From Candidatus Rifleibacteriota bacterium (GTDB lineage: Bacteria; Muiribacteriota; Ozemobacteria; Ozemobacterales; Ozemobacteraceae), in contig JAAYVD010000163.1 of the NCBI GenBank assembly GCA_012517355.1, positions 1 through 34,009 of the forward strand: a DNA stretch of 34,009 nt, read 5' to 3'. Position numbers and translations under genes: made by a program. Of this stretch, positions 1 through 34,009 are shown piece by piece (within the stretch, counting starts at the first letter, position 1; every line of letters starts with the position of its first letter). The notes below the pieces were generated by a model that worked only from the letters and a program-made list of their open reading frames with translations, ran no database searches and had not been told where the DNA came from.

Positions 1-190
1 CACCAGGTCGGGCGCCCCCCGGATCCGTTTTTCCCCGATCTTCGACGGGTCGCAAACGACGAGGAGGTCTGATTGGACGACCGTGCGCACTTCCTCGTCG
101 GCTTCCTCGCCATCGGGGATCAGCAGATCGATCGGCGAGGGGTAGACCTTGCAGGGTTTGTCGCGCAAAAAAGTGCGGGGGATGTTCCAG
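1..190 (-). pseudogene. Uma2-family nuclease fragment, 5' truncated
   Basis: Read on the minus strand, this piece encodes the middle of a Uma2 (DUF820, PD-(D/E)XK superfamily) protein: TFLRDKPCKVYPSP, then EEADEEVRTVVQSDLLVVCDP and RIRGAPDLV. It runs off the window at position 1, so the catalytic E, K and C-terminus are not visible. It is closest to the intact copy at 26403-27137, which has TFLRGKPCRVFPDP and VRTVVRPDLVVVCDP at the same places. The usual first ~60 residues (YxDYxxWPE, ERWExIDGE) are absent. Homology stops at about 180-190, exactly where a nested palindrome begins. The frame stays open further upstream, but I see no ATG or GTG with a ribosome site. I read it as a truncated relic. 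Uma2 proteins are putative endonucleases that are often multicopy and have no firmly established role. Confidence 0.7.
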
Positions 191-248
191 CGGTTCCGGG
201 GCCATGTTCCGAACTCCGCAGGAGTTCGGTAACGTGTCCCCGGAACAC
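191..248. repeat. Nested palindrome at the Uma2 breakpoint
   Basis: The inner arms are CCGAACTCC (209-217) and GGAGTTCGG (221-229), a perfect 9-bp stem with a GCA loop. The outer arms are GTTCCGGGG (193-201) and CCCCGGAAC (238-246), also perfect. The spacers between inner and outer arms are partly complementary. There is no T-run on either side, so it does not look like a standard intrinsic terminator. It sits between the stop codon of the intact Uma2 gene (255) and the point where the truncated Uma2 homology starts. A small palindromic element or insertion scar is plausible. Confidence 0.75.
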
Positions 249-254
249 CATGGA

Positions 255-935
255 TCAGCCGCGCCGGGGGGCGGGTTTTCTCCGGTACGGGGCGGCCGGC
301 TCCCGGACGGCGGGCACCCCTCCCCTCCGGGAGCCCGGGGCGGGTGCTTCGGTGGCCGGCCCCGGGAAAACCGTGGTCAGGTCGATCGAACAGCCTTCCA
401 ACACCCCCACGGGAACCTGCTGGTCCCGGGCGAAGGTCCGCGGACGGCCATAACGCGCGTCGGGGCCGAGGTGGAACACCATGACCGTCCCCTCGGGATG
501 CACGATCCAGTATTCCCGGACCCCGTGCCGCTCGTAGAGGTTCAACTTGCGGACCTGGTCATGCGACACGGTGGCCGGTGACAGGATCTCCACCACGAGA
601 TCGGGAGCCCCGAGGCACCCCCGGGGGGTCCGGCGGGCGGGGTCGCAGACCACGACCAGGTCGGGGAGGACCACCGTGAAGTCCTTCTTCCGACCGGGCC
701 TGGCTTCCGGCAACCGCACCTCGTACGGGGCCGGAAACACCTGGCAGGGCTTGCCGAGCAGGAAGTTGGCGAACTGGCGGCCCAGGTCCATGGCCACGGC
801 CTGGTGGGCACTGCCGGGGGCCGCCACCATGTCGAACATCTGGCCGTCGATGAACTCGCACCACTCCCCTTCCGGCAACGCGTCATATTCCTCGATGGAA
901 TGACGTCGTCGACGCCTGGTCACGGTTCCGGCCAT
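255..935 (-). CDS. Uma2-family putative endonuclease (intact copy)
   Basis: This 226-residue protein has the Uma2 pattern: an N-terminal IEEYDALPEGEWCEFIDGQ, then FLLGKPCQVFPAP, VVLPDLVVVCDP, GAPDLVVEILSP and VRKLNLYERHGVREYWIVHP. The PD...E...K residues of the PD-(D/E)XK nuclease fold are all present. The ATG at 935 was chosen because AGGAGG lies 5-6 bases upstream; an in-frame ATG 27 codons earlier (1016) has no such site and adds non-conserved sequence. The C-terminal ~35 residues are proline- and arginine-rich, as in the other Uma2 copies here. It lies 194 bases downstream of the ATPase-nuclease gene on the same strand. The family assignment is secure; substrate and role are unknown. Confidence 0.88.
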   Translation of the reverse strand: MAGTVTRRRRRHSIEEYDALPEGEWCEFIDGQMFDMVAAPGSAHQAVAMDLGRQFANFLLGKPCQVFPAPYEVRLPEARPGRKKDFTVVLPDLVVVCDPARRTPRGCLGAPDLVVEILSPATVSHDQVRKLNLYERHGVREYWIVHPEGTVMVFHLGPDARYGRPRTFARDQQVPVGVLEGCSIDLTTVFPGPATEAPAPGSRRGGVPAVREPAAPYRRKPAPRRG

Positions 936-998
936 GAGGCACCTCCTGCGTGGAATACCGCTTCCAGGATAGACCGGTGGCCTTGGGCATTCAAGATC

Positions 999-1045
999 GG
1001 GGGAAAATGGTGCCACCAGAGGTTTTCTCTGAGCGGCTCTGGGCG
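999..1045 (-). repeat. Copy of the GGCACCATTTTCC dispersed element
   Basis: On the minus strand this reads CTCAGAGAAAACCTCTGGTGGCACCATTTTCCCCC in outline; the key block GGTGGCACCATTTTCC lies at about 1001-1016. Three related copies occur at 20776-20819, 21015-21067 and 21090-21145. This copy is in the 194-base gap upstream of the Uma2 start at 935. Function unknown. Confidence 0.5.
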
Positions 1046-1129
1046 AGGGTGTGTGAGGGGCAAGGGGTCCCTGTTGTTGTGGCCCCTGCCGGGGGATCAG
1101 CCTTCCGCCGGCGGGCAGGGGGGGGCCGG

Positions 1130-2785
1130 TCAGGCGCCGACGACGGTGATGGGGGGCCGGGCGGGGTCGGTGGGGTCGGGGTGTTCCTCCCAGGTCAGGC
1201 GCTCTTCCCAGGGGCGGGCGCGGGCGGTGGGCCGGCGGTCGAACAGCACGAGCCAGGCATCGGCCGCGCCGACCGTGCCACGATAGCGGGAGGCCTGTTG
1301 CAGGCCCTCGGCGATCGTGGCTTCACGGCCATCCTCGGGGTGCACCAGCTTGAGCTCGATCACGGACCACCGGCCCTCCCATTCGATGGCCAGGTCGATC
1401 CGGCCCCGCCCGGCAGCATACTCGCGCTCGATACGCCCGCCGCCATTGAGGACCCTCTGCAGGAAGGCCATCAGCAAGAGGTGGGGGAACGCCTCGCGGT
1501 AGTCCGCCTTTCCCTCCCAGGCATCGGAATGACGCCGCCAGAACCGCTGGAACCCTTGCAGCAACGCGGCCAGGTCGAGACTGCCGTCGGCCCGCCGCCA
1601 CGGGAACTCGGGCGCGGGGACGTTGTCCTGCATGTTCAGTGACAGCAGGCGCGGAATGATTTCCTGGTAGATCGGGTTGGCGATACGCAGCCCGTCCTCC
1701 CAGCGGATCAGGCCCAGGTCGAGGCAGAGTTCGGCGTCCCGGTCGGCCCGGCCGACCGTGATGTCGGTCTGGCCAGCGAGGATCGGTTCGATCACCCGCC
1801 GCACCCGGGGGTCGCGGAGGCGCTCCATCAAGCTGTCGAGATGCACCGCCCGCTCCTGGATCAGCAGATCCTTGGCCTGCCGCACGTGGGCGGCCGTCAC
1901 CGGGGCCCTGGACTCTTCGGGAACCAGCGTCCAGACGCATTTCTGGGCCAGGGCGTTGACCAGCCATGGTTGCCCGCGCGTCAGGTCGAAGACCAGGTCG
2001 ACCGCCTCGGGCTCGAACGGTTGTCCCTTGTCGGTGACGTGCTGGCCGATCAGCCGGCGGACATCCTCCCGCGAAAAGTTGGCCAGATTGGCCGAATCCT
2101 GCTTGATGTTGAACGGGCTGCCCGGGTTGACGGTGGCCCCGTCCTTCGATTTGATCAGGTAATCGCGGAGGTCGCGTATGCCGGCAAGGGCGATGGAGAC
2201 CGGGAATTTTCCCACCCCCCGCAAGGGGAACCCCCCGCGCAACTGGCGCATGAAGCTGACCATCGGCTGGTCTTGCAGCACGTCGACCTCGTTGAACAGC
2301 ACGACCAGCGGCAACGGCTCGACCAGGGCGGCCCACCGGCGCAGCATCTCGCCGACGAGGCTGGCCGGGTCGGTTTCGGGGATGGCCGGCACGGCGACCG
2401 GCGCCAGGTTGGCGCTGGCGCCCTGGATGACGGCCTGGCAGATGGCGCGGTTGGTGACGGCCGGGTCGTCGTAGCCCTGGCAGGTTTCGACCGTCACGTA
2501 GCAGGCCACCACGGAGCGGCTGTCGTTGAGTTCGCGCATCCAGCTCAGCAGGAAGGTCGTCTTGCCGGTCTGCCGCGGCGCGTGCAGCACCCAGTACAAC
2601 TCGTTGCCGACGTAGCGGTCGAGGGACGCCCCGACCAGGCGCTCCTTGGCCGGTAACATGTAGTGCCGTCGCGGGTCGCAGGGGCCGGTGGTGTTGAAGA
2701 ACTTGACGGGGGGCTTGCCGCCGTAGGGGCGGGGATCCTCTTGGACGAGCCACGGCCCCGGCTTGGGGTGTCCCGGTCCGGTCAT
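1130..2785 (-). CDS. AAA-like ATPase with C-terminal PD-(D/E)XK nuclease-like domain
   Basis: The protein has 551 residues. Residues ~30-300 form an AAA-like NTPase of the kind annotated as 'AAA-like domain': the Walker A is APRQTGKT (69-76), and a hydrophobic strand at 158-165 ends LFNEVDVL in the Walker B position, with N where D is normal. A winged-helix-like stretch with RIANPIYQEIIPRLL follows (~366-380). Residues ~410-520 look like a restriction-endonuclease fold, with GRGRIDL (459-465) and IELK (477-480) as candidate D...ExK residues. ATG 2785 has AAGGAGG about 8 bases upstream. Such ATPase-nuclease fusions are common in accessory islands, usually uncharacterised, and some related STAND/AAA proteins act in defence; that role is inference here. 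Neighbours on the same strand are Uma2 genes and a truncated Schlafen-type gene. Confidence 0.85.
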   Translation of the reverse strand: MTGPGHPKPGPWLVQEDPRPYGGKPPVKFFNTTGPCDPRRHYMLPAKERLVGASLDRYVGNELYWVLHAPRQTGKTTFLLSWMRELNDSRSVVACYVTVETCQGYDDPAVTNRAICQAVIQGASANLAPVAVPAIPETDPASLVGEMLRRWAALVEPLPLVVLFNEVDVLQDQPMVSFMRQLRGGFPLRGVGKFPVSIALAGIRDLRDYLIKSKDGATVNPGSPFNIKQDSANLANFSREDVRRLIGQHVTDKGQPFEPEAVDLVFDLTRGQPWLVNALAQKCVWTLVPEESRAPVTAAHVRQAKDLLIQERAVHLDSLMERLRDPRVRRVIEPILAGQTDITVGRADRDAELCLDLGLIRWEDGLRIANPIYQEIIPRLLSLNMQDNVPAPEFPWRRADGSLDLAALLQGFQRFWRRHSDAWEGKADYREAFPHLLLMAFLQRVLNGGGRIEREYAAGRGRIDLAIEWEGRWSVIELKLVHPEDGREATIAEGLQQASRYRGTVGAADAWLVLFDRRPTARARPWEERLTWEEHPDPTDPARPPITVVGA

Positions 2786-2982
2786 CGTCCGGTCCTCCTT
2801 CGATGCGCTACTCCTCCATCATACCACGGCCGGCAGGACACCCGTTCCCTCACCCGGAAACGCCGAAACGGGCCGGATCTTCCCACCCGGGGCCTGGACA
2901 ATGGTTGGTCCATCCCTTCGCTGACCGCCTCTGGTTTCCGGGCCGGGCAGGGCAGGGCGGGGGGGCTGGAGGACTTTCCGAC

Positions 2983-3762
2983 TCAGCGGCGCCGGCGGGT
3001 CTGGGGGGAGGCCGGCTGTCGCCGGGACCGTGGAGGAGGCGGGCCATACGGGGCGGGTGCCTCCCGGACGGGGCCTGGGTCACCTTTCACCCATCCGGAT
3101 GCCAGGGGCGGGCGGGGCAACCGGACAGTGAACCGGTTCGCCTCCCGGTCGTCGACCAGGTCGAGGCCCGGAAAGAGCCGCAGGGAGCGGGGGATTCCGG
3201 TTCCCAGGCCCGAATACGGCAGGATGAACTGGGCATGGGAGAGCAGGATCGAGTTCCGCGGCACCGACACCCCGACCCGGATGTTGTCGACGGTCAGGCT
3301 GTTGGGCAGGCTGCCCGGGCTCTGGATTTCCAGGCGGTCGGGGAACAGGAAGACCTTGACCGAGGCGCTCACCAGGTAGTCGCGGTGCATCAGGGCGTTC
3401 ACCACCAGCTCGCTGAGGGCCTCCAGGGGCAACCCGGCCCGGCCAGGCTGGTTGAACCCCGCCCCCGGGTCGGGCCGGTGCGGCAGGTTGCGTTTGGGAA
3501 AGGCCATGGTGGCCAGGAACTGTTCCCCCAGGGTGCCTTCGCACTCCTGGCGGTCGAGGCAGCCGTCGTCGGCCACCGACCTGCCGGCGAAGGCCACAGC
3601 CTGGACCTTGCAGAGGGGCGCGAAGCGCGGCACGTTCCGGCCGAGCAGGAGCAGGCCGGCCAGGGTCAGGGCCCCGCGGCGGGTCAGTCCGAGGGCCTCC
3701 GTCAGGCGCTCCGGGGGAACCACCGCGACCGAGGTGGCCAAGGGGGCCCCGAACTTCCGCAC
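2983..3762 (-). pseudogene. Truncated AlbA_2/HATPase_c_4 (RecG-like, Schlafen-type) gene
   Basis: The 259-residue frame (GTG at 3762) matches the C-terminal half of proteins annotated as 'ATP-binding protein/putative DNA-binding (AlbA_2, Schlafen-like)' with a HATPase_c_4 region. It carries LTRRGALTLAGLLLLGRNVP near residue 26, then the signature LEALSELVVNALMHRDY (~113-129) and RLEIQSPGSLPNSL (~143-156). Family members are usually about 450-480 residues and begin with an AlbA_2 DNA-binding domain, which is missing. The open frame continues only ~15 codons upstream and then meets the end of the frameshifted Uma2 gene (stop at 3792). I found no N-terminal half in 4421-4793. The 3' end (about 2983-3070) resembles at nucleotide level the 3' end of the Uma2 gene at 255. 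Probably a recombined remnant rather than a working gene. Confidence 0.65.
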
Positions 3763-3791
3763 TTGGCCATCCGTGGCCGGCGGCTGGGAGG

Positions 3792-4420
3792 TCAGCCGGG
3801 GCGGTTGGGGGCCGGCGACTCGCGCACGACCTTGGGGCGGGGCGGGAACACCTCGTCGAACCGGATCGCCAGCCCCGGGAAGGCGGCCACTTCGAGCGTC
3901 AGCCCCTCCGCGTCATGGATGTCGGTGCCGCCGTAGGTGCCCGCCGCCGACCGCCGCGCGACGAAGATCAGGCGTTCCTCGGGGTCGACCACCCAGTATT
4001 CCCTGACCCCGTGCCGCTCGTAGAGGGGGCGCTTGGCGACCTGGTCGCGCGAGGCCGACGACGGCGACAGGATCTCGATGACGAAATCGGGGGCGCCGAT
4101 GCCCCTTTCGCGTCATACCGGGAGGGGTCGCAGACCACGGCCAGATAAGGTTTGACCACGTCGGTGATCTCGTCCTCGCTCTGGCCGGGGCGGGCCAACC
4201 GGAACTCGTAGGGGTCCAGAAAAACCTCGCAGGGCCCATTTCCGAAGAAGGCATCCACCTGCCGGAACAACCGGCGGAGAATCTCCTGGTGGAGCGTTCC
4301 GGGCCCGGGAGTCATGGCCATGGCCTCCCCGTCGATCAGCTCCCAGCGCTCGTCCTCGGGCCAGGTCCGGTAGTCGGCGTAGGTGAATTTCCTTCCTGGG
4401 ACGGGAACAGGGTCAGACAT
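3792..4420 (-). pseudogene. Uma2-family nuclease gene with a one-base frameshift
   Basis: From ATG 4420 (GGAGG 8 bases upstream) the frame gives FTYADYRTWPEDERWELIDGE, FLDPYEFRLARPG and VVKPYLAVVCDPSRYDAKG, then goes out of frame at about 4102. In the other frame the protein resumes as IGAPDFVIEILSPS, RHGVREYWVVDPEER and continues to the stop at 3792. The intact copy at 255 has PRGCLGAPDLVVEIL at this point, so loss of one base in the codon after AAA GGG explains the break. The catalytic residues lie after the shift, so the unshifted product would be inactive. A sequencing or assembly error is the alternative. It is otherwise complete and ends with the VVRESPAP-type tail seen in sister copies. 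Confidence 0.8.
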
Positions 4421-4793
4421 CCGCATCTCCTCCCGGGGGAACTTCCCACCTCTCCCCCACCTTTCCATAGCCGGGGATCCCGGTTCATCCTCACGGATCC
4501 GGCTTCCGGCCATTCCCACTCATCGACCCGAAGCTTTTCTGATGAACCGTGATTGCCGCAGGAATCACCCACATCGACAGGCCAGACCGAAGTGTCCAGG
4601 AAACCTTCTCCAGAGCCCGTTGTGAGAATGGCTGTCCGGCCCCGCCGTTTCGCTGAAGGCCGGCCGCGCAGCCACTGCCGCCGGGCCCGGACGTGCCTCC
4701 CGGTCGCCCTGGCCCGGACGTGCTTTCAGGTCGCCCTGGCCGGCAGGGCTCTTCGGCCTGGGGAAAACGGGGCGGCAAAAGCTCCGACACCGG
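4421..4793. other. Non-coding gap with a 27-bp tandem duplication
   Basis: I recognise no gene here on either strand. The frames that stay open give only biased proline/glycine/arginine sequence. At 4684-4737 a 27-base unit starting GGCCCGGACGTGC occurs twice with a few differences. The stretch separates the Snf2/zinc operon from the Uma2 relics downstream and shows no remnant of the missing AlbA_2 domain. Confidence 0.55.
4684..4737. repeat. 27-bp tandem repeat, two copies
   Basis: Both units begin GGCCCGGACGTGC and end GGTCGCCCT, spanning 4684-4710 and 4711-4737. They differ only at the centre (CTCCC versus TTTCA). A third partial GGCC follows. It lies in non-coding DNA. Confidence 0.7.
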
Positions 4794-5855
4794 TCAGAGC
4801 CGGTCGGCGCAGGCGGGGCAGAGCAACCGGCCGTCGCGGGTCCCCTCGATGCGGGTGGTGAAGGCGGCGCAGGCCGGGCAATGATATGGCTCGAACCGGC
4901 GTTCGAAGGGGGTCCAGAGGAATTCCTCCGGCCGGCGGTGCTTCCCGATGCGCATGGTGACCCGCACCCGCCAGGCCGGGGTGAGCACCCGCAGCAGGGC
5001 GAAGGGGCGCAGCCCGGCGCGCAACGCCGACCGGGAGCGGACATCCTCCACCTGCCGGCGGAAATCGGCCTCGATGGCCTGCCGCCGGGCGTCGCGTTCG
5101 GCAGGGGTCAGGGCCTGGCGCCGTCGCGTGCCGTCGAGCGTCCGCAGCAGTTCCGAGTAGTAGTCCTCCAGTCGCGCGAGGTCGAGCGACAGGCGGTGCT
5201 GCAGGGTCTGCTGGAAGGTCCTGGCCTCCTCCCCGGCGCGGGCGAGGGCGCTGGGTTCGACGGCTGCCAGCAGGTCGGCGGCCGGCAGGAAGGCGGTCAG
5301 GCGCGGGTCGTCGGCCGGCAGCGGGACCGGGTCGAGCCCGTCGGGAAGGCCACGGCCCGGAGGCAGGATGCGGCGACCCACCTCGAGGACATCCATGGTC
5401 AGGAGGCGTTCGCGGGTCTCGTCGCCCGTCATCGACAGCCGGAAGCCGATCCGGGTGACCGGGATCAGGGTGGAGACCGGGTCGAGCCCCGCCGGCTGGC
5501 ACCGGGTGAAGGTGAAATCGCGGGCCAGGTCCTGGTCGAGGTTCTTGCCGCGCAGATGGACGTCGTCGACCAGCCCGTAGGCGACGGGAACGGTTTCGTC
5601 GACCAGGGTGAGGGCCCGCTCCAGGGGCTCGCTTCCAAGGCCGGCGAAGGTTCCCGGCTGGCGGGCGTCGAACACCAGCCGGGGATCCTCGGCCGTGCCG
5701 AGACGGTTCGCCAGGGCCGGTTCGAGCAGGGTGGCCAGGCTGTCGGGGCCTTCCGCGCCGGCGGCGACCGGTTCGACGACCGCCTGGCGGTCAGCCAGGA
5801 ACTCGGCCCAGAACCGCACCAGGGGATTGCCTGCGGAGGTGACGATGCCGCTCAT
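4794..5855 (-). CDS. Snf2-operon protein with C-terminal four-cysteine zinc site
   Basis: I do not recognise a named family for this 353-residue protein. Residues 1-200 appear globular, with segments such as PVAYGLVDDVHLRGKNLDQDL and IPVTRIGFRLSMTGDETRERLL. Residues ~205-285 are rich in charged heptads (LARLEDYYSELLRTLDGTRR), a probable coiled coil. The C-terminus carries two CPAC knuckles, C326/C329 and C346/C349, 16 residues apart, a likely zinc ribbon. Its ATG at 5855 overlaps the stop of the Snf2 ATPase gene by four bases (ATGA), so the two are translationally coupled and probably work together. It is a good candidate for the nucleic-acid or protein adaptor of that ATPase; that is inference. 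It is the last gene of a three-gene operon. Confidence 0.75.
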   Translation of the reverse strand: MSGIVTSAGNPLVRFWAEFLADRQAVVEPVAAGAEGPDSLATLLEPALANRLGTAEDPRLVFDARQPGTFAGLGSEPLERALTLVDETVPVAYGLVDDVHLRGKNLDQDLARDFTFTRCQPAGLDPVSTLIPVTRIGFRLSMTGDETRERLLTMDVLEVGRRILPPGRGLPDGLDPVPLPADDPRLTAFLPAADLLAAVEPSALARAGEEARTFQQTLQHRLSLDLARLEDYYSELLRTLDGTRRRQALTPAERDARRQAIEADFRRQVEDVRSRSALRAGLRPFALLRVLTPAWRVRVTMRIGKHRRPEEFLWTPFERRFEPYHCPACAAFTTRIEGTRDGRLLCPACADRL

Positions 5856-8470
5856 GCCTCAAACTCCTCCTGGAACAGGGCCTCGTCGAACGCCTTGACG
5901 CGGTCATGGGCCCCGCGGGCCCGGGTCACCTCGGCGGCGAGGGTGTCGAACCGGCGGTCGCGCTCGGCCTCGTCCGGAGAGGCCAGCCAGGCCTCGAGCA
6001 GCAGGTCCTCGAAATCGGCCTCCTCACCCAGATGGCCGAGGATCATCCCCATCTCGCCCACCACCAGCTCGAACAGGTTGATCTTCCCCTCGAGGATGGC
6101 CAGCATCCGCTCCTCGAGCGAGCCGCGGAGGCAGAAGTTGAAGATGAAGACGTCGCGGGTCTGCCCGATGCGGTGCAGGCGGCCGATGCGCTGCTCGATG
6201 CGCATGGGGTTCCAGGGAAGATCGTAATTGATGATGGTGCGGCAGAACTGGAGGTTGCGGCCCTCGCCGCCCGATTCGGTGGCCACGAGCACCGGCACCT
6301 GGTCGCGGAACTCCCCGACCGCGCGGTCCCGTTCGGGCCCCGACATCTCCCCGTGGAAGGCCGCGTGGCCGATCCCATGCCGGCCCAGGACCCCGGCGAC
6401 ATGGTCCAGGGTGGCCCGGAACCGCGTGAAGACCAGGACCTTCTCCCCCGGCTTCTGCCGGATCAGCGAGACGAGCTGGTCGTCCTTGGCCGAGTGGCGC
6501 AGCTCCCGCGCCGCGGCCAGGCAGGAGTCGAGGGCCAGCCGGGCGGCGGTGGCCGCCTCGGGCGCCAGGCCGGCACCCACCGGCAGGTCGCGGGCGGCGA
6601 ACCGTTCGAGGGCCGGGCGGGCGGCCATGGGCGAGGAACCCGCCTGCCCGAGCAGGGCGGCGCAGGACAGGCGAAACCGCCCGTCGCCGGCGGCGAAGAG
6701 CGGGGAGAGGCCCTTCCCCAGGAAATGCAGGACGTCGCGCTCGCGCGGCAGCGGTTCGACCCGGATGGTCGAGGCGAAGCGGCGGGGCAGGCGCACGTCG
6801 GTGAACGCGCGGGTGTTGCGGATCATCACCGTGCGCAGCAGGGCCCGCAACTGGTCGCGGTCGAGGGGTTCGGTGGGCTTGTGCGGCTGGACGAAGCGGG
6901 CCCGGAACTCGGCGGGGGTGCCCAGGGTGCCGGGCTGCAGCAGGTTGATGAGATGGAACAGCTCCATGAGCTGGTTCTGCACGGGAGTGGCGGTCAGCAG
7001 GAGCAGGAACTTGCGGGGCAGGGCCTTGACCAGTTTGTGGCTGCGCGAGGTGGCGTTGCGCAGGTGGTGGGCCTCGTCCACGACCACCAGGTCCCAGGGT
7101 TGGGCGGTGCAGCGCCCGGCGTGCGGTTCCAGGCGGGCCAACCCGAGCGAAGCCAGGACGAGTGGCCGCCCCCAGAATGCCCCGGGATCCTCGCGGGCAT
7201 CGGCCGCGGCAGTGGTGGCGAATTCCAGGCCGAACTTCTCGAGCATCTCCCCCTGCCACTGCGACACGAGGGCGGGCGGCACCAGGATCAGCACCCGGCG
7301 CGCCAACCCGCGCAGGAGGTATTCCTTGATGACCAGCCCCGCCTCGATCGTCTTGCCGAGCCCGACCTCGTCCGCGAGGATGGCCCGTCCGCGGAACCTC
7401 GTCAGGATGCGGCGGGCCGTCTCGGCCTGGTGCCGGTGTGGAATCACGCCGACCAGCGCGTCGGTGCAGAGCAGTTCGTCGAACTCCCGCATCAGGTGGA
7501 TCCGCTGGGCCGACCAGGCCACCCGGCCGGCCCGCAGCCCCTCTTCCCCCCAGCGTTCGGCGAGGGGCGGGCGTTCGCCGACGACCCCGACCGTCAGGGG
7601 AATCTGCCGCAGCTCTTCCGGCACCCGCAGCAGGGGGGCGGCCGGGGATGCCGGGGCGCCGGGGCGGCCGGGGTCGCCGACCCGCGCCTGGCCGCCGCGC
7701 CCCGCGGCCTCATTCCGGGCAGAGGGGTTGGTCAGAAACCGCTCGAACTCTTCGACGGTGGCGGGGGCCCAGTCGGGAACCTGGCCATACTGCTGTTTCA
7801 AACTCTGCTGGAAGCCCAGCCATTGGCGTTCCAGGGTGGCGCGGTCGGCCTCCTCCTTTTCCCGCTCCCGCTCGCGGGTGAGCCGTTCGACCGTGCGCCG
7901 GCACTCCGCCAGGCACCGGTCGCGGTGCCGCTGCCAGCGGTCCAGCGAGGCCTGCCGTTCCCGGGCGAGGTTCGTGGACGGAACGCCCTCGAGCGTCACC
8001 GCGAAGGCGTTCTTCGCCACCTCGCGGTAATACTCGTCGATCGCCTCGACGTACAACCCATACACCGCCTCCAGCTCGTCGGCCCGCCCCATGTGGACGG
8101 TCAGGCGCAGCATCTCTTCGGCGTCCTCGGCGTAGAGAATCCTGGTGTGGAGGCCCATCAGGAACAAGCTCAGGGCGGCCCGGTCGTGGCCCTCCCGGTG
8201 GAGGGGCCCGATGATCCGCTCGACGACCAGGTCGTGGAACACCTCGGCCGTGAACTGCCGGGGCCAGTCTTCGGCCATCACTTTGCGGAGCCAGGGAACG
8301 ATGGTCTCGAACTCGGCGGGGGAGACCTGTTCCTGGATGGACTGCACGACAATCCGCTGATTCGGCGTGCGGCACTCCCGGAAGATCGGATGGCCGGCGG
8401 CCGCCGGCCGCCGGGTGGTGGCGCGGGGCCGGCGAGGGCGGGGGGGCGAACCGTCCGGGGGGCGAGCCAC
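5852..8470 (-). CDS. RapA-like Swi2/Snf2 ATPase (DEAD/DEAH helicase superfamily 2)
   Basis: The 872-residue product has the full Snf2 motif set: I DEVGLGKT (367-374), Ia LVPPALVSQW (~396-405), II DEAH (465-468), III TATPVQN (493-499), V TESGGEGRNLQF (~731-742) and VI QRIGRLHRIGQ (760-770). This is the RapA/HepA-like branch, which translocates on double-stranded nucleic acid and remodels bound complexes. Residues ~60-240 precede the ATPase core and are helical, with a strongly charged coiled coil at ~160-225; I do not recognise a named domain there. The start used is a GTG at 8470, 4 bases after the SEC-C gene stop. A GTG at 8347 would remove an Arg/Pro-rich leader and is possible. Downstream it overlaps the zinc-protein gene by ATGA. 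The operon context suggests a dedicated complex. Confidence 0.88.
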   Translation of the reverse strand: MARPPDGSPPRPRRPRATTRRPAAAGHPIFRECRTPNQRIVVQSIQEQVSPAEFETIVPWLRKVMAEDWPRQFTAEVFHDLVVERIIGPLHREGHDRAALSLFLMGLHTRILYAEDAEEMLRLTVHMGRADELEAVYGLYVEAIDEYYREVAKNAFAVTLEGVPSTNLARERQASLDRWQRHRDRCLAECRRTVERLTREREREKEEADRATLERQWLGFQQSLKQQYGQVPDWAPATVEEFERFLTNPSARNEAAGRGGQARVGDPGRPGAPASPAAPLLRVPEELRQIPLTVGVVGERPPLAERWGEEGLRAGRVAWSAQRIHLMREFDELLCTDALVGVIPHRHQAETARRILTRFRGRAILADEVGLGKTIEAGLVIKEYLLRGLARRVLILVPPALVSQWQGEMLEKFGLEFATTAAADAREDPGAFWGRPLVLASLGLARLEPHAGRCTAQPWDLVVVDEAHHLRNATSRSHKLVKALPRKFLLLLTATPVQNQLMELFHLINLLQPGTLGTPAEFRARFVQPHKPTEPLDRDQLRALLRTVMIRNTRAFTDVRLPRRFASTIRVEPLPRERDVLHFLGKGLSPLFAAGDGRFRLSCAALLGQAGSSPMAARPALERFAARDLPVGAGLAPEAATAARLALDSCLAAARELRHSAKDDQLVSLIRQKPGEKVLVFTRFRATLDHVAGVLGRHGIGHAAFHGEMSGPERDRAVGEFRDQVPVLVATESGGEGRNLQFCRTIINYDLPWNPMRIEQRIGRLHRIGQTRDVFIFNFCLRGSLEERMLAILEGKINLFELVVGEMGMILGHLGEEADFEDLLLEAWLASPDEAERDRRFDTLAAEVTRARGAHDRVKAFDEALFQEEFEA

Positions 8471-8474
8471 GCGA

Positions 8475-10166
8475 TCAGGACCCGGGGTGGTCCGGGCGAC
8501 CGAGGACTTCCAGGGCTTCGGCGGAAAGGTACATCACATCGAGTTGCCGATCCTGATCGAGAGCCGCCTTCCTCTGTTCCGCGGGGATCCGGGCGAGGGT
8601 GGCGGCGTCCAACCGGAGGCCGACCGCACCCTCAGGATCGCCGTCATCCACGTCGAAGACGGTGCCGGTGAACCCCCCGATGGGGAACCGGTGGTTGTCG
8701 GGGTCGAACATGCCGTCCTTCACCCTGACCCGGGCGCCCACCCGGATGGCCTCTTTGCGATGCGCGATACTGGCGTTTCGCGGCCCCCTCCGTGGCGGCA
8801 AAGGGGAAACCCTTCCGACATCGTGTCGGTCGGGCCCGGGCGGCTGGGGCGGGAGCGGCCCGTACAGGGGGAACCGGGCGAGGGCCGCGAGCCAGGCGTT
8901 GAACCGGTGGTGTTCCCCCATCGTCTCCCGTTTGAGCTCACGGCAGACGGCCTTCCAGGCGTCGCGGTCGCCGGGGGTCAGGACCCCGTGTTCGTGCAGG
9001 AAGTCGGCCAGGAGGGAGACCCCGGTCAGGGCCCCCAACCAGCGCGGCAGGCTGGGTTCCGACCGGGCCCGGCAGCGCGCTTCCAGGAAGCGCTTCAGGG
9101 CGTCGTGGTCGGGGCGGTAGACGTTTTTCACGACGCGCGATTCCGACAGCCGGAACAACAGGAAATCGGTCGCCTGGCCGCGCAGGAAATCGGCCGCGGA
9201 CCAGGGCACCCCGACGGTGTCGTGCAGGTGGCGCAGGAACGACCAGCTCTGCTCGCCGACCGCCTGGTCCGGGGCGGCGGCGGAGCCGGCCGCCGGGTTC
9301 CAGACGACCGGCGCGCCGAGGATCTTCCCGACCCCCTCCTCGGCATCGGCGAATTCCTGCGGCTGCATCTTCATGCCGACGTCGGCGTGCCAGGCGTCAA
9401 GGACCCGGCGCCGATCCTCGGCGGAGAGGGGATGTTCGAGGACGTCGCCGAGGGTGACCGAGCTGAACAAGCCCATGAGCCGGGTCTGGACCTCCAGGTC
9501 GAGGATGAGGCGGAGCCGGGGGGTGATGCGGCGGACGAGGTCCGCGAGGGGTTCCCGCCGGCCGGTCAGCAACAGGAATTCGGCGAACTGGAAGGTGGTC
9601 TCGAAGTCGCGCGCCGGGTCGGCCGCGACGAACCCGGACAGGATGGCCGTCAAGTCGGCTCGCCCCGCGGTCTCGGCCCACCAGTACAGGTTCAGGAAGA
9701 CGTTCGTTCCCCCTTTTCCGAACACGGCGGGGAAATCCCGGGCCAGCGCGCAGCTGGCTTCGATCAGCGTGGCGGGGGGTGTCCCGTCGGCGGGATCGGG
9801 GGACAGGAGATCTCTCAGTTCTTCGATGACCAGCTCGTCGAAGCATGCGGGCAGGGGGTCGTGTTTTTGCAGGAACTCCTGCAGCAGGGCCATCTTGCCT
9901 GCCGCCCCGTCTGCCTCACCCAGGGCCTTCTCGAGACGGTCGGCCTCCGCCTCCAGGGCGGGATCGGGCGGGGGCGGGGGATCCCGCCTGGCGCTCCCGG
10001 GGGCCCGCGGCTGGAACAGGCCGGCCCACCCGTCATCGGGATCCGGGCGCAGGTGTGAGGGAAGTTTTTCTTCCTGGCGCCGCTTCTCCTGGTGGGCGTC
10101 CCAACAGCACTTCTTGTATTTCTTCCCGCTGCCGCACGGGCACGGGTCATTCCTGCCTGATTCCAT
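8475..10166 (-). CDS. SEC-C motif protein with C-terminal SH3-like domain
   Basis: The N-terminus is GRNDPCPCGSGKKYKKCC, a textbook SEC-C zinc motif (CxC-x8-CC), as found at the end of SecA and in many stand-alone proteins. The middle ~400 residues are helical and unrecognised. The last ~90 residues (GARVRVKDGMFDP, GGFTGTVFDV, MYLSAEALEVL) look like a small beta-barrel of KOW/SH3 type. ATG 10166 is used because the motif follows at once and GGAAG lies ~7 bases upstream; in-frame ATGs at 10178 and 10196 are alternatives. It is the first gene of the operon with the Snf2 ATPase, which starts 4 bases after its stop. About 27 residues near the start of the C-terminal domain are encoded by an in-frame dispersed repeat (8753-8834). 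Confidence 0.83.
   Translation of the reverse strand: MESGRNDPCPCGSGKKYKKCCWDAHQEKRRQEEKLPSHLRPDPDDGWAGLFQPRAPGSARRDPPPPPDPALEAEADRLEKALGEADGAAGKMALLQEFLQKHDPLPACFDELVIEELRDLLSPDPADGTPPATLIEASCALARDFPAVFGKGGTNVFLNLYWWAETAGRADLTAILSGFVAADPARDFETTFQFAEFLLLTGRREPLADLVRRITPRLRLILDLEVQTRLMGLFSSVTLGDVLEHPLSAEDRRRVLDAWHADVGMKMQPQEFADAEEGVGKILGAPVVWNPAAGSAAAPDQAVGEQSWSFLRHLHDTVGVPWSAADFLRGQATDFLLFRLSESRVVKNVYRPDHDALKRFLEARCRARSEPSLPRWLGALTGVSLLADFLHEHGVLTPGDRDAWKAVCRELKRETMGEHHRFNAWLAALARFPLYGPLPPQPPGPDRHDVGRVSPLPPRRGPRNASIAHRKEAIRVGARVRVKDGMFDPDNHRFPIGGFTGTVFDVDDGDPEGAVGLRLDAATLARIPAEQRKAALDQDRQLDVMYLSAEALEVLGRPDHPGS
8753..8834 (+). repeat. Multi-hairpin dispersed element inserted in frame in the SEC-C gene
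   Basis: This segment begins CTTTGCGATGCGCGATAC and ends CCGACATCGTGTCGGTCGG. It matches the reverse complement of the tandem units at 33852-34009, including the CGTTTCGCG, GTGGCGGCAAAGGGG and CCGACATCGTGTCGG blocks. Inside the SEC-C gene it is read without a stop, giving RHDVGRVSPLPPRRG and RNASIAHRK between the helical middle and the SH3-like end. Its low similarity to any protein and its identity to intergenic repeats show it is an insertion. Confidence 0.8.
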
Positions 10167-10196
10167 GATCACTTCCATGGATTGCTCGCCGATCAT

Positions 10197-10647
10197 TCAC
10201 GGGTGCGAGGATACCAGGGAACATCCCCGATGGCCACCCCCCCCCCCAGCAGGGCGAACGCAAACCTTGGAAACGGTGTCAGAGCGGAAGGAACTCGGCT
10301 CCTCCCGACCACCTCGCCAAGGCCACAGGCTCCTGGCCCCCCTTTTTTTCAAAGATCCGCATGAAGGCTTGCCGAAGGGGCTTTGCCCCTTCCCCCCACC
10401 AGGGCCGATGGCCCTGGACCCTTTCTGCTGGCGAGGTGAACGCTGACGCGTTCACCTCACGGAAGCTCCGCTTCGCGGTTCGTTAGCCCTGGACCGGACG
10501 GTAGCTTTTTTTGCTGCCTGCGGGACGCGGCGGTTCCGGGAGGCGGGCCGCCCGCGTCGCGGGCCGCCCAGGCCGTGCGTCTCGGTCAGGGGGTTCCGGG
10601 AACACGGCACATGACCGTCCGTGGCCTTCGGCCGGCGCGTGGGAGAA
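10197..10647. other. Non-coding gap with a multi-hairpin cluster
   Basis: There is no recognisable gene in this ~450-base gap between the AbiEii-type gene and the SEC-C operon. It holds the hairpin cluster described separately (10374-10474), T-runs at 10343-10349 and 10506-10512, a GC palindrome near 10542-10568 (GCGGGCCGCCCGC followed by GGGCCGCCC), and a copy of the CCGTCCGTGGCCTTCGGC motif at 10616-10633. It must contain or precede the promoter of the SEC-C operon, but I cannot assign one. Confidence 0.6.
10374..10474. repeat. Cluster of four consecutive perfect hairpins
   Basis: Four perfect stems follow each other: GAAGGGGC/GCCCCTTC (10374-10392, loop TTT), CCAGGGCC/GGCCCTGG (10399-10417, loop GAT), GAGGTGAACGC/GCGTTCACCTC (10433-10458, loop TGAC) and GAAGC/GCTTC (10462-10474, loop TCC). 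The half-motif CCCTGGACC recurs at 10487-10495. The pattern resembles mosaic intergenic palindromic elements of other high-GC bacteria. A role in mRNA 3'-end formation or shielding of the flanking operons is possible. Confidence 0.8.
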
Positions 10648-11286
10648 TCAGGCCGGGCAGCTCAGGAGGGCGTCGAACCAGGTCCGTTCCCGGGCCCGGA
10701 AAAAGGCTTTGACCTGAGCCCAGGTCGTGCCGTCCAGGCTGATGGGTTCCGGATCCGGCTCGGCATCCTCGAAGAAGAACAGGGAGCGGAGAATGTGGTA
10801 GCAGTTGATCTTCCGTTCACCGTATTTGTCGAGGAACCACCCCTTGACCTGCTCCGGGTCCGAGGTCTGCATGATCTTGTAGAGGTCGTAGAAGTCCTTC
10901 TTCGTTCCCCGCTGGGAGATGGCCACGACCTTCATGGCGGCGATGTCGGGGACCGCCGCCAGCATGAGCCCGTCCCCGGGAACCGGCGGGCTGATCCAAC
11001 GATAGGGATACCGGAGAAACGAAGCCTTGGCTTCCCCGAACCTGACGTGGAGGGTGCCCTCCTCGAGGGAGACCGTCGTTCCGCCGAGTTCCAGCAGGGT
11101 CTGCTCCAGGAGCTCCGGCCGAAAATCCTGGGTCGTGAAGAAATCCAGGTCGAAGCTCCGGCGATGGCCCACCTGAACCGCCAGGGCAGTACCACCGGCC
11201 AGGACAAAGGGCCCCGTGACCGCCGGCCGATCCGCCAACTGGCGCCAGAGCCCCTGCAACCCGGGGGTCAGGACTTCCGCAAACAC
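10648..11286 (-). CDS. AbiEii/AbiGII-type nucleotidyltransferase (toxin)
   Basis: The 212-residue protein has FVLAGGTALA (27-36), HRRSFDLDFF (41-50) with the GG...DxD nucleotidyltransferase pattern, and the second family motif MKVVAISQRGTKKDFYDLY (118-136). These define the DUF1814/AbiEii toxin family, DNA-polymerase-beta-like enzymes; studied homologues add nucleotides to tRNA. GTG 11286 is chosen because GAGGA lies 6 bases upstream and the start falls inside the 3' end of the antitoxin gene (19-base overlap), the usual coupled arrangement. A longer frame from 11409 adds only shadow sequence of the antitoxin. Together with the upstream gene it forms a putative toxin-antitoxin or abortive-infection module. 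Confidence 0.85.
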   Translation of the reverse strand: MFAEVLTPGLQGLWRQLADRPAVTGPFVLAGGTALAVQVGHRRSFDLDFFTTQDFRPELLEQTLLELGGTTVSLEEGTLHVRFGEAKASFLRYPYRWISPPVPGDGLMLAAVPDIAAMKVVAISQRGTKKDFYDLYKIMQTSDPEQVKGWFLDKYGERKINCYHILRSLFFFEDAEPDPEPISLDGTTWAQVKAFFRARERTWFDALLSCPA

Positions 11287-11528
11287 GTCACTTCCTCGCT
11301 CGGGATGCCGAAATGGACGGCCCAGAAGGTCGCCGTCTTGCGGTCGAGGCGGCGGCTGGCCCGGACCGCGCCGACGATCGCCTCTTCGTCGAAGGCCCCG
11401 AGCAGCCACCGGAGATCTTCGGGCCGACCGAACTGCAGCACCCGCTCGATGACGAAGCGGGCATGCTTTTTCAGGTCCAGGGTTTGCGGGTCGACGTCCC
11501 AGAAAAGGGCCCGGGGAAGCGTGGTCAT
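11268..11528 (-). CDS. DUF6922-like antitoxin partner of the AbiEii-type toxin
   Basis: The 86-residue product reads ALFWDVDPQTLDLKKHARFV, then IERVLQFGRPEDLRWLLGAF and ends with a helix before a TGA inside the toxin start region. The pattern W/F-DVDP...LD...H..FVIERVL...G..ED.RWL is that of small proteins (DUF6922) regularly found just upstream of AbiEii-type genes. ATG 11528 has GGAGG 6 bases upstream; an ATG seven codons earlier (11549) is less likely. It probably represses the pair and neutralises the downstream toxin, by analogy with AbiEi/AbiEii. I see no separate DNA-binding motif. Confidence 0.75.
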   Translation of the reverse strand: MTTLPRALFWDVDPQTLDLKKHARFVIERVLQFGRPEDLRWLLGAFDEEAIVGAVRASRRLDRKTATFWAVHFGIPSEEVTCLRKS

Positions 11529-11744
11529 TGCACCCTCCAGCAGGACCATTCTATCACGGAGGGGAAATTCCTGGCATTTCCCAGGGATCGCACCCTACGG
11601 GGCCAGCGATCTTCCCTGGTCCTTTCCATCCTTCCCTGGATGCCGTCCGTGGCCTTCGGCTGGCGCCACGACGCGACATCGTGTCGCGGGCGCCGGCACT
11701 TGGCCGTCCGTGGCCTTCGGCTGGCGCCAGGAAGCGGCAGCGTG
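11529..11744. repeat. Duplicated CCGTCCGTGGCCTTCGGC element
   Basis: Two copies lie in tandem about 61 bases apart: CCGTCCGTGGCCTTCGGC at about 11643 and 11704, each followed by TGGCGCCA. A third copy is near 10616. After the first copy comes a perfect hairpin CGCGACA-TCG-TGTCGCG (~11673-11689) flanked by GGCGCC boxes. The hairpin core GACATCGTGTC is shared with the multi-hairpin element at 8753 and 33852. The rest of this gap, between the antitoxin start and the stop of the cysteine-rich gene, shows no gene. Confidence 0.65.
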
Positions 11745-13142
11745 TCAGTCGGGGTCGTGGCCGTCGGTGCCGGTGGCCTGGCGGCGGTCGTCGGTGCCGG
11801 GGCGGCCGAACAGGCGCCGGAAGGAAGCCTTGAGACGGCTGAACAGGGAAAGGGCGTAGCTTTCTTCCGTGTGCAGGAGCGGGTGATCGGGCTCGACCTG
11901 CCGCACGAGGTCGAGGAACCGCTTGGCCACGGCCGGTTTCTGCTGGCGGGCGTAGTACCGGCTGGCCACCTGGCAGACCGCCACCAGTTCGGAGACGTGG
12001 AACACCTTGCGCCCGGGGAAGATGCGCGGCAGCAAAAAGCCGCCGCCGACCACGCCCGGCACCTCCTGGTCGCGGTCGGCCCGCATCAGGGCCATGGCCC
12101 AGTCGCACCGGGCGAACAGGTAGTCCGGGCAGGCGCGGTAGTTCTCTTCGGCCAACCGGGCGGCTTCGGCCTCGTCCCCCCCGGCCCCGGCCAGTTGCCC
12201 CAGGAAGTGCACCAGAACCGGGTTGCCTGGGTAGTCCGCCAGCCACTTTTCGAGCATCCGGCGGGCGGCGGCCGGGTCGGTTTCGAGAAGGTCGCGGACC
12301 TCGGGGTGTCGGACCAGGGGCGGGGGGTTGCGGTCGATGAGGCCGGGAATCGGGGGCTGGAAGCGGATCTCGTATTTCTCCAGAACCAGGGAATCCAGTG
12401 ACGGTTCTTCGCCGTCGAACGCTTCGAGCAGGTATGCCCGCTGCTCTCCGGCGTCAGGGATCTGGCCTTCGAGCATGGTTTCCAGGTCTTCGGGGTCGTC
12501 ACCGCCGAACACGTCAGGGCTCTCGCGGTCTTCGGCATCGTCGTCCCCGTCATCGACCGCCGGGAGATACTCCCGGATGAACTTCAGGTAGGCGGCGGGT
12601 TCGGCGGGGTCGTGATGGTCGACCACCGACAGCAGGATGCGCTTGATGCCGCGCACGAGTCGGGCCCGCGAGCGTTCCGGCCACTCTTCGTCGGGATACG
12701 CCTCGCGGAGGCTGTCGAGCAACAGGCGGCCGGGCTGCGTGGCAGGTGGGGAAGGGGGCGCGGCTCCCTGGAACAACTCATCGGCCGGTGCGAGGTCGGC
12801 CAGCCACCGCTCGAGCCCCTGGCGGACGTCGCGGTCGTTCAGCCGTCCCGTCTGGTGCTCCACCCGCCGGATCACCCGTTCCAGGCCTTCGAGAAGGTCT
12901 TCCAGACCCAGGTGGGCGTACGCGAAACCCTGCAAACGGTCACGCAGCCGACTCCAATGGCGGGCTTCGTCCCGGGTGGCCTGGAACTGTTGGCCCTGGT
13001 CGAGGTGCGGGCATTCCCCGGGGCAGGCGAAACCGCGGGCCCGCTCCTGTCCGCAACATGCCGTGCAGATGAGGCCCCCGTGGCCAGGGCAGTTCCGCTT
13101 CCCTTTGCGGGTTCCACAAACCCGGCAGATCGTTCCCGCCAT
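11745..13142 (-). CDS. Eight-cysteine N-terminal zinc-finger, TPR-like protein
   Basis: This 465-residue protein starts MAGTICRVCGTRKGKRNCPG, and its first 45 residues hold C6, C9, C18, C26, C29, C30, C40 and C44, enough for two zinc sites. Residues ~60-190 are helical. A very acidic linker (VDDGDDDAEDRE) follows at about 235-265. The C-terminal ~200 residues contain TPR-like helical pairs (ARRMLEKWLADYPGNPVLVH, AARLAEENYRACPDYLFARC). I do not recognise a named family. ATG 13142 follows GGAGG at ~10 bases; a start at 13160 is possible, while the longer frame to 13262 crosses the likely promoter. It lies between the SWIM gene and the toxin-antitoxin pair on the same strand and adds to the zinc-protein theme of the island. 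Confidence 0.75.
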   Translation of the reverse strand: MAGTICRVCGTRKGKRNCPGHGGLICTACCGQERARGFACPGECPHLDQGQQFQATRDEARHWSRLRDRLQGFAYAHLGLEDLLEGLERVIRRVEHQTGRLNDRDVRQGLERWLADLAPADELFQGAAPPSPPATQPGRLLLDSLREAYPDEEWPERSRARLVRGIKRILLSVVDHHDPAEPAAYLKFIREYLPAVDDGDDDAEDRESPDVFGGDDPEDLETMLEGQIPDAGEQRAYLLEAFDGEEPSLDSLVLEKYEIRFQPPIPGLIDRNPPPLVRHPEVRDLLETDPAAARRMLEKWLADYPGNPVLVHFLGQLAGAGGDEAEAARLAEENYRACPDYLFARCDWAMALMRADRDQEVPGVVGGGFLLPRIFPGRKVFHVSELVAVCQVASRYYARQQKPAVAKRFLDLVRQVEPDHPLLHTEESYALSLFSRLKASFRRLFGRPGTDDRRQATGTDGHDPD

Positions 13143-13190
13143 CGTCTTCGCTCCTCCCATTGCAGCACATTCCAGCATTCGGCCTTTCCT

Positions 13191-13220
13191 TGTATAAACC
13201 AAGGAAACTTGACATGTCCA
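13191..13220 (-). promoter_or_regulatory. Possible sigma70-type promoter for the cysteine-rich gene
   Basis: On the minus strand TGGACA (13220-13215) and TATACA (13196-13191) are separated by 18 bases and lie about 50 bases upstream of the ATG at 13142. Each hexamer has one mismatch to TTGACA/TATAAT-like boxes or close to it. The region is locally AT-richer than its surroundings. Prediction by eye only. Confidence 0.35.
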
Positions 13221-13326
13221 GTGTCGAAGGAGCGTTGGGTGCCCACGGGCCGCCCGGGGCAACCGGCCTGGACTCGTCGGGGGGGTCTTCCCTGGAACAC
13301 GCCATGGGAAACCGGAAACCGCCGGT

Positions 13327-15336
13327 TCAGAGGAGGCCCCGCGAGCGGAGCCAGTCGGCGGTGGTGCGGGTGGTGGTGTATTCGCCGCGCCAGCCGGTGA
13401 TCTCCAGGTGCCCGGTGTCCAGGGCGCGTTGCACCGCGGCGTAGGGGATGCCGAGCGCGCGCAGGTCGGCCATCTTGAGGAGGCGGCGCGGCTGGCACAG
13501 GTCGAGTATCTTGCGGGACGGGGCCGCAGCCGGGGATGGAGCCGGTTTGGGGCGGGCCGGGGCCGCGGCCCGGCGGGGAGTGGGGCGAGCGGTGGAGCGG
13601 GCGGTGGCTGGAGCTTTGGCCTTGGCTCGGGGATTGGCGGGGCGGTTGGTAGAGCGGGAGGTGGAGCGGGCGGTGGCAGGGGCTTTGGCCTTGGCTCGGG
13701 GAGCAGTGGGGAGGTTGGTGGGGCGAGTGGTGGAGCGGACGGCGGGCGGCGGGGGCTGCCGCCCGGCGGGAGCCGGACGGTCGGTCGTCGACGGCCGGGT
13801 GGCCGCCTTCCCTGGGCCCGATGGTCGCGCGGCCGGGCTCGCCGGGGCCTTGCCGGTCGTTTCCCCGGCTTTCGGCGAAAGGGGAACGACCGGCGATCCC
13901 GTCGCCGGATTCGCCGCCACCGTTCCCGCCGACCGGCGGAGTTTCTCCACGACCCTCTTCAACGGCAGCCGGGTCGGCATTCCTGACCCCCGGGCCGTCG
14001 CCGGAGGGGCGGCCGTCCCCGCCCGACAGGCCGTCGGCAGGGCGCCCTTGCCCGCCGGGCGGGCGGGGGCGTGAGGGGCGGGGGCCTCCACATCGACGGG
14101 ACGGCCGGTGATGGGGTCGAACAGGGAAGCAACGAAGGCTTCGACGGGGGACGGTTCGCGGACCGGTTCCTTCGGCATGGGGGCAAAGCCGGAACCCGGG
14201 GCCGGCGGAACCGCCGCCCTGGGAGCGCCGGCGGCCGCGGCACCAGGAGCAGCGCTCTCGAAGCCGGCGGCGGTCGAGCCCGGCCGCCCCGCGGCCTTGG
14301 GGTCGATGGCACCCGGGACAGGCATGGCCGGAGTCCTGGACCTGCCGGAACCCGGGCCCTGTGCAGGCACGTTTGCGCCGCCGGAGCCGGCGGCGGCGCG
14401 CCTCCCCCCGGTCCCGGAGCTGACCGCAGCCGGGGCCGACCGGGCCGGAGCATCGGAGCGGCCGGAACCTGCGGCTGACGTTCCCGTGGCCGCCGTTCCC
14501 GTGGCCGCCGTTCCCGCGGCCGACCGGGTGGACAGCTCGATGCCAAACACGGCGCCGAGCTCCTGCACCGAAGCGCCGGCAAGCGTGTCTGGCGCCGGAC
14601 CGACGCCCGCGCCAGCCACCGGCACATCCAGCCCGGCGGTCGTGGCGGCGGCGGCGAACGCGGTGGGATCGATGCCGCGCAGGGTGAAGAACAGCTCGGG
14701 ATTCGCGTCGAACCGGACGCCGATGCCGTAGAGCACGGCGGCGACGTGCTTGCAGACGCTGGCGTGGTCGGGGCATGAGCACTGGAAATCGATGTCGCGG
14801 GGCTCGGGGAACAGCCCCCGCTTCGGCTCGGCGAGGATGTTCATGATGTTCCTGTCGAGCCTGCCGCTGAGCAGGTCGATGGTCGAGCCGATGTCGGCGG
14901 CACAGCGGTCGCACAGATCCTGCCGCCGGTCGGCCGCCAACGCCTTGATACGGATCTCGACTTTGTACAAGGAACTTCCCTGCACCAGGCCGCGCACCAC
15001 GCCCTCCCCGATCTGCAGGTCGATGACGGCGCCGCACCGAACGTAGGACCGGCCGCGGGGCAGCCGGTTGGCGTAATCGCCGAAATACTCGAGGTTGCGG
15101 CACCACGACAGGCCCCACCAGGTGTGGCAGATCTCGCGACCGGCCACCTCGATCGGGTGCAGGGCGCGGCCGCTCTTCCCCAGCTCGCGGGCGGCCTGTT
15201 CCGCGCGCTGCCGCTTCTCGGCGACCGAGACGTAGGGGCCGAACCCTCCGTAGCCGTAATCCCGATAGTTGTACCGGGAGGACGGGCGGGACGAGGAGCG
15301 GGAAGACCGGTAGCGCGACGAGGAATAGCGTGCCAT
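13327..15336 (-). CDS. SWIM zinc-finger protein with histone-like repeat tail
   Basis: Residues ~65-205 form the conserved part: GREICHTWWGLSWCRNLE, YVRCGAVIDLQIGEG and the SWIM finger CSCPDHASVCKH (C186, C188, C195, H197; CxCxnCxH). SWIM proteins of this type occur beside Swi2/Snf2 ATPases (the YwqB/YwqA pair of Bacillus). The partner ATPase is the next gene upstream here. The first 35 residues are Ser/Arg/Tyr-rich. Residues ~280-610 are low-complexity Ala/Pro/Thr/Lys, including AATGTAATGT repeats and a 23-residue tandem unit with PRAKAKAPATARST (~555-600) like a histone H1 tail. The last 60 residues (KILDLCQPRRLLKMADL onward) look like a folded helical domain. ATG 15336 gives the complete N-terminus. 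Expected role: DNA- or protein-binding subunit of the Snf2 ATPase. Confidence 0.85.
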   Translation of the reverse strand: MARYSSSRYRSSRSSSRPSSRYNYRDYGYGGFGPYVSVAEKRQRAEQAARELGKSGRALHPIEVAGREICHTWWGLSWCRNLEYFGDYANRLPRGRSYVRCGAVIDLQIGEGVVRGLVQGSSLYKVEIRIKALAADRRQDLCDRCAADIGSTIDLLSGRLDRNIMNILAEPKRGLFPEPRDIDFQCSCPDHASVCKHVAAVLYGIGVRFDANPELFFTLRGIDPTAFAAAATTAGLDVPVAGAGVGPAPDTLAGASVQELGAVFGIELSTRSAAGTAATGTAATGTSAAGSGRSDAPARSAPAAVSSGTGGRRAAAGSGGANVPAQGPGSGRSRTPAMPVPGAIDPKAAGRPGSTAAGFESAAPGAAAAGAPRAAVPPAPGSGFAPMPKEPVREPSPVEAFVASLFDPITGRPVDVEAPAPHAPARPAGKGALPTACRAGTAAPPATARGSGMPTRLPLKRVVEKLRRSAGTVAANPATGSPVVPLSPKAGETTGKAPASPAARPSGPGKAATRPSTTDRPAPAGRQPPPPAVRSTTRPTNLPTAPRAKAKAPATARSTSRSTNRPANPRAKAKAPATARSTARPTPRRAAAPARPKPAPSPAAAPSRKILDLCQPRRLLKMADLRALGIPYAAVQRALDTGHLEITGWRGEYTTTRTTADWLRSRGLL
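13510..13745 (-). repeat. Tandem coding repeats in the SWIM protein tail
   Basis: A 69-base unit encoding PRAKAKAPATARST plus ~9 variable residues occurs twice in full, with a partial third upstream. The encoded peptide is lysine-, arginine-, alanine- and proline-rich. A separate 15-base triplet repeat (GTTCCCGTGGCCGCC-type) occurs at about 14482-14520 in the same gene. Confidence 0.7.
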
Positions 15337-15777
15337 GGAAGTGCCTCTTTTTGGAAGGAATGAAGGGCGTCGTCTGGGGAATGATCGGAGGGCAGCCCCG
15401 GGGACGGGATCGGAGGAAAGGGCCTGACAAAGTCTCAGGAGGGTGGGGGCGAAGCTGATCAGCGAGCGCCGACCGAGGAAATGCTCGAAAACGCGGTCAG
15501 GGAATCATGACCTGGAGTGAAGTCGAGAACGCGGTCAGGGAACCATGACCTGGAGTCAATTCGAGAGGGCGGCCAGGGAATCATGACCGGGGTTGGGATC
15601 AAGAGCCTGATCGGGGAATGTTGACCACGGTTGGGACCGAGGACGGGAGAAGGGCACCCTGACCGAGGTCGGGATCGATGACGGGATCACGGGACCTGGA
15701 TCGGGAACGGGTCGCGGTCATGAGACCGCAGAACCAGGACAACAACGGCTTCTTGGACGATGATAGCAGATGCGCCG
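15337..15777. other. Gap between the Snf2 and SWIM genes, mostly tandem array
   Basis: This 441-base gap has no convincing gene. Most of it is the 38-bp array at 15485-15712. The remaining 15337-15484 is upstream of the SWIM start and should hold its promoter and ribosome site, but I see no clear boxes (GGAAG lies close to the start). Confidence 0.6.
15485..15712. repeat. 38-bp tandem array, about six decaying units
   Basis: Units start at 15485, 15523, 15561, 15599, 15637 and 15675, each exactly 38 bases. The first three share TCGARARSGCGGYCAGGGAA as outline and continue with YCATGACC. Later units diverge progressively but keep the ending GGTTGGGA or GGTCGGGA and the period. Units 1 and 2 contain the inverted repeat GGTCA...TGACC. 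There are no unique spacers, so it is not CRISPR. Confidence 0.85.
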
Positions 15778-18700
15778 TCAGTCGCCAAGGGCCGAACGCA
15801 CGTCGAGCCGCACCAGGCTGAGCAGCTCGCGGTCGGAGAGTTCCGTGATCGAGGGGTATTCGTCCTGGCCAAGCACCTCGGCGGCGATGGCCTTCTTGCT
15901 CTCGAGCAGCCGGTCGATCTTCTCCTCGAGCGTGCCGCGGCAGACGAAGGGATGCACCATGACGTTCCGCTGTTGGCCGATGCGGAAAGCCCGGTCGGTG
16001 GCCTGCGCCTCGACGGCCGGGTTCCACCAGCGGTCGAAATGGATGACGTGGTTGGCGGCGGTCAGGTTGAGGCCGACGCCGCCCACCTTCAGCGACAGCA
16101 CGAACCAGGACAGCCGCGGGTCCTCCTGGAACCGCCGCACCAGTTCGCCGCGCTCGCGCACCGGGGTGCCGCCGTGCATGACCAGCCCGTCGGCGCCGAA
16201 GACCGAGCGCAGGAAGCCCGCGATCGGGCCGGTCATCTCGCGGAACTGGGTGAAGACGAGCACCTTTTCCCCGCGCGAGGCGACCTCCTCGCAGATCTCG
16301 CGCAAGCGGGCGAACTTGCCGCTGTGCGCGGGCGTGTAGTTGTCGTCCTTCAGCCACTGCGCCGGGTGGTTGCAGGTCTGCTTGAACCGCAGCAGATACT
16401 GCAGGATCAGCCCGCGCCGCTGCAGCGGGTCGACCGTCGCGAGGTCGTTCTTCAGGTCATTGACGGCGGTCTCGTAGAGCACCGCCTGCTCGCGGGATAG
16501 CGAGCACCAGGTCTTGACCTCGGTCTTGGGCGGCAGTTCGGGGGCGACCTCGGGGTCGGTCTTGAGCCGCCGCAGGATATAGGGCCGGACCAGCCGCCGC
16601 AGTGGCGCGTACGAGCCGCCGGCCGTCTCGGTCAGGTTCTTGAGGAAGTCCTTGAACTCGCCGGCGGTGCCCAGCAGCCCCGGATTGAGGAAGTCGAAGA
16701 TCGACCAGAGGTCACCCAGCCGGTTCTCGACGGGGGTTCCGGTCAACGCCAGCCGGCCGCCGGCGTCGAGGGCCCGCACCGCCCGCGACTGGCGGGTGTC
16801 GGGGTTCTTGATCGCCTGCGCCTCGTCGAGGATGACGAGACTCCAGTGGAGCTGCCGCAACCGGGCCTGGCGCACGAGGGTGCCGTAGGTGGTCATGACC
16901 AGGTCGACCCCCTGGAGGGCCTTCTCGTCGAGGGCCCCGATGGCGGCCGAGGCCATGCTGCTCGGATGCGCGCAGACGACCCGCAGGCTGGGGGCGAACT
17001 TCTGCCGCTCGGCCTCCCAGTTCGACAGCAGGGAGGCGGGCAGCACCAGCAGCGCGGGCGCCGGGTCGACGGGGGCGGCCCCGAAGGGTGGGGAAACCGC
17101 GGCGCCGGTCGCGGGTGGCACGGAGGCAGGTGCCGCCGACCGGCCTGGGGCCGAAGCCGCCGCGTCCGCGAGGCCGCCGGCGACAGGCCCTGGCGACGCC
17201 TTCACCGCCATCGACGACGCGGCTGGCGATGACCGCCCCGCTGCCCCCCCCTGGCCCCGGAGCCGGCGGCGGACCAGCAGCAGGGCCAGCACCTGGATGG
17301 TCTTGCCCAGGCCCATGTCGTCGGCCAGGCAGGGGCCGAGGCCGAGCTCGAGCAGGAACCACAGCCAGCGCAGGCCGACGACCTGGTAGGGGCGCAGGGT
17401 TCCGTGCAGGTCGGGGCCGGGATCGACCGCCACGCCGGCGGCCGGGTCGCGAAGCCGCTGAATCAGCGAGGCCAGCCAGGCGCCGGGCACCACGCGGGCC
17501 GCCGCCTCGGTGCCGGCGGGCAACGGGGGGTTCCCGTCGAGGGCGGCCCCGGCCTCGAGCCGCATCGCCTCGGCGAACGACAGGCCCCGCTTGCCGCGCC
17601 GCGCCGCCCATTCCTGGAAGTGGGTCAGCACTTGGCCGAGCTTGTCGGCATCGACCTCGACCCAGCGCCCCCGCAGGTAGACGAGCTTCTCCTGCCGGCG
17701 CCGGATGGTCTCCCACTCCTCGGCGGTCAGCGGCTCACCGTCGAGGCAGAGGGAAAGCGAATAGTCGAGCATGCCGTTCCAACCCAGTTCCGAGGCCGGC
17801 CGGCCGCCGATCTCGAGCTGCGCCTGCAGGGTCGGCCGCTGGGTGGGCTTCCACCAGTCGGGCACCCGGCAGACGACGCCGGCCGCCTCGTAGACCGGGA
17901 TCTCGCGCAGGAACTGGTATGCCTCGGCGACCGTCCAGAGCAGGGGCTGGAAGATGCGGCGGCTGTCGAGGATCCCCTTCAGGAAGGGACTGGCGCGACC
18001 CGCCCGGTGGACGGTGGCCAGCAGCCGGATCAGGGCGGTGCGGTCGGCGGCGCCGGCGAATTCCTTCAGCGCCTCGCTCAGCGGCTGGTGGGCGGGCTTG
18101 CCGTGCGGCGAGATGCCCGAGGTGTAGGTGGCGAGGAAGGCGAACGGCCGTTCGGGGTCGTCGTCCTTGCGCTCGGCGAGGTGGAAGCAGACCCGGCCAA
18201 GCATGTTCCAGAGCGGGTTGACCGTCTGGAAATACTCATCGACGGTTCCCGACCAGCCATCGAGGATGTCGATGAAGGCGCGCCGCATGTGCTCCCAGAG
18301 GGTGCGCAGGGCGGGTTCGCGCAGGTACTCGGCCCCGCGGAACGGCGGCGCGGTCTCCAGCCAGCGCAGGATCTCCTCGGCCGGGAACGGGACGGCAGGG
18401 TCGTGCCGGTTCCCCTCGAGGTCCTCGGTGCGCACCAGCAGCCGGATGAACAACCCCGAAAACTCGCGCCAGAAGCGCAGAGTGGGCGGCAGCAGGGTGC
18501 GCGCCTCGCGGGCGCCCAGCAGAAACAGCCCGTGGCCGGTTCCCTGCCCGAACGATTCCTGCAGCCGGACGGCGGTGGGCGGGTCGGGGGTCAGCCCCTC
18601 GGCGGGGTCGCTGCACAGGTAGAGCCGGCCCTCGGGGCTGAACCCGAGGCTGTTGGGGGGAAGGTCGGAAACCTGGGTCCTGACGAGGCCATCCCCCCCG

Positions 18701-18909
18701 AGGGCACCCGCGAGGGCACCCGCGCCGGGGTCTCCACCCGTTCCCACCTCAGGGCCGCCCCTGGCGCTCGTGCCTTCCCTCCCGCCCGCCCCGGTGTCCA
18801 CGTCCAGGCCCACCCCGTTCCCCGCACCGGTGCCCGCAGCCGCGACCGGGTCGGAGCCGACGGTCGGGCCGGTACCGACTGGTTGCGGGGGGCGTTTGGC
18901 AGACACCAC
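15778..18909 (-). CDS. Swi2/Snf2 ATPase with N-terminal SNF2-associated region (YwqA type)
   Basis: This ~1043-residue protein has a C-terminal Snf2 core: I DDMGLGKT (530-537), Ia LVLPASLLSNWE, II DEAQ (695-698), III TGTPVEN (723-729), V LSLKVGGVGLNLTAAN and VI QATDRAFRIGQ. Residues ~140-480 are the SNF2 helicase-associated region (DUF3670-like; LDYSLSLCLDGEPLTAEEWE, LRGRWVEVD). The family is the bacterial Snf2 ATPase that travels with a SWIM protein. Two oddities stand out: a Gly/Ala-rich first ~80 residues, and a ~65-residue Ala/Pro/Gly insertion between motifs I and Ia (~552-617). The start is uncertain; GTG 18909 (or 18906) follows the rfbB stop closely, and the much longer frame to 19971 is rejected because it reads across rfbB. 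It probably remodels protein-DNA or RNA complexes. Confidence 0.87.
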   Translation of the reverse strand: MVSAKRPPQPVGTGPTVGSDPVAAAGTGAGNGVGLDVDTGAGGREGTSARGGPEVGTGGDPGAGALAGALGGDGLVRTQVSDLPPNSLGFSPEGRLYLCSDPAEGLTPDPPTAVRLQESFGQGTGHGLFLLGAREARTLLPPTLRFWREFSGLFIRLLVRTEDLEGNRHDPAVPFPAEEILRWLETAPPFRGAEYLREPALRTLWEHMRRAFIDILDGWSGTVDEYFQTVNPLWNMLGRVCFHLAERKDDDPERPFAFLATYTSGISPHGKPAHQPLSEALKEFAGAADRTALIRLLATVHRAGRASPFLKGILDSRRIFQPLLWTVAEAYQFLREIPVYEAAGVVCRVPDWWKPTQRPTLQAQLEIGGRPASELGWNGMLDYSLSLCLDGEPLTAEEWETIRRRQEKLVYLRGRWVEVDADKLGQVLTHFQEWAARRGKRGLSFAEAMRLEAGAALDGNPPLPAGTEAAARVVPGAWLASLIQRLRDPAAGVAVDPGPDLHGTLRPYQVVGLRWLWFLLELGLGPCLADDMGLGKTIQVLALLLVRRRLRGQGGAAGRSSPAASSMAVKASPGPVAGGLADAAASAPGRSAAPASVPPATGAAVSPPFGAAPVDPAPALLVLPASLLSNWEAERQKFAPSLRVVCAHPSSMASAAIGALDEKALQGVDLVMTTYGTLVRQARLRQLHWSLVILDEAQAIKNPDTRQSRAVRALDAGGRLALTGTPVENRLGDLWSIFDFLNPGLLGTAGEFKDFLKNLTETAGGSYAPLRRLVRPYILRRLKTDPEVAPELPPKTEVKTWCSLSREQAVLYETAVNDLKNDLATVDPLQRRGLILQYLLRFKQTCNHPAQWLKDDNYTPAHSGKFARLREICEEVASRGEKVLVFTQFREMTGPIAGFLRSVFGADGLVMHGGTPVRERGELVRRFQEDPRLSWFVLSLKVGGVGLNLTAANHVIHFDRWWNPAVEAQATDRAFRIGQQRNVMVHPFVCRGTLEEKIDRLLESKKAIAAEVLGQDEYPSITELSDRELLSLVRLDVRSALGD

Positions 18910-18932
18910 GGCTGACGACCTGGATTCCGGGC

Positions 18933-20006
18933 TCAGGTGCGGTCCGCGTAGTTGCGGGTGATCCAGGCGCGGTATTCGCCGGTCTGGACGTCCTTGATCC
19001 AGGCGGCGTTGCCGAGATACCAGTCGACCGTCTTCTCGAGGCCGTGCTGGAAGTCGACCGACTGCTTCCAGCCGAGCTCGCGCTTGATCCTCGTGCAGTC
19101 GATGGCGTAGCGGCGGTCGTGGCCGGGCCGGTCGGGCACGTAGGTGATCAGGGGTTCGAAGGCGCCGGCAGGCTTGCCGAGGCGAGCCGCCACGATGTCG
19201 CACAGGTGGCGCAGCAGCTCGATGTTGCACCACTCGCTTTCGCCGCCGATGTTGTAGGTCTCGCCAGACTTCCCGCGGCAGGCGATGGCCCAGACGGCGT
19301 CGCAGTGGTCGCGCACGTAGAGCCAGTCGCGCACGTTCTTCCCGTCGCCGTAGACGGGCAGCGGCTTCCCCTCGAGCATATGGCAGATCATCAGCGGGAT
19401 CAGCTTCTCGGGGAACTGGTATGGCCCGTAGTTGTTCGAACAGTTGGAGACGGTGACGTCGAGCCCGTAGGTGTGGGCGTAGGCGCGCACCAGGTGGTCG
19501 GAAGAGGCTTTCGAGGCCGAGTAGGGGCTGCGCGGGTCGTAGGGCGTCGTCTCGAGGAACTTGCCGGTCGGGCCCAGCGAGCCGTAGACCTCGTCGGTGC
19601 TGACATGGTGGAACCGGCAGGGCCGCCCCTTCGCCTTGGCCTGGCGCGCGGCCTCGAGCAGCGAGAAGGTGCCGACGATGTTCGTCTGGATGAACTCGCC
19701 GGGGCCCACGATCGAGCGGTCGACGTGGGACTCGGCGGCGAAGTGCACCACCAGGTCGAACCCGTGGCGGTCGAAGAGAGCCGCCATCGCGGCCTGGTCG
19801 GTGATGTCGAGCTTCTCGAACCGGTAGTGCTTCTCGCCGGCCTTGGCGGCCAGGTCGGCCAGGTTCTTCGGATTGCCGGAATACGTGAGCTTGTCGACGT
19901 TGACCAGCAGGCCGTCGAACCCGGCCTCCTCGAACAGGTAGCGGACGAAGTTGGTGCCGATGAACCCGCAACCGCCGGTCACCAGGATCTTTTCAGGGTG
20001 TGACAT
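18933..20006 (-). CDS. rfbB: dTDP-glucose 4,6-dehydratase
   Basis: The 357-residue protein is a full-length extended short-chain dehydrogenase. It has the NAD site TGGCGFIG (10-17), HFAAESHVDRSI (88-99), STDEVYG (136-142) with the catalytic D138/E139, and YSASK (162-166). GPYQFPEKLIP and GRDWLYV-like NVRDWLYVRDHC complete the RmlB signature. It converts dTDP-glucose to dTDP-4-keto-6-deoxyglucose in the cytoplasm, the step before rhamnose and other deoxysugars. ATG 20006 has GAGGAG 6 bases upstream. No rfbA, rfbC or rfbD lies nearby. Instead it sits 24 bases after the HEPN gene and 23 bases before the Snf2 gene, which is unusual company for a cell-envelope sugar gene. Confidence 0.93.
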   Translation of the reverse strand: MSHPEKILVTGGCGFIGTNFVRYLFEEAGFDGLLVNVDKLTYSGNPKNLADLAAKAGEKHYRFEKLDITDQAAMAALFDRHGFDLVVHFAAESHVDRSIVGPGEFIQTNIVGTFSLLEAARQAKAKGRPCRFHHVSTDEVYGSLGPTGKFLETTPYDPRSPYSASKASSDHLVRAYAHTYGLDVTVSNCSNNYGPYQFPEKLIPLMICHMLEGKPLPVYGDGKNVRDWLYVRDHCDAVWAIACRGKSGETYNIGGESEWCNIELLRHLCDIVAARLGKPAGAFEPLITYVPDRPGHDRRYAIDCTRIKRELGWKQSVDFQHGLEKTVDWYLGNAAWIKDVQTGEYRAWITRNYADRT

Positions 20007-20030
20007 GGGCTCTCCTCGTAGGGGTGGGTG

Positions 20031-20441
20031 TCAGGAACGGGCCGTCCCGGGAAGGGCGGCGAGATACCGTCGGGCTTCTGTCAAAAAGGCCCGGGCTTCA
20101 TCGAGCGCGAGTCTGGCCTTCCCTTCGTCGACGAAGGAGAAGGCCTCATAATCACCGGCTTCGCGGTCATCCTTGAGATTGGCCAGGAACCGTCCAAACC
20201 GGATGCCGATCTTGCCCGGCTTGACCAGGAGCAGGCCGAACAGGGTGACGAGGCCGCGGTGGGTCTCCGCGCGCTGGCCCTCGGTCAGCAGCAGGGCCTG
20301 GGCGGCATGGAACGCTGCAAAGTAGGCCCGGGACACGGCATCGTCGAAGTCGCCGGCGGCCAGGAGCCGTTCAGCGACCGCCAGTTTCCGGGCCGCTTTT
20401 TCGAGGTAACCCTCGATCAGGGCTGAGGTGGTCGAATCCAA
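20031..20441 (-). CDS. HEPN-domain protein (toxin-like partner of MNT)
   Basis: The 136-residue helical protein contains AVSRAYFAAFHAAQALLLTEG, with the HEPN motif R38-x6-H45, and starts with the usual YLEKAARKLAVAERLLAAGDF. HEPN proteins of this size paired with a minimal nucleotidyltransferase form HEPN/MNT toxin-antitoxin modules; the HEPN protein is an RNase, and in studied pairs the MNT modifies it by AMPylation. The start is a TTG at 20441 with AAGGAGG about 10 bases upstream; a later start would cut into the conserved first helix. It overlaps the MNT gene by 71 bases. Confidence 0.87.
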   Translation of the reverse strand: MDSTTSALIEGYLEKAARKLAVAERLLAAGDFDDAVSRAYFAAFHAAQALLLTEGQRAETHRGLVTLFGLLLVKPGKIGIRFGRFLANLKDDREAGDYEAFSFVDEGKARLALDEARAFLTEARRYLAALPGTARS

Positions 20442-20760
20442 GGGGGTGGCCCTCCTTCAGGACGTTGGCAAGGAACGGGGTGGGAATGGCCCGCAACCGG
20501 TCGAACTCGGCCCGGGGGAAGATCTTGAGCGACACCAGCCGGCCGGTGGCGAGCAGGGTCTCCATGACGGCGTCGTAGCAGGCGGCGATGACGGCGGGGT
20601 CGTGTCGGGGCAGGACGATCAGCAGGTCGTAGTCGGAATCCGGCCGCCAGTCGTCGCGGCACCGCGACCCGAACAGCCAGATCTCCTCGATGGCCGACCG
20701 CAGGGAGGCGATGCCCCGCAGGAACCCCTGCAGGACCGGATCGTCATCCATCCGCACCAT
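20371..20760 (-). CDS. MNT minimal nucleotidyltransferase (antitoxin of HEPN)
   Basis: The 129-residue product has IWLFGSRCRDDWRPDSDYDL, with G31-S32 and D43-x-D45, the GSx10DxD active site of MntA-type DNA-polymerase-beta-like enzymes. The C-terminal ~25 residues (HLSPDRGLPRKSGPETGGR) overlap the HEPN gene and may be loosely constrained. The start is ATG 20760 or the ATG three codons later at 20751. A TATACT box ends 6 bases before 20760, so the mRNA may be nearly leaderless. The longer upward frame (to 21849) is a shadow of the gene on the other strand. Confidence 0.82.
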   Translation of the reverse strand: MVRMDDDPVLQGFLRGIASLRSAIEEIWLFGSRCRDDWRPDSDYDLLIVLPRHDPAVIAACYDAVMETLLATGRLVSLKIFPRAEFDRLRAIPTPFLANVLKEGHPLGFDHLSPDRGLPRKSGPETGGR

Positions 20761-20775
20761 GCGCCCAGTATAAAG

Positions 20776-20819
20776 GAAAATGGTGCCTCCTTCCACCTGT
20801 TGAGACCTTCTCGGGATGG
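20776..20819 (-). repeat. GGCACCATTTTCC element, copy a
   Basis: On the minus strand the copy reads GGTCTCAACAGGTGGAAGG then AGGCACCATTTTCC, immediately upstream of the MNT TATACT box. It aligns with the copies at 21015, 21090 and 999. Confidence 0.55.
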
Positions 20820-21014
20820 GGTCCATATGGAAAAGCGGAAAATGGGGGGAAATAAGGGAGATTTCAGCATTTTGACAGAAACCTCGAGGGCGGCAGGGGA
20901 ATGGGAGAAAGGGGGGGAAGGGGCGAAGGGAGTCGCCCGCACGATCGGCACTATCAGAATCGATGGGTGGATGATGACAGGGCCATCGATGCGTCAGTCG
21001 AAATGCTGGAGTGT

Positions 21015-21145
21015 CGAAAAAGGTGCCGCCTTCCATCTCTGAGAACCTCCTCCAGACGCGGGTTTGCGGGAGGCAAGGTGTCCCTCGGGGAAATGGTGCC
21101 ACCGTCCATTCTTCTGGACCCGCCCAGGATACGGGTTCGCGTGAG
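21015..21145 (-). repeat. GGCACCATTTTCC element, copies b and c
   Basis: Copy b (21015-21067) and copy c (21090-21145) are 75 bases apart. Both read, on the minus strand, CGCRAACCCG, then GGxGG(G/T), then AGA..TGGA.GG.GGCACC and a T/C-rich end. The shared stretch is about 55 bases with scattered differences. Confidence 0.6.
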
Positions 21146-21253
21146 CCAGGGTGCCCGCCGAAAAAAAAGTTTCCCCGAAGGGGGGCGGCCGGCGATTCCT
21201 GGTCGGGTGACGGAACCGCGTCGCCCGACATCAAACAGCAGGAGGTTTCCCCC

Positions 21254-22726
21254 ATGACCCGCATCCAACCAAGTTTCCGCGTGCCGATCGTCCGGTTCCC
21301 CTTTCCCTTCCCGTATCCGCCCGTGCGCCGGCCGGGCGGCCCCCAGCCGTTCCGGTGGGCCATCGCCCTGCTGCTGGCCGCCGTCCTGACCGCCGCCCCC
21401 TGCCCGGCCCAGGTGGCCACCGTCAGCGTGTGCGGTGCCGAGGAGGTTTCCGCCCTGGATGCCTGTCTTCCCCTCGCCGAAGAGGCTTTGGTCGAGGGCG
21501 CCATCCCCGGCCTCCCGGAGGCGTGCGCCGAGGGGCGGCCGGCAACCATCTGCGAGCCAGCCGCGGAGCGGGAACCGGCCCTCGATCCGGGGGTGCCGCG
21601 TCTCCCCATCCCCGACCGCCAAGCGGGGTGCCCATCCGACGACGGGTTCGCCGACGTGATCGCCGACGGCGGGTCCCCGGTTTCGTGGCACACCATCCAG
21701 TACCGGCTGCCGCCCGGCGAGACCAGCCGCACCTGGACGGTCCGGATCGACCTGCCCGAGGCCGACCTGCAGGCCGGCCGGGTGTTCATCCGGCGCCACC
21801 TCGCCACGACCGACAGCCTGGAAGCCGTCCGCGAGGAACTGACCCGCACCAGCTACACCGTCACGCTGTCTTTGAGCCGGGGCTTTTTCGCCACCGGCAA
21901 GGGCAACCTGCACCTGCAGCTCGAGAAGGGAACCCCGGTGCCGGTCGAGCGCCTGCCGCCGCCCGCCAACCTGCGCATCGAGGAGGGCGGCACCCACGAA
22001 CCCTTCCTGATCGCGTGGGACGGGGAAGGCGACTGGCTGGCCGCGACCGTCTACAAGCGCGCGCTCGGCACCCCGGTCTGGCAGAGGATCCTCGGATACT
22101 CCGGGGTGATGCCCACCATCGACCCGGCCCCCGTGACCATCGGCGGGCACTACCTGCTGGTGGCCTCCCAATGCGGCCGGGAGGCCCGCCCGTCGAAACC
22201 CGCCTACCTGGCGTTCCGGGTCGAGGCCCGCAGCGAGTGGTGCCAGACCTGCAAGGGAACCGGCTGGCTCGGCCAGGCCCCCGCCGGCTGGCCCCATCCC
22301 GGCCGGGCCCATGTCGGACCCTCCCCATTGCCGCAGGAGGCAGCCTGCTCTCAGGCCGTGGGCGGCTTTGGCCCTGGCCCTGGCCCGGAGGTGAGCCGGG
22401 AATCCGGCATCGGAACGACCTTCGCCGCCGACGAGGGGGATGCCGGCCAGACGCGGCCGGCCGGTTCCCTGCGACACGGGCGGCGCCGCATTCCCCTGGT
22501 GCTCGTCGGCGCCGGCTCATCCCGCCCATCCGGCTCATCCCCCCACCCCACCCCGGCGGCCAACCCTGGCAAGGCGCCCCTGGCCAAGCCCGGCAAGCCG
22601 CCCCTGGCCAGGTCCCGCTCCGACGGGGAGCCCTACTCCGAGCTCTGCCCCTACTGCCGCGGCCTCGGCACCCGGATGTATCCCTACGCGGTCACCGAGC
22701 CCCTGATGCCCTCGATGGGGGATTGA
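21254..22726 (+). CDS. Exported protein with two separated DnaJ-type CxxCxGxG motifs
   Basis: I do not recognise a named family for this 490-residue protein. A hydrophobic stretch WAIALLLAAVLTAAPCPAQ (~residues 35-53), preceded by basic residues, is a signal peptide or membrane anchor with a long N-region. Residues ~140-330 look like two beta domains (SWHTIQYRLPPGETSRTWTV; PPPANLRIEEGGTHEPFLIAW, a fibronectin-III-like opening). The C-terminal third has CQTCKGTGW (~332) and CPYCRGLG (~463), the zinc-binding CxxCxGxG of DnaJ, but about 120 residues of Pro/Gly/Ala-rich sequence separate them. ATG 21254 follows CAGGAGGT at 7 bases. It is the first plus-strand gene and stops 59 bases before the ygfK-like start. 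Confidence 0.75.
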   Translation: MTRIQPSFRVPIVRFPFPFPYPPVRRPGGPQPFRWAIALLLAAVLTAAPCPAQVATVSVCGAEEVSALDACLPLAEEALVEGAIPGLPEACAEGRPATICEPAAEREPALDPGVPRLPIPDRQAGCPSDDGFADVIADGGSPVSWHTIQYRLPPGETSRTWTVRIDLPEADLQAGRVFIRRHLATTDSLEAVREELTRTSYTVTLSLSRGFFATGKGNLHLQLEKGTPVPVERLPPPANLRIEEGGTHEPFLIAWDGEGDWLAATVYKRALGTPVWQRILGYSGVMPTIDPAPVTIGGHYLLVASQCGREARPSKPAYLAFRVEARSEWCQTCKGTGWLGQAPAGWPHPGRAHVGPSPLPQEAACSQAVGGFGPGPGPEVSRESGIGTTFAADEGDAGQTRPAGSLRHGRRRIPLVLVGAGSSRPSGSSPHPTPAANPGKAPLAKPGKPPLARSRSDGEPYSELCPYCRGLGTRMYPYAVTEPLMPSMGD

Positions 22727-22746
22727 TATTGTGGTAGAATCGGCCC
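22727..22746 (+). promoter_or_regulatory. Possible promoter of the ygfK-like gene
   Basis: TAGAAT at 22735-22740 is a good -10 candidate in a locally AT-rich patch (GATTGATATTGTGGTAGAAT), about 46 bases before the ATG. A matching -35 at 17 bases (TCGATG) is weak. Read-through from the upstream gene is the alternative. Confidence 0.3.
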
Positions 22747-22785
22747 AGACAGACATTCCCCTTGGAAAGGAGCCATCCCCCACCC

Positions 22786-25700
22786 ATGTCCCAGGAATTT
22801 TCCCGCATCCCCATCGAGCGCCTCGCCCAGTGGATCCTCCGCGAGGAGGCCGAAGGCCGGATCTTCGGCATCGACCAGAGTTTGTTCTTCCGGCCGGCCC
22901 CGACCGACCGGTTCACCATGGCCCGCTACGGCGAGACCCTCGAATCGCCGATCGGCGTGGCGGCGGGGCCCCACACCCAGATGGCGCAGAACCTGATCAC
23001 CGCCTGGCTGTGCGGCGCGCGCTACCTCGAACTGAAGACCATCCAGACCCTCGACGAGCTGAAGGTCAGCAAGCCCTGCATCGACGCCCAGGACGAAGGC
23101 TACAACTGCGAATGGTCGCAGGAACTCCGGCTCGACGACAGCTTCGACGAGTATCTCAACACCTGGATCCTGCTCCACGTGCTGCGTCACAAGTTCGGCT
23201 GGAAGAAGGAGCGCGGCTTCCTCTTCAACATGTCGGTCGGCTACAACATGGAGGGCATCAAAAAGCCCAACGTGCAGCGGTTCCTCGACCGCATGGCCGA
23301 CGCCGGCGGGGAGATCAAGACCAAGGTCGCCGCCCTGCGCCCCATCTACCCGCACATCGACGAGATCGAGATCCCCAGCCGGCTGTCGGACAACATCACC
23401 CTGTCGACGATGCACGGCTGCCCGCCCGACGAGATCGAAAAGATCGGCCACTACCTGATCACCGAGCGGGGCTACCACACCACCATCAAGCTCAACCCGA
23501 CCCTGCTCGGTCCCGACCACCTGCGCCATATCCTGAACGACCAGCTCGGATTCGTCACCCACGTTCCCGACGAGGCGTTCGGTCACGACCTGAAATACCC
23601 CGATGCCGTCGTGCTGATCAGGAACCTGCGCGAGGCGGCGGCCAAAAAGGGCGTCCAGTTCTCACTCAAGCTGACCAACACCCTCGAATCGGTCAACCAC
23701 AAGGACGTCTTCCCGCCCAACGAGAAGATGATGTACATGAGCGGCCGCGCCCTGCACCCGATCAGCATCAACGTCGCCGCCCGCCTGCAGAACGAATTCG
23801 ACGGCGACCTCGACCTGACCTTCTCGGCCGGCACCGACTGCTTCAACCTGCCCCAGGTCATCGCCTGCGGCATCCGCCCCGTCACCGTCTGCACCGACAT
23901 TTTGAAGCCGGGCGGCTACGGCCGGCTCGGGCAGTACCTGCAGAACCTCCAGACGGCCATGGAACGGGAAAAGGCGGCCACGTTCGACGAGTATATCCGG
24001 AAGTTCGCCGGCTGCTCCTGCGGGAACACGAAAAAGGCGGCCCTGATCAACCTGCGCCGCTACGCCGGCACCGCCCCCACCCTCGAAGCCCACAAGCAGG
24101 AAAGCAAGACGGGCGACACCGTCAAGACCAACCGCCCCCTGCCCGCCTTCGACTGCATCAAGGCCCCCTGCATCAGCACCTGCCCGGCGGGTCAGGACAT
24201 TCCGTCCTACCTGTACCACACCGCCCAGGGCGACTACCGGGCCGCGCACGACGTCATCCTGCGCGCCAACCCCTTCCCCAACGTGCTCGGGCACGTCTGC
24301 GACCACCACTGCCAGCACCGCTGCACCCGCGCGAACTACGACAGCTCGCTGCTGATCCGCGAGGTCAAGCGGTTCATCGCCGCCCGCAACCAGGACCGCG
24401 AGCCGCTCAAGCCGGGCGCGCCGAACGGGAAGAAGGCCGCCATCATCGGCGCCGGGCCGTCGGGCCTGGCCTGCGCCTTCTTCCTGGCGCTCGACGGGTT
24501 CAAGGTGACCGTCTTCGAGACCAAGGCGTTCGCCGGCGGCATGGTCAGCGACGCGATCCCCGCCTTCCGGCTGACCGAAGAGGCCATCAAAAAGGATATC
24601 GCCAACATCCAGGCCCTGGGCGTGGATATCCGGTATGACCAGAAGATCGACCGCGACCGGTTCGAGGCCCTTCGCCGCGAGCACGATTTCGTCTACATCG
24701 CCATCGGCGCCCAGTCGGCCAAGAAGATGGGCGTGCCGGGCGAGGACGGGCCCGGGGTCTACGACTGCCTGCGGTTCCTGTCCGACGTCCGGCGCGGCCG
24801 CGAGGTGAAGATCGGCCCGCGCGTCGCCGTCGTCGGCGGCGGCAACTCGGCCATGGACGCGGCCCGCACCGCCAGGCGCCTGGCCGGACCTGAAGGCAAG
24901 GTGACGATCGTCTACCGGCGCACGCACGCCGAGATGCCGGCCGACCTCGAGGAGATCCGGGGCGCGTTGGAGGAAGGGGTGGAGCTGCTGGAACTGCACG
25001 CCCCGGTCGAGGTGGTGGCGCGCGACGGCCGCCTGGCCGCCCTGAAGTGCCAGCGGATGCGCCTCGGCGAGAAGGGTCCCGACGGCCGCGCGAAACCCGA
25101 GAAGATCCCCGGCGCGGTCGAGGACCTGCCGTTCGACACGATCATCCCCGCCATCGGCCAGGATTTCGTTCCCGACTTCATCGACGCGGCGACGCTGCAG
25201 ACCGACCCGGGTACCGGCGAGACGAAGCTGCCCAACGTGTTCGCGGGCGGCGACGCGGTACGCGGTGCGGCCAGCATCGTCAAGGCCATGGCCGACGGCA
25301 AGAACGCGGCCACGGCCATCATCGCCCGGGTCGGCCATGCCCTCGACACCTCGGCGAAGCAGTTCAGGAAGGGCCTGTCGGCCGCCGAGCTGCAGCAACG
25401 GTCGGCGCGGCGCGTTCCCGGCTTGAAGATGCCCGAGGTCGACACCGGCCGGCGGCAGGGGTTCTCCCCCGTGGTGCGGGAACTGACCGAGGCCGAGGCG
25501 CGGGAAGAGGCAAAGCGGTGTCTCTACTGCAACGACGTCTGCAACGTCTGCGTCACCGTCTGCCCGAACCGCGCCAACCGCTCCTACACGCTGGCTCCGC
25601 TCGAGGTCTCGATCTACAAGGGAACCCGCGACGGCAACGCCTACCGCCTCGAGAAGACCCGCACCCTGCGCCTCTCCCAGGACGTGCAGACGATCAACAT

Positions 25701-26061
25701 CGGCGATTTCTGCAACGAGTGCGGCAACTGCACGACCTTCTGCCCCAGCAGCGGCGCGCCGTACAAGGACAAGCCGAAGTTCTATCTCACCGAGGCCAGC
25801 TTCAACCACGAGGCCAACGGCTACCACCTGACCGCCGCCTCGCTGATCGCCCGGGTCGAGGGGAAAGTCGAGCGGCTCGAGGCCCGCAACGGCGCGTTCT
25901 GGTACGAGGGCCGCGGCGTGCGCGCCCGCCTGCACCCGGTGACCCTGACCGTCGAGACGGTGCAGCCCGTCGACGGGGCTCCCGGCGAGATCCTGCTCGA
26001 CCACGCCGTCACGATGGGCGTGCTGTTCAAATCATTGAAAGGAAGCTGCTTCAGCGCCTGA
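22786..26061 (+). CDS. ygfK: YgfK-like multidomain Fe-S flavoprotein (putative selenate reductase subunit)
   Basis: This 1091-residue protein is collinear with E. coli YgfK (~1030 residues). Residues ~1-400 are a dihydropyrimidine/dihydroorotate-dehydrogenase-like barrel (ESPIGVAAGPHTQMAQNLIT, TLSTMHGCPPDEIE, SGRALHPISINVAA). Then comes a GltD-like part: cysteines C457, C462, C466, C505, C509, C513 for Fe-S, the FAD site GAGPSG (555-560) and the NAD(P)H site GGGNSAMDAA (684-693). The C-terminus adds CLYCNDVCNVCVTVCP (912-927) and CNECGNCTTFCP (976-987), ferredoxin-like 4Fe-4S sites. It should move electrons from NAD(P)H through flavin and Fe-S to an unknown substrate; 'selenate reductase' rests on E. 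coli genetics. ATG 22786 follows AAAGGAG at 13 bases, rather long. No xdhD, ssnA or ygfM neighbours are present. A terminator follows. Confidence 0.92.
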   Translation: MSQEFSRIPIERLAQWILREEAEGRIFGIDQSLFFRPAPTDRFTMARYGETLESPIGVAAGPHTQMAQNLITAWLCGARYLELKTIQTLDELKVSKPCIDAQDEGYNCEWSQELRLDDSFDEYLNTWILLHVLRHKFGWKKERGFLFNMSVGYNMEGIKKPNVQRFLDRMADAGGEIKTKVAALRPIYPHIDEIEIPSRLSDNITLSTMHGCPPDEIEKIGHYLITERGYHTTIKLNPTLLGPDHLRHILNDQLGFVTHVPDEAFGHDLKYPDAVVLIRNLREAAAKKGVQFSLKLTNTLESVNHKDVFPPNEKMMYMSGRALHPISINVAARLQNEFDGDLDLTFSAGTDCFNLPQVIACGIRPVTVCTDILKPGGYGRLGQYLQNLQTAMEREKAATFDEYIRKFAGCSCGNTKKAALINLRRYAGTAPTLEAHKQESKTGDTVKTNRPLPAFDCIKAPCISTCPAGQDIPSYLYHTAQGDYRAAHDVILRANPFPNVLGHVCDHHCQHRCTRANYDSSLLIREVKRFIAARNQDREPLKPGAPNGKKAAIIGAGPSGLACAFFLALDGFKVTVFETKAFAGGMVSDAIPAFRLTEEAIKKDIANIQALGVDIRYDQKIDRDRFEALRREHDFVYIAIGAQSAKKMGVPGEDGPGVYDCLRFLSDVRRGREVKIGPRVAVVGGGNSAMDAARTARRLAGPEGKVTIVYRRTHAEMPADLEEIRGALEEGVELLELHAPVEVVARDGRLAALKCQRMRLGEKGPDGRAKPEKIPGAVEDLPFDTIIPAIGQDFVPDFIDAATLQTDPGTGETKLPNVFAGGDAVRGAASIVKAMADGKNAATAIIARVGHALDTSAKQFRKGLSAAELQQRSARRVPGLKMPEVDTGRRQGFSPVVRELTEAEAREEAKRCLYCNDVCNVCVTVCPNRANRSYTLAPLEVSIYKGTRDGNAYRLEKTRTLRLSQDVQTINIGDFCNECGNCTTFCPSSGAPYKDKPKFYLTEASFNHEANGYHLTAASLIARVEGKVERLEARNGAFWYEGRGVRARLHPVTLTVETVQPVDGAPGEILLDHAVTMGVLFKSLKGSCFSA

Positions 26062-26091
26062 CCGGCGCGATTCCACCTCACGAGGTCACGA

Positions 26092-26122
26092 CCCCCGCCC
26101 GGCTCCCCGGGCGGGGGCTTTT
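26092..26122 (+). terminator. Intrinsic terminator after ygfK
   Basis: An 11-bp perfect stem CCCCCGCCCGG/CCGGGCGGGGG (26092-26102, 26107-26117), with loop CTCC, is followed by CTTTTCC. It starts 30 bases after the ygfK stop codon. Confidence 0.85.
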
Positions 26123-26149
26123 CCTCCTCGGGAATTCACCCCGGAGGCA

Positions 26150-26402
26150 TGGGTGATTTTTCTGCGAGGAGGAGGGAAGGCGAACCGGGAAGAAGAGAAG
26201 AGGCAGGAAGGCGGAGAGAAAGAAGGGAAGAAGAAGGAAAGGAATTCACCACAGAGGCGCCGAGGGCACAGAGAAAGAGAGAATCAGGCAGGAAGCGGAG
26301 GGAGAGGAAGGAGGATCGAGGGGGATACAGGGCAATCTCCTGTTTCTCTTCGCCTCGTGTTGAACCTCTCGGTTCCTTGCGTCTCGGTGGTGCGTCCTTC
26401 TT
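26150..26402. repeat. Purine-rich tract and CACCACAGAG inverted-repeat element (left flank of Uma2)
   Basis: The plus strand from 26160 to 26320 is almost all purine (GAAGAAGAGAAGAGGCAGGA-like). Within it, TTCACCACAGAGGCGCCGAG (from 26245) continues as GGCACAGAGAAAG. An inverse partner follows at about 26358-26393 (AACCTCTCGG, TTGCGTCTCGGTGGTG), making a hairpin-like element. A third, inverted relative lies beyond the Uma2 gene at 27325-27365. The CACCACAGAG...CACAGAG signature belongs to a widespread class of bacterial palindromic repeats. No gene is seen. Confidence 0.7.
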
Positions 26403-27137
26403 TCAGGCCTGCCGCTTCGGATTCCGGCCCGCCGCCTTTTTGCGGGGACGGGCGCGGGGACGGGCGCGGGGGCTGGCGCGGGGCCGCGGCGTTGGCTGGG
26501 TTTGGGCGGCCTGCCGGGCCAGGTACTCCCGCCGGCTCTCCCGGACGACCGTCTCCAGGGGAGGGAAAAGCAGGCTCAGATCGGTCTCGAGCCCGGGAAG
26601 CACCGAGACCGCCACTTTCGATTCCCGATCGTGGTAGTGGGGCTTGCCATACGTCCCATCGGAGCCCAGATGGAAGACGGTGACGATGCGGTCCGCCGGG
26701 TGGACCAGCCAGAACTCCCGCACCCCGGCCTGTTCGTACAGCCGACGCTTGCGGAGACAGTCGTGCGAGGCGGTCGACGGAGAAAGGATTTCGATGGCCA
26801 GGTCGGGCCCACCCCGGATCCGCTTGCCGTCCATCTTGGTTGGGTCGCACACAACGACCAGATCGGGCCGGACCACGGTTCGGACCTGATCGTCGGCCTC
26901 ATCGGCCCTTGGAAGGATCACATCGGGGTCTGGGAAGACCCGGCACGGTTTCCCCCGCAGAAAGGTGCGGAACTGGGTGACCAGTTCGGCCAGCAATTCC
27001 TGGTGATCGAGGGCCGGAGCGGCCGTCATATCGAACGCTTCGCCGTCGATGATCTCCCACCGTTCACCCTCAGGCCAGGTCAGATAATCGCCGTAGGTGA
27101 ACGTTGCCGCCCGCGGGGCCTGCCTGGGGTGTGTCAT
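26403..27137 (-). CDS. Uma2-family putative endonuclease with basic tail
   Basis: This 244-residue protein is a complete Uma2 copy: FTYGDYLTWPEGERWEIIDGE, FLRGKPCRVFPDP, VVRPDLVVVCDP, GPDLAIEILSPS, LRKRRLYEQAGVREFWLVHP. The PD...E...K catalytic pattern is present. The last ~30 residues are arginine/proline repeats (PRASPRARPRARPRKK), probably nucleic-acid-binding or disordered. ATG 27137 has GGAGG 8 bases upstream. The gene is bracketed by inverted purine-rich/CACCACAGAG elements, and its product is closest to the truncated copy at position 1. An apparent much longer frame (to 29174) is coincidental openness of GC-rich DNA. Confidence 0.88.
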   Translation of the reverse strand: MTHPRQAPRAATFTYGDYLTWPEGERWEIIDGEAFDMTAAPALDHQELLAELVTQFRTFLRGKPCRVFPDPDVILPRADEADDQVRTVVRPDLVVVCDPTKMDGKRIRGGPDLAIEILSPSTASHDCLRKRRLYEQAGVREFWLVHPADRIVTVFHLGSDGTYGKPHYHDRESKVAVSVLPGLETDLSLLFPPLETVVRESRREYLARQAAQTQPTPRPRASPRARPRARPRKKAAGRNPKRQA

Positions 27138-27433
27138 GCCTTCCTCCCTGCCGGGTTTCGGGGTCTGTTTCCAGTCTAGCACCGGGGTTTCACTCCGACA
27201 AGGCAGCCCCTTCCTTATACCCTCTGTTGCTCCCCTCTTCCGAACCCCTTGACCGCAACCCACTCTCTCCGGGAGGCTCGGTGGTTGCTCCCCGTCCACT
27301 CTCCCCACCCTCGCTCCTGCCTGTCCTCCTCTGCGTCTTCGTGCCTCTGGGGTGAATCCTCCGGTCCCTCGCCTTGCTTCCCTCTTCGGTTCCGCTCTCC
27401 GGTTCCGCTCTTCCGAATTTCCTGGGCTCTGTC
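27138..27433. repeat. Pyrimidine-rich inverted flank of the Uma2 gene
   Basis: The plus strand here is pyrimidine-rich, the mirror of 26160-26320. Its reverse complement contains GGATTCACCCCAGAGGCACG, GCAGAGGAGGACAGGCAGG and GGAAGCAAGGCGAGGG. These align with the left flank (GGAATTCACCACAGAGGCGC, then CAGGCAGGAAGCGGAGGG). No gene is seen on either strand. Confidence 0.65.
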
Positions 27434-28702
27434 CTAGAAGGCCATGGCCACCGCGCAGCCGAGCAGGATGCCGAGCGGGTAGGCCCACTGGAACAGCGCG
27501 TCGAGGGCCATCGCCGACCGGATGCGGCCGCGCTTGGCATGGTTGTTGGCGACGACGGTCTGCACCAGCGCCGAGAAGATGAAGAGGTAGAAGATGATGA
27601 AGATCTTGTCGGACAACACCAGGTAGCCGACCGCCGGCAGGGCATCGGCCTGCGAGATGTGGAGGGCGACGGCGGTCAGCAGGGCCGTCACACAGATGCC
27701 GCACTGCGCCTCGAACTCCCGCGCGTTGATGTAGAAGACCATGTAGGCCATCCCCGCGATCACCAGCAGCGGGATGATGAACTTGATGAAATGCGGCACG
27801 AACAGCCGCTCGAGGCGGGTCTCGAAGTGGAACCGGTGGTACTGCGTCTGGGTCGCCGGCGAGGTCACGTTGTCGCCGAAGTCGGTGTCGTAGAGGTGCA
27901 GGTCGGTGAAGGCACGAGCCCCGGCCACCTTCCAGTCGGGAACCTGGACCCCCGCCTCGACCCAGCGGCTCTGGTCGGGGTTGTTGGGGTCGGCCTCGAA
28001 GCGCAGCTTGTCGGCGTTCAGGGTCTGGTCCTCGAACACGATGGGCAGCCGCTGGCTGTCGAAGGGGTAGGACCGCAGGTTGAACCTCCCCCGGAACGTC
28101 CCCTTGATGCGCTGCGAGGCGTATTTCACGCCCGCCAGGGTGTCGGTGGCCAGCGGCGTGGCCGACTCGACGGTCCCGTTCATGAACTCGATGTCCGCCG
28201 GCGTCCAGGGCAGGTCGGGGCGGTCCGGCCACTTGTACCAGATGTAGAAGTCGGCGTAGAACTGGTTCTCCTTCATGTCGAGCCGCGCCAGGTCGAGCAC
28301 GTACAGCCCCACCTGCACCCGCAGCGGCCCGGAGGCCTGGTCTGATGCCGGGTTCTGGGAAGGGGAAGGGGAAGGGGAAACCGAAGGAGAAGGGGGCTGG
28401 GAAGGGAACACGCCGGCCGCCGGGGGAGCCGTGACCGGGCCACGGGGGGCGTCCGCTCCGGGGCCGCTGGTCGCCGGGTCCGTCGGGGATTCCCCGGGGA
28501 TCGCGCCTGCCACCGGAGCCACGGAGGCCCGGCCATTCCCGCCCGCGCCGTTCGGAACGGGCGAGGCCGGGGCGCCGGCTGGGGTCGCGGCTTCCGGGTC
28601 GGGCCCTGAGCCAACCCTGGAGCCGCCGTCCTGACCATGGCCGACGGCCGTCCATAGCAACCCGATCATTCCCAGCACGAACATCCAGCGGTATGTCTTC
28701 AC
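27434..28702 (-). CDS. Prokaryotic pentameric ligand-gated ion channel (Cys-loop receptor homologue)
   Basis: The protein has 422 residues. GTG 28702 is chosen because GGAGG lies 9 bases upstream and it gives a clean signal peptide (MKTYRWMFVLGMIGLLWTAV, cleavage near 23). Residues ~24-125 are a Pro/Ser/Ala/Gly linker, unusual for the family. The ligand-binding domain follows (VGLYVLDLARLDMKENQFYA, WPDRPDLPW, SYPFDSQRLPI at 211-221, the loop equivalent to the eukaryotic Cys-loop but without cysteines). Then come four membrane helices: M1 ~302-325, M2 ~332-350 (CGICVTALLTAVALHIS, pore-lining), M3 ~361-386 and M4 ~402-421. It should form a pentameric cation or anion channel in the inner membrane. 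The ligand is unknown. It is monocistronic, with 500 bases of non-coding DNA upstream. Confidence 0.9.
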   Translation of the reverse strand: MKTYRWMFVLGMIGLLWTAVGHGQDGGSRVGSGPDPEAATPAGAPASPVPNGAGGNGRASVAPVAGAIPGESPTDPATSGPGADAPRGPVTAPPAAGVFPSQPPSPSVSPSPSPSQNPASDQASGPLRVQVGLYVLDLARLDMKENQFYADFYIWYKWPDRPDLPWTPADIEFMNGTVESATPLATDTLAGVKYASQRIKGTFRGRFNLRSYPFDSQRLPIVFEDQTLNADKLRFEADPNNPDQSRWVEAGVQVPDWKVAGARAFTDLHLYDTDFGDNVTSPATQTQYHRFHFETRLERLFVPHFIKFIIPLLVIAGMAYMVFYINAREFEAQCGICVTALLTAVALHISQADALPAVGYLVLSDKIFIIFYLFIFSALVQTVVANNHAKRGRIRSAMALDALFQWAYPLGILLGCAVAMAF

Positions 28703-29204
28703 CGGCCGGTCCCTCCACCCAGATGATTCTTCCCTGACTATCGTCATCGGGGAGGAAATTCCGGACCCCCGGCCCTCCCAGCCGGAGGGGGCCCCCCGCC
28801 ATCCTGACCGTCCGCCCCCGACGCCGCGGGAAACCCACGGGCCATCCGGCCAGTTGTGGCCGGATGGGGGGAATCGCAGGTCGCACCTCTGCCTGCCCAG
28901 GCGCGGCACGCCGCCCACGGGTCACCCGGCCGGCAGGGCCACAAAAGTGAAGGTCCGCCAGGTTCCTCTGGCACCCCAGGACCGGCGGGACCCGCAGCGG
29001 GACGCTGGCCGGCGTGGCCTGACGGAAGGGGTGGGCAGGGCCGTCCCGTCCATCCTCTTCCTCCCCGGCCCGGCGGCGCGGATGGCCGGCCGGAAGGAGC
29101 CGCGCGGCGTCAGGGGGAGAAGGGGACCGGGCGGTTCCGGCCCGGTCCTTCCTCTTCACCCGTCGTCGCGGCACGACCGGCGGGTGGACGGTGCGATTCC
29201 GGGC
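28703..29204. other. Non-coding gap with a perfect 10-bp hairpin
   Basis: The frames here are open but have no recognisable protein. CATCCGGCCA/TGGCCGGATG (28843-28866, loop GTTG) is a perfect stem without a T-run. The region must carry the promoter of the channel gene on the minus strand, but no clear boxes were found. Confidence 0.55.
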
Positions 29205-29861
29205 TCAGCCCTTCTTCTTCGCGGGGCGGCGGCGGCGGGGAGGGGCCGGTGGTGGGTCTTCCCGCACCACGGACGGTTCGGCGGGGAAGACGAGGCCCAG
29301 GTCGATCTGCAGCCCCGGAAACAGCGGGGTTTCGGCCAGCCCTTCCGGAGACAGGAAGATGGCGGGGCCGAACCCCTTGCCGTCGAGGTTGCGGAGCACG
29401 ATGATGACCCGGTTGGCGGGGTCGACGAGCCAGTATTCCCGCACTCCGGCCGCCTCGTAGACCCGGCGTTTCCGGATGCAGTCCTGCGAGGAGGTCGAGG
29501 GGGAGAGGACCTCCACCACCAGGTCGGGGGCGCCGCGGCAGACCTTGCCGTTCAGCTTGCCAGGGTCGCAGATGACCATGACATCCGGCTCGACCATCGT
29601 TGCCACCCGTTCGTCGGGTTCCCCGGCCTTGGGAAACAGGACACCGAAGGGTCTGACCAGCACCTTGCAGGTCTTCCCAAGAAAGAAGTTGGCCATTTGG
29701 CGGTACAGTTCCCCAACCACCTCCTGGTGCCGTTGGTTGGGCGGGGGAACCATGGCCACGGCCTCCCCGTCGATGAGTTCCCAGCGTTCGTCCTCGGGCC
29801 AGGTGCAGAGGTCGCCGTAGGTGAACCGCCCGTTCGGATTCGTCACCGGATGGTTTTTCAT
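29205..29861 (-). CDS. Uma2-family putative endonuclease
   Basis: The complete 218-residue copy has FTYGDLCTWPEDERWELIDGE, FLGKTCKVLVRPFG, MVEPDVMVICDP, GAPDLVVEVLSPS, IRKRRVYEAAGVREYWLVDP, a D...E...K nuclease pattern, and a short basic tail (PPRRRRPAKKKG). ATG 29861 has AAGGAG 6 bases upstream; the longer frame to 30035 would read through a dispersed repeat and is rejected. Relative to the other copies it has a shortened segment before the tail. Role unknown. Confidence 0.9.
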   Translation of the reverse strand: MKNHPVTNPNGRFTYGDLCTWPEDERWELIDGEAVAMVPPPNQRHQEVVGELYRQMANFFLGKTCKVLVRPFGVLFPKAGEPDERVATMVEPDVMVICDPGKLNGKVCRGAPDLVVEVLSPSTSSQDCIRKRRVYEAAGVREYWLVDPANRVIIVLRNLDGKGFGPAIFLSPEGLAETPLFPGLQIDLGLVFPAEPSVVREDPPPAPPRRRRPAKKKG

Positions 29862-30099
29862 GGTCCGCTCCTTGGGCCGGGCGGGGCCAGCCCGCCGCCC
29901 GATCGACACGAGGTCGGAAGGGGTCTCCCATGCTGCCATGGATGACGGCGCGAAACGCGAGCTCCGCGCCCCGCGAGGAGGCCGTCCGTCCTTTTCATTG
30001 TAGACAGGACGCCCCCCCGGAAGCAACCGGGGCAACCGGCGAAATTCCCCCCCGAAAGGTCACCGATTCGCCCCGTTCTGCCGATAGAGGATCTGGAAT
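29862..30099. other. Short divergent gap holding a copy of the multi-hairpin element
   Basis: It separates the minus-strand Uma2 gene from the plus-strand TPR gene. About a third of it is the diverged repeat at 29900-29975. A small stem CCCCGG/CCGGGG lies near 30015-30035. Promoters for both genes should be here but none is clear. Confidence 0.5.
29900..29975 (-). repeat. Diverged copy of the multi-hairpin dispersed element
   Basis: On the plus strand CGATCGACACGAGGTCGGAA, then TGCCATGGATGACGGCGCGA and AACGCGAGCTCCGCGCC align with the right-end unit (CGACCGACACGATGTCGGAA, CCATGGATGGCGGCGCGAAA). Several stems are partly lost, so this looks older. It lies 39 bases upstream of the Uma2 start. 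Confidence 0.65.
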
Positions 30100-33000
30100 A
30101 TGGTCAGGAGGCAAGCCTGGGCGGTCGCCCTTTTGTTCCTGTTGCTGGGCGCGGCAACCGGACACGGGGCGCTCGATCTCGCCCAACAGAACACCCTCAA
30201 CGCCTCCCTCGCCTCGCTCGAGCAGCTGTACAACGGCTCGAAGTGGGACGAGGCGATCGCCGCCGGCCGCCAGCTGATGAAGGAGGCCCCCGCCGGCAGC
30301 CCTGTCCGCATGCGGGCCTACGACATCGTCGTGCTGTCGATCGACAAGCAGAGCGCCGAGAAGATGGCGAAGGAAAAGGCCGACGACCGCGCCAAGCGCA
30401 AGCAGACCGGAGCCGACCTGACCGCGGCCGGGAACAAGCTGCTGGGCGAGAAAAAATACGCCGAGGCGGTCGACAGCTTCAAGGGCGCCATCAAGGCGTT
30501 CGGCGGCGACGCCGAGGCCTGGTACCTGTACGGCTACGCCCTGCAGCAGAAGGGCGACCGCGAGGAGGCCTACCGCGCCTACCAGTCCTGCCTGAAGCGC
30601 AACCCCGACCACCCGCGCGCCCTGTTCCACCTGGCCGAGCTGGCCTACGCCTTCAAGAACGCCGTCGAAGCCGAGGAGTACACCCGGCGCCTGATCGCCG
30701 CCATCGACAAGCGCATCGAGGAACTGGCCGCCGCCTTCCTCGAGCAGAAGGCCGCCAAGCTGACCGACAAGGCGGTGGCCACGGCGCGGCGCATCAACGC
30801 CCTGAAGAAGAACCTGGCCCAGGCCACCTACGTCTACGGCCTGCTGACCAAGGCGGCCGGCGAGTTTGAGACGGCCAAGGAGGCCCTCAAGCGCAGCACC
30901 CAGCTCGACCCCACCAGCCTGGATGCCTACTACCACCTGGGCCGGGCCTACCTCAAGCTGCGCATCTTCCATCAGTCGTCGCTCGCCTTCGAACAGGCGA
31001 TCGCCATGGGGGAGGACCGCGTGCGCGAGCTGAAGACCCGCGCCAAGAAGCTGCTCGACCAGAACAAGGCCGACGAGGCCGTCGAGGCGGAGGTGCAGGG
31101 GAAGGCCCTGCAGAAGCGGCTGGTGCAGTGCTACTACGGGCTGGCCGTCTGCAACTGGAGCCGCCGCGACGTCGGCACCGCCATGGAGTCGGTCGACAAG
31201 GCGCTCGAGCTGGACCCCGACTTCCAGGAGGCCCGGTTCGCGCGCGCCGTCTTTCTGGCCAGCCGCCGCGAGTTCATGAACGCGGTGGCCGAGATGCGCA
31301 CCGTCCTGCGCAAGTCGCCACCCAAGAGCCCCGAGGCGGCGCGCGCCATCAAGGCGATCAAGATGCTGATGGGCCAGCTGACCCGTCAGGGCGAGACGCC
31401 GCTCGGTTCCGCCGCCGTCGAAAAGCCCGACGTCTACGTCTACGAGTCGGGCCAGCACGTCAAGCACCTGCCCGGCATGGGCGGGCGGCGGGCCGAGAAG
31501 GACCTTTCCCAGCTCTACCCGGGCTTCCGGGAAGTGCAGGACCTGCTCAACCGCCGCAACATCCCCGAGGCGATCCGCCGGCTGCTGGCCATGCAGATGG
31601 AGCACCAGGACGTCGTCGAGATCCCGAACGTGCTGGGCTGGTGCTACATGGAACTGGGCCGGTTCGAGGAGGCCCTCGACTCCTTCAAGAAGGCCCGCGC
31701 CCTCGACCCGCGGCACGCCGAGAGCCTGTCGAACATCGCCTACATCTACAGCCTGAAGGGGAAGAACCTCGACCAGGCCCTCGAACTGGCCAACGAGGCG
31801 ATCGCCCTCGAGCCCGGCCGGGCCGAGTTCCATCACACCCGGGGCTGGGTCAGGTTCAAGCTCGGCGAGATCGACAAGGCCATCGCCGACCTCGAGCGGG
31901 CGCTCGCCATCCGGCCCGCCTACCTGCTCGCCCGCTACAACCTCGGCCTGGCCTGGTATCTGTCGACCGACTACGCCAAGGCCCTCGACTGCTTCGACCA
32001 GGTGCTGGCCGCCAAGCCCGATCATACCAAGGCCTCCCTGTTCAAGGCGATCACCCTCGCCAAGACCGGCAAGGCCCCCGAGGCCATCGCCCTGCTCGAC
32101 GAGCTGCAGAAGAGGCTTCCCCCCACCGAGGTCGTGGCCCGCGTGGTCAAGGACCTGCACGCCCGCCTGTCGGCCGCCCACGAACGGCACACCGACCTGC
32201 CCGTGCCTCGCATCGCCACCACCGTGCCCATCGCCAAGCTGCTGGAGAAAGCGATGGCCTTCCGCGCCAAGGGGCTGGTCAACCATGCCCGCGAGGTCTA
32301 CCTCGAGCTGCAGCGGCTCGCCCCCAACGAGTTCGAGCCCTGGTACCAGCTCGGCGACATGTACGCCCGCGCGGGTCTCAGTTCTCCCGCCTTGCGCGCC
32401 TGGGAACGGGCGGCCCAGCTCAACCCCAACCACTACGACCTCCAGCTCAGCATGGGGAAGATGCAGTACCGGCTGCGCAAACGCGACCAGGCCCGCGACG
32501 CCTTCGTCAAGGCCCAGGGCATCGCCCCCCACGATCCCGACCCGCCCTACTACCTCGGCCTGATGGCCTACGAGGAACGCCAGTTCGAGGCCGCCGAGAG
32601 CTACGGCCTCGCCGCCGTGCGCGCCCATCCCCGGCACCTGAAGAGCTGGGCCCTGCTCGGCATGACCCGCATCCGGCTCGCCCGCTTCAAGCCGGCCCGG
32701 GACGCCTACGAGACGCTCTACGCGCACGCCCCCGCCGACTCCTCGATCAAGCGTCACGCCCGCAAGAAACTGTGGGAACTGGCCCGCCTGATGGCCCCCG
32801 GCCGCGCCCCGTCCTTCGACCATGCCGCCGACGTGGCCCAGCAGCTCACCGAGAAGAACACCGGCGACGGCCGGCCGGCCGCCGACCTGCCCGCCCCCGG
32901 CCCCGCCAAGCCCGATGACTACGGCCCCTCGATGTCGTTCGACGAGAAGATGTGGGTGCTCAAGCACCTGCAGAACTTCCCCGTGCTCGGCCGCCAGGCC

Positions 33001-33822
33001 CGCGCCGCCCCTGCCAAGACCGGGAAGCAGGCGGCCCTGACCACCGACGAACGACGCTGGGTCAGCAAGAAGCTCGACGACTTCAAGGCCAAGGCCCTGA
33101 GATACGCCCCGCCCGCCGTCAAGATGAGTTCGAAATACGCCCTGCACGAGCGCGGCAAACCCGCGCGCACGCCGGATCCCGCCGACGAGTTCGTGCGGCA
33201 GGGGATCGAGGCGGCGGGCAAGGGCTTCATGGGCGAGGCCCTGGCCGCCTTCACCAAGGCCCGGGAGGCCTCCCCGAAGAACCTCGAGGTGCTGATGAAC
33301 CTCGGCTACCTGCACCTGCTGGCGGGCAATTTCAAGGACGCGTTCGACGCGGTCGGCGAAGCCACCGTGCACCATCCGGCCAACCCCTTCCCGCGCCTCG
33401 CCCTGGGGAACCTGTACTGGCTGGGCGGCAAGGGGCAGGCCGCCGTCGAGCAATGGAACCTGATGGGCGGGCCGATCCGGTTCGACCCGGAATACGTCCT
33501 GCTGGGCCGCTCGGAGAAGGTCTGGAAGCAGGTGCTCGACACCAATCCCAGCGACGTCGACGCCCATTCCAACCTGGCCGTCATCTACCTGTTCACCGGC
33601 CGGTTCCCCGAGGCCATCGCCGAGTGCAAGAACGTGGTCGCGCTCGCCCCGGCCCGCGCCGAGCACCAGTTCTACCAGGCCATGGCCGAGACCATCCTGT
33701 TTCTGAAGGCGAAGTCGCCCACCCACAAGAAGGAGGCCCGCGGCCTGCTGAACGTGCTGGAGTTCATGGCCCCGCCGTTCCCGCACGCCCGGCCGCTGAG
33801 GATGTATGTCGACACCCTCTGA
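30100..33822 (+). CDS. Large exported tetratricopeptide-repeat protein
   Basis: This 1240-residue protein starts with a signal peptide (AWAVALLFLLLGAATGHG) and is then almost wholly TPR. Clear 34-residue units include AWYLYGYALQQKGDREEAYRA, AYYHLGRAYLKLRIFHQSSL, VLGWCYMELGRFEEALDSF, FHHTRGWVRFKLGEIDKAIA, ARYNLGLAWYLSTDYAKALD and HSNLAVIYLFTGRFPEAIAE. Non-TPR linkers occur near residues ~440-480 and ~900-1030 (Pro/Ala/Lys-rich). No enzyme domain is visible. Such proteins act as periplasmic or outer-membrane scaffolds; the partner is unknown. ATG 30100 lacks a strong ribosome site, but the signal peptide fits it. The stop codon is followed by the tandem multi-hairpin repeats. Confidence 0.87.
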   Translation: MVRRQAWAVALLFLLLGAATGHGALDLAQQNTLNASLASLEQLYNGSKWDEAIAAGRQLMKEAPAGSPVRMRAYDIVVLSIDKQSAEKMAKEKADDRAKRKQTGADLTAAGNKLLGEKKYAEAVDSFKGAIKAFGGDAEAWYLYGYALQQKGDREEAYRAYQSCLKRNPDHPRALFHLAELAYAFKNAVEAEEYTRRLIAAIDKRIEELAAAFLEQKAAKLTDKAVATARRINALKKNLAQATYVYGLLTKAAGEFETAKEALKRSTQLDPTSLDAYYHLGRAYLKLRIFHQSSLAFEQAIAMGEDRVRELKTRAKKLLDQNKADEAVEAEVQGKALQKRLVQCYYGLAVCNWSRRDVGTAMESVDKALELDPDFQEARFARAVFLASRREFMNAVAEMRTVLRKSPPKSPEAARAIKAIKMLMGQLTRQGETPLGSAAVEKPDVYVYESGQHVKHLPGMGGRRAEKDLSQLYPGFREVQDLLNRRNIPEAIRRLLAMQMEHQDVVEIPNVLGWCYMELGRFEEALDSFKKARALDPRHAESLSNIAYIYSLKGKNLDQALELANEAIALEPGRAEFHHTRGWVRFKLGEIDKAIADLERALAIRPAYLLARYNLGLAWYLSTDYAKALDCFDQVLAAKPDHTKASLFKAITLAKTGKAPEAIALLDELQKRLPPTEVVARVVKDLHARLSAAHERHTDLPVPRIATTVPIAKLLEKAMAFRAKGLVNHAREVYLELQRLAPNEFEPWYQLGDMYARAGLSSPALRAWERAAQLNPNHYDLQLSMGKMQYRLRKRDQARDAFVKAQGIAPHDPDPPYYLGLMAYEERQFEAAESYGLAAVRAHPRHLKSWALLGMTRIRLARFKPARDAYETLYAHAPADSSIKRHARKKLWELARLMAPGRAPSFDHAADVAQQLTEKNTGDGRPAADLPAPGPAKPDDYGPSMSFDEKMWVLKHLQNFPVLGRQARAAPAKTGKQAALTTDERRWVSKKLDDFKAKALRYAPPAVKMSSKYALHERGKPARTPDPADEFVRQGIEAAGKGFMGEALAAFTKAREASPKNLEVLMNLGYLHLLAGNFKDAFDAVGEATVHHPANPFPRLALGNLYWLGGKGQAAVEQWNLMGGPIRFDPEYVLLGRSEKVWKQVLDTNPSDVDAHSNLAVIYLFTGRFPEAIAECKNVVALAPARAEHQFYQAMAETILFLKAKSPTHKKEARGLLNVLEFMAPPFPHARPLRMYVDTL

Positions 33823-33851
33823 CACCCCCCTCCCGCGCCGCATCGCCGACC

Positions 33852-34009
33852 CGACCGACACGATGTCGGCCATACCCCTTTGCCGCCAGGGACGGCGGCG
33901 CGAAACGCCCGTTTCACGCACCGCAAAGGGGCCGACCGACACGATGTCGGAAGTGCCCCTTTGCCGCCATGGATGGCGGCGCGAAACCCCCGTTTCGCGC
34001 ATCGCAAAG
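33852..34009 (+). repeat. Two tandem copies of the ~80-bp multi-hairpin element
   Basis: Unit 1 is 33852-33932 and unit 2 is 33933-34009 (cut by the window end). Each holds CCGACACGATGTCGG, then CCCCTTTGC pairing with a distal GCAAAGGGG. Inside that outer stem are two hairpins: in unit 2, CCGCCAT/ATGGCGG (33964-33979) and GCGCGAAAC/GTTTCGCGC (33979-34000). The layout could fold as a three-way junction. Unit 1 has a few mismatches in its stems. Confidence 0.85.

What the first reader, a model, noticed from the sequence alone, without database searches (positions are those of the whole stretch)
33852..34009. ~80-bp element with a potential three-way-junction fold, tandem and dispersed
Stems pair CCCCTTTGC with GCAAAGGGG around two further hairpins, next to a CCGACACGATGTCGG palindrome. 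Four copies of different age are in this window and no transposase is visible. It may be a non-autonomous mobile element or a structured RNA.
Basis: partly seen in the sequence, partly recalled or inferred. Interest (0 to 1): 0.52.

Follow-up and report, generated by a model that had tools for sequence, protein, structure and literature searches.

The report
Folded mobile repeat flooding one genome
A short DNA repeat that can fold into three hairpins has spread to hundreds of places in one unnamed bacterial genome, mostly between genes but sometimes inside them without breaking the reading frame, and nothing recognisable that could move it was found beside it.

Summary
The window has exactly four copies: 33851-33931 and 33932-34009 (tandem, + strand), 8750-8833 (- strand) and 29899-29981 (+, decayed). 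In 1.90 Mb read of the 7.11 Mb genome there are 228 units (0 in the reversed control), or roughly 850 genome-wide by extrapolation. Each unit is a conserved head hairpin followed by a three-way-junction core, 81 or 84 bp. A second core type (60 bp) shares the head and joins the first in mixed head-to-tail arrays. Stems change less than loops, and 10 of 27 pairs show double-sided changes. Units lie mainly in intergenic DNA, without orientation preference, target-site duplication or terminal inverted repeats. A few lie in frame inside genes. The clearest is mutY, where 46 residues stand in place of 3 in two relatives. Of 24 genomes held for the class, only this one and one congener carry the repeat. 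Each has one RAYT gene, but both RAYTs are flanked by a different palindrome. Best reading: a non-autonomous, REP/RPE-like mobile repeat whose single-strand fold is needed to spread and not to serve the host at each site. The mobilising enzyme is unknown. It is a new variant of a known kind.

The parts
33851..33931 (+). unit 1 of the tandem array, type A, CCATA linker, 81 bp (CCGACC...GGGG)
   Evidence: minimum-energy fold is the three-way junction plus head hairpin
33932..34009 (+). unit 2 of the tandem array, type A, AAGTG linker, cut by the contig end
   Evidence: 88% identity to unit 1
33851..33869 (+). head CCGACCGACACGATGTCGG: hairpin CCGAC/GTCGG shared by both core types
   Evidence: 322 genome matches within 2 mismatches, 0 for the reversed pattern
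33875..33931 (+). three-way-junction core: outer stem CCCCTTTGC/GCAAAGGGG, hairpin CGCC/GGCG, hairpin GCG.GAAAC/GTTTC.CGC
8750..8833 (-). type A unit, 84 bp variant (AAGGGTTT linker), inside ORF 8478-10196 (-) in an open frame
   Evidence: 82% identity; coding score positive on both sides and low inside
29899..29981 (+). old, decayed type A unit, mostly intergenic
   Evidence: 71% identity; fold no better than shuffles

Best explanation
It is a non-autonomous mobile repeat of the small-palindromic class. Shown: one head hairpin plus a folded core (type A, 81/84 bp, three-way junction; type B, 60 bp, one long hairpin) is dispersed by the hundred, in singles and in head-to-tail arrays of 2-4 units that can mix the two cores. 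It begins at a sharp 5' boundary (CCGACC, after a weakly preferred G-W-C) and is followed by CC-N-W-CC, without target-site duplication. It lies mostly in intergenic DNA and a few times in frame inside genes. Inferred: an unidentified enzyme acting in trans recognises the folded single strand (ssDNA or RNA), using the shared head and the stem base of the core, and inserts it next to short CC-containing targets. Arrays arise by local duplication or by insertion at the end of an older copy. After insertion a copy decays without selection on its fold. Insertion right after a stop codon, or in frame (81, 84 and 60 are multiples of three), harms the host least, so those copies persist. I favour transposition through a folded single strand by a Y1/RAYT-like or other unidentified enzyme; which enzyme is open.
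For: Copy number and spread: 228 units below E 1e-4 in 1,897,061 bases (17 contigs), 0 in the reversed sequence; head pattern 173 + 149 matches in the whole genome, 0 for the reversed pattern. Recent bloom: within the class (24 genomes held, all one family) 2 of 24 carry the head, 2 of 24 the covariance model; congener G001 has none, and 400 kb of it hold no comparable repeat; congener G002 has 14 heads, mostly with the type B core. Structure: 89.4% of pair cells paired against 39.5-42.4% for slid controls, 10 of 27 pairs with double-sided changes, covariation score 0.110 against 0.090 +/- 0.004; substitution rate paired 0.085 against unpaired 0.207 in copies with an intact head, 0.202 against 0.313 in those with a damaged head, so stems and loops gain changes about equally afterwards. 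A G002 unit has its head stem changed on both sides at two pairs. Modularity: 5 of 8 full-length type B units abut a type A unit (with the places). Context: 119 of 176 arrays lie outside my gene calls (12% expected at random), 57 inside them; gene-pair classes near expectation (67/24/27 against 67.0/31.2/19.7), and no link with GC skew. Extra stretch holding the element shown at two genes: mutY, LPWR-46 residues-DPYAILVSEIMLQQTQ against LPWR-ETR-DPYAILVSEIMLQQTQ in G001 and G002; SpoIIE-type phosphatase, region absent from a paralogue and a G001 homologue.
Against: No mobilising enzyme was identified. The one Y1/RAYT gene in the genome, and the one in G002, are flanked by another palindrome and not by this element. 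No target-site duplication and no terminal inverted repeats, so the standard marks of transposition are missing. The inserted stretches in mutY and in the SpoIIE gene exceed one unit, so neither is a clean single-unit empty site. Members of an array often share rare variants, which fits passive tandem duplication. RNAalifold left to itself does not recover the fold on the full alignment. G-T against A-C changes, 19:6 in the score-chosen set, fall to 50:41 (p 0.40) when copies are grouped by their head, so the strand that acts is not shown.
Confidence: 0.72

Rival explanations
1. REP-type element mobilised by the genome's own RAYT (Y1) transposase, working in trans although the RAYT carries another REP.
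For: G000 and G002 each have one RAYT and both carry the element; G001 has neither. No TSD, no TIR, hairpins and a short 5' target preference are what Y1 enzymes leave (recalled from the IS200/IS605 literature).
Against: RAYT genes normally sit among their own REPs, and here both are flanked by GTTCGGTATCATGTCCCCGGAAC-like palindromes. No GTAG or CGTC tag next to the head hairpin. Only three genomes are compared; 12 of 24 class genomes have a Y1 gene and only two of these have the repeat.
Confidence: 0.2
2. A structured RNA or nucleoid/terminator element kept at each site for a host function.
For: Strong fold, double-sided changes; slight excess between convergent genes, 27 against 19.7 expected.
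Against: No orientation preference relative to genes or GC skew, gene-pair classes near expectation; old copies lose the fold and stems gain changes about as fast as loops; absent from a congener; copies inside genes.
Confidence: 0.08
3. Passive amplification: replication slippage and gene conversion at hairpins spread the unit without any dedicated enzyme.
For: Head-to-tail arrays whose members share rare core variants; unit lengths are kept in arrays.
Against: Hundreds of dispersed single copies with a sharp 5' boundary and a target preference, 7 of 66 starting exactly one base after a stop codon, are not what slippage gives.
Confidence: 0.08
4. In-frame insertion is an evolved property of the element (all six frames open, lengths multiples of three), as argued for Rickettsia palindromic elements (recalled).
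For: Consensus units of both types have no stop in any frame; 99 of 109 full copies have a length divisible by three; arrays between two coding flanks keep the frame 14:5 (threshold 0.3) or 8:5 (threshold 0.5) against 82:169 in control gaps at 0.5.
Against: Shuffled units have no stop in 10-41% of cases, so openness is not beyond chance; the lengths reflect two or three ancestral forms; survivors in genes are filtered by selection.
Confidence: 0.15

Closest known systems
REP elements (GTAG and CGTC superfamilies, PMC3733652)
   Same: High-copy, mostly intergenic short palindromes; some intragenic, often in DNA-repair genes; CGTC families also lack a dedicated transposase (abstract and sections 5, 6, 15 read).
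   Different: Those units are 20-40 bp single hairpins with a GTAG or CGTC tag; here 81/84 or 60 bp with a head hairpin plus a branched or long core, no such tag seen, and head-to-tail arrays, which that paper reports as absent or under-represented (GTAG) or negligible (CGTC).
Rickettsia palindromic elements (RPE; read in PMC2229807 section 9)
   Same: About 100 bp folded repeats, intergenic and fused in frame into conserved protein genes; no known mobilising enzyme (the last point recalled).
   Different: No sequence comparison with RPE was made; here most copies are intergenic, some tandem and modular, in a GC-rich genome of an unnamed lineage.
MITEs
   Same: Small, non-autonomous, dispersed, absent from relatives.
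   Different: No terminal inverted repeats and no target-site duplication.
BOX elements of pneumococcus (recalled, not read)
   Same: Modular small repeats.
   Different: No sequence link tested.

Membership tests
REP (GTAG/CGTC) | 20-40 bp single stem-loop | tested here: not met
   81/84 or 60 bp with two to four helices
REP (GTAG/CGTC) | unpaired GTAG or CGTC tag at one end of the stem | tested here: not met
   head is preceded by CCGA; the sequence CGTC occurs only in the variable 3' flank (CCGTCC); read by eye, no systematic scan
REP (GTAG/CGTC) | cognate RAYT flanked by the repeat (GTAG type) | tested here: not met
   RAYT loci L210 and L308 hold no copy (nhmmer up to E 10) and carry another palindrome
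MITE | terminal inverted repeats | tested here: not met
   ends CCGACC... and ...GGGG-CCNWCC are not inverted repeats of each other (by eye)
MITE | target-site duplication | tested here: not met
   no register above expectation in 122 and 74 arrays
RPE-like palindromic element | in-frame copies inside conserved protein genes | tested here: met
   mutY against G001, G002, G011 and PDB MutY; SpoIIE gene
RPE-like palindromic element | sequence relation to Rickettsia RPE families | not tested
   no RPE sequence was compared
Rfam structured RNA | match to a curated family | tested here: not met
   0 matches at gathering threshold in the window
Mobile element in general | presence/absence between relatives at orthologous sites | tested here: met
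   two genes only; the inserted stretch exceeds one unit
IS200/IS605-type non-autonomous derivative | cleavage of folded single-strand ends by a Y1 enzyme | not testable with these tools
   needs biochemistry

The most novel reading that the evidence does not exclude
A modular class of mobile repeat in which one conserved head hairpin is the recognition module and is combined with interchangeable folded cores (three-way junction or long hairpin), moved through a folded single strand by an enzyme not yet known, and assembled into mixed head-to-tail arrays.
Probability: 0.2. Interest if true: 0.65.

Novelty: new variant of a known kind. Interest (0 to 1): 0.42.

Why it matters
Small palindromic repeats are widespread, yet for many families (CGTC REPs, RPEs) it is not known what moves them. 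This family is young, very abundant, absent from one congener and rare in another, and has two interchangeable cores on one head. That makes it a good natural experiment for asking which structural parts are recognised. The in-frame copy in mutY, a DNA-repair gene, adds a case to the reported tendency of such repeats to sit in repair genes.

Tried and rejected
Rejected: (1) RAYT as proven cognate enzyme, because both RAYTs have their own palindrome. (2) Strand-specific RNA action from G-T excess: 19:6 in the top-scoring copies, but that set was chosen by a score that favours intact stems; with an independent grouping 50:41, p 0.40. (3) Evolved six-frame openness: shuffles reach it in 10-41% of cases. 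(4) Target-site duplication: one weak 4-mer signal in a broad scan did not survive a register-wise test. (5) Replication or transcription orientation: no bias. (6) Window copy 8750-8833 as a datable insertion: no orthologue in the genus beyond the short SEC-C motif. (7) GlcNAc-2-epimerase gene with three antisense units: no homologue at E 1e-10 in either congener. (8) Known RNA: Rfam 0 matches. (9) Phages, plasmids, viral contigs: no match. The organism could not be named; a paper search on a guessed phylum gave nothing usable.

Limits: the gene caller is home-made (coding fraction 0.877). The 17 contigs read are not a random sample, since all but the window contig were chosen because a repeat or RAYT match lay on them, so 850 copies is a rough extrapolation. 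E-values from model R1 are rough, and cmsearch drops overlapping tandem units. The alignment A1 took 67 of the 69 references prepared; two (L200:15094-15164 and L180:9786-9868) were left out. A3 was a hand-picked 10 of the type B units seen.

Full report
OBSERVATION. The tandem at the window's right end is real: period 81, 88% matches, score 255. The window holds four copies: 33851-33931 and 33932-34009 in tandem, 8750-8833 on the minus strand, and a decayed one at 29899-29981. The contig ends inside the second tandem unit.

GENOME-WIDE. The window is contig C64 of a 7.11 Mb assembly. A first BLAST-type search scored 40 of 483 candidates and reported 67 matches. I then read 17 contigs, 1,897,061 bases. 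An iterated profile search found 228 units at E below 1e-4, 145 of them below 1e-10, and none in the reversed sequence. Scaled by length this is about 855 units, a rough figure because the contigs were not a random sample. The head pattern with up to 2 mismatches has 322 matches in the whole genome and 0 for the reversed pattern. The 228 units form 176 arrays: 134 single, 33 double, 8 triple, 1 quadruple.

ANATOMY. A unit is head CCGACCGACACGA(T/G/C)GTCGG, a variable linker (AAGTG, CCATA or AAGGGCTT) and a core. The type A core has an outer stem CCCCTTTGC/GCAAAGGGG, a hairpin CGCC-ACGGAT-GGCG and a hairpin GCGCGAAAC-loop-GTTTCGCGC. Of 109 full copies 76 measure 81 and 21 measure 84. A second core, type B (GGGCCGCGGGCGCC-ACGGAT-GGCGC...CCGCGGAC, unit 60 bp), shares head and linker. 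It dominates in congener G002, and 8 full-length examples occur in the 1.9 Mb of G000. Five of these 8 abut a type A unit in the same orientation (C13, C124, two on C71, C153; with places).

STRUCTURE. On 67 aligned copies 89.4% of pair cells form standard pairs, against 39.5 to 42.4% when partners are slid; 10 of 27 pairs carry a double-sided change; the covariation score is 0.110 against 0.090 +/- 0.004 in shuffles. Many such cells are inherited, not independent. RNAalifold without a given structure returned only a 3-pair hairpin on the same alignment, I think because old copies dilute it. In type B, one G002 unit has its head stem changed on both sides at two neighbouring pairs; the inner hairpin of type B is misaligned by a one-base shift, so its counts there (40% paired) are not evidence either way. 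When copies are grouped by damage to the head alone, substitution rates in the core are 0.085 paired and 0.207 unpaired (119 copies), 0.192 and 0.329 (60), and 0.202 and 0.313 (14); 35 of 228 copies lacked enough of the head and were dropped. The gap between stems and loops is thus already present in fresh copies and does not widen, as expected if the fold matters for propagation and not afterwards. This is an inference: detection by profile favours conserved columns.

CONTEXT. With a home-made gene caller (1427 genes, 87.7% coding), 119 of 176 arrays lie outside genes against 12% expected at random; 36 lie inside in sense and 21 in antisense, many at doubtful gene starts. Gene-pair classes are near expectation (tandem 67, divergent 24, convergent 27, against 67.0, 31.2, 19.7; 118 arrays with both neighbours), and neither GC skew nor neighbour orientation matters. 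The 5' boundary is sharp at CCGACC, with a weak preference for G, A/T, C just before it; the 3' side reads CC-N-W-CC. Seven of 66 arrays that follow a gene end start exactly one base after the stop codon. No target-site duplication was detectable in 122 or 74 arrays.

INSIDE GENES. Where both flanks are coding, the frame is kept 14:5 (threshold 0.3) or 8:5 (threshold 0.5), against 82:169 in control gaps at 0.5; in two of the eight there is a stop between the flanks. The clearest case is mutY (C153:33049-34065, minus). It is named by TIGR01084 mutY (E 1.4e-49, 169.1 bits, below that model's curated cut-off of 286.5) and by PDB MutY chains, the best of which keeps 2 residues where this protein has 45. 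Congeners G001 and G002 read LPWR-ETR-DPYAILVSEIMLQQTQ; this genome reads LPWR, then 46 residues of which 28 are the element, then DPYAILVSEIMLQQTQ. The second case is a HAMP/SpoIIE protein (C7:132391-135588) whose paralogue and G001 homologue lack the region. In both the extra stretch exceeds one unit, so earlier insertions or flank growth are involved. The window's own copy at 8750-8833 also lies in an open frame with coding signal on both sides, but no orthologue was found for comparison.

RELATIVES AND ENZYME. The class is represented by 24 held genomes of one family; only G000 and G002 carry the head and match the covariance model. G001, same genus, has none by pattern, and 400 kb of it have no 17-mer repeated six times or more. 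Y1/RAYT genes (PF01797) occur once in G000, once in G002 and not in G001; 12 of 24 genomes have one. Both RAYTs lie among palindromes of the GTTCGGTATCATGTCCCCGGAAC type, and neither 3 kb locus holds this element. No phage, plasmid or viral contig match.

COMPARISON. PMC3733652 (abstract and sections 5, 6, 15 read) describes REPs of 20-40 bp with GTAG or CGTC tags, intragenic REPs often in repair genes, CGTC families without a dedicated transposase, and head-to-tail dimers as absent, under-represented or negligible. PMC2229807 (abstract and section 9 read) summarises RPEs fused in frame to Rickettsia proteins. The present element resembles both in behaviour, fails the REP tests on length, tag and RAYT adjacency, and fails the MITE tests on inverted repeats and target duplication. 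I therefore call it a new variant of the small palindromic mobile repeats. I did not find this family in print in the searches, which were few and not aimed at an organism name, since none is known.

VERDICT. A real, abundant, recently expanded non-autonomous repeat with a single-strand fold. It is well supported as mobile DNA, moderately supported as fold-dependent in its spread, and its mobilising enzyme is unknown.

Noticed in passing
L210 (G000:C109:2887-6213) and L308 (G002:C123): Single RAYT gene in each of two congeners, each flanked by inverted copies of a different palindrome (about GTTCGGTATCATGTCCCCGGAAC); a related 17-mer GTCATGTGTCCCCGAAA occurs 14 times in 1.9 Mb of G000.
   Followed up: partly
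window 27437-28318 (-): ORF matching the pentameric ligand-gated ion channel transmembrane region (PF02932, E 7.8e-11) and weakly the ligand-binding domain.
   Followed up: no
G000, G001, G002: Large expansion of HAMP/SpoIIE-type phosphatases: 53, 41 and 23 matches at E 1e-20 to one query.
   Followed up: no
window 258-878, 26403-29174 and 29208-29939 (-): Three Uma2-family (PF05685) putative endonuclease ORFs in one 34 kb window, plus an AbiEii-type ORF at 10651-11286 and two SNF2 helicases.
   Followed up: no
window 34009; G000:C30:1-173; G002:C204:1-108; G002:C41:10636-10667: Contigs begin or end inside arrays of this repeat, so array lengths are probably under-reported in these assemblies.
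   Followed up: no
G000:C13:151931-152013 (-): A copy that has lost hairpin 2 exactly, leaving a single long hairpin CCCCTTTGCCGCC-atggat-GGCGGCAAAGGGG.
   Followed up: no
window 13585-13742 and 15485-15588: Unrelated minisatellites of period 69 and 38 bp (TRF).
   Followed up: no
head position 14 (window 33864): T, G or C at this base switches which of the two overlapping CCGAC arms can add a sixth pair (CCGACA/TGTCGG or CCGACC/GGTCGG), giving two registers of the head hairpin in predicted folds.
   Followed up: partly
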